Shown piece after piece: positions 1 through 35,784 of a stretch of DNA of 35,784 nt. The stretch covers positions 26,029-61,812 of the forward strand of contig MGWD01000065.1 in assembly GCA_001800825.1 (NCBI GenBank), written 5' to 3'. Made by a program: the position numbers and the translations under genes. This stretch comes from Euryarchaeota archaeon RBG_19FT_COMBO_69_17. GTDB taxonomy: Archaea > Thermoplasmatota > Thermoplasmata > RBG-16-68-12. Each line of letters begins with the position of its first letter. Position 1 is the stretch's first letter. The notes beneath the pieces were generated by a model. The model ran no database searches. It was not told where the DNA came from and saw only the letters and a program-made list of their open reading frames with translations.

Positions 1-3000
1 GCCGACGTGATGCGGTACCTCCCGCGGGACGCCTTCCTCGTGCGGGCGCCGCCGCCGGTCCTCGACGGGCTCTCCTCCCTGCGGCACGTCGACGCGGTCG
101 GGGCCTACGAGCCCGGCTGGAAGATCCGGCCGGCTCTCGCGGACCGGGCGGGAATCGTCGATGTCCGGATCGTCGTCCTCCCGGGGCAATCCCCGGGGAG
201 GATTGTCGCGTGGCTCGGCGACCATGGGGTCGCTCCGGGCCCGCGCCGCGGGACGGACCCGGGGATCGTGGGGACCTTCGGCCCCGATGACTTCCGATGG
301 GTCCGGGCTCGCGTCCCGGCGGCCCTCGGAGAGGGCCTCGCCGCATTGCCGAGCGTCGAGTTCATCGACGCCGTGGGCACGCCGCGGCTCGCGAACGCGC
401 AGACCGCGTGGGTCCTCCAGTCGAACGTGGACTCGGACTACCGCTACTGGACCCAGGGCCTCGACGGCCGCGGGCAGTTCGTCGGAATCTCGGACACGGG
501 GGCGGACTACGACCACGTCCAGCTCCGGGAGTCATCGGGTACGATCGCGACGGGGGACCTGTACAACACGACGGACGCCTCGCGCCGGAAGGTCGTGCGG
601 TACGTGAACATGGGTGTCTTCACGGGCCTCGTCGACTGGTCGGGCATCTCGGCCCCGTGGGACCCTGCCTCCATGATGGACAGCGACCACGCGCCGACGG
701 GATCCGACTGCACGTTCGGGCACGGGACCGCGGTCGCCTCGACCTTCGTGGGGAACGACGACGGGCTCCCGGGCGGGACCGCGAACGACGGCGTCGCCAA
801 GGGGGCGAAGCTCGTCGTCGAGGACATCGGCACGGTCGGGCCGGGCGGCCTGTGCAGCGGGAACGGGGACGTCCTCGACTACATCCCGGAGGACCTCGCG
901 GACCTGTTCGGGCCCGCGGGACTCGTATACGAAGACCCCGCGGCCCCCGTGCGGATCCACAGCAACTCCTGGGGAACCGACGTCAACGAGTATGACGTCC
1001 AGGCACGGATGCTCGACGCGTTCGTGTGGTCCCATCCCGACCTCGCCGTGTTCTTCGCGGCGGGGAACGCAGGGCCGACCGCGGGGACCGTGGGGAGCCC
1101 GGGGACGGCGAAGAACGTCGTCACCGTAGGGGGGGCGGGGAACCCCGATACGAGTGCGGGTGGAGACCAGAACAGCGTCGCGGCCCTCTCGAGCCGCGGG
1201 CCCACGCCGGACGGCCGGATCAAGCCGACCCTCCTCGCGATTTTCGACGGCGATTCCGGGATGTCGGACGGGGACGCGGGGAGCGGGGCGGGCCTCGGGG
1301 ACGACCACTGGCAGGGGACGAGCTACGCGACCCCCGCCGCCGCGGGCGCCGCGGCGATCGTGCGACAGTATCTCGCGGACGGCTGGTACCCCTCCGGGGC
1401 CGCCGTCCCGGGGAACGCGCGGAACCCGACCGCGGCCCTCCTCCGAGGAATCCTCATCGCCTCGGGCGTGCAGGTCACGGGGTCCGGGTCCACGGAGACC
1501 GGAAACGACCGGTGGCCGAACAACGCCCAGGGGTTCGGGCGGATCCTCCTGTCGAACGTCCTTCCCCTCGCGGGCGTGGACGCGTTCCGGACCCATCTCG
1601 TGGACGAGGCCTCGGGGCTCCTCACAGGGGAGCAGTCCACGTACGCGTTCCGCGTGACGAGCTCCGCCCGGACGCTCAAGATCGTCCTCGCCTGGTCCGA
1701 CTACCCCGCGGCCATCGGGGCCGCGAAGGCCCTCGTGAACGACCTCGACCTCGAGGTCCGCGCACCGGACGGCACCCTGTACCGGGGGAACGTGTTCGGG
1801 ACGTTCGCGAACGGGCAGTCCGTACCGGGCGGCACGTTCGACGCAACGAACGTCGAGGAGGCCGTGATCCTGAAGGCGCCCATGGCGGGGGAGTGGTCCG
1901 TCCGCGTGATCGGGTCGGACGTCCCCGCGGGGCCCCAGCCCTTCGCCCTCGTCGTCACGGGGAACCTCGACGCCGCGTACGGCCGCGTGGCCCTCGACCG
2001 GGGGGTGTACTCGGAGTCCGACGTCGTCCGGATCGAGGTCGAGGACGCGGACGCGGGGAGCGTCCAGGTCCGTGTCGCCTCCGGGTTCGAGGCTGCAGGC
2101 GAGACACTGACCCTGACGGGGAGCGCCTCCGCGGGGACCTGGCGCGGGTCCATCCCAACGTCCTTCGGGCCCGCCCTCGTGGACGGCGTCCTCCAGGTCC
2201 GGGACGGGGACGTGATCACGGTCACCTACGACGACGCGAGCCCGGTCCACGCCGCGACCGCGCGGGCCCGGGTCGACGCCGCCGGGCCGGCGATCTCGGA
2301 GGTCGCGGCGGACCGGCCCGGCACGCGGTCCGCGACGATCCGCTGGCGCACGAGCGAGCCCGCGACGTCAGGGGCCCGGTACGGAACCTCGCCCGCGGCC
2401 CTCGACGGGTCCGGGGACCTCGCGGAGCTGCGTCTGCAGCACGAGCTGCGCATCACGGGCCTCCAGCCCGACACCCTGTACTACTTCGACGTCGTCTCGA
2501 GGGACCGCCACGGGCACGAGACCCGCGACGCGGCGGGCGGGAACCACTACCGGCTCCGGACATCGGCTGCGGGGGACGTCCTCGTCGTGTTCGGGGACGA
2601 GACGTTCCCCGAGGAGCGGGAGGCGTCCTACGAGGCCGCCCTCGACGCCCGCGGCTGGACGTGGTCCGCCTGGCACACCGCGGCGGACGGACCGCCTCCC
2701 CTGTCCCTCCTCCAGGGGCACCGGGCCGTGGTCTGGCAGCCCGGGCTCGAGCAGTACCCGCCTTTCAACGAGACGGAGCGGGCCCTCGTGAAGACGTACC
2801 TCGACGCAGGCGGGCGCCTCCTCGTGTCGTCCCACGACACGGCGTGGGCCCTCGGGGACCTAACCTCCGGGTTCTCGACCCTGGAGACGAGAGCGTGGCT
2901 CAACGGGGTGATGAAGGCGGACCTCCTGTGCGACCCCAGGACCGTTGGGAGCCTCGTGGGCGTCGCGGGCGACCCGATCGGGGGGCCGTTCGCCGCCGGA

Positions 3001-4800
3001 GTCCCCTACGCGCCCCACCGAGAAGGGGGGGCCGTGGACCAGCTCACGGCGCTCGCAACGGGCGGCACGGCGATCTGGCGGGACGCCCAGACCACCGAGT
3101 GCACGCCGACCAACCGCCCCGTCGGGCTCCGGTGGGTCTCTTCGAATTCCAACGGCACCTTGGGGACGGGCGCATGGGGCGGCACCCCGTCCCGCCTCGT
3201 GTACCTCGCCTTCGAGCTCACGGGCCTCGATGCGAGCGCGACAGACATCCGGGTAGGGAGCGCGACCCGCGCGGACGCCCTCGACGCGGCCCTGCGGTGG
3301 CTCGTGTCGACGAATTCTTCCTCCCTGGACCGCGACCACCCCGATGTCCAGGTGACGGCCCCGAACGGGGGGACGTTCGCGGGCTCGCGGGTCTCGATCA
3401 ACTGGACGGTGGCCTCCACGGGAGCCGCCCTCGCGTCCTTCGACGTCCTCGTGAGCGGGGACGGAGGGCAGACTTGGACCCTCCTCGCGTCGCCGGCGGC
3501 CGGGGCGCGCTCGCACCTGTGGGACCTCGCGGGCTGGCCCAACGGAGCCGAGTACCTCGCCCGCGTCGTCGGCCGCGATGCGGGAACCCCGTCCCTCGCG
3601 GGGCAAGACGATTCCGACGCGCCCTTCGCCCTGGCCCGCCCGGGAGGCGACCTCGTCGGGCCGCGAATCTGGGCGGGGAGCGTCCGCGTGGACCCGAACC
3701 CGCCCGGGGCCGCGTCCCCCGTGCGGATCAACGCGACGGGGGACGATGCGGGGACGGGCTCAGGGACGATCGCAGAGGCGGAGCTGTTCTTCGCCGCGGC
3801 GGAGCCGCTCCCGGCCGACGCAGGCACGGGGATCCCCCTGGACGCTGCGGACGGAGCGTTCGACGGCACCCAAGAGGCCTTGACCTGGTCGGGCAGCCTG
3901 GCGGCCGCGCCCGGCGCGTCCTGCGTCTGGACCCATGCCCGGGACGATGGCGGCACGTGGGGTCCCTACGAGTCCCTCTGCTTCGTCGTGATCTCCGCGG
4001 GGCCCGACGTGACGCCTCCAGCGCCCGCGCGGTCCGTGGCGGGCGGCCTGGTGAACGGGGCCGCGGACGTCGAGGTCACCTGGGAGAAGGCATGGGACGA
4101 CTCCCTGTTCGGCGGGACCACGGGGTACCGGGTCCTCCGAGCGAGGACGCCCCGCGGGTCGGCCGTCGACGTGAGTGGGACGATCCTCGCGACCCGTGCC
4201 GCCTCCTACGCGTTCCTCGATCCGGGGACGGGCGCTGCGGACCCCTTCGACTATTTCTACTTCGTCGAGACGATCGACGGCACGGGGAACGGGGCCCGGA
4301 GCGGCGGCCTCCTCGCGAAAGCGCGGATCCCCGTCGCCGTGGGGAGGAACCTCCTCGGGATCCCCGTCGCGGCCGCGGACGGCAGCCTCGCGGCCCTCGC
4401 CGCCGGGCTCCCATGGGCGGACGCATGGGCGTTCGACGGCTGCGCCCGCGCGTGGACGTCCGCGCTCCCGGCCGAGGCCGCGTCCCTCGTCCTGGGGGCG
4501 GGCCAGGGGCTCTGGCTCAACGCGACAGCCGCGGGGGACCTCCTCGTCGTCGGCGCCGTCCCGGGGATCGCGAGCCTCGACCTGTGCGCGGGATGGAACC
4601 TCGTGGCCCTGCCCGGCTTCGCGGCCGGCGTGACGGTCGGCCAGCTGAAGTCGGCCACGGGCGCGACGGCCGTGGAAGGCTTCGACCCCCTCGGCCCGTT
4701 CCACCTGCGGGCCCTCGCGGACGAGGAACTCCTCGCCGCGGGCGAGGGCGTCTGGGTCAAGGTCCCCGTGCGAACGAGGTGGTCCGTCGCGGGCTGGTGA
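1..4800 (+). CDS. Secreted subtilisin-like (S8) serine protease, multidomain, 5'-partial
   Basis: Subtilase that would hydrolyse extracellular protein. The frame is open to the left edge, and the first visible residues (VMRYLPRDAFLVRAPP) look like the inside of a propeptide, so the signal peptide lies outside the window. The catalytic triad is complete: Asp codon at 493 (VGISDTGAD), His codon at 721 (FGHGTAVAS), Ser codon at 1321 (GTSYATPAAAG), with the oxyanion Asn at 1066 (AAGNAGP). Behind the protease come a jelly-roll P-like region (about 1570-1960), a fibronectin III-like module (about 2280-2570), a ThuA/glutamine-amidotransferase-like segment (about 2570-3330), further beta-rich modules, a second FnIII-like module (about 4010-4320) and two C-terminal repeats with a WNLVALP-type motif. 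No C-terminal membrane anchor is visible. It ends 2 bases before the convergent FmdE gene. Family assignment is firm; the substrate is unknown. Confidence 0.93.
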   Translation, partial: ADVMRYLPRDAFLVRAPPPVLDGLSSLRHVDAVGAYEPGWKIRPALADRAGIVDVRIVVLPGQSPGRIVAWLGDHGVAPGPRRGTDPGIVGTFGPDDFRWVRARVPAALGEGLAALPSVEFIDAVGTPRLANAQTAWVLQSNVDSDYRYWTQGLDGRGQFVGISDTGADYDHVQLRESSGTIATGDLYNTTDASRRKVVRYVNMGVFTGLVDWSGISAPWDPASMMDSDHAPTGSDCTFGHGTAVASTFVGNDDGLPGGTANDGVAKGAKLVVEDIGTVGPGGLCSGNGDVLDYIPEDLADLFGPAGLVYEDPAAPVRIHSNSWGTDVNEYDVQARMLDAFVWSHPDLAVFFAAGNAGPTAGTVGSPGTAKNVVTVGGAGNPDTSAGGDQNSVAALSSRGPTPDGRIKPTLLAIFDGDSGMSDGDAGSGAGLGDDHWQGTSYATPAAAGAAAIVRQYLADGWYPSGAAVPGNARNPTAALLRGILIASGVQVTGSGSTETGNDRWPNNAQGFGRILLSNVLPLAGVDAFRTHLVDEASGLLTGEQSTYAFRVTSSARTLKIVLAWSDYPAAIGAAKALVNDLDLEVRAPDGTLYRGNVFGTFANGQSVPGGTFDATNVEEAVILKAPMAGEWSVRVIGSDVPAGPQPFALVVTGNLDAAYGRVALDRGVYSESDVVRIEVEDADAGSVQVRVASGFEAAGETLTLTGSASAGTWRGSIPTSFGPALVDGVLQVRDGDVITVTYDDASPVHAATARARVDAAGPAISEVAADRPGTRSATIRWRTSEPATSGARYGTSPAALDGSGDLAELRLQHELRITGLQPDTLYYFDVVSRDRHGHETRDAAGGNHYRLRTSAAGDVLVVFGDETFPEEREASYEAALDARGWTWSAWHTAADGPPPLSLLQGHRAVVWQPGLEQYPPFNETERALVKTYLDAGGRLLVSSHDTAWALGDLTSGFSTLETRAWLNGVMKADLLCDPRTVGSLVGVAGDPIGGPFAAGVPYAPHREGGAVDQLTALATGGTAIWRDAQTTECTPTNRPVGLRWVSSNSNGTLGTGAWGGTPSRLVYLAFELTGLDASATDIRVGSATRADALDAALRWLVSTNSSSLDRDHPDVQVTAPNGGTFAGSRVSINWTVASTGAALASFDVLVSGDGGQTWTLLASPAAGARSHLWDLAGWPNGAEYLARVVGRDAGTPSLAGQDDSDAPFALARPGGDLVGPRIWAGSVRVDPNPPGAASPVRINATGDDAGTGSGTIAEAELFFAAAEPLPADAGTGIPLDAADGAFDGTQEALTWSGSLAAAPGASCVWTHARDDGGTWGPYESLCFVVISAGPDVTPPAPARSVAGGLVNGAADVEVTWEKAWDDSLFGGTTGYRVLRARTPRGSAVDVSGTILATRAASYAFLDPGTGAADPFDYFYFVETIDGTGNGARSGGLLAKARIPVAVGRNLLGIPVAAADGSLAALAAGLPWADAWAFDGCARAWTSALPAEAASLVLGAGQGLWLNATAAGDLLVVGAVPGIASLDLCAGWNLVALPGFAAGVTVGQLKSATGATAVEGFDPLGPFHLRALADEELLAAGEGVWVKVPVRTRWSVAGW

Positions 4801-4802
4801 GC

Positions 4803-5207
4803 TCAGACCTCGGCGACGTCGAAGAGCTCCGCCTCCGGGACGCTGAAGTAGAACAGAGACTGCTCGATCTCCCTCTCCTTCGACATCTCCCGGTCCATCC
4901 GCTCCCGCCAGCCGGGCCTCAAGGAGACGCGGAGGCGGCGGCCCTCCTTCTCGAAGGTCACGGCGGGCTCGGGGGACGGCTCCACGAAGATGTTCCCCTT
5001 CCCCATCGTGCAGCCGCTCGAGAACTGGACGCCGTCGACGACGCAGAGCATGGGCGGCTCGGGCTTCGAGCGGACGACGGCGCGGAGGCCCTTGTGGTGC
5101 CCGAACGTCCGTCTCCCGACCGCCCCCATCCTCAGGCCCACGGTCACGTAGACGCCGAGGTGGCCGTGGAAGCGCTGGAGGGCCGCGAGGTCCTCAGGGA
5201 GATCCAT
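4803..5207 (-). CDS. FmdE-domain protein (formylmethanofuran dehydrogenase subunit E-like)
   Basis: About 134 residues matching the core of the FmdE family: an N-terminal FHGHLG motif followed by VTVGLRMG, then CVVDGVQFSSGCTMGKGN, where the Cys and GKGN residues are typical of the fold. FmdE proteins accompany, but are not catalytic parts of, formylmethanofuran dehydrogenase, and stand-alone copies occur widely with unclear roles. The zinc ribbon often found at the C-terminus is absent. I chose the ATG at 5207, which overlaps the upstream DUF202-like gene by 14 bases. A TTG at 5234 would add nine residues of uncharacteristic sequence. No other methanofuran gene is seen, so a link to C1 metabolism is not supported here. 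The gene is probably cotranscribed with the membrane protein upstream. Confidence 0.82.
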   Translation of the reverse strand: MDLPEDLAALQRFHGHLGVYVTVGLRMGAVGRRTFGHHKGLRAVVRSKPEPPMLCVVDGVQFSSGCTMGKGNIFVEPSPEPAVTFEKEGRRLRVSLRPGWRERMDREMSKEREIEQSLFYFSVPEAELFDVAEV

Positions 5208-5604
5208 CGCCCCAGCGAAGGCGGAACGAGTCAATAAGCTTCCGCCGGTCGACCTCCACGAGGCCCCGGAGGCGCTCGTCCGCCTCGGAGACCTTCTTGA
5301 TCTTCGCGTCGAACGCCTGGATCCCGACGACGGCCCGCATGATGAGGTACGAACCCAGGCCGACGAGGGTCGCGCAGAACGCGAGAAGGGGGGCCATGAG
5401 GTACAGGACGGAGAGGATGTCCCAGAACTGGGACGTGGCCACGAGGAACGAGACGACGGACAGCGGCAGGACGAGCACTGCGATCCCTGTCTGAAAGGTC
5501 GAGAGGGACGTGCGCTTGGCCGCGAGGAGGAGCTGGACCTCCTGGAGGCGGAGGGCCTCGTAGGAGTTGTGGAGCACGGGGTCGCTAGATGAATCCGGGG
5601 TCAT
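5194..5604 (-). CDS. Small two-helix membrane protein, DUF202-like
   Basis: A 136-residue protein. A helical N-terminal stretch with LLLAAKRTSLSTFQTGIAV is followed by hydrophobic segments at about 40-57 and 62-88, then a charged cytosolic tail. The RTxLSxxxTGIAV pattern before the first membrane helix is what DUF202/YidH-type proteins show. No function is established for them. The ATG at 5604 lies about 30 bases downstream of an AT-rich box on the minus strand (5635-5642), matching the promoter spacing used elsewhere in the window. Its 3' end overlaps the FmdE gene, implying one transcript. The family link rests on this motif alone. Confidence 0.75.
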   Translation of the reverse strand: MTPDSSSDPVLHNSYEALRLQEVQLLLAAKRTSLSTFQTGIAVLVLPLSVVSFLVATSQFWDILSVLYLMAPLLAFCATLVGLGSYLIMRAVVGIQAFDAKIKKVSEADERLRGLVEVDRRKLIDSFRLRWGDGSP

Positions 5605-5632
5605 CCCATCCCCGCGGGCACATGGGGCGCCG

Positions 5633-5643
5633 CGCTATTTGAG
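5633..5643 (-). promoter_or_regulatory. Putative TATA box for the DUF202-like/FmdE transcript
   Basis: Minus-strand TCAAATAG, centred about 34 bases upstream of the ATG at 5604, in an otherwise GC-rich stretch. The position fits an archaeal box A with a very short or absent leader. Confidence 0.45.
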
Positions 5644-5739
5644 GGTAGCGAGACGGGCCGGGCGGAGTACTTTCGCCGGATTCGCCCACCCCTCCATCGC
5701 CCCTTTTTCCGGCACGCGCACCATGGGCACCATGGGTGA

Positions 5740-5892
5740 GGAGCCCTGCGTCCCGTCGAGACGTCCCTCGCGTCGCCGACCGAGGTCCCCACGGGCCGCG
5801 GGCCCGACGGATGCCCGGAGTGCGGAGCGAGGCTCGTCCACGCGGACGCGTGCGTGCGCTGCGGCGCGTGCGGGTATTCCCCGTGCGGCTGA
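5740..5892 (+). pseudogene. Zinc-ribbon remnant resembling the C-terminal tail of B12-dependent ribonucleotide reductase
   Basis: Read in the frame ending at the TGA at 5890-5892, this stretch encodes a four-Cys-pair zinc ribbon: CPECGARLVHADAC, then VRCGACGYSPCG and stop. Spacing and order resemble the extreme C-terminus of adenosylcobalamin-dependent ribonucleotide reductase (NrdJ), but no reductase body precedes it. The frame opens after a TGA at 5737 and has no ATG, GTG or TTG ahead of the ribbon. The upstream ATGs at 5723 and 5732 lie in another frame, so a -1 shift between about 5740 and 5790 would be needed to join them. A box (CTTTTTCC, 5702-5709) sits about 27 bases before the ATG at 5732, hinting that this was or is a small expressed gene. 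It could be a frameshifted gene, a sequencing error or a relic. Confidence 0.5.
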
Positions 5893-5931
5893 GGCCCTGG
5901 GTTCGACGGCCGTTCCAGTGGAAACGCTGTG

Positions 5932-5983
5932 AGCTAAACTCCCGCGTGGGCGCGGGGTCAGTGGAAGGGGGACTCAAAGGCAT
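5932..5983 (+). promoter_or_regulatory. Putative promoter and leader of mcm
   Basis: The AT-rich CTAAACT at 5934-5940 is the likely box A. The leader then carries a purine-rich GGAAGGGG (5963-5970) and AAAGG (5977-5980) before the ATG at 5984, a possible ribosome binding site. The rest of the 5605-5983 gap holds only the zinc-ribbon frame and the divergent promoter. Confidence 0.4.
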
Positions 5984-8900
5984 ATGACCACCCCGGATCT
6001 TGCGCGGGACGAGCCGAGACGGGGGAGAGGCGTGCTCATCGAGTATCCGCAGGAAGAGCTCATCGCGAAGTGGGAGGACTTCTTCGAGGAGATGGGCTAC
6101 CAGTCGCGGATCATCTCCGTGGCGGACCGGTACCCGGAGGAGCGGACCCTCGAGGTCCCCTTCGACGATCTGAACCGGTTCGACACGGACATGGCCATCT
6201 TCCTCATGCGCCACCCCCTGAACGCCCTGACCGCGGGGGAGGAGGCGGTCCGGAGGCTCGTGCCGCCGGGGGAGGAGGCCCTCCAAATCCACCTGCGGAT
6301 CAAGGGCCTGCCGCGGGACCGGAGGATCCAGATCCGGGACCTGCGGGCGAAGCACCTGGGGCAGTACATCGCGGTCGAGGGGCTCGTACGGAAGTCGACC
6401 GAGGTCAGACCACGGGTCGTGGGTGCCTTGTTCCAGTGCCTGCGCTGCGGGACGATCCTGAAAGAGGAGCAGGACGGGCAGAACTTCCGCGAGCCTCTGG
6501 AGTGCTACGAAGAGCAGGGCGGATGCAAGCGCTCCGCGAGCGCGACGAAGTTCAAGCTCCTCACCGAGACTTCCTTGTACCTCGACACCCAGAAGCTGGA
6601 GATTCAAGAGGCGCCCGAGGGACTCCGAGGAGGCGAAGAGCCCCAGCGCCTGACTGCATACGTGGAGGACGACCTGACCGGTCGCATCACGCCAGGACAA
6701 CGCGTGGTCTTGAACGGCGTCCTGCGCAGCGTGCAAAAAGGCCGACCGGGGGCGAAGTCGACGCTCTTCGACATCTTCACGGACGTGAATTCGGTCGAAA
6801 TGGAGCAGGTCGAATTCGAGGAGATCGAAGTCACCGAGGAGGACGTCCGTCTCATCCGAGTAGCGGGCATGAACCCGGACATCGTGCGGATGATGGTGAA
6901 TTCGATCGCACCATCAATCTACGGATTGCATATGGAGAAAGAGGCCCTCGCCCTTCAGCTCTTCAGCGGCGTGGCCAAGGTCATGCCCGACGGCCGTAGA
7001 ATTCGCGGCGACATTCATATCCTCTTGGTCGGCGACCCGGGTACCGCGAAATCAGAGCTCCTTTCCTACATGAGTCGGCTTTCGCCGCGCGGCATCTACG
7101 CGACGGGCAAGGCGGCAACGGCCGCGGGATTGACGGCCAGTGCCGTTCGGGATGAGTTTGGTGAGGGGCGCTGGACCTTGGAGGCGGGCGCTCTTGTACT
7201 CGCGGACAAAGGCCTCGCCTGTCTTCACCCCGATGCTCGGGTGTTCGTGAATGGCGCTCCGCGTAGAATCGGTGAGATCTTCGATGAGGCGCGCGTGGTC
7301 ACGGCCACATCCCGCGGACGCGCGTTGGAGCTCTCCCCGCTCGGTGTCCGCACGACAAGCCTTGACTTGGAGCTCATGAGTGCCTCGAGGCCTGTCGTCC
7401 CGTTCGTGGCTCGGCGTCGGTATACCGGCCCGATACTCCGGGTGCTCCTTGATTCCGGCTTCGAGTTGCGGCTCACGCCTGACCACTTGGTCCTCGAGGG
7501 AAGCCGCCTCGAATGGATGCGACTCCAGGACATTCCCCCCACGGGCCGACTCGTGGCGGTTCAGAAGCTGCCGAGCGAGAGTGCTCCCGTGTCCCTGCTC
7601 GACATCCTCCCGGATGACTGGATCGTTCAGCTTGCCGCCGACCAGCGGAGAGAGCTCAGGTCCCTATTCAGCCAACGATACTCCAGCCTGGCCGAAGTCA
7701 ATCGCGCGTATGGACTCCGGCGTGAGGCGTTGGCTCGCCGGGATGCAATCCGCGTAGGCCAACTCAGGAGAATCCTCAGGGACTTGGGCCTGTACGAAAC
7801 GTGGAAGGACCGACCCCTCGCATTCGGTCGAACGTCGTCGACCGAACGACTCCGCGTGGCGAGAATCACGCCTGAACTAGGCTATCTCCTGGGCTTCATC
7901 CTTGGAGACGGTCATGTCGCCGTCAGCAAGCGCCGATCATCCATCGGCATCTTCCAGTCGAGAGTCAACCTGAGGCAAATCCAGCAGATACTCCGTCTCA
8001 CCAAGGCGGTCACCTCCCGTCCCTGGGGGATGCATGCTCGCGAAATGAGGAGCGAAATCCGGGGACAAAGGGTTCGGACGTCGTCATACCACATGCATCG
8101 CAGCTCCAACCTACTGGCTTTCGTGTACTCTTGGTTGACGCGGGACGATTGCGCGAACCTCCTCAGGCTCGACGATGAGGCGCTCCGCGGATTCTTGGCG
8201 GGCGTCGTCGACGCCGATGGCTGCATCTCGATCCGACGATCGGCAAAAGCGGGCCGAACCTACGAAAATGCGGACGTCGAGCTGCTGATCTCTGGGAGTC
8301 GGGATCTGAACCTGACCCTCATGCATGCCCTTCGGCGATTCGACATCTTCGCCCGGCTTCGAGAAGGCGCGGCGGTCCACCGGATCCAGATCACCGCGCG
8401 AGGGGATGTGTCACGGCTCTTGGAGTGTATCTCTCCTTACTCCGTGAAATGGAAACGGATACCCCATCGCAGAACGCGAATCACCGGCCAGCACGACGAG
8501 GCACCAGCCGTGGTTGTGCAGAGACTCCTGCGAGAGATACAGCCCCAGCCGTACCGCCTCTTGGATAAGGGACTCTGGAGCACCTATCACGACTACAGGC
8601 GGGGGCTACGGAGGCCGCGAAAGGAGCCGTTGGCGAAGCTGACGCACGCGCTCCGTCGCTGGTGTTCGAAGGAACAGTACGAGCGACTGATCGCACTGAG
8701 TCGCAACGATTATGCTCTCGACAGAATCCGACAGGTCCACGTGGAGGAATATGACGGCTACGTGTACGACCTGCGGGTTCCTACGGGAGAGAGCTTTCTC
8801 TGCGACGGCGTCGTTGTCCACAACTGTATTGATGAGCTGGACAAGATGAATCCGCAAGACCGATCCGCAATCCACGAGGCACTCGAACAGCAGCGGATCA

Positions 8901-9742
8901 GTGTCGCAAAGGCGGGAATCACCGCCGTCCTGCAGGCCCGATGCGCCGTCTTGGCCGCGGCGAATCCGAAGTTCGGCAGGTTCGACGAACACAAGTACAT
9001 CTCGGAACAAATCGACCTCCCACCTACGCTTTTGTCGAGACTAGATGTTATCTTCTCGATGATCGACCGACCGGAGGCGGAAAGGGATCGGCAGCTCGCG
9101 CAGCACATCCTGAAGGGACACCGAGTCGGAGAAATCGTCAAACGTCGCGAGGAGGGGTCCAGTACCCCCGAAATGAAAGAGCTTGAGGAGCCGTACACTC
9201 CCTACTTCAGCCCGGACTTCCTACGCAAATATGTCGCCTACGCGAAGCGGATTTACCCCGTGATGACGGATGAGGCCATGACCGCGATCGAGCGGAAGTA
9301 CCTCGAGATCCGCAAGACGGGGGAAGCCGCCGGGTCGAGCGTCCCCATTACCCCGCGACAGCTCGAGGCCATTATCCGCCTTTCCGAAGCGAGCGCGCGC
9401 CTGCGCTTGAGCAACGAAGTCACCGTCGATGACGCAGACCGCGCCGTCCGGATCGTCGAGTACTGGATGGGCAAGGTCGCTGGAGAGGAGGGGCGGTTCG
9501 ACATCGACATCATCCAAACGGGGATCAGCCAGTCCCAGCGCGAACAGATCATCTCCCTGCGGGACATCATCAGCGAGCTCGCCGGACCGGAGGGCGTCGC
9601 GGACTATGAGGACATCGTCCGGGTGGCCCAAGACCGCGGGATCCCGCCCGCGAAGGTCGACGCCTGGCTCAAGCGGTGGGCCCAGGAAGGGGAGATCTAC
9701 AGCCCCGTGAAGAACAAGTACAAGCTCGTCGAGCGGTTGTAG
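5984..9742 (+). CDS. mcm: Replicative DNA helicase MCM, interrupted by an intein
   Basis: Hexameric 3'-5' replicative helicase. The precursor is 1252 residues and the spliced protein would be about 717, normal for archaeal MCM. The N-terminal domain has an OB fold with a zinc finger starting at Cys152 and Cys155. The AAA+ domain has Walker A GDPGTAKS (350-357), Walker B split by the intein (KGLA before, CIDELDKM after), and sensor/arginine-finger sequence SRLDVIF. The C-terminus is a winged helix ending KNKYKLVERL. The ATG at 5984 gives a short extra N-terminus; a GTG at codon 17 is an alternative. Codon choice and GC content fall markedly across the intein and the flanking several hundred bases of extein, then recover toward both ends of the gene. 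Confidence 0.97.
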   Translation: MTTPDLARDEPRRGRGVLIEYPQEELIAKWEDFFEEMGYQSRIISVADRYPEERTLEVPFDDLNRFDTDMAIFLMRHPLNALTAGEEAVRRLVPPGEEALQIHLRIKGLPRDRRIQIRDLRAKHLGQYIAVEGLVRKSTEVRPRVVGALFQCLRCGTILKEEQDGQNFREPLECYEEQGGCKRSASATKFKLLTETSLYLDTQKLEIQEAPEGLRGGEEPQRLTAYVEDDLTGRITPGQRVVLNGVLRSVQKGRPGAKSTLFDIFTDVNSVEMEQVEFEEIEVTEEDVRLIRVAGMNPDIVRMMVNSIAPSIYGLHMEKEALALQLFSGVAKVMPDGRRIRGDIHILLVGDPGTAKSELLSYMSRLSPRGIYATGKAATAAGLTASAVRDEFGEGRWTLEAGALVLADKGLACLHPDARVFVNGAPRRIGEIFDEARVVTATSRGRALELSPLGVRTTSLDLELMSASRPVVPFVARRRYTGPILRVLLDSGFELRLTPDHLVLEGSRLEWMRLQDIPPTGRLVAVQKLPSESAPVSLLDILPDDWIVQLAADQRRELRSLFSQRYSSLAEVNRAYGLRREALARRDAIRVGQLRRILRDLGLYETWKDRPLAFGRTSSTERLRVARITPELGYLLGFILGDGHVAVSKRRSSIGIFQSRVNLRQIQQILRLTKAVTSRPWGMHAREMRSEIRGQRVRTSSYHMHRSSNLLAFVYSWLTRDDCANLLRLDDEALRGFLAGVVDADGCISIRRSAKAGRTYENADVELLISGSRDLNLTLMHALRRFDIFARLREGAAVHRIQITARGDVSRLLECISPYSVKWKRIPHRRTRITGQHDEAPAVVVQRLLREIQPQPYRLLDKGLWSTYHDYRRGLRRPRKEPLAKLTHALRRWCSKEQYERLIALSRNDYALDRIRQVHVEEYDGYVYDLRVPTGESFLCDGVVVHNCIDELDKMNPQDRSAIHEALEQQRISVAKAGITAVLQARCAVLAAANPKFGRFDEHKYISEQIDLPPTLLSRLDVIFSMIDRPEAERDRQLAQHILKGHRVGEIVKRREEGSSTPEMKELEEPYTPYFSPDFLRKYVAYAKRIYPVMTDEAMTAIERKYLEIRKTGEAAGSSVPITPRQLEAIIRLSEASARLRLSNEVTVDDADRAVRIVEYWMGKVAGEEGRFDIDIIQTGISQSQREQIISLRDIISELAGPEGVADYEDIVRVAQDRGIPPAKVDAWLKRWAQEGEIYSPVKNKYKLVERL
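7220..8824 (+). mobile_element. LAGLIDADG intein within mcm
   Basis: 535-residue in-frame protein-splicing element, precursor residues 413-947. It starts with Cys (CLHPDARVFVNG, block A) and has block B with TxxH (LTPDHLVLEG, Thr498 and His501). Two LAGLIDADG helices give a homing endonuclease: LLGFILGDG (Asp642) and LAGVVDADG (Asp745). Blocks F and G read YVYDLRVPTGESFLCDGVVVHN, with penultimate His946 and terminal Asn947, followed by Cys948 as the +1 nucleophile. All residues expected for splicing and for double-motif endonuclease activity are present, so both look intact. Insertion is at the Walker B motif, directly before the Cys-Ile-Asp-Glu of the AAA+ site, a highly conserved spot typical of intein targets. 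Confidence 0.96.
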
Positions 9743-9748
9743 GAACGC

Positions 9749-9756
9749 ACTTATCG
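9749..9756 (+). promoter_or_regulatory. Putative TATA box for the DUF424 gene
   Basis: ACTTATCG, centred about 31 bases upstream of the ATG at 9783 and just after the mcm stop. Consistent with a leaderless transcript. Confidence 0.45.
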
Positions 9757-9782
9757 CCCGCGGCTCATCCCAAGGCCAGCCC

Positions 9783-10082
9783 ATGCCGATCCGGATGAAG
9801 GTGTACCGCCAGGGGACGGAGATCCTCGTGGCGGCCGCAGACGCGGACCTCATCGGGAGGACGTTCCGCGAGGGGAAGTTCAAGATCGAGGTAGGCCGGT
9901 TCTACGAAGGGGACGTCGTGAGCGAGGAGGCTTTCCTCGAGCAGCTCGAGGGCGCGACGATCGGCAACTTCGTCGGCCGGGAGACGATCGAGGCCGCGAA
10001 GAAGGGCGGATACGCGAGCGACGAGGGGACCCTGTGGATCGGCGGGGTGCCCCACGCGCAGTACATCCTCGTGGTCGGATGA
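9783..10082 (+). CDS. DUF424 family protein
   Basis: A 99-residue archaeal protein beginning MPIRMKVYRQGTEILVAAAD. Two elements match the DUF424 family, small proteins found almost only in archaea: the early LIGRTFREGKFKIEV followed by FYEGDVVS, and the later ATIGNFVGRETIEAA. Members are commonly found near translation and replication genes, and no biochemical function is established. It is soluble, with no signal peptide or membrane segment. It has its own putative box A and lies 40 bases downstream of mcm. Confidence 0.85.
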   Translation: MPIRMKVYRQGTEILVAAADADLIGRTFREGKFKIEVGRFYEGDVVSEEAFLEQLEGATIGNFVGRETIEAAKKGGYASDEGTLWIGGVPHAQYILVVG

Positions 10083-10098
10083 CGCTCCGCGGGTCGGG

Positions 10099-10659
10099 TT
10101 ACGTGCGGGACGCGCGGCGGCCGTTCCGCCGGGACGACCGCCGGGACGGACTTCGGGATCTCCGCCACCGCCGCCAGGCGGTCCGCGCGTGCTTCTTGAG
10201 CAGGAGGGCGTACTGGCCCATGAGAGTGTGGGTCGCGAGGCCGAGTAGGACCCCGATCCCCGTGAGGGTCGTCGTGAGGAACTCGAGGAAGGGGATTGGG
10301 CTGCCCGCGGTCAGGGTGTGGTACGCGAGGCGGCTCGCGAAGCCCAGGGACGTCAGGCCGATCCCGAGGCCGACGAAGAACCGGCCCCGTGGAATCCGCC
10401 CCTGGAGGAAGTACCAGCCGCCGAGGAGGACGAGGACGGCCCCGAACGCGGTCGTGAACCCGAGGACCGCGAGGAAGCCATAGAGCAGGAAGAGGGGCGG
10501 GTTCGCGAGGTGGGGCGCGAGGTACTGCGCGTAGATCGCCACGAGGACGGGGTTGGAGAGCTCCCCCGCGAGGAGGAAGGAGGCGCTCAGGACGCACAGG
10601 GCGACCGCGTCCCGGTGCTTAATCCTCCGCTTCTGCCACCAGGACTTCGCCCGGGCCAT
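10099..10659 (-). CDS. Four-helix integral membrane protein, unknown function
   Basis: About 186 residues from the ATG at 10659 (MARAKSWWQKRR). A longer frame reaches 10773 but would run through the promoter and into the divergent NMD3 gene. Four hydrophobic segments are evident (starting VALCVLSASFLLAG, LFLLYGFLAVLGF, FFVGLGIGLTSLG and FLEFLTTTLTGIGVLLGLA), with a very basic C-terminal tail rich in Arg and Ser. I do not recognise a family. A box A on the minus strand (10686-10694) sits about 31 bases upstream of this start and supports it. Confidence 0.7.
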   Translation of the reverse strand: MARAKSWWQKRRIKHRDAVALCVLSASFLLAGELSNPVLVAIYAQYLAPHLANPPLFLLYGFLAVLGFTTAFGAVLVLLGGWYFLQGRIPRGRFFVGLGIGLTSLGFASRLAYHTLTAGSPIPFLEFLTTTLTGIGVLLGLATHTLMGQYALLLKKHARTAWRRWRRSRSPSRRSSRRNGRRASRT

Positions 10660-10685
10660 GGACCCGCGGGCGACGACCGCGCGGC

Positions 10686-10694
10686 TACTTATGG
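10686..10694 (-). promoter_or_regulatory. Putative TATA box for the membrane protein gene
   Basis: Minus-strand CCATAAGTA, about 31 bases upstream of the ATG at 10659. It argues for this internal start over the longer frame. Confidence 0.45.
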
Positions 10695-10737
10695 CCTTGC
10701 GTCCCGCTATCATCCCCCGCGGGGCCGGGAGCCAGCG

Positions 10738-10746
10738 CTTAAGTAG
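10738..10746 (+). promoter_or_regulatory. Putative TATA box for the NMD3 gene
   Basis: CTTAAGTA at 10738-10745, about 30 bases upstream of the ATG at 10772. It points away from the minus-strand box at 10686-10694, giving a compact divergent promoter pair. Confidence 0.5.
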
Positions 10747-10771
10747 CGCGGGGACGTTCGAATCCCCGTCC

Positions 10772-11803
10772 ATGTTCTGCGTCGAGTGCGGGCGGGAGGG
10801 CCCGACGACGGGGGGCCTGTGCCCCGCGTGCTTCGCGAGGAAACATCCCCTCGTGGACCCTCCGCCCCACGTGGACGTGCCGCGATGCCAGGCGTGTGGG
10901 TCGCTCCTCGTCGGGTCAACGTGGACGCGGGCCGAGCTAGATCAGGCGGTCCCCACGATCCTGCGCGCGAAGGTCCCGGGCCGCCCGCCCTTCGCCCGGG
11001 TCCGCTTCACCCACGTGGCGCGGGAGGAGGACGCGAACAACTTCGCCCTCACGGTGAAGGCCTCCACGAGCCACGAGGGCCTGGAGCTCGTCCAGGACTT
11101 CCACACCCGCCTCCGCCTCAAGCCCTCCCTCTGCGACCCCTGCGCGAAGCAGCGGAGCCGGTATTTTGAGGGGATCGTCCAGGTGCGGGCGGAGGACCGC
11201 GGCCTGACCCCGGGGGAGCTGCGCGCCGTCCGGACGTTCGTCCAGGCCCGCGTGGACCGCGCGGCGCGCGAGTCGTCCGAGTTCCTCTCCCGCGTGGAGG
11301 CGACCCACGGCGGCCTCGACTTCTACGTGAGCTCGAACGCGCTCGGGAAGGTCCTCGCCCGGGAACTCGCGTCCGCGTTCGGGGGGACCTTGACGACGTC
11401 GTCGAAGCTGTTCGGTCAGAAGCAGGGGAAGGAGGTGTACCGGGTGACGAGCCTCGTCCGCCTGTCCGCGTTCCGCCCGGGGGACGTCGTGCGGCGCAAG
11501 GGCGCCCTCTCCGAGGTCACGAAGGTCGCGACGTTCCTCGTCCTCCGGGATCTCGTGTCAGGGGAGGAGCGACGGTTCCGGCCGAGGGACCTACGCGGGG
11601 CCGTCCGCGTGGACGCGGAGCGCTTCGCCGCGGACCTCGAGCCGGCGGACGCCGACGACGCGGTCGTCGCGACCCATCCCGAGACCGGAGCCCAGCGCGC
11701 CGTCACGTCCCGCGGTCCCCTGAAGCGGGGCCGGGCCGTCGTCGTTTGGACCGCGGACGCGGCCTTCCTGTCCGCCCTCCCGGGGGACCCCTCGAAGGGT
11801 TAA
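10772..11803 (+). CDS. NMD3-family ribosomal protein
   Basis: A 343-residue archaeal homologue of NMD3, the eukaryotic 60S export adaptor that binds the large ribosomal subunit. Four CxxC pairs mark the zinc-binding N-terminal region: Cys3/6 (CVECG), Cys17/20 (CPAC), Cys39/42 (CQACG) and Cys121/124 (CDPC). After these come the family's mixed alpha/beta domain (GGLDFYVSSNALGKVLARELASAFGG) and an SH3-like C-terminal part (FRPGDVVRRKGALSEVTKV). In archaea it presumably acts in late large-subunit maturation or quality control. The ATG at 10772 begins MFCVECG, putting the first zinc knuckle at the N-terminus as in relatives; the frame extends further upstream only into the divergent gene. Its TAA overlaps the box A of radB. 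Confidence 0.9.
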   Translation: MFCVECGREGPTTGGLCPACFARKHPLVDPPPHVDVPRCQACGSLLVGSTWTRAELDQAVPTILRAKVPGRPPFARVRFTHVAREEDANNFALTVKASTSHEGLELVQDFHTRLRLKPSLCDPCAKQRSRYFEGIVQVRAEDRGLTPGELRAVRTFVQARVDRAARESSEFLSRVEATHGGLDFYVSSNALGKVLARELASAFGGTLTTSSKLFGQKQGKEVYRVTSLVRLSAFRPGDVVRRKGALSEVTKVATFLVLRDLVSGEERRFRPRDLRGAVRVDAERFAADLEPADADDAVVATHPETGAQRAVTSRGPLKRGRAVVVWTADAAFLSALPGDPSKG

Positions 11804-11806
11804 AGG
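11799..11806 (+). promoter_or_regulatory. Putative TATA box for radB
   Basis: GTTAAAGG overlaps the NMD3 stop codon and is centred about 26 bases before the radB ATG at 11829. Confidence 0.45.
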
Positions 11807-11828
11807 CGACGGGGCCCTTGCCCGGGCG

Positions 11829-12524
11829 ATGAAGGTGCCCGTGGGCGTCCGGGCCCTCGACGACCTCCTGGGGGGAGGGCTCGAGGACGGTTGCATCACC
11901 CTCCTCCACGGGGAGGCGGGGAGCGGGAAGACGAACCTCTGCCTCCAGGTCGCCCGGAACGCCGTGCGCCTGGGGAAGAAGGTCATCTACATCGACACGG
12001 AAGGGGTGAGCCTCGAGCGGCTGCGGCAGATCTGCGGGGACGACTTCGACGTCGTCGTGAGGAACATCCTGTTCTCCGAGCCGTACACGTTCGACGAGCA
12101 GGAGAGCCTCATCGAGAAGGCCGTGAAGCTCGCGGCGAGCAAGGAGGACGTCGGGCTCATCGTAATCGACAGCGTGACGATGCACTACCGCCTCACGATG
12201 AAGGACGAGACGCGCCGGGACGAGCGTCACTCCCTCACACGGCAGATCGCGCGGCTCCTCAAGGTGTCCCGGGAGCGCGGAATCCCCGTCCTCCTGACGT
12301 CCCAGGTGTACACGGACCTCGACTCGGGGCGGTTCCTGCCCCTGGGCGGGCACATGCTGAGCCACAACGCGAAGGCGATCGTCCGCCTCGAGAAGGCAGG
12401 GCCGAGCGCGCGGCTCGCGGTCCTCGAGAAGCATCGGTTCAAAGAGGAGGGCGGGAGGGCCCCGTTCCGGATCACGGGGCGCGGACTCGAGGACTATGGG
12501 CCGGACGGCGGACGCCCGGCGTAG
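11829..12524 (+). CDS. radB: RadB recombinase paralogue
   Basis: A 231-residue RecA-fold protein of the euryarchaeal RadB type, an accessory paralogue of RadA thought to assist recombination and repair. Walker A is GEAGSGKT (residues 28-35) and Walker B is VGLIVIDS. It lacks the N-terminal helix-hairpin-helix domain of RadA, as RadB does, and its length is usual for RadB. The C-terminal part (GGHMLSHNAKAIVRLEKAG) matches the RadA/RadB core. The last 31 bases overlap the convergent small gene at 12494-12742. KaiC-like ATPases are a weaker alternative because there is a single short domain. Confidence 0.9.
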   Translation: MKVPVGVRALDDLLGGGLEDGCITLLHGEAGSGKTNLCLQVARNAVRLGKKVIYIDTEGVSLERLRQICGDDFDVVVRNILFSEPYTFDEQESLIEKAVKLAASKEDVGLIVIDSVTMHYRLTMKDETRRDERHSLTRQIARLLKVSRERGIPVLLTSQVYTDLDSGRFLPLGGHMLSHNAKAIVRLEKAGPSARLAVLEKHRFKEEGGRAPFRITGRGLEDYGPDGGRPA

Positions 12525-12742
12525 TGCCGGAGGAGCTCTTCCGCGTACGTCTTGGCCTGGGCGTAGTCCCCCGCCTCGAAGGCCGCCCGGGCGCGCTTCA
12601 GCGTCTCCCGGTCCGCCCGCACGTCGGCGCCGCGATCACGCGCCTCCTTCGCGGCCTCGAGGGCCCGGGTCATCGGCTCGAGCGCCTGCAACCTCGCCGC
12701 CTGAACAACGGGATCGGGGGGCGGCCGTCGGAACCACTTCAC
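12494..12742 (-). CDS. Small helical protein, unknown
   Basis: An 82-residue protein starting at a GTG (MKWFRRPPPDP), all alpha-helical and rich in Ala, Arg and Glu. The segment LKRARAAFEAGDYAQAKTYAEELL resembles one TPR-like helical hairpin. There is no signal peptide or membrane segment. It lies just downstream of the polyprenyl synthase on the same strand and could be the last gene of that operon, or be transcribed alone. It overlaps the 3' end of radB on the other strand by 31 bases. I recognise no family. The coherent helical composition is the main reason to believe it is real. Confidence 0.6.
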   Translation of the reverse strand: MKWFRRPPPDPVVQAARLQALEPMTRALEAAKEARDRGADVRADRETLKRARAAFEAGDYAQAKTYAEELLRHYAGRPPSGP

Positions 12743-12790
12743 GGGGGGAGATGGCGATGGAGAGGCGATGAAGCTTGCCTCGCCCGAACG

Positions 12791-13909
12791 TCACCGCACC
12801 CGCGTGCGCTGGGCGTCGAGGAGCGCGTCGAGGAGGTCCCTCGCGGCGGAATCGAGGGGCGGGATCCGGTCGAGGGCCTCCCGCGCGAGGCGCAGGTTCT
12901 CCGAAATCCGGGCCTCCATGACCGGGAGGACGTGGTCCCGGAGGAGCCTTCGGATGAGGGCGATGTCCGCCTTCGTCGATCGACGTCCGCGGCCGTAGGC
13001 CCGCAGGAACGACGCGCGGTCCTTCCCGCGTAGGCGGTCGAGGGCGAGAACGTACAGGCGCGTGCGCTTGCCCTGGCGGATGTCCCCCTCCGAGGATCCG
13101 CCGATCCGGGAGGCGACGACCCCGGACCCGAGGAGGTCGTCCCGGTCTTGGAAGGCAATCGCGAACCGGAGGGCATACTCCTCGAGGGCCTGGCGGGCCC
13201 CGAGACCCGCGCCCGCCGCGATCGCCGCCGTGGCGGCGGCCCCGAGGTACAGCCTCGCGGTCTTCGCCTCGCTCATCTGCACGTAGTCGGCCTCGGGCAC
13301 GCGGTCGAGGATCTCGAAGTCGATATCGAGCCCCTGCCCATCGCTCAGGACGAGGTCCACGTCCGTGAGCTCGGAGAGCAGGGCCACGCGCACGGAGGAC
13401 GGCAGGTCCTCCGCGCCCTGGATCGCCCGCTCCGCGAGGGACCGGATCCGGAGGGCGTCGAGGATCGCCTGGGACGCGCCGTACCGATGGCGGCGGGTGC
13501 GGAAGACGACCGCGGGCTTCGAGGCGTCGGCCCCCCGGTAGAGGCGGGCGTTCGCGGCCCAGGCGCTCGGGAGCGTGCGTCGCCGCTCGTCCTCGTCCAT
13601 GATGTCGTCGAGGAACAACGTGTAGAGGTGGTACCACTCGAGCCAGGTCGCCGCCCGTTCGAGGGACGAGGAGGGCGGCGTGCCCGAAAGGAGCCGGTAC
13701 CCTGCGAGGGCGAGGGCGTAGCGGTACCGCTTGCCCGCGAAGAAGAGCCGCGCGTTCGAGCGGAGGGTCCTCGACGACGGGTGCTTGGAGCCGGGGTGGT
13801 CCGCCGTGAACTCGTCCCAGATCGCGGCGAGGTGGGCGTTCGACGCGTCCCGGTGCGGCCGGAGGAGGGCCTCGAGCCGCTCCCCGGCGGACCCGCCGTC
13901 GGACGGCAT
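12791..13909 (-). CDS. Polyprenyl (geranylgeranyl-type) diphosphate synthase
   Basis: A 372-residue trans-prenyltransferase that would condense IPP with allylic diphosphates to make the C20 or longer chains of archaeal lipids. The first aspartate-rich motif is intact (LFLDDIMDEDERRR, Asp101, 102 and 105), along with SDGQGLDIDFE and the SEAKTARLY stretch. The second motif reads FQDRDDLLG (Asp257, Asp258), where the usual last Asp of DDxxD is Gly261. It is followed by DIRQGKRT, the typical Lys-containing loop. The ATG at 13909 is 4 bases after the stop of the type 2 IDI gene, so kinase, isomerase and synthase form one operon. Chain length cannot be read with confidence. Confidence 0.9.
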   Translation of the reverse strand: MPSDGGSAGERLEALLRPHRDASNAHLAAIWDEFTADHPGSKHPSSRTLRSNARLFFAGKRYRYALALAGYRLLSGTPPSSSLERAATWLEWYHLYTLFLDDIMDEDERRRTLPSAWAANARLYRGADASKPAVVFRTRRHRYGASQAILDALRIRSLAERAIQGAEDLPSSVRVALLSELTDVDLVLSDGQGLDIDFEILDRVPEADYVQMSEAKTARLYLGAAATAAIAAGAGLGARQALEEYALRFAIAFQDRDDLLGSGVVASRIGGSSEGDIRQGKRTRLYVLALDRLRGKDRASFLRAYGRGRRSTKADIALIRRLLRDHVLPVMEARISENLRLAREALDRIPPLDSAARDLLDALLDAQRTRVR

Positions 13910-13913
13910 GGGC

Positions 13914-14987
13914 TCAGCCCTCGTCCGCGAGCTCGAGCCAGTCCGCCGTGGGCCGGGCGACGACCGCGTGCCGCTCCCGGAGCTCCTCGATCGACGAGGC
14001 CCCCGTAAGGAACATCGCGGCCTTGAGCTCCTCGACGACCCCGCGGAGCTCTGCGGCGACGGCCTCGGGGGAGGCCTTCGCGGCCTCGAGGAGGGGCCTC
14101 GCCATGCCCGAGGCCGTCGCGCCGAGGGCGATGCCCTTCGCCACGTCGAGTCCCGTGCGGACCCCGCCCGTGGCGACGATGGGCAGGCCGACGTCCGAAA
14201 GGACGACGCTCGCGGGGGTCGGGATCCCCCAGTTCCAGAACGTGGCCCCGAGGCGCTCCTTCATCGTGGACGCCTCCTTCCGGGCGCGGTAGTACTCGAC
14301 CGCGCTGAACGAGGTCCCGCCAAGGCCGCCGACGTCGATCGCCTTCACGCCGGCTTTCTTCAAGGCGAGGGCCGTCCGCCGGGAGATGCCCGCGCCCGTC
14401 TCCTTCGCCATCACGGGGAAGCGGGCCGCGAGGGCCTTGACCGCGGAGAGGACGCCCCGGGCCCGGCGGTCCCCTTCGGGCTGGACGACCTCCTGGAGGA
14501 AGTTGAGGTGGACGATGAGGGCGTGGGCCCCGACCATGTCCATCGCCCGCTTCGCGTCGGCGGGCCCGTACGCGCGCTTCGCCCCCTGGGGAACGAGCTG
14601 GGGCGCGCCGAGGTTCGCGAAGCGCAGGGGGACGGCGTGGTCCTTGACGACCGCGTACGTGTCCTCGAGCTCGGGTTTCTCGAGGGCCGCGCGCTGGGAC
14701 CCGACGCCCATCGCGACGCCGACCTCCGCGGCCCCGCGGGCGAGGTTCTCGTTGATCTCCCGCCCCATCCCGAAGCCCCCGGTCATCGAGGAAATCACGA
14801 GGGGCGCCTCGAGCCGGCGGCCGAGGAGCTTCACGGACGTGTCGATATCGTCCAGGTCGATCTCCGGGAGGGCCTCGTGGACGAGCCGCACGTCGTTCCA
14901 GAAGTTGTACTCCGCGGAGACGTTCTCCTCGAGGATGATGTTCACATGCTCCGCCTTCCGCTGCTCCGTCCTCGAGGGCTCCGCCAT
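13914..14987 (-). CDS. fni: Type 2 isopentenyl-diphosphate delta-isomerase (FMN-dependent)
   Basis: About 357 residues. Interconverts IPP and DMAPP using reduced FMN. Family motifs are in order: SSMTGGFGMG, GVGSQRAAL, HLNFLQEVVQPEGDR (containing the conserved His, Gln and Glu), KETGAGIS, DVGGLGGTS, and the phosphate-binding ATGGVRTGLDVAKGIALGA. I chose the ATG at 14987 (MAEPSRTEQRKAEHVN), one base after the kinase stop. A longer frame to 15041 would overlap the kinase gene and adds unrelated sequence. It lies between the isopentenyl phosphate kinase and the prenyl synthase, making its pathway role clear. Confidence 0.95.
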   Translation of the reverse strand: MAEPSRTEQRKAEHVNIILEENVSAEYNFWNDVRLVHEALPEIDLDDIDTSVKLLGRRLEAPLVISSMTGGFGMGREINENLARGAAEVGVAMGVGSQRAALEKPELEDTYAVVKDHAVPLRFANLGAPQLVPQGAKRAYGPADAKRAMDMVGAHALIVHLNFLQEVVQPEGDRRARGVLSAVKALAARFPVMAKETGAGISRRTALALKKAGVKAIDVGGLGGTSFSAVEYYRARKEASTMKERLGATFWNWGIPTPASVVLSDVGLPIVATGGVRTGLDVAKGIALGATASGMARPLLEAAKASPEAVAAELRGVVEELKAAMFLTGASSIEELRERHAVVARPTADWLELADEG

Positions 14988-14988
14988 T

Positions 14989-15768
14989 TCAGGGGCCTCC
15001 GACCACGCGCGTTCCCGCGACGGGCCGACCGCGCACGGCATCCCGGACGCGGTTCTTTACGTTACCGTTGACGATCATCGCCTCCCCCGCATGGGACGCG
15101 ATCTCGAGCATCCGGCGGACCTTCCCCTCGATGCTCCCCGTGACGTCCGGGATGCCCGCGGGGGTGAAGTCGATCCCGTCGAGGTCCGAAGCCCGCACGG
15201 ACTCGAGGAGCCTCACGTCCCTCCGGCGCTTCGGGTCCGCGGTGAAGAGGCCGTCCACGTCCGCGACGAAGACCGCGCGGGTGGGCCGGAACGCCTTCGC
15301 GAGTTCGAGCATGAGGACATCCCCCGAGCAGATCGCAAGGCCGCGGGTGCGGTCCCGCACGACGTCCCCGAAGGTGACCGGCGTGAGGCCGAGGACGACA
15401 TAGTCCCGGAACGCCTTCCAATCGAACGAGGCCACCCGGCCGTCGTCCATCGACAGGAGGGCGGACGGCGGCAGGGACACGGGGGCCAGGCCAGCCTTCA
15501 GGAGGGCGTCGACGACGAGGGCGTCGAGGACCTTCACATCCCGCTGGACCCGCGCGCCCGCGGCGAGCTGGTCCTTGCCGAGGAACGCGTCCCCGAGGCG
15601 ATGGCGGCGGGCGAGGATGTGGCCGAAGGACCCGGCGCCGTGGACGACGAAGAGGGACTCCGGGGCCCCGGCGAGCTCCTTCGCGAGCCGGGCGATCGCG
15701 GCCTTCCGGGCCACGCGGAGGCGCGCCTTGTCCGTGAGGACGCTCCCGCCCAGCTTCACGAGGATCAT
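14989..15768 (-). CDS. Isopentenyl phosphate kinase
   Basis: A 259-residue amino-acid-kinase-fold enzyme phosphorylating isopentenyl phosphate to IPP. The start MILVKLGGSVLTDKA gives the ATP-binding Lys and Gly-rich loop. HGAGSFGH follows, with His50 as the substrate-phosphate residue that distinguishes these kinases from other members of the fold. The ATG at 15768 is preferred over an upstream GTG at 15798 because it begins exactly at the conserved beta strand and lies about 30 bases downstream of a box A. First gene of the IPK - IDI2 - prenyl synthase operon. The decarboxylase that makes its substrate is encoded at 22715-23671. Confidence 0.94.
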   Translation of the reverse strand: MILVKLGGSVLTDKARLRVARKAAIARLAKELAGAPESLFVVHGAGSFGHILARRHRLGDAFLGKDQLAAGARVQRDVKVLDALVVDALLKAGLAPVSLPPSALLSMDDGRVASFDWKAFRDYVVLGLTPVTFGDVVRDRTRGLAICSGDVLMLELAKAFRPTRAVFVADVDGLFTADPKRRRDVRLLESVRASDLDGIDFTPAGIPDVTGSIEGKVRRMLEIASHAGEAMIVNGNVKNRVRDAVRGRPVAGTRVVGGP

Positions 15769-15796
15769 GGACGGGGCCGGCGACGGACCGGCCCGC

Positions 15797-15805
15797 ACTT
15801 AACCC
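15797..15805 (-). promoter_or_regulatory. Putative TATA box for the isoprenoid operon
   Basis: Minus-strand GGTTAAGTG, centred about 32 bases upstream of the ATG at 15768. Confidence 0.5.
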
Positions 15806-15845
15806 TTTCCCGGGAGGCGGGCGGGCCCGCGGAAGGTCGCGAAGG

Positions 15846-15853
15846 ATTATATA
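15846..15853 (+). promoter_or_regulatory. TATA box for rpl10e
   Basis: ATTATATA, a near-consensus box A, 29-36 bases upstream of the ATG at 15882. It is the strongest promoter-like element in the window, as expected for a ribosomal protein gene. Confidence 0.65.
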
Positions 15854-15881
15854 GAGCCCCCTCCTTCGAGCGCCTCCTGCC

Positions 15882-16391
15882 ATGACGCGCAAGCCCGCGA
15901 GCATGTACCGCGAGATCCGGGGCCAGGCGTACACCCGGAAGGAGTACATGGGCGGCGTCCCCGGGATCCGGATCAGCCAGTTCGACATCGGCGACCTCCG
16001 GACGACGTTCCCCGTGAAGATCCACCTCGTCGCGAAGGAGCAGTGCCAGATCCGGCACATCGCCCTCGAGGCGGCCCGCGTGAGCGCGAACCGGTACATC
16101 GCGAAGAAGGCGGGGAACGGGTACCACCTGAAGCTCCGCGTGTACCCGCACAACGTCCTGCGGGAGAACAAGATCGCGACGGGGGCGGGCGCGGACCGGA
16201 TCTCGGAGGGGATGCGGGCGGCCTTCGGCGCGCCGACGGGGACGGCGGCCCGCGTGCACCCGGGCACGAAGATCTTCACGATCAGCACGACGGAGGACCA
16301 CGTGGACGACGCCAAAGAGGCCCTCCGCAAGTGCGGCGTGAAGCTGCCGACGCCCTGGCGGCTCGAGATCGAGCGCCCCCCCAAGAAGTAG
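15882..16391 (+). CDS. rpl10e: Large-subunit ribosomal protein L10e (uL16)
   Basis: A 169-residue archaeal/eukaryotic-type L10e, located near the peptidyl transferase centre and subunit interface. It opens [20 protein letters not shown], continues with [18 protein letters not shown] and has the conserved [16 protein letters not shown] and [22 protein letters not shown] stretches. Length and sequence fit the family end to end. It is monocistronic by appearance, with a strong box A upstream and a T-run (16411-16415) shortly after the stop, which may also act as the terminator. Confidence 0.97.
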
Positions 16392-16408
16392 GCGGGGCCG
16401 AGGGCGCA

Positions 16409-16418
16409 GGTTTTTCTC
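16409..16418 (+). promoter_or_regulatory. T-rich box: putative promoter of dph2 and possible terminator of rpl10e
   Basis: GGTTTTTCTC, centred about 30 bases upstream of the dph2 ATG at 16444 and 20 bases after the rpl10e stop. A T-run there can serve both archaeal termination and box A. Confidence 0.4.
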
Positions 16419-16443
16419 ATCCGGCGCGTGTCGTCGGGAGCCC

Positions 16444-17415
16444 ATGGACGAGACGGCACGCCTCCTCGAGGTCATCCGAGGCCGCAATGCGAAGACCGTG
16501 GGCCTCCAGTTCCCCGTCGGGCTGAGGACGAAGGCGGTCGACCTCGCGCGGGAGATCGAGGAGGCGGCGGGCGTCACGTGCCTCGTGTCCGCGGACCCCT
16601 CCTTCGGGGCGTGTGACGTCCCCGAGATGCCCGTGGACCTCATCGTCCACCTGGGCCATGCGCCCATGCCGCACCTCCGGTACGAACGGGTGTTCTTCTA
16701 CGACCTCCCGGGCCCGGCCTTGGAGTCTCTCGCGTTCGTCGACGCCGCCCTGCCGCTCCTCCCGAAGCGGGTCGGCCTCCTGACGACGACCCAGTTCCGG
16801 GGATGGCTCCCGAAGATCAAAGAGCACCTCGAGTCGAAGGGGCACGAGGTCCGAATCGGGGAGCCCGACCGCCGGGTCGCGTACGCGGGCCAGCTCTTGG
16901 GCTGCGACTACCACACCGCGACGGCCGTCGCGGGCGACGTCGACGGATACCTGTACATCGGCACGGGGGACTTCCACCCCCTCGGGGTCGCGATGCTCGT
17001 CGACAAGCCTGTCGCCATCGCGGACCCGGAGCGGGGGACCGCGCGGACCCTCGCGGATCTCAAGGACCGCGTCGTGCGGCAGCGCCACGCGGCGATCGCC
17101 CGCGCCCACGACGCCCGGACGTTCGGGATCATCGTCTCCCGGAAGACCGGTCAGGCCCGGATGGAGCTCGCACGGGACCTCAAGGGGCTCGCGGAGACGC
17201 ACGGCAAGGCCGCGCAGATTTTCCTGATGGACCTCGTGGCCCCGGAGTTCCTCGAGGGGTACCGCGTGGACGCCTGGGTCAACACGGCGTGCCCGAGGAT
17301 CGCGATCGAGGACGTCCTCCAGTACAAGCGGCCCATGCTGACGCCCCAGGAGTTCGAGATCGTCCTCGGGCAGCGGGCCTGGGAGGACTACGTCTTCGAC
17401 GAGATCCGGGCGTGA
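16444..17415 (+). CDS. dph2: Diphthamide synthase Dph2 (2-(3-amino-3-carboxypropyl)histidine synthase)
   Basis: A 323-residue non-canonical radical-SAM enzyme that transfers the 3-amino-3-carboxypropyl group of SAM to a His of elongation factor 2, the first step to diphthamide. The three cluster-ligating cysteines, one per domain, are visible at Cys57 (SFGACDV), Cys154 (LGCDYHTA) and Cys283 (NTACPRIAIED). Length is normal for the archaeal homodimeric enzyme. The last 28 bases overlap the convergent membrane-protein gene. Nothing in the sequence looks degraded. Confidence 0.95.
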   Translation: MDETARLLEVIRGRNAKTVGLQFPVGLRTKAVDLAREIEEAAGVTCLVSADPSFGACDVPEMPVDLIVHLGHAPMPHLRYERVFFYDLPGPALESLAFVDAALPLLPKRVGLLTTTQFRGWLPKIKEHLESKGHEVRIGEPDRRVAYAGQLLGCDYHTATAVAGDVDGYLYIGTGDFHPLGVAMLVDKPVAIADPERGTARTLADLKDRVVRQRHAAIARAHDARTFGIIVSRKTGQARMELARDLKGLAETHGKAAQIFLMDLVAPEFLEGYRVDAWVNTACPRIAIEDVLQYKRPMLTPQEFEIVLGQRAWEDYVFDEIRA

Positions 17416-18068
17416 CGCGTCATCCGACGAGCCATGATGCCCGTCGCGGCGGCCATCGCGGCGCCCGCGGCGGCGCCCGCGTAGAACCCGAAGAGGAGCC
17501 CGACGTTCGAGCCGCTGGATGCGGGGCCGGGAGGGACGCTCGCCCAGGCCAGGGTCAGGACCTCCGTGAGCCCGCCGCCGAGGAGGCCCGCGAAGGCCCC
17601 CGCGAGGCCTCCGGCGAGGAGATCGACGGGGACGCGTCCCGGGCCGGGGGACGTCCCTGAGTTCCGGAAGAGACCGACGAAGAGGCCCGCGACGGTCGCG
17701 AAGAGGAGTCCGCCGAGGAGCCCTGCGAGACCGGCGTTCGTGCGGAACGTCCCCTCGAGGGACGTGGCGATGTCCAAGGCGAACCATCCGAGGACCGCCG
17801 CCGCGAGGAGGCCCACGGCGGCCCCGGCGAGCCCTCCGATCGCGGTCCCGCGGAGCCTCGTGAGCGCCGTGCCCGCGATCCCACCGACGACGGACCCCGC
17901 AAGGGCTCCGCCCGCGAACCCATATACGATTCCGTCCGCATAGTAGCCGTCAGGCGTTGCCACGCTTGCACGCCCGATCGCGCCGACGAAGAGGCCCGCG
18001 AGCCCTCCGAGGAGGGCCCCGAGGAGGCCACCCACTGGACCGTCCCGCGATGCCGACCGTTCCGCCAT
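17388..18068 (-). CDS. Glycine/alanine-rich polytopic membrane protein, unknown
   Basis: About 226 residues made almost entirely of Gly- and Ala-rich hydrophobic segments such as GGLLGALLGGLAGLFVGAIG, GFAGGALAGSVVGGIAGTAL and LLGGLLFATVAGLFVGLF, probably five or six membrane helices. No catalytic or transport motif is recognised. I chose the ATG at 18068 (MAERSASRDG); a longer frame to 18104 adds a proline-rich stretch. Glycine-zipper packing is suggested by the small-residue spacing. Its 3' end overlaps dph2. Low-complexity composition makes homology calls unreliable. Confidence 0.65.
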   Translation of the reverse strand: MAERSASRDGPVGGLLGALLGGLAGLFVGAIGRASVATPDGYYADGIVYGFAGGALAGSVVGGIAGTALTRLRGTAIGGLAGAAVGLLAAAVLGWFALDIATSLEGTFRTNAGLAGLLGGLLFATVAGLFVGLFRNSGTSPGPGRVPVDLLAGGLAGAFAGLLGGGLTEVLTLAWASVPPGPASSGSNVGLLFGFYAGAAAGAAMAAATGIMARRMTRHARISSKT

Positions 18069-18148
18069 GGGCCCAGGCAGCGGACGGGGGGCGCATAAAG
18101 GCACCGTGCGGCGGGGCGTGCCCTCCGCCTGGCGAATCGCGGCTCGGA

Positions 18149-18394
18149 TTAGGTCGGGAGAGCCCTTCGAAGACCTTCAAGGGACGCCGCTCGGAATCGA
18201 TCGAGCTCTTGAGACATCCGCGCGCAGTAGGCCTCGCACCGCCGGATGGCCTCGGCCCGGGACCTGGGGGCCGCGGAGGGCCCCACGTACTCGTTGACTT
18301 GCACGCGCCGACCGCCCTTCGTCTCGTAGTGCCAGAAGTAGAGGTACGGGCGGCCCCGGACCTCGTGGACGTACACGCCGCAGCCGACCTGCAT
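18149..18394 (-). CDS. Small protein with a GRPYLYFWHYE...EYVGP motif, possibly nucleic-acid binding
   Basis: An 81-residue protein: MQVGCGVYVHEVRGRPYLYF, then a KGGRRVQVNEYVGP turn, then a charged helix (SRAEAIRRCEAYCARMSQELDRF). The pattern of an aromatic strand, a Gly-Gly-basic turn and a strand ending in YxGP resembles a small beta hairpin found at the start of many archaeal and mobile-element proteins that handle DNA. That resemblance is only suggestive and I do not recognise a named family. The ATG at 18394 lies 14 bases from a perfect AT-rich palindrome (18409-18430) that overlaps the expected promoter, so the gene may be tightly regulated, perhaps by its own product. Confidence 0.65.
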   Translation of the reverse strand: MQVGCGVYVHEVRGRPYLYFWHYETKGGRRVQVNEYVGPSAAPRSRAEAIRRCEAYCARMSQELDRFRAASLEGLRRALPT

Positions 18395-18408
18395 GCCTCA
18401 CCCATCGT

Positions 18409-18430
18409 GTTATAGTTATTTAACTATAAC
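18409..18430. promoter_or_regulatory. Perfect AT-rich palindrome, probable operator over the core promoter
   Basis: GTTATAGTTA at 18409-18418, two bases (TT), then TAACTATAAC at 18421-18430: a perfect 10-base inverted repeat, 22 bases overall, with only four G/C bases in a strongly GC-rich region. It spans 15-36 bases upstream of the ATG at 18394, where a leaderless archaeal promoter has its TATA box. Binding of a dimeric regulator there would block TBP. It is 60 bases upstream of queC on the other strand, so it could affect that gene too. Confidence 0.65.
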
Positions 18431-18459
18431 GAGGGGGAGCGCGAACGCACCCGCGGAAG

Positions 18460-18468
18460 GCCTTTTCC
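18460..18468 (+). promoter_or_regulatory. Putative TATA-like box for queC
   Basis: GCCTTTTCC, centred about 26 bases upstream of the queC ATG at 18491. Weak on its own; supported by the common spacing in this window. Confidence 0.3.
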
Positions 18469-18490
18469 CGCGGCCCGCGTTACCCGCCCC

Positions 18491-19198
18491 ATGGCCCCCT
18501 CCGCCGTCGTCCTCCTCTCCGGGGGCATGGACTCCACGACGGCCCTCGCGATGACCCGCGCGCAGGGCGAGGACGTCGTCGCGCTCACGATGGACTACGG
18601 CCAGCGGCACCGGAAGGAGATTGAGGCCGCGAGGAAGATCGCGATGCACTTCCGGGTGAAGGACCACCGGGTCGTGACCCTCGACCTGACCGCGATCGGC
18701 GGGTCCGCCTTGACTGACCGTAGGATCCGGATCCCCGAGCAGCGCCGGCTCGAGGAGATCGGCCAGGCCATCCCCGTGACGTACGTGCCCGCGCGGAACA
18801 CGATCCTCCTCTCGTACGCCCTCGGCCTCGCGGAGGTCACGGGCGCGAACGCCATCGTGATCGCCGCGACGGCCGTCGACTACTCAGGGTACGTGGACTG
18901 CCGCCCCGAGTTCTACCGCGCGTTCCAGGAGGTCGCCCGCCTGGGCACGAAGCGCGGGGTCGAGGGGGACGTCATCGAGATCCGCACGCCGCTCATCGCG
19001 ATGTCGAAGGCGGAGATCGTCCGGAAAGGGGAGGACCTCGGCGTGCCGTGGGCCCTCACCTGGTCCTGCTACAAGGGCGGGGAGAGGGCCTGCGGGGTCT
19101 GCGACTCCTGCCAGCTCCGCCTCAAGGGGTTCCGGGAGGCGGGCGCCCGCGACCCCCTCCCGTACGCGCGCCTCCCGAAGGCCGCGAAACCGGGTTAA
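18491..19198 (+). CDS. queC: 7-cyano-7-deazaguanine (preQ0) synthase QueC
   Basis: A 235-residue ATP-dependent enzyme turning 7-carboxy-7-deazaguanine into preQ0, the precursor of archaeosine in archaeal tRNA. The N-terminal PP-loop is VVLLSGGMDSTTAL. MDYGQRHRKEIEAA, PARNTILLSYALGLAE and the C-terminal zinc site (SCYKGG...CGVCDSCQLR) are all as in the family. It is followed 29 bases later by queE, which makes its substrate, so the two form a pathway unit. The queC stop codon overlaps the box A of queE, suggesting queE also has its own promoter. QueD and the tRNA-modifying enzymes are not in the window. Confidence 0.96.
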   Translation: MAPSAVVLLSGGMDSTTALAMTRAQGEDVVALTMDYGQRHRKEIEAARKIAMHFRVKDHRVVTLDLTAIGGSALTDRRIRIPEQRRLEEIGQAIPVTYVPARNTILLSYALGLAEVTGANAIVIAATAVDYSGYVDCRPEFYRAFQEVARLGTKRGVEGDVIEIRTPLIAMSKAEIVRKGEDLGVPWALTWSCYKGGERACGVCDSCQLRLKGFREAGARDPLPYARLPKAAKPG

Positions 19199-19203
19199 AT
19201 AAT
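19194..19203 (+). promoter_or_regulatory. TATA box for queE
   Basis: GTTAAATAAT overlaps the queC stop and is centred 29 bases before the queE ATG at 19228, supporting that start over an upstream frame extension. Confidence 0.55.
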
Positions 19204-19227
19204 GGGGCCGGCATCTCCGGGACGGCC

Positions 19228-19983
19228 ATGGCGGTCGGGTCCGTCGGAACGGCGAAGCCCGGGGAGACGTTCCTCGTCAGCGAGTGCTACCCGACGATCC
19301 AGGGGGAGAGCTCCCTCGTCGGCACACCGACGATCTTCGTGCGGCTCTACGGCTGCAACCTCCGATGCCGCTGGTGCGACTCCATGCACGCGGTGGAGGG
19401 CGGGGAGTTCACGGAGCGGTCCGTCCGGGACGTGACCATGGAGGTCGTCCGGCTCTCGCAGGGGGAGGGCCCGACCCGGTTCCGCGGGATCCACCACGTG
19501 TGCTGGACGGGCGGGGAGCCCCTCCTCCAAGGGCGGTCCATCGCGCGGGCGATCCGCGAGCTGCCGCCGGACTTCGTCCACTCGATCGAGACAGACGGGG
19601 AGGTCGACCTCGGACCCTTCGACGCGGACGTCGGGTCCGCCCGGGACGAGGGCAGGGTCCGGTACGTCATGGACGTGAAGTGCCCCGGCTCCGGGATGAC
19701 GCCCCGTAGGGCGTTCGAGAACCTCCGGCTCCTCCGCCGGACGGACGAGGTCAAGTTCGTGATCCTCGACCGCGGGGACTACGACTTCGCGAGGCGTGTC
19801 CTCGCCGACCATCCCGTCCCGGCGGGCACGGTCCTCTTCTCCCCCGCGGCCCTCGCCCACCACGTGGCCAAGGGCCTCGACCCCGCCGCCCTCGCGTCGT
19901 GGATCCTCGAGGACCGCCTCGACGTCCGGCTCCAGCCCCAGCTCCACAAGTTCCTCTGGCCCGGGCGCGAGCGGGGGATCTGA
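19228..19983 (+). CDS. queE: 7-carboxy-7-deazaguanine synthase QueE (radical SAM)
   Basis: A 251-residue radical-SAM enzyme converting 6-carboxytetrahydropterin to 7-carboxy-7-deazaguanine. The early SECYPTIQGESSLVGTPTIF is the QueE signature. The cluster motif CX3CX2C is CNLRCRWC at Cys43, Cys47 and Cys50, followed by WTGGEPLLQ for SAM binding. I chose the ATG at 19228. The frame runs back to 19048 but that part is antisense-like filler inside queC, and a clear box A lies between. Functions with the adjacent QueC in archaeosine synthesis. Confidence 0.94.
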   Translation: MAVGSVGTAKPGETFLVSECYPTIQGESSLVGTPTIFVRLYGCNLRCRWCDSMHAVEGGEFTERSVRDVTMEVVRLSQGEGPTRFRGIHHVCWTGGEPLLQGRSIARAIRELPPDFVHSIETDGEVDLGPFDADVGSARDEGRVRYVMDVKCPGSGMTPRRAFENLRLLRRTDEVKFVILDRGDYDFARRVLADHPVPAGTVLFSPAALAHHVAKGLDPAALASWILEDRLDVRLQPQLHKFLWPGRERGI

Positions 19984-19986
19984 GCC

Positions 19987-21384
19987 TCACCCGAGGAGGG
20001 AGGCGAAGAAGGGGCCCGTGAGGACGAGGACCCCGAGGCGGAGGAGGTCGGAGACCATCCCCACGCGGAACATGTCCCAGATCTTCACGTACCCGGACGA
20101 GTAGACGATCGCCATGGGCGGGGTCGTCGAGGGGATCGCGCTCGAGATCGAGCAGGCGAGGGCGGCCGCGACGATGGGGCCGATGGGGCTCACGCCGGCC
20201 CCGAGGGCGAGGCTCGCGGCGATCGGGCAGGAGATGAGCGCGGCCGCCGTGTTCGACGCCGCGTACGACAGCACGAAACCGAGCCCCGCGGACACGGCGA
20301 AGATCGTCCACGCGTTCGCGGAGGGCCCCAGGGCCGACGCCACGCCGGACCCGATCCAGTCCGCGAAGCCGCTCCGGTCGAGCCCGAGGCCGAGGGCGAT
20401 CCCGCCGCCGAAGAGGAACACGACGTTCCAGTCGATCCCGTCCGCAATCTCCTTCCACCGAAGGACGGGCTCGTCCTTGACCCGGACGAGGCCCGCGGCG
20501 AGGATCACGAGGACCGCGGGCATCGCCTCCGGCATGACGACGGCGAGGGTGTCCGCGAGGGGCCCCAGGGACGGGTTCGCCTCCCCCGCGATCCGAACGA
20601 GGGACGGCAGCAGCCAGAGGCCGATCGCGACGAGGAGGAGGCCCGCGACGGTCTTCTCCCCGCGGCTCATCCGGCCGAGGTCCCGGCGGGCCTTCTCGAG
20701 CTTCTCGCGGTCCACCCGGAGGACCCGCATCTCCGGCTTGATGAAGGCGAACGTGACCCACCACGAGATGAAGAGGCCGAGGATCGCCTGGGGCGTCCCG
20801 ACGAGGAACCAGTCGAAGAACGTGAGTTCGGAACCGACCTGGGCCGCCGTCGCCTTCGCGATGAGGTTCGGGGGGGTGCTGATGAGGAGGAGCATCGCGC
20901 CGGCCGTCGCGGCCTGGGCAAGGGCGAGGGTGCTCGCCTCGGAGAAGCGGGAGCCGGCCTTCACACCGACCATCGAGAGGTAGGCGACGAGGAACGGCAG
21001 GACGACAGCCGTGGACGCCGTGATGGAGCCCGTGAGGGTGAGGAGGAACACGGGGAGGCTGCAGACGAAAAGGGCGGCGACCTTCGGGTTCGAGCCCTTG
21101 TAGAGGGACGCCAGCTGCACGCTAAGCCGCCGGTCGAGGTCCCACTTCCGGAACGCGGCCGCGAGGACGAACCCCGCGAGGAAGATCCAGATGATGGGGT
21201 CCGTGAACGAGGAGAGGGAGGCTTTCCAGTCTACGACCCCCGTGGTCGACAGGAGCAGGGGCGCGAGGAGGGCCGCGATCCCGAGGGGGACGCACTCCGT
21301 GAGCCACCAGGTCAGCATCCAGAGGAGGGTCCCGAGGGCGAGCTGGGGGCCCCAGGGCATGCCCGGCGGCGCGACGGCGACCAT
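19987..21384 (-). CDS. SLC13/DASS-family anion (dicarboxylate/citrate-type) transporter
   Basis: About 465 residues from the first in-frame ATG. A polytopic inner-membrane carrier of the divalent anion:sodium symporter family. The two re-entrant signature regions are visible: LLISTPPNLIAKATA in the first half and SNTAAALISCPIAASLALG plus SSAIPSTTPPMAIVYSSG in the second. The repeat architecture suggests about eleven membrane spans. The N-terminus is uncertain. A further hydrophobic segment (LVLGPALFLLVLALPAPAS) lies in frame just before this ATG, yet no ATG, GTG or TTG precedes it between there and the divergent archease promoter. The true start may be non-canonical, or a base may be missing. 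The substrate (succinate, malate, citrate, sulfate) cannot be read here. Confidence 0.88.
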   Translation of the reverse strand: MVAVAPPGMPWGPQLALGTLLWMLTWWLTECVPLGIAALLAPLLLSTTGVVDWKASLSSFTDPIIWIFLAGFVLAAAFRKWDLDRRLSVQLASLYKGSNPKVAALFVCSLPVFLLTLTGSITASTAVVLPFLVAYLSMVGVKAGSRFSEASTLALAQAATAGAMLLLISTPPNLIAKATAAQVGSELTFFDWFLVGTPQAILGLFISWWVTFAFIKPEMRVLRVDREKLEKARRDLGRMSRGEKTVAGLLLVAIGLWLLPSLVRIAGEANPSLGPLADTLAVVMPEAMPAVLVILAAGLVRVKDEPVLRWKEIADGIDWNVVFLFGGGIALGLGLDRSGFADWIGSGVASALGPSANAWTIFAVSAGLGFVLSYAASNTAAALISCPIAASLALGAGVSPIGPIVAAALACSISSAIPSTTPPMAIVYSSGYVKIWDMFRVGMVSDLLRLGVLVLTGPFFASLLG

Positions 21385-21532
21385 CGACGCGGGGGCGGGC
21401 AGCGCGAGGACGAGGAGGAAGAGGGCGGGGCCGAGGACGAGGCCCCCTCGCTGCCTCGGGAGGGCACGGAAGTGGGGGCGGATGGGGAGTTTCGCGGGAC
21501 CACCGACCCAAGGTCCGACGGCCGTACCGGGA

Positions 21533-21543
21533 GAATAGTTCTT
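21533..21543. promoter_or_regulatory. Shared AT-rich promoter element between the SLC13 carrier and archease
   Basis: GAATAGTTCTT, centred about 31 bases upstream of the archease GTG at 21569. Read on the minus strand (AAGAACTATTC) it would place the carrier's transcript start near 21510, before any in-frame start codon. Confidence 0.4.
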
Positions 21544-21568
21544 GTAGTCTCCGACCTTCGGCAGAGAC

Positions 21569-21973
21569 GTGCGCTGGGAGGAAACCGAGCACACGGCGGA
21601 CGTCGGGATCCGGGCGTACGGGCAGACGGCCGGGGAGCTCTTCGCGAACGCAGCCGAGGGGATGTTCAGCCTCGTGGCCGACCTCGACGGCGTGCGGCCC
21701 GTGGGCGAGGTCGAGGTCCGGGTGACCGCGGACGACGCTCCGTCCCTCCTCGTGAAGTGGCTCTCGGACCTCCTGTACCTCCACGAGACGGAGCACCTGC
21801 TGTTCCGGTCCTTCGACGTGAGGATCGAGGGGACGTCCCTCCAGGGGAAAGCCCGCGGCGAGGCGATCGACAAGGAGCGCCATGAGCTCAAGCTCGTGAT
21901 CAAGGCCGTGACGTACCACCGCCTGTCCGTGGATCTCGAGCGCGGGGTCGCGGAGATCATCTTCGACATCTAG
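21569..21973 (+). CDS. Archease (RtcB ligase activator)
   Basis: A 134-residue archease, the cofactor that lets the RNA ligase RtcB turn over during tRNA splicing. It opens MRWEETEHTADVGIRAYG, with the conserved His-Thr-Ala-Asp metal site, followed by LFANAAEGMF, LLVKWLSDLLYLHETE and a C-terminal AVTYHRLSVD. Full family length. The start is a GTG at 21569; no better ATG exists. It is the first gene of a three-gene run: the HAD-like gene follows after 7 bases, and phosphomevalonate decarboxylase overlaps that by 4 bases. RtcB is not in the window. Confidence 0.95.
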   Translation: MRWEETEHTADVGIRAYGQTAGELFANAAEGMFSLVADLDGVRPVGEVEVRVTADDAPSLLVKWLSDLLYLHETEHLLFRSFDVRIEGTSLQGKARGEAIDKERHELKLVIKAVTYHRLSVDLERGVAEIIFDI

Positions 21974-21980
21974 GGATACC

Positions 21981-22718
21981 ATGATCCAGGGCGTGACGTT
22001 CGACTGGTGGCACACGATCGCGGAGACGCCCTGGCCCGACTTCGACGCGCGCATGCGACGGCTTCGGATCGACGGGATCCGGGAGGCGTTCCTCGCGGAC
22101 GGAGTGCCCTTCGAGGACGGCGTCCTCGAGCGCGCGTACGACCGTCACACGGAGTTCCTCGAGGCTCGCTGGGCGACGACGGCGGACCTCGATGCGGAGG
22201 AGCAGACGAGCGCGTTCCTCGGGTTCGCGGGAGCCGACCCGAAGGACCCGCGTCTCCGGGGGTCCGTCCAGGAGGCCTTCGGGCAGGCGATCCGCGCGAA
22301 GCTTCCGGTCCTCTACCCGCATATCGCGCAGACCCTGGCCCGGCTCAAGCGGGAAGGGTACGCGGTCGGCCTCGTGTCAAATACGGGCCGCACGTGGGGG
22401 CGGTTCCTGCGGCCGATCCAGGACGAGATGGGGATCGGGAAGCACTTCGACGTCCGCGTGTTCTCCGACGAGGTCCGCGCGCGCAAGCCGGATCGACGGA
22501 TGTTCGAGGCCGCGCTCGGCCCCCTGCGGCTCCCTCCGGGAGCCGTCGTCCACGTCGGGGACGACGTCGCGGCCGATGTGGAGGGCGCCCGCGCGGCCGG
22601 CATGCGGACCGTCTGGTTCAACACGGGACTCTGGCCCGGGGCGAGGGCCGACCACGCGGACGCGGAGATCCGGGACCACGAGGAGCTCTTCGACGTCCTG
22701 GGGAGGTGGCGCGCGTGA
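21981..22718 (+). CDS. HAD-superfamily hydrolase
   Basis: A 245-residue Rossmann-like phosphatase-type protein with a helical cap (about residues 20-105). Motif I is TFDWWHTI: the nucleophile Asp8 is present but the second Asp of DxDxT, the general acid in most phosphatases, is replaced by Trp10. Motif II is GLVSNTG, motif III Lys is in RARKPDRRMF and motif IV is HVGDDVAADVEGA. The fold is sure but the activity is not; it may be a phosphatase of altered mechanism, or a dehalogenase-like member. The gene sits between archease and phosphomevalonate decarboxylase, with its TGA inside the GTGA overlap to the latter. Confidence 0.88.
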   Translation: MIQGVTFDWWHTIAETPWPDFDARMRRLRIDGIREAFLADGVPFEDGVLERAYDRHTEFLEARWATTADLDAEEQTSAFLGFAGADPKDPRLRGSVQEAFGQAIRAKLPVLYPHIAQTLARLKREGYAVGLVSNTGRTWGRFLRPIQDEMGIGKHFDVRVFSDEVRARKPDRRMFEAALGPLRLPPGAVVHVGDDVAADVEGARAAGMRTVWFNTGLWPGARADHADAEIRDHEELFDVLGRWRA

Positions 22719-23671
22719 AGGCGACAGCGACGGCCCACCCGATCCAGGGGCTCGTCAAGTACCATGGGCTCTCGGACGCCGTCCTCCGACTCCCGTTCCA
22801 CGACTCGATCAGCGTCTGCACGGCGCCCCTCACGACCCGCACGACGATCGAATTCGGCGCCCCCGCGGACTCCGCCGTCCTCGACGGCCGCCCGCTCACG
22901 GGCCATGAGATGGAGCGCGTCCTCGCCGTCGTCGACGAGGTCCGCCGCCGGGCGGGCCTGCGTGAGCCGTTCCGGATGGTCTCCGTGAACGACTTCCCGT
23001 CGAACGTGGGCCTCGGGGCGAGCGCCTCGGGGTTCGCGGCCCTCGCCCTCGCGGCCTGCGAGGCGGCCGGGCTCCGCCTGGGCCTCGAGGAGGTCTCCCG
23101 GATCGCGCGCCGGGGCGCGGGGTCCGCGACCCGCGCGGTGACGGGCGGCTTCAGCAAGTGGAAGATGGGGATCGCGGACGAGGACTCCTACGCGGTCCAG
23201 CTCGCGGGGGAGGACCTCCGGATGGGGATCATCGTCGCCCTCGTCCCTGCGTTCAAGCAGACGGAGGACGCGCATCGGGAGGCCCTCACGTCGCCGTTCT
23301 TCCATGCACGCCTCGCCGAGATGCCCCGGATGGTGGCGGAGATGGAGCTCGCGATTCGGACCCGGGACATCGGGCGGATCTGCGCCCTCGCGGAGCGGGA
23401 CACGCTCATGCTCCACGGAATCACGATGACGGGCTCCGCGGAGCTCGTCCTATGGCGGCCGGAGACCCTCCGGGTCATCCTCGCGGTGCGGAAGATGCGG
23501 GAGGAGGGCGTGCCCGCGTTCTTCTCGATCGATACGGGGGCGACCGTGTACGCGAACACCCTGCCCGAGCGGGCCACGGAGGTCCAGACCCGGATCGAGG
23601 CCCTCGGGATCGAGACGATTCCCTGCGGCGTCGGCGGGCCCGCGCGCGTCGTCGACGACCATCTCTTCTGA
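22715..23671 (+). CDS. Phosphomevalonate decarboxylase (haloarchaeal-type MvaD homologue)
   Basis: A 318-residue GHMP-fold enzyme, predicted to convert mevalonate 5-phosphate to isopentenyl phosphate. The start is a GTG overlapping the upstream TGA (GTGA). The N-terminus HPIQGLVKYHG with RLPFHDSISVC replaces the KYWGK of classical diphosphomevalonate decarboxylases and resembles the haloarchaeal monophosphate-specific enzymes. The ATP loop is FPSNVGLGASASGFAALAL, and SATRAVTGGFSKW follows. The catalytic Asp is Asp273 in SIDTGATVYANT. Isopentenyl phosphate kinase in the same window supports the monophosphate route. Substrate preference is inferred from sequence likeness and context; a mevalonate 3-kinase or bisphosphomevalonate enzyme is the alternative. 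Confidence 0.86.
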   Translation: MKATATAHPIQGLVKYHGLSDAVLRLPFHDSISVCTAPLTTRTTIEFGAPADSAVLDGRPLTGHEMERVLAVVDEVRRRAGLREPFRMVSVNDFPSNVGLGASASGFAALALAACEAAGLRLGLEEVSRIARRGAGSATRAVTGGFSKWKMGIADEDSYAVQLAGEDLRMGIIVALVPAFKQTEDAHREALTSPFFHARLAEMPRMVAEMELAIRTRDIGRICALAERDTLMLHGITMTGSAELVLWRPETLRVILAVRKMREEGVPAFFSIDTGATVYANTLPERATEVQTRIEALGIETIPCGVGGPARVVDDHLF

Positions 23672-23682
23672 GGGACGGCCAA

Positions 23683-23692
23683 AGGCTTTAGA
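23683..23692 (+). promoter_or_regulatory. Putative TATA box for adk
   Basis: AGGCTTTAGA, centred about 29 bases upstream of the ATG at 23717. Confidence 0.45.
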
Positions 23693-23716
23693 CCGCCCAC
23701 GGCCTTCCCACGTCCC

Positions 23717-24343
23717 ATGCGGCTCGTCTTCCTCGGGCCCCCGGGCGCCGGCAAGGGCACCCAGGCCGCGAAGGTCGCGAACCATCTCGGCGTCCCGAGG
23801 ATCTCGACGGGGGACATCCTCCGCCGGCACGTGGCCGACGGCACGGAACTCGGCCGGAAGGCGAAGGGACACATGGAGGCAGGAGGCCTCGTGCCCGACG
23901 ACCTCGTGATCGAGATGACCCGCCTCCGCCTCCGGCAGCCCGACGCAAAGGGCGGTTTCATCCTCGACGGCTTCCCGCGGACGATCGCCCAGGCGGAGGC
24001 CCTCGCGAAGCTCACACCCCTCGACGCGGTCGTGAACCTGTTCCTCGAGCCGGAGGAGCTCATCAAGCGGTCCACGGGGCGACGCGTGTGTCCCTCCTGC
24101 GAGGCCGTGTACCACATCGCCTCGAACCCGCCGAAGAAGGGAGGCGTCTGCGACCGCTGCCAGTCCGCCCTCACGACGCGGCCCGACGACCGGGAGCCCG
24201 TCATCCGGAAGCGCATCGAGACGTACGAGCGGCAGACGGCGCCCCTCATCAAGTACTACCGGGACCGCGGCCTCCTCCGCGAGGTCTACGCGAGCGGGCT
24301 CATCGAGGAGATCTTCCTCCGGGTCCGCGAGGTCCTCAAGTGA
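23717..24343 (+). CDS. adk: Adenylate kinase, zinc-containing long form
   Basis: A 208-residue enzyme catalysing AMP + ATP to 2 ADP. The P-loop is GPPGAGKGT near the N-terminus, followed by RISTGDILR, GFILDGFPRT and RIETYERQTAPLI. The LID domain carries a four-cysteine zinc site (Cys125, Cys128, Cys145, Cys148). This is the bacterial/eukaryal-style Adk, not the short trimeric AdkA of many methanogens and crenarchaea. It is a single gene with its own box A, followed by tRNA-Arg. Confidence 0.95.
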   Translation: MRLVFLGPPGAGKGTQAAKVANHLGVPRISTGDILRRHVADGTELGRKAKGHMEAGGLVPDDLVIEMTRLRLRQPDAKGGFILDGFPRTIAQAEALAKLTPLDAVVNLFLEPEELIKRSTGRRVCPSCEAVYHIASNPPKKGGVCDRCQSALTTRPDDREPVIRKRIETYERQTAPLIKYYRDRGLLREVYASGLIEEIFLRVREVLK

Positions 24344-24373
24344 CCGCGCCCGTGGGGACGCGCCACGGGTAGG

Positions 24374-24382
24374 GTCATATAG
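24374..24382 (+). promoter_or_regulatory. Putative TATA box for tRNA-Arg
   Basis: GTCATATAG, centred about 29 bases upstream of the first base of the tRNA at 24407. Confidence 0.5.
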
Positions 24383-24406
24383 GGCCGCAGGATTAGCCAC
24401 GCCCGC

Positions 24407-24480
24407 GCCCCCGTCGGCTAGTTTGGATAGGCTACAAGGCTGCGGACCTTGAGACTGGGGTTCAAATCCCCACGGGGGCG
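24407..24480 (+). tRNA. tRNA-Arg (anticodon GCG)
   Basis: 74 bases including the discriminator. The acceptor stem is GCCCCCG (24407-24413) with CGGGGGC (24473-24479), discriminator G at 24480 and no encoded CCA. The D arm (GGCT...GGCT) closes with two G-U pairs, and its loop contains GG and A at the position typical of arginine tRNAs. The anticodon stem is CAAGG/CCTTG with loop CTGCGGA, placing anticodon GCG at 24442-24444. The variable loop is four bases and the T arm is TGGGG-TTCAAAT-CCCCA. No intron is visible in the anticodon loop. It reads CGC codons, frequent in this GC-rich genome. Confidence 0.93.
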
Positions 24481-24501
24481 TCCCGCTCGGGCGTCGCGGC
24501 C

Positions 24502-26424
24502 TCATCGACGATCGCGAAGGACCGCGTCCCACGAGGCATGCCGGTCCACGCTCAAGCCCCGCGCGCGCCTGCGCGCTCGACGGGTCGCGACGATTGCCAC
24601 GGTGAAGGCGACGAGGGCCACGGTCGCGACGGCCCCGAGGGAGGCCCAATCGATCGACGGGCCAACCGCGACGGCCCAGACGCGCACGTCGCGGGTGGTG
24701 ATGTCCGTCGACCCCGCGGGGTCCCGCACCTCGAGGCGGACCGCATACGTCCCCTCCGTCGCGAACCGATGCCCTGCCGTCCGCTCCCTCGACCAGATCG
24801 TGTCCCACACGCCGTCGGACTCCCAGTCCCAGCGGACCTCGATCCCTTCCAGGTCCCCGTCCGGGTCCTCCGAGCCGGACGCGTCGAAGCGGAACGCGGT
24901 CAGGAGGTTCCCCTGGGCCGGCGCGACAAGGAACGCGGCGACGGGCGGCTGGTTGAGCGGCAGGCGTCGCTCGACCTGCACGGACGCGAGGTCCGAGCCG
25001 TGCCCCATCCGGTCCCAGGCCCTCGCCTCGATCCGGTTCGTCCCGAGGGACACATCGACGGTCGCGGACCAGCTCAGGGTCCCCGTCGCGAGCTGCCAAG
25101 GACCGTCGTTCGACCGGACCTCCACGCGGGCGACCTCGCCCACGGGGTCCGACGAGGTCCCGGAGGTCCGGACGGAGGACGCCGTCACGACGGCGCCGTC
25201 CGCGGGCTCGACGATCGCGACCTCGGGCGGGTACGTGTCGACCTCGGCGCGGACGAGGGGATACGGGTCCGAGTCGTCCCCGTCGATCGGGTACGGGGTG
25301 TCGCCGATCCCGTCCGGGCCCGGGCAACTGGACTGGTAAGGGCCCCAGCACGCGTCGACCCCCAGGTAGTCGGACCAATAGTTGCCGCCCTCGGGGTATC
25401 CCGCGTGCCACACGATCCGAGCCCCGTGCTCGGCGACGGCCTGCTGCCCGTTGTCGACGAGCGAGTTTTCGACCACCGCGACGTCCCGGGATTCCTGGAG
25501 GAGGAGGCCATAGAAGTTCCCGACGACCTCGTTCGCGGATAGGGTCGCGTTCGACGTGTCGAATAGGAAGATCCCGAACCCGTTCGCGTCGAGGCGATTC
25601 TCTTCGACGGCGACCATCCCCGACTTCAGGAGCCCGACGCCCGTCTCTACGTTGCTCCACGCGCGGTTCCCGGAGACCGTCACATTGGAGGACTCGAACA
25701 GGTAGATCCCGTATACGTCCTGGGTCACGTTGTTCCCCGTCACCGCGACGTCCCGCGAGCCGTGGAGGTAGATCCCCGCCTCCGTCGAGGAGGCGACGTC
25801 GTTCCCCGTGACGACGGCGCCCTGGGTCGCGTACACCCACGTGCCAATCGCATTGCCAACGAGCCGGTTCCCGAGGATGGACACCTGGGAGCCCCGGAGC
25901 ACGGAGATCCCGTTCCCCTGGTTCCCCTCGACCCCGCTGCGCACGACCGAGAGATCGGCCGCGCCGTCGAGGTGAATCCCGACCCGCGCCCCCGAAATCG
26001 AGAGGGCCTCCAGGCGTCCTCCCGTCGCGTTGCGGACGTAGACGCCGTCGAAGAGGGCCGACTCGGAGTCCACCCGGACGTCTCGAACGACAAAGGCGGC
26101 GTCCGTGTCCTGGATCGAGATCCCCGTGGACCACGTCGCGTCGATCGCCCAGCCCTCGATGACGTACGGGTCCTCGGCGGTCCCGGACCCTCCGACGACC
26201 CCGTTCTCCGCCCGGAAGCCGTCGTTCCCGCGAATCGCGATGGGTTCCCGCGCCGCGGGTTCGAGCGCGGCGGCCGACGGCGTCCCCGCTGCCATCGCGC
26301 CGAGGAGGACCAGCGCGAGGACGACCGAGGTTCCTACCGTGGTGTGCACGCCGGGCTCCGGGGGGTCGGCGCGAGCAGCATCTCTCCGGGCCTCCGCCGC
26401 CCCCGTAGGGTCGCCATCGCCCAC
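24502..26424 (-). CDS. NosD-like parallel beta-helix surface protein with PKD domain and C-terminal membrane anchor
   Basis: 640 residues. An N-terminal signal/membrane segment (VVLALVLLGAMAAGTPSAAA) is followed by a right-handed parallel beta-helix of many repeats with N-x-V/I-x-x-N patterns (VTGNNVTQDVYGIYLFESSN and similar), as in NosD/carbohydrate-binding CASH repeats. Next come an Ig-like module (YPPEVAIVEPADGAVV), a PKD-like domain (FRFDASGSEDPDGDLEGIEV) and a C-terminal helix (SLGAVATVALVAFTVAIVA) with a basic cytosolic tail. It is therefore exported and anchored, facing outward. The start is a GTG at 26424; a GTG at 26349, nearer the signal segment, is equally plausible. It may bind or process polysaccharide; no catalytic residues can be assigned. 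Confidence 0.85.
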   Translation of the reverse strand: MGDGDPTGAAEARRDAARADPPEPGVHTTVGTSVVLALVLLGAMAAGTPSAAALEPAAREPIAIRGNDGFRAENGVVGGSGTAEDPYVIEGWAIDATWSTGISIQDTDAAFVVRDVRVDSESALFDGVYVRNATGGRLEALSISGARVGIHLDGAADLSVVRSGVEGNQGNGISVLRGSQVSILGNRLVGNAIGTWVYATQGAVVTGNDVASSTEAGIYLHGSRDVAVTGNNVTQDVYGIYLFESSNVTVSGNRAWSNVETGVGLLKSGMVAVEENRLDANGFGIFLFDTSNATLSANEVVGNFYGLLLQESRDVAVVENSLVDNGQQAVAEHGARIVWHAGYPEGGNYWSDYLGVDACWGPYQSSCPGPDGIGDTPYPIDGDDSDPYPLVRAEVDTYPPEVAIVEPADGAVVTASSVRTSGTSSDPVGEVARVEVRSNDGPWQLATGTLSWSATVDVSLGTNRIEARAWDRMGHGSDLASVQVERRLPLNQPPVAAFLVAPAQGNLLTAFRFDASGSEDPDGDLEGIEVRWDWESDGVWDTIWSRERTAGHRFATEGTYAVRLEVRDPAGSTDITTRDVRVWAVAVGPSIDWASLGAVATVALVAFTVAIVATRRARRRARGLSVDRHASWDAVLRDRR

Positions 26425-26485
26425 GGGGGTACAAACCTTTTGTGGGCGGCCCCTCGCGACCGCGCGGAGCCCGACGCCCTGGGCA

Positions 26486-27406
26486 TCACCCGGGCGCGGC
26501 GGGTTTCGGGCCGAGGGCCTTCGCGAGGGCCCGGTCCCGTTCCCACTTCTCCCGCACCCAGGCCTCGAGGGTCGCGACCTGCTCGTCCGTCATGTGGCGG
26601 AAGCGGCCCTGGGCCTTCAGGTAGTCCCGAACCGGGCTGAAGCGCGGCTCGCGCGAGATCCGGAGCACGCCGTCCTCGTACTCGAGGAGGGTGAAGATCC
26701 CCGTCTCGACCGCGAGCTTCGCGAGGTCTACCGTCTTGTCGGAGTCCGTCCTCCAGCCGATGGGGCAGGGGGACAGGACGTGGAGGTAGCGGAACCCCTT
26801 CTTCGCCTTCGCCTTCTCGAGCTTCTTCAGGAGGTCCGCGGGGAACCCGAGGCTCGCGGTCGCGACGTACGGCACGTCGTGGGCCATCATGATCCGTGGG
26901 ACGTCCTTCTTGTACTCGAGCTTGCCGCGGCCTTCCGCTTCGGGCCCGAGGGGGGTCGTCGTCGTCCATGCGCCGAACGGGGTCGTCCCGGACCGTTGGA
27001 TCCCCGTGTTCATGTACGCCTCGTTGTCGTAGCAGATGTAGAGGATGTCCTCGTTCCGCTCCGCGGCCCCGCTGAGGGCCTGCATCCCGATGTCCGCGGT
27101 CCCGCCGTCCCCCGCGAAGGCGACGACGGTCACGTCGTCCTTCCCCAGTTGCTTGAGGGCCCGCTTGATCCCGGACGCGCAGATCGCCGACGTCTCGAAG
27201 AGGACCTGGAGGCTCGGGACCTTGAACGCGTTGAACGGGTACATGTCGCTGAAGATGAGGAGGCACGAGGCCGGCATGTAGACGACTGTGTCGGGCCCGA
27301 GGACCTTCATCGCGATCCGAACCGTCATGGCGCCCCCGCATCCGGGACACGCGGTGTGGCCCGACTCGAACCAGTCCTCCTCCGGCAGCTCCTTCACCGT
27401 CGTCAT
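26486..27406 (-). CDS. porB: 2-oxoacid (pyruvate-type):ferredoxin oxidoreductase, beta subunit
   Basis: A 306-residue thiamine-diphosphate-binding subunit. HTACPGCGGAMTVRIAMKVLG carries the first cluster cysteines, PASCLLIF another, and the TPP/Mg motif is AFAGDGGTADIG with DNEAYMNTGIQRSG. SPCPIGWRTDS holds the remaining Cys. VETGIFTLLEYEDG is typical of PorB. The ATG at 27406 overlaps the stop of porA (ATGA). With PorA and the fused PorGD it forms the enzyme that oxidises pyruvate or a related 2-oxoacid to acyl-CoA, reducing ferredoxin. Pyruvate is the likeliest substrate but ketoisovalerate cannot be excluded from sequence. Confidence 0.93.
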   Translation of the reverse strand: MTTVKELPEEDWFESGHTACPGCGGAMTVRIAMKVLGPDTVVYMPASCLLIFSDMYPFNAFKVPSLQVLFETSAICASGIKRALKQLGKDDVTVVAFAGDGGTADIGMQALSGAAERNEDILYICYDNEAYMNTGIQRSGTTPFGAWTTTTPLGPEAEGRGKLEYKKDVPRIMMAHDVPYVATASLGFPADLLKKLEKAKAKKGFRYLHVLSPCPIGWRTDSDKTVDLAKLAVETGIFTLLEYEDGVLRISREPRFSPVRDYLKAQGRFRHMTDEQVATLEAWVREKWERDRALAKALGPKPAAPG

Positions 27407-28614
27407 GGGCTCACCCCCCGGGTCCCGATCCACGTGACCCCGCCCGCGCGGCGGCCCCGCGCGCCCGCGGCCTGGACCTTCCGGACCATGAGCTCGACGT
27501 CCCCGTGGGTCACGTCCCGACCGCCGAGGCCCGCGAGGAACCCGAGGATGGGGACCTTGTGGCTGTCGTAGAGGGCATTCCGCGTCTCGATGTACGTCGG
27601 GCCGCCCACGCCGAAGGACACGGCCCGGTCGTACACCCCAATCGCCCGCAGGTCCTCCGTGACGTCCCGGAGGCGGTCCGCGGGGAATGGGCGGAAGTAA
27701 CGGAGTTTGATGAGGCCGATCTTCTCCCCTCGGGCCCGCATCGAATCCACGACGTCCCGGGCGGTCGAGGTCACGGTCCCGAGAGTCACGAGCCCGACCT
27801 CCGCGTCCTCGAGCCGGTACGTCTCGATCGCCCCGCCGTAGGACCGCCCGAACGCGGACCCGTACGCGCGGTCCACCTCCTCGAGGACCTCCGCGGCCCG
27901 CCGCATCCGAAGGTCCGTCTCCCAGCGGACTTCCTGGATGTACTCGGGCGGGGACGCGGCGCCGAGGACCATGGGCCGCTCCGGGTCGAGGACCGCATGG
28001 ACGGGCCTGTACCGCGGGAGGAACGCGTCCGCGGCCTCGGGGGACGGCAGCTCGACGGACTCGATCGTGTGGGACACGAGGAACGCGTCCATGCAGACCA
28101 TCGTGGGCAGCTGAACCTCGGGATGCTCGGACACCCGGTATGCCTGGAGGATCATGTCGAGGGCCTCCTGGGCGTCCTCCACGTACACCTGCATCCAGCC
28201 CGTGTCCCGTTGGGGCATCGTGTCGTTGTGCTCGACCCAGATCCCGAGAGGGGCCGCGACGGTCCGGTTCACGACGGACATGACGATGGGCAGGTGCATG
28301 GGCGGGGCCACGAAGAGGGGCTCGTGCATGAGGGATAGGCCTTGGCTCGAGGTCGCCGTGTACGTCCGGACGCCCGTCGCCTCGGCCGCGATGACGGCGG
28401 ACAGCGCGCTGTGCTCGGACTCGACCCGCATGAGCTCCGCTCGGAGCTTCCCCGCGGCGAGGAACTCCGCGAGGTGCTCGATGATCATCGTCTGGGGGGT
28501 GATCGGATACGCGGCGATCACGTCGGGGCGGGACACCATCGCGCCCCAGGCCGCCGCGTAGTCGCCCGTGACCATCCGGCGCTCCCCCACGGGGGCCGCC
28601 TTCGCCTCCGTCAT
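27403..28614 (-). CDS. porA: 2-oxoacid (pyruvate-type):ferredoxin oxidoreductase, alpha subunit
   Basis: A 403-residue subunit with the pyrimidine-binding domain of thiamine-diphosphate enzymes: AAYPITPQTMIIEHLAEF, ESEHSALSAVIAAEATGVRTYTATSSQGL and a C-terminal domain II (GLVTLGTVTSTARDVVD, then IGLIKLRYFRPFPADRL). Start and stop both sit in ATGA overlaps, with porGD upstream and porB downstream, so the three genes are translationally coupled. Length is normal. Confidence 0.94.
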   Translation of the reverse strand: MTEAKAAPVGERRMVTGDYAAAWGAMVSRPDVIAAYPITPQTMIIEHLAEFLAAGKLRAELMRVESEHSALSAVIAAEATGVRTYTATSSQGLSLMHEPLFVAPPMHLPIVMSVVNRTVAAPLGIWVEHNDTMPQRDTGWMQVYVEDAQEALDMILQAYRVSEHPEVQLPTMVCMDAFLVSHTIESVELPSPEAADAFLPRYRPVHAVLDPERPMVLGAASPPEYIQEVRWETDLRMRRAAEVLEEVDRAYGSAFGRSYGGAIETYRLEDAEVGLVTLGTVTSTARDVVDSMRARGEKIGLIKLRYFRPFPADRLRDVTEDLRAIGVYDRAVSFGVGGPTYIETRNALYDSHKVPILGFLAGLGGRDVTHGDVELMVRKVQAAGARGRRAGGVTWIGTRGVSP

Positions 28615-29531
28615 GCCCGCACCTCCTGGACGATCTCCCGTTCCATCCGGATCGCGGCGGGGGCGCACACGGCCGCGCAGACCCCGCAGCCCTTGCAATA
28701 GTCGAGGCCGATCGAGACGGCCTTCGCCCCGCGCTCGATAGAGCCGTCGGGGCAGTAGAACCAGCAGAGGAGGCAGTTCGTGCACTTCGACTCGTCGAGG
28801 ATGGGGCGGGAGACCCGCCACCCGCCCGTGCGGTTCGTCGCGGAGCTCCCAGGGCCGACGAGTCCAAAGGGCGTCTCCATGAGGGGCGTCGCGAGCCCCG
28901 GCGGGAGCTCCTGGGCCGTCGGGAGCCACTTCGAGGCCTTCGGGTACAACCGGCCTCCGTCCGCCTGGCCGATCTGGGTCGCCTCGAACGCGGCCCGCGC
29001 GGCCTCGAGGTTCGTCTCCGCGACCTTCTTGCCGAGCCGCCGCCCGACGACCTCCTGGATCCCGACCTCGATGTCCTCCATCCGCACGAGGCCCGTCGCG
29101 CGGGCGAAGGCGCCGAGCATCGCCGTGTTGACGGTCGGGTGACGGGTGTGCTGGAGTGCGATCGACGTCGCGTCGACCGTCGCGGCCCGGGCCGTCTTGG
29201 AGAGGAGGAGGGCGTCCGGCGCGCGGGTCGTGTTCACGATGACCATGCCACCGGGCCGGAGGCCCGCGAGGACATCGACCGTCTCGATGAGGCTCTCGTC
29301 GAAGACGACGACGAAGTGGGGCTCGTAGACCTGGGTCCGGCCGCGGAGCTTCTGCTCCCCGAACCGGGCGAACGCGAGGACGGGCGCCCCGCGGCGCTCC
29401 GCCCCGAAGAACGGGAAGGCGAGGGCGGAGAACCCATTGTTGTACGCCGCGACCGCGAGGGCTTGGGCCGCCATGACGGCCCCCTGGCCACCCCGGCCGT
29501 GGATCCGCACTTCGTAGACCATCGGAACCAT
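28611..29531 (-). CDS. 2-oxoacid:ferredoxin oxidoreductase, fused gamma and delta subunits
   Basis: 306 residues joining two subunits that are often separate. Residues 1 to about 185 are the gamma domain (EVRIHGRGGQGAVMAAQALA, FPFFGAERRGAPVLAFARFG, TVNTAMLGAFARATGLV), which binds CoA. The C-terminal part, from about 235, is the delta ferredoxin domain with two [4Fe-4S] motifs, CTNCLLCWFYCP and CKGCGVCAAVCAP. Two ATGs are possible, at 29531 and 29522; the second begins directly at the conserved strand. First gene of the porGD-porA-porB operon. Electrons would leave through the two clusters to ferredoxin. Confidence 0.93.
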   Translation of the reverse strand: MVPMVYEVRIHGRGGQGAVMAAQALAVAAYNNGFSALAFPFFGAERRGAPVLAFARFGEQKLRGRTQVYEPHFVVVFDESLIETVDVLAGLRPGGMVIVNTTRAPDALLLSKTARAATVDATSIALQHTRHPTVNTAMLGAFARATGLVRMEDIEVGIQEVVGRRLGKKVAETNLEAARAAFEATQIGQADGGRLYPKASKWLPTAQELPPGLATPLMETPFGLVGPGSSATNRTGGWRVSRPILDESKCTNCLLCWFYCPDGSIERGAKAVSIGLDYCKGCGVCAAVCAPAAIRMEREIVQEVRA

Positions 29532-29553
29532 ATCCTGTACGCCGAGAATCGCT

Positions 29554-29572
29554 CCTCCGTCGGACGCGGAGG
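29554..29572. repeat. Small stem-loop in the porGD leader
   Basis: CCTCCG at 29554-29559 and CGGAGG at 29567-29572, a perfect 6-base inverted repeat with a 7-base loop, 23 bases upstream of porGD. Short enough to be chance in GC-rich DNA. Confidence 0.3.
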
Positions 29573-29584
29573 TTGTCGTAAGAA

Positions 29585-29622
29585 CCCTCGGGCCGTAACG
29601 TATTTACAATAGGACCCGAGGG
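29585..29622. promoter_or_regulatory. Inverted repeat flanking the AT-rich box between porGD and the HerA-like gene
   Basis: CCCTCGGG at 29585-29592 and CCCGAGGG at 29615-29622 form a perfect 8-base inverted repeat enclosing an AT-rich core (TATTTACAAT, 29601-29610). The core is the only good box A candidate for the porGD operon, read on the minus strand, so the arms are placed as an operator for a dimeric regulator would be. The spacing gives porGD a leader of about 50 bases. Confidence 0.4.
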
Positions 29623-29646
29623 GGTCCTTCAGGTCGGCCCGCCAAA

Positions 29647-29654
29647 CCTATATG
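29647..29654 (+). promoter_or_regulatory. Putative TATA box for the HerA-like ATPase gene
   Basis: CCTATATG, about 50 bases upstream of the ATG at 29701, implying a leader of roughly 25 bases. Confidence 0.4.
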
Positions 29655-29700
29655 CGGACGGCGGCCTCATCGGGCCCCGCGCCCCCGGAGACCCCCCTGG

Positions 29701-31818
29701 ATGCCTCTCCATCTTGGAACGAACCCGCTGACGGGGGACCCCGTCCGCCTCCCTGAGGACGCCCTCCTCCGCCACGTGGTGATCCTCGGCGCCACGGGAT
29801 CCGGGAAGACGGTTCTCGGCAAGGCGATCCTCGAGGAGGCCGCCCGCGCGGGAGTCCCGTGCATTGCGGTCGACGCCCAGGGGGACCTCGCGTCCCTCGC
29901 CCTCGCGCCGACCCAGGAGAGCGCATCCCGGCATCCCGCCCCACCCGAGGCCGTCGACGGCTACTGGTCCCGTGCGTCCGTCGCGATCTTCACCCCGGGG
30001 AGCGGGCGGGGGACGCCCCTGGGCCTGAACCCTCTCCGGGCGCCGCCACCCTTCGCGACGGACGAGGATGCGGTCGTGTACCTTGACGCCCTCGCGGAGA
30101 GCCTCGCGGCGGGCCTCGGGTACGACACGCGGGCGGACCTCGGCGGACGCGCGAAGGACGTCGTGTACCTCGTACTCCACGACGCGTGGGCGCGGGGTCG
30201 GTGGCCCGGGGACGTGCCCGCCCTCGCGGCCCTCCTGGAGAAGGGGGGCCCCGCGCAGGCGGAGACGATCCTCACGAAGCGGGAGCGGGCGGCCCTCGTG
30301 CGCCGGGCGAAGTCGATGACGGTCGGGGCGAAGGGGCTCCTGTACACGGCGGGCCCGGCCCTCGACGTCGACGCGATGCTCGCATGGGCCCCGCCCGGGC
30401 GGACGCCCCTGAACGTCGTGTACACGGGCGGCCTCAGGAACCCCGCGGAGCGGGACCTCGTCGTGGCCACGTTGTGCAAGGAGGTCTACCGCTGGATGAC
30501 GGCAGGGCCGTCCGGGGACCTCCGCCTCCTCGTGTACATCGACGAGGTCGCTGGGCTGTGCCCGCCCCACCCGCGCAACCCACCCGCGAAACGGTTCCTC
30601 ACCCTCCTCTTCCGCCAGGCGAGAAAGTACGGGGTCGGGCTCGTCGTCGCGACGCAGAACGTGACGGACCTGGACTACAAGGCCCTCGGACAGGTCAATA
30701 CGTGGGCCCTCGGCCGACTCCTCGCGAAGCAGGACCTCGATCGCGTGCGCCACCTCGTGTCCGCGCTCCATCCCGCGGGTTCGGAGGCCGTCCTCGCGGC
30801 GGTCCCGTCCCTCCGCACGGGCCAGTTCGTCCTCCTGTCGCCGGACCACCTCGACGGCGCCCTTCGTCTCGAAGTCCGGGGCCTCGCGAGCCAGCACGTC
30901 GTCGTACCGGAGGAGCGGTTTCGGGAGGTCCAGTCGACCCACGCCCTCGCGGGCGTGGCCGTCCCCGAGGGCCCCGTTGAGCGGCGCCGGACGCGCCTTG
31001 CGACGACGGCGGCGAAGGCCGCGCGGATGGAAATCCGAGCGGACGTCGAAGAGGGGATCGGGCTCCGGGTCCTCCGGATCTTCGAGGACCTCCCGGGCCT
31101 CTTCGGGCCCGCGGACATCGTCGGGATGACGGGGACCGACGAGCGGTTCATCGGGATCCTCCTGCGTAAGATGGCGGAGGCCCGACTCCTTCGGGCGGAG
31201 CACCTCGAAGGGCGGGACGTCTACTGGGACCCCACGGTCGGGTTCGACCCCCGGCGGGGCGCGCCCGCGAAGGCCGCGTTCCTGCCCCTCCGGGTTCCCC
31301 TCGTCGAGGCGACCCGCCAGGCGAAGGACCACCTCCGGAGGCGGATCCTCGTCCTCCGGGACGAGCGGCTCGCCCGGAAGGACTTCTACTACGTGCCCCT
31401 GTGGCGCGTGGAGGCGGAGATGGCCCTGGGCCGGGGCCGGGGGCGCCTCGGAAAGACGTTCTTCGTGAACGCGGTCACCGGGGAGCTCGCCCACACGACG
31501 GGGGGCCGGCTGACGTTCGAGGAACTGCCGCGGAAGGACGCCCGGCGGCTCGAGCCCCTGGCGCCGAAGGGCCTCCTCGACTCGGGCCCGACGGCGAAGG
31601 TCGGCGACCCCGTCGTCCGAGGGAAGGTCGGGCCAGGCCAAGCCCAGGAGATCGTCCGCAAGTCGTTCGGGGCGAAGCCCGTCGCGGAGCCGCCCGAGCT
31701 CGTCCTCCTGCCCGTGTGGCGCTTCGACCTTGAGTCTCGGAGCGAGCGGAAGACGCGGCCCCTGTGGATCGACGGGACGTTCGGGACGGCCCTCCGCTCG
31801 CCGCCGGAGGGCCTCTGA
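29701..31818 (+). CDS. HerA/FtsK-like P-loop ATPase
   Basis: 705 residues. The N-terminal half is a DNA-pump-type ATPase: Walker A GATGSGKT (residues 30-37), Walker B LLVYIDEVAG (Asp281, Glu282), and a sensor-like VVATQNVTDLDYKAL. This layout is that of HerA/DUF87 and DUF853-type helicase-like proteins. The C-terminal half begins with a winged-helix-like region (about 440-510) and ends in a beta-rich part that I do not recognise. There is no membrane segment. True HerA in archaea is usually next to nurA, mre11 and rad50; none is here, so this is a paralogue of unknown role. It lies divergent to porGD and convergent to top6A, with one base between stops. Confidence 0.8.
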   Translation: MPLHLGTNPLTGDPVRLPEDALLRHVVILGATGSGKTVLGKAILEEAARAGVPCIAVDAQGDLASLALAPTQESASRHPAPPEAVDGYWSRASVAIFTPGSGRGTPLGLNPLRAPPPFATDEDAVVYLDALAESLAAGLGYDTRADLGGRAKDVVYLVLHDAWARGRWPGDVPALAALLEKGGPAQAETILTKRERAALVRRAKSMTVGAKGLLYTAGPALDVDAMLAWAPPGRTPLNVVYTGGLRNPAERDLVVATLCKEVYRWMTAGPSGDLRLLVYIDEVAGLCPPHPRNPPAKRFLTLLFRQARKYGVGLVVATQNVTDLDYKALGQVNTWALGRLLAKQDLDRVRHLVSALHPAGSEAVLAAVPSLRTGQFVLLSPDHLDGALRLEVRGLASQHVVVPEERFREVQSTHALAGVAVPEGPVERRRTRLATTAAKAARMEIRADVEEGIGLRVLRIFEDLPGLFGPADIVGMTGTDERFIGILLRKMAEARLLRAEHLEGRDVYWDPTVGFDPRRGAPAKAAFLPLRVPLVEATRQAKDHLRRRILVLRDERLARKDFYYVPLWRVEAEMALGRGRGRLGKTFFVNAVTGELAHTTGGRLTFEELPRKDARRLEPLAPKGLLDSGPTAKVGDPVVRGKVGPGQAQEIVRKSFGAKPVAEPPELVLLPVWRFDLESRSERKTRPLWIDGTFGTALRSPPEGL

Positions 31819-31819
31819 C

Positions 31820-32929
31820 TCACATGAGGCCGATCGGGCCCAGCTTCTCCGGGAGGTACGTGTCCGTCACGTAGTCGAGACCGTACTTCGCGAGGGCCTG
31901 TTGCTCCGCCTTCTTGTTGATCTGGAGCATCGTGTTGATCTCGTTCCGCCAGAACTCGTCGTTGAACCGGGGGTCGGAGAGCTCCGCGTTCAGCGCGCCG
32001 ACGTCCCGCGGGGTCAGGGCGTCCGTCGGGAGATCGTAGTTCAGGATGTCGCTCGCCGTGATCCCGACGAACTCGGTCGTGGGCGTCGCGAGGAACTCCG
32101 AGATGTGCGCCGTCTTGATGGCCCCGTAGGCGACGGACGCGTGGATCCGGAACGACCACGGATCCCCGTCGGTGAACACGGCGACGGGCCACTTCATCTC
32201 CTCGTTGAGCCGCTTCAGGAGGCGGCGCGTACTCCGGGACGGCTGGCCCTTGAGGTGGACGAGGACACACTTCGCATCCTCGTCGAAGCCGTTCTCCACG
32301 AGGCGGTCGAACATACCGCCGGTCTCGATTGCGAGGACGAACTTCGCGTCGCCGCCGACGAACTTGACCTTCTCCTTCTCCACGTTGTACGGGATCGTGT
32401 AGCCCGCGTCCCCGACGTCGTCCCGGCAGTTGATCCGCCGCCGCTCCCCGTTCCGGGTGATCTCCTCAATCGTGACGTTCCCGATCACGCTCGCCCCGCT
32501 CTCCTCGGGCCGGAGTTTGAAGTCCTCCCGGATGAGCTGGGTGATCACCTCCAGGTCCTCCGCGAGGAGGTTCGACTCGTCCTGGGAGTGGAACTTCGCG
32601 ATGTCCCAGCCCTCCGAGATGTAGTACATCTCCCTCAGGGTCGAGGACTTCGCCTCGTTGATCATGTCCTGGATGAACTCGAGGACGTACATCGTCCGGA
32701 GGAGCATGAGGGCCCCCTTGAGCTTCTTCGCGCTCCGGACGCCCAGGAGGTTCCCATATTTCCAGACGGCGTGCTTGGGATCGAAGCGGATGTTCCCCTT
32801 CGTGCGGAGGGGGATCTTCATCTTGGGGATCTGCCCGCCGTCGAGCTCCTCGTAGATCTCCTCCGCGATCGCGTACAGGGCCTGGACCGCCTTGTTCGAC
32901 GCGGCGGGGCCCGCCTTCTTCCTACTCAT
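31820..32929 (-). CDS. top6A: DNA topoisomerase VI subunit A
   Basis: A 369-residue Spo11-like DNA-cleaving subunit of the type IIB topoisomerase. The winged-helix catalytic motif TLREMYYIS places the active tyrosine at Tyr103. The Toprim domain has the acidic residues in [11 protein letters not shown] and FTDGDPWSF, which bind magnesium. Length is normal. Its ATG at 32929 lies 8 bases inside the end of top6B, so the subunits are translationally coupled. Relaxes supercoils and decatenates DNA by double-strand passage. Confidence 0.97.
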
Positions 32930-34916
32930 CCTCGAGCGCCTCCTCCGTCTCGTCGTAGTCGATCTCGCCCTCTTCCTCCTCCGCGGCCGGAGCGGCCTCC
33001 TCCTCGCCTTCGAACTCGTGGTAGTTGAGCTCCCAGTCCCCGGGGAGGGGCTCCGCCCCGATCACGAGGACGGGGTTGATCCCGCTCACGTAGACCTCGG
33101 ACTCGTCGTACTCGGCCTCGTCGAGCCCGTCGATCGTGAAGGTCACGGAGCCCTTCGCAACGCTGTCGATCCGCTTGAGCTCCCAGGTGATCTTCCCGTC
33201 CTCGCGGACCTCGGAGGGCTTCGGGTCCATCGAGCTCGTGGAGACCCCGCGGGGCAGGAGGACGTGGAGGTTCAGCTTCTTGCCCGCGGACGTGAAGTTG
33301 TGGACGTTGAGGGTCACCGTGTGCCGCTTCGCCTTCTTGTCGTACGCGATGAGCTCGTCGACCCAGACGACGCCCATGATCTTCGTGATCGTCGAATCGA
33401 GGACGGGCACCTTCTTCCCGACGATCTTCGCGGACTTCTCTGCGATCCGGGGGAGGATGAGCTGGACGATGTCGAACTTCTCCTTCGTCTTCGCCCGGTG
33501 GGCCTTCTTCGTGAGGTGGGTCTTGAGCCGCCGGCCGCATTCCTTCAGGGCAAGGTCGAGCTCCGTCATGATCTCGTCGACGGACGCGACGGCCTCCTTC
33601 GCCTCCGAGGTGAAGGGGACCTTCGTCGAGCACATGTGGACGAGGATGATCGCGGGACCGAAGGGGAGGCCCTGCCCGCCCCGCTGCTCCATGCCGTACC
33701 GGCGCCAGTCGACGTTCGCCACGGCCTGCGTGAGGGCGCAACCGCCCGCCTGGTACATGAGGGGGACCCGATTCGCGAACCTGAGGACCTCGACGGGCTG
33801 GTCCGGCGGCAGATCGCCCCCGAAGACGATCCCGACCTCGACCTGGAACGGGTTTCCCGCGTACACGGACGGATCGCGGGTGAGAGGCGGCGCGTAGAAC
33901 TCGGGCCGCAGGTTGCCCAGGACGTTCTTGAGGCCCCTCTTGATGAGCCGCTCGCCGATCGGACTCAGGCAGTCCGTCGGAGGGGCCATGAGTTTAGAAG
34001 ACTGCATCGCCTCGTGGAGGGCCTTCGCCTGCTCGAGGCCGAGGGACTTCGGCTTCATGTCCGGGTCGAGGCTTGCCGCCTCGCAGATCTCCTTCGCAAC
34101 CCGGCTCGAGACCCGGACGAACTCCTCCTCGAGGAAGGTGGAGAGCTTGTAGCTCTTCGTCTCCTTCATCATCTGCATGAGCGTGCCGAGCTCGATTCCG
34201 TGCGGGTGCGGCGGGATCTCCTTCGTCTTCGGCGGGAGCTCCTCCGTCGCCCGCTCGGAGATGATCGTCTCACCGTCGGGCGATTTGTACGTGATCCGGG
34301 CGTGCGGGTTCACGATTGCCGTGGCCTTGAGATACTCCGGGATGGACTGCCGCCCGCCCACATACCGACCTTTGAGAGGGATCTCGACGCGGGTCCCGTG
34401 GACGCGCTCCCAAACGACCCGATCCTCCCGGACCTTGCTCGGCAGGTTCCTCTTCGTGTCGATGATGAGTTCGACCTGGTAGGCGACGTCGTCCTCCTCG
34501 ACCTTGGAGGTGATCTTCGTGGCCTTCCCCGTCGTCACTTGGCCGTACATCACCGCGCCGGAAATCCCAAGTCCTTGCTGCCCGCGGGACTGCCGGCGGC
34601 TGTGGAACCGCGACCCGTAGAGGAGCCGCCCGAAGACGTTTGGCACCTCCCTCTTCACGATGCCGGGGCCGTTGTCCTCGATGATGACCAGGAACTCGTC
34701 CTTGTCGACCTTCTGGACCTCGACGAGAACGTCAGGCAGGATGTCGGCATCGCTCGCGGCATCAAGACTATTGTCGAGGCCCTCTTTCACCGCAGTCAGC
34801 AAGGCCTTCGTGGGGGAGTCGTAGCCGAGGATCTGCTTGTTCCGCTCGAAGAACTCGGAGACGCTGATCTCGCGCTGCTTCTTCGCCAGCTCTTCCGCGA
34901 CGGACGTGGAGGGCAT
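32922..34916 (-). CDS. top6B: DNA topoisomerase VI subunit B
   Basis: A 664-residue GHKL ATPase subunit that gates strand passage. The ATP site shows [20 protein letters not shown] and the Gly-rich [15 protein letters not shown] lid. The transducer domain carries the switch lysine region ([24 protein letters not shown]). Beyond that lies an Ig-like C-terminal domain ([21 protein letters not shown] region), then a very acidic tail ([19 protein letters not shown]). I chose the ATG at 34916 ([18 protein letters not shown]). A frame extension to 34991 would start inside the AT-rich promoter at 34987-34996. First gene of the B-A operon. Confidence 0.96.
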
Positions 34917-34972
34917 AGAATCACGGAGGGCGTCGCAAGGCGTTCGCGGGCGATCCCATCCCTTGGGTCTCG

Positions 34973-34998
34973 CGTATTTGGCCCTCCCCATTTAAGGT
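34973..34998 (-). promoter_or_regulatory. Putative promoter of the topoisomerase VI operon
   Basis: Two AT-rich boxes on the minus strand, CCTTAAATG (34989-34997) and CCAAATACG (34974-34982), lie 60-80 bases upstream of the ATG at 34916. Either would leave a leader of 35-50 bases, longer than most in this window. Confidence 0.35.
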
Positions 34999-35085
34999 TA
35001 GCGGGATGGACTCAATCCGTACGTTGCCAGGGCGTCCGCGTATTTGAACCCGGAGGAGAGGGGTGGGACAAAGTATCCGGCGCCG

Positions 35086-35784
35086 TCAGTCCTCGAACAC
35101 GGCGCCGCACTTCGAACACTTCGCGTCGTCCTCGCTCACGTCGGCCCCGCAGCTCGTGCACGTGAACTCCGCGATCTTCCCCGCCCGGGCCCGTGACGCG
35201 GGCTTGGAGCCTTCCTCGCCCTTCTTCCCCCGGCCCCCGAGCATCTTCCGGCGGGTCTCCTTCGCGCGGAAGGAGTACCACCACATGAAGATGAAGAAGT
35301 AGTAGAACAGGATCGGGAGGAGGAGGAACCCCGCGGAGCGCACGAGGAACACACCGTAGAACGTGCCCCATCCGGCCGTGATCGGCCCGTACGCGCCCCA
35401 CGTCTCCGTCCAGTTCCCGCGCCGGTCCGTCGCGTTGAAGGCGAAGCCGTAGATCGCGGCCCCGAGGTCCCGATTCGCCGCGTACTGGACGCCGAGGAGG
35501 GTGTCGTTCCCGATGGCCGGGGTCATCAGGACGGGCGCCTCGACGAGGACGTCGACCGCGTCGACGACGAGGACGATGAGGTACACCGTGTAGTTGTCGG
35601 GGTCGCTCGGCACGGACGCGTTCGGAGTCGTCAGGGTGACCGTGAAGTTGAACCGCCCGCCCGCGTCCGTGCGGTAGGGGGACACGGTCCCGTTCGAGAG
35701 GGCCATGGACGGATGGACGCGCGAGGCGCCCTCGCTCGAGAGGGCGAATGCGGGCGCGCCGAGGATGGCCTGCGTGAAGAACAC
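35086..35784 (-). CDS. Membrane protein with C-terminal zinc ribbon, 5'-partial
   Basis: The frame runs off the right edge; 232-233 residues are visible. The visible N-terminal part is a beta-rich, probably extracytoplasmic domain with several N-x-S/T sites (NFTVTLTTPNAS and FAFNATDRRGNWTETW). One strong membrane segment follows (AGFLLLPILFYYFFIFMWWY), then a basic linker and a C-terminal zinc ribbon, CTSCGADVSEDDAKCSKCG, which would be cytosolic. This exterior domain-helix-zinc ribbon layout is common in archaeal envelope proteins of unknown function. I recognise no specific family. Confidence 0.75.
   Translation of the reverse strand: MFFTQAILGAPAFALSSEGASRVHPSMALSNGTVSPYRTDAGGRFNFTVTLTTPNASVPSDPDNYTVYLIVLVVDAVDVLVEAPVLMTPAIGNDTLLGVQYAANRDLGAAIYGFAFNATDRRGNWTETWGAYGPITAGWGTFYGVFLVRSAGFLLLPILFYYFFIFMWWYSFRAKETRRKMLGGRGKKGEEGSKPASRARAGKIAEFTCTSCGADVSEDDAKCSKCGAVFED

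Follow-up and report, generated by a model that had tools for sequence, protein, structure and literature searches.

What might read a perfect AT-rich palindrome that lies just upstream of a small archaeal gene? Within the window, by which we mean the whole 35,784-base stretch of DNA analyzed here, the sequence GTTATAGTTATTTAACTATAAC at positions 18409-18430 (no strand assigned) has the form 10+2+10, GTTATAGTTA TT TAACTATAAC, with both arms fully complementary and only 4 of its 22 bases G or C in surroundings of about 70% GC. It is the sole perfect 10+2+10 palindrome in the window. In 100 triplet-block shuffles of the window, 15 perfect palindromes appeared in total and none had six or fewer G/C, bearing out the flawless AT-rich inverted repeat that a preliminary description of this DNA had singled out. 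The palindrome is centered 25.5 bases upstream of the ATG of a gene for an 81-residue protein (18149-18394, minus strand). Across 111 background upstream regions taken from the genomes analyzed, A+T content is highest at -30 to -25, so the palindrome occupies the place where box A of a leaderless gene is expected, as the same description had held. We propose that its center, TTAAATAA (18416-18423, minus strand; -25 from the ATG), is the box A (TATA element) of the 81-residue gene, and that the 22-bp palindrome is an operator of clade A type, as defined below, lying over the box A of its own gene.

Our analysis suggests that the 81-residue protein is probably a homodimeric, sequence-specific DNA-binding autorepressor that acts on this palindrome and also at other gene boundaries. 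A dimer on 18409-18430 would cover box A of its own promoter and keep TBP and TFB off, resulting in self-repression. Within the window this is the likeliest role, and we call the protein a repressor rather than an activator because the palindrome overlaps box A. Binding, dimerization and repression are all what we infer from sequence. More broadly, the protein appears to belong to a new DNA-binding family whose members each have a specific DNA address at the promoter of their gene, the two changing in concert.

The 81-residue reading frame is evidently a real gene, since its 14 closest relatives, each from one locus in another genome, are 57-71% identical to it. With a family profile built from 58 members, we obtained matches in 28 of 37 genomes in the order. 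Every one of the 22 genomes that share the window's family had them, 2-9 per genome, as did 6 of the other 15. A protein search in 61 related genomes likewise found the protein in 28. When we searched 292 genomes drawn evenly across the phylum, we recovered the window's genome (G000) and two weak matches to different proteins, the N-terminal parts of an archaeal Fic protein (L152, E = 4e-5) and of a DDE transposase (L153, E = 5e-4), so that the family is found convincingly in one archaeal order only. The relatives come from Euryarchaeota metagenome-assembled genomes (the EA_ series and RBG_16_67_27), and PMC9038741 equates the GTDB order RBG-16-68-12 with Angelarchaeales; on these two grounds the order is most likely Ca. 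Angelarchaeales. A viral origin of the family was rejected, with no relatives confirmed in viral contigs and a best PHROG match at E = 0.2.

Sequence databases place the protein in no described family. For the window protein, Pfam gave nothing at E up to 1 and NCBIfam nothing at E up to 10, and no solved relative emerged by sequence, with six PDB chains at E = 0.6-4.9 only. A Pfam scan of the 58 members gave weak, scattered matches, most often to DUF7565 (seven members, best E = 0.0061), the lowest single value being 0.00018 for HSP9_HSP12 in one member. Residues M1, G4, C5, G6, Y17, Y19, W21 and G38 are invariant across these 58 members, and we considered a thiol-switch role for Cys5. We assigned 96 distinct fetched members to clades, a set that leaves out, for example, members in G004, G017, G020, G024 and G031. 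The window's own genome carries four members, one each of clades A, B, D and E; the 81-residue protein is the clade A member.

The neighborhood of the clade A gene is conserved on one side. On its 3' side, dph2 for diphthamide synthesis (16444-17415, plus strand; Pfam PF01866, E = 7.2e-75) recurs in 13 of 17 clade A loci. On the other side, queC (18491-19198, plus strand; Pfam PF06508 QueC, E = 5.5e-75) starts 60 bases past the palindrome edge on the opposite strand. The preliminary description had also placed the palindrome upstream of queC, which is correct in this species and fails as a general layout: queC is the direct divergent neighbor, the two starts lying about 100 bp apart, in 4 of 17 clade A loci (G000, G001, G014 and G016), lies 0.6-2.3 kb away in six, and is absent from the examined stretch in seven, some of them cut by contig ends. 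Because direct adjacency is confined to these four loci, queC may be a second target sharing the operator in this and some other species, and we see no general rule. Three further features of the window were noted in passing: a 238-residue Gly/Ala-rich, apparently hydrophobic reading frame without a Pfam match between dph2 and the 81-residue gene (17388-18104, minus strand); an imperfect GC-rich inverted repeat, CCGCGGAAGGCCTTTTCCCGCGG, spotted by eye between the palindrome and queC (18452-18475); and a fall in GC content from about 0.71-0.74 to 0.60-0.69 at 5001-10000 and 32001-35000, possibly foreign or non-coding DNA.

We searched for palindromes upstream of 98 distinct family members de novo, with no assumed consensus, and found 9-10 of 10 pairs within 80 bp upstream in 70 of them. 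Shuffles of the same upstream sequences reached 9 pairs in 0.27% of cases and 10 pairs never; 487 long open reading frames, 23 of which had 9-10 pairs, made a poor control, as most of these loci had been chosen for carrying a site. Fewer than 9 pairs were found in 28 members, including three of clade A, and 7 or fewer in 14. For clade A itself, a palindrome with 9-10 pairs is centered at -24 to -26 in 14 of 17 members. The preliminary description would have been refuted by relatives that keep the gene and lack the palindrome; within clade A only L013, L014 and L016 have a decayed one, and outside clade A, L149 of clade C and several members of clade D also fall short of 9 pairs.

The palindromes at the genes' own promoters differ among paralogs. 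The half-sites are GTTATAGTTA in clade A, GTTATCGTTA in B, GTTACCCTTA in C, GTTAACCTTA in D, YATACCTCTA in E, nCTACCTCT in F, GTTATCTATA in G, GTTATCCTTA in H and GTTAACCTTG in I; differences between clades change both arms together, and variants confined to single members also occur. The center lies at about -25 in clades A, C, D, G and H, at about -25 or -14 in F, at -12 to -16 in E, at -38 to -51 in B and at -49 in I. Two genomes that belong to a different family within the order have their clade I gene in an array of 4-5 palindromes within about 520 bases (G028 contig C104, 8821-9343; G036 contig C264, 1998-2517), compared with one or two palindromes elsewhere.

We next compared protein and operator sequences in 36 representatives drawn from the 82 members with at least 8 pairs. 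In 35 of the 36, the identity of residue 32 tells which base stands at operator position 8 (Q with T, R with C, A with A), and covariation also links residues 8, 10 and 34 to bases 5-7. Across the dyad, the covarying bases are separated by about 10 bp, or one turn of the helix, a spacing that suits a dimer occupying a single side of the DNA. Distances between proteins correlate with distances between operators (Mantel r = 0.62, a value reached in 0 of 2000 permutations). That correlation proves little alone, since each gene is passed on with its promoter and some correlation is expected even without binding. The weight of the evidence is carried by the sites elsewhere in genomes, the sites at gene 3' ends and the genome-wise presence of sites.

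An AlphaFold2 model, computed from the window protein and ten close relatives (pLDDT 93.5, pTM 0.76), shows a three-stranded sheet (residues 5-12, 15-26 and 29-39) and a long helix (43-78). A Foldseek search with this model gave no match at E ≤ 0.001 in the PDB or a viral library. VIA-align ranked the DNA-recognition region of PI-SceI first (1lwt; Z 7.0, rmsd 3.2 Å, 69 residues aligned), and an integrase arm-type domain (3jtz; Z 3.9, rmsd 2.9 Å, 54 residues aligned) tied with unrelated folds; Z values under 8 are below the specific level and may show only a common arrangement, making the likeness to beta-sheet DNA-binding domains suggestive. The antiparallel register read from the DSSP string places the covarying residues on the same face of the sheet as the conserved aromatic residues, and this is likely the DNA face. 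The homodimer would recognize the palindrome with one three-stranded sheet per half-site, and the long C-terminal helix would hold the dimer together.

The preliminary description had recommended looking for the same site in the rest of the genome, and the pattern does recur. Allowing up to three mismatches, the A-type pattern occurs at 61 places in 37 genomes, B-type sites included, whereas reversing the pattern leaves 2 hits and scrambling the palindrome at equal composition leaves 0; in the window's own genome, the search at this threshold finds only one other A-type and one other B-type site. A/B-type sites are present in each of the 19 genomes that carry a clade A or B gene and in none of the remaining 18, for which no such gene appeared among the members assigned. 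In 13 of the 19, such sites lie away from any family gene, and the 81-residue protein may act at these further copies, at other gene boundaries. With one mismatch allowed, E-type sites appear in 20 of 37 genomes, none outside the window's family of genomes; the window's own genome has an E site with two mismatches. The picture is less tidy for D-type sites, which occur in 25 of 37, among them G001 and G006, which have no clade D gene among their family matches, and G023 and G034, in which no family gene was found; three genomes of the same genus as the latter pair do carry one (of clade I where it was read), and its operator is nearly identical. According to a codon-model gene caller, no site among the 132 fetched lies deeper than 60 bases within a gene. 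A crude caller that this one superseded had put 9 of 92 sites deep in genes, versus 73.7% of random positions, and, in a separate count, 6 of 92 inside.

The same orthologous genes adjoin these sites in several species. In a recount of neighbors by tblastn within 700 bases of a site, with domains assigned by Pfam, D- or C-type sites were next to a KaiC-like ATPase with RNase HII (seven genomes), a MoCF-type molybdopterin gene (five), a DPH6-type diphthamide synthase and Ku (four each), a MutY-like glycosylase (two) and, about 360 bases off, TFB (two). A- or B-type sites adjoin DinB polymerase (six genomes), a DHH phosphoesterase with NUDIX (five), thermosome and aldehyde dehydrogenase (three each); A- or D-type sites lie in the gap that separates a recombinase-domain gene from an RFC-like AAA gene (three); and E-type sites adjoin the tRNA-splicing endonuclease gene endA in nine genomes, all those with fetched E sites, and a 2'-5' RNA ligase-like gene in six. 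At the KaiC-RNase HII boundary the site is of D type in G002, G006, G008 and G011 and of C type in G001, G005 and G009, and at the DHH-NUDIX boundary it is of A type in G007 and G016 and of B type in G002, G005 and G010, which looks like rewiring among paralogs. Clusters of aldehyde dehydrogenase or hexulose-phosphate synthase across operator types were dropped, as the tblastn recount disagreed. The clade B gene adjoins an HTH-CBS gene in L030 (by Pfam), L097 and L106; it also faces an RNase Z-like gene (by Pfam in L051), with a second operator between the convergent ends in several species.

Where the sites lie relative to gene ends brings in a different reading, in which the proteins work at gene boundaries as roadblock terminators or insulators against passing RNA polymerase and control of their own promoters is secondary. 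For E sites with both flanks known, 20 gaps are convergent, 16 tandem and 4 divergent, compared with 9, 56 and 36 among 101 background gaps, an enrichment in convergent gaps (Fisher 2.9e-7) and a depletion in divergent ones (0.002). The E site center lies 20-59 bases past the stop codon for 54 of 56 flanking 3' ends, and distances past particular genes are nearly fixed: 34-40 bases past endA in all nine genomes with fetched E sites, and 22-24 bases past dinB for A-type sites in six genomes. Family genes themselves often have a second operator of their own type at the 3' end, matching at least 12 of 14 outer positions in 34 of 93 genes (2 of 415 for the half-sites of other clades) and at least 11 of 14 in 48 of 93 (6 of 415), so that many are framed by two palindromes about 250-310 bp apart. 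Twenty of those 48 are clade E genes, and in them the 3' copy always runs across the stop codon in the same position. In such genes (for example L019, L021 and L145), half of the operator forms the C-terminal residues and stop codon, and where the codons are CAT ACC TCT ACT TAG, the gene ends His-Thr-Ser-Thr-stop. In the 34 genes, agreement with the clade consensus over the inner three bases of each arm amounts to 5.7 of 6 positions in the promoter copy and 4.5 of 6 in the 3' copy, as expected if box A constrains the promoter copy only.

As the main role of the proteins, boundary function of this kind strikes us as somewhat unlikely, though it is the strongest competitor. It fits the E sites and the second operators, and is opposed by the D sites, which are mostly tandem or divergent (32 and 15, with 3 convergent) and lie 50-89 bases from starts for 35 of 62 flanking 5' ends. 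For A sites, 8 gaps are tandem, 4 divergent and 6 convergent. The window's gene also speaks against it, having an operator at its promoter only; we saw none at its 3' end.

Could some other regulator read the palindromes while the 81-residue proteins do something else? The assignment of binding to these proteins comes from their sequences, which leaves room for such a reader. The half-site type, though, follows the clade of the adjacent small protein, and A/B-type sites are missing where clades A and B are missing; a separate reader is accordingly improbable. Slightly more improbable still is a mobile or REP-like cassette with palindromic ends, whose solitary palindromes would be insertion sites or relics. 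The framing of genes by two palindromes fits a cassette, as do the REP-like places of clade E sites (3' ends, few divergent gaps), a placement that clade D sites do not share. Against it, orthologous neighborhoods are fixed, dph2 being kept at most clade A loci as noted above; orthologous loci are all occupied alike; solitary sites lie beside the same genes across species; and the window protein, at 81 residues, has no transposase domain in Pfam. We rejected the idea that the palindrome is simply a symmetric, bidirectional box A with no dedicated binding protein, to which we give very little credence: it suits a palindrome at box A position between two divergent genes, but clade-specific outer bases, copies away from promoters and less conserved centers at 3' ends require a reader besides TBP. 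Least credible, and likewise rejected, are RNA hairpins rather than DNA sites, which would account for the perfect self-complementarity and the clade E sites at gene 3' ends, but deviations from consensus break pairing (one-sided versus two-sided 48:2 in E and 58:0 in D), Rfam at gathering score has no match at 17300-19300, and a site at -25 of a leaderless gene would stay untranscribed with that gene.

Autorepression by a dimer over box A is thus our preferred reading for the window, and the layout of a regulator with its own operator, put forward in the preliminary description, gains support from its retention across most of clade A, from the paralog-specific palindromes and from the recurrence of sites elsewhere. 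For the family as a whole, pure repression is insufficient, given the second operators at 3' ends, the E sites at gene 3' ends and in convergent gaps, and the A sites past dinB and aldehyde dehydrogenase, which are not promoters. Our leading idea is that the same kind of binding would occur at promoters (D) and at gene ends (E and part of A), where the bound protein may serve as a roadblock or insulator. In its fullest and tentative form, to which we lend perhaps one chance in three, the family would consist of paralogous "punctuation" proteins, each recognizing a 22-bp palindrome of its own through a residue-to-base code on the beta-sheet. Many would bracket their own gene with two copies, and throughout the genome they would mark gene boundaries, as promoter operators (D) or as 3' or convergent roadblocks (E and part of A); from species to species, the site at a particular boundary would pass from one paralog to another.

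Little work has been done on regulation in this order of uncultivated soil archaea; in the available text of the main Angelarchaeales paper (PMC9038741), the word "transcription" occurs once, in the introduction. In titles and opening lines of abstracts of open-access papers on Angelarchaeales, palindrome regulators of Thermoplasmata, archaeal beta-sheet or TATA-blocking autoregulators and roadblock termination between convergent genes, a survey with subscription papers and preprints outside its scope, the family is absent. A family of about 80 residues with a readable protein-DNA code yields testable predictions, such as the base change expected from a change of residue 32, and candidate targets can be named, including Ku, DinB, MutY, TFB, thermosome and the tRNA-splicing endonuclease. 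A further question that arises is whether, in archaea, the ends of transcripts from convergent genes are fixed by sequence-specific proteins lying between them.

How does this candidate system compare with known ones? In bacteria, REP elements and their RAYT genes have palindromes that frame a gene and lie at 3' ends and between convergent genes. Palindromes likewise frame genes of the present family, and clade E sites lie at 3' ends and between convergent genes, but the family lacks a transposase domain, has few copies per genome at stable positions, and matches protein to site by clade. The Fic protein L152 and the transposase L153 share with the family a weak profile match over residues of about 7-68 (GR-Y-Y...GG..Q..Y-G), in a segment that belongs to a larger enzyme rather than to a free 81-residue protein. 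The 3jtz and 1lwt domains share the three-stranded antiparallel sheet with a helix, but are parts of recombinases or homing endonucleases, whereas the 81-residue protein is proposed to be a free-standing dimeric regulator. MetJ and Arc, the ribbon-helix-helix proteins, are small dimeric repressors that read DNA by beta-strands, with one strand and two helices per chain; the 81-residue protein has no Pfam match to that class, and its predicted three-stranded sheet and single helix differ from that layout. Among archaeal autoregulated repressors, the Lrp, TrmB and MarR-like families cover the TATA/BRE region. The 81-residue model lacks their helix-turn-helix, and we found no sequence relation to them, but the proposed arrangement is like theirs: a small protein, a palindromic operator over its own box A, and further targets elsewhere.
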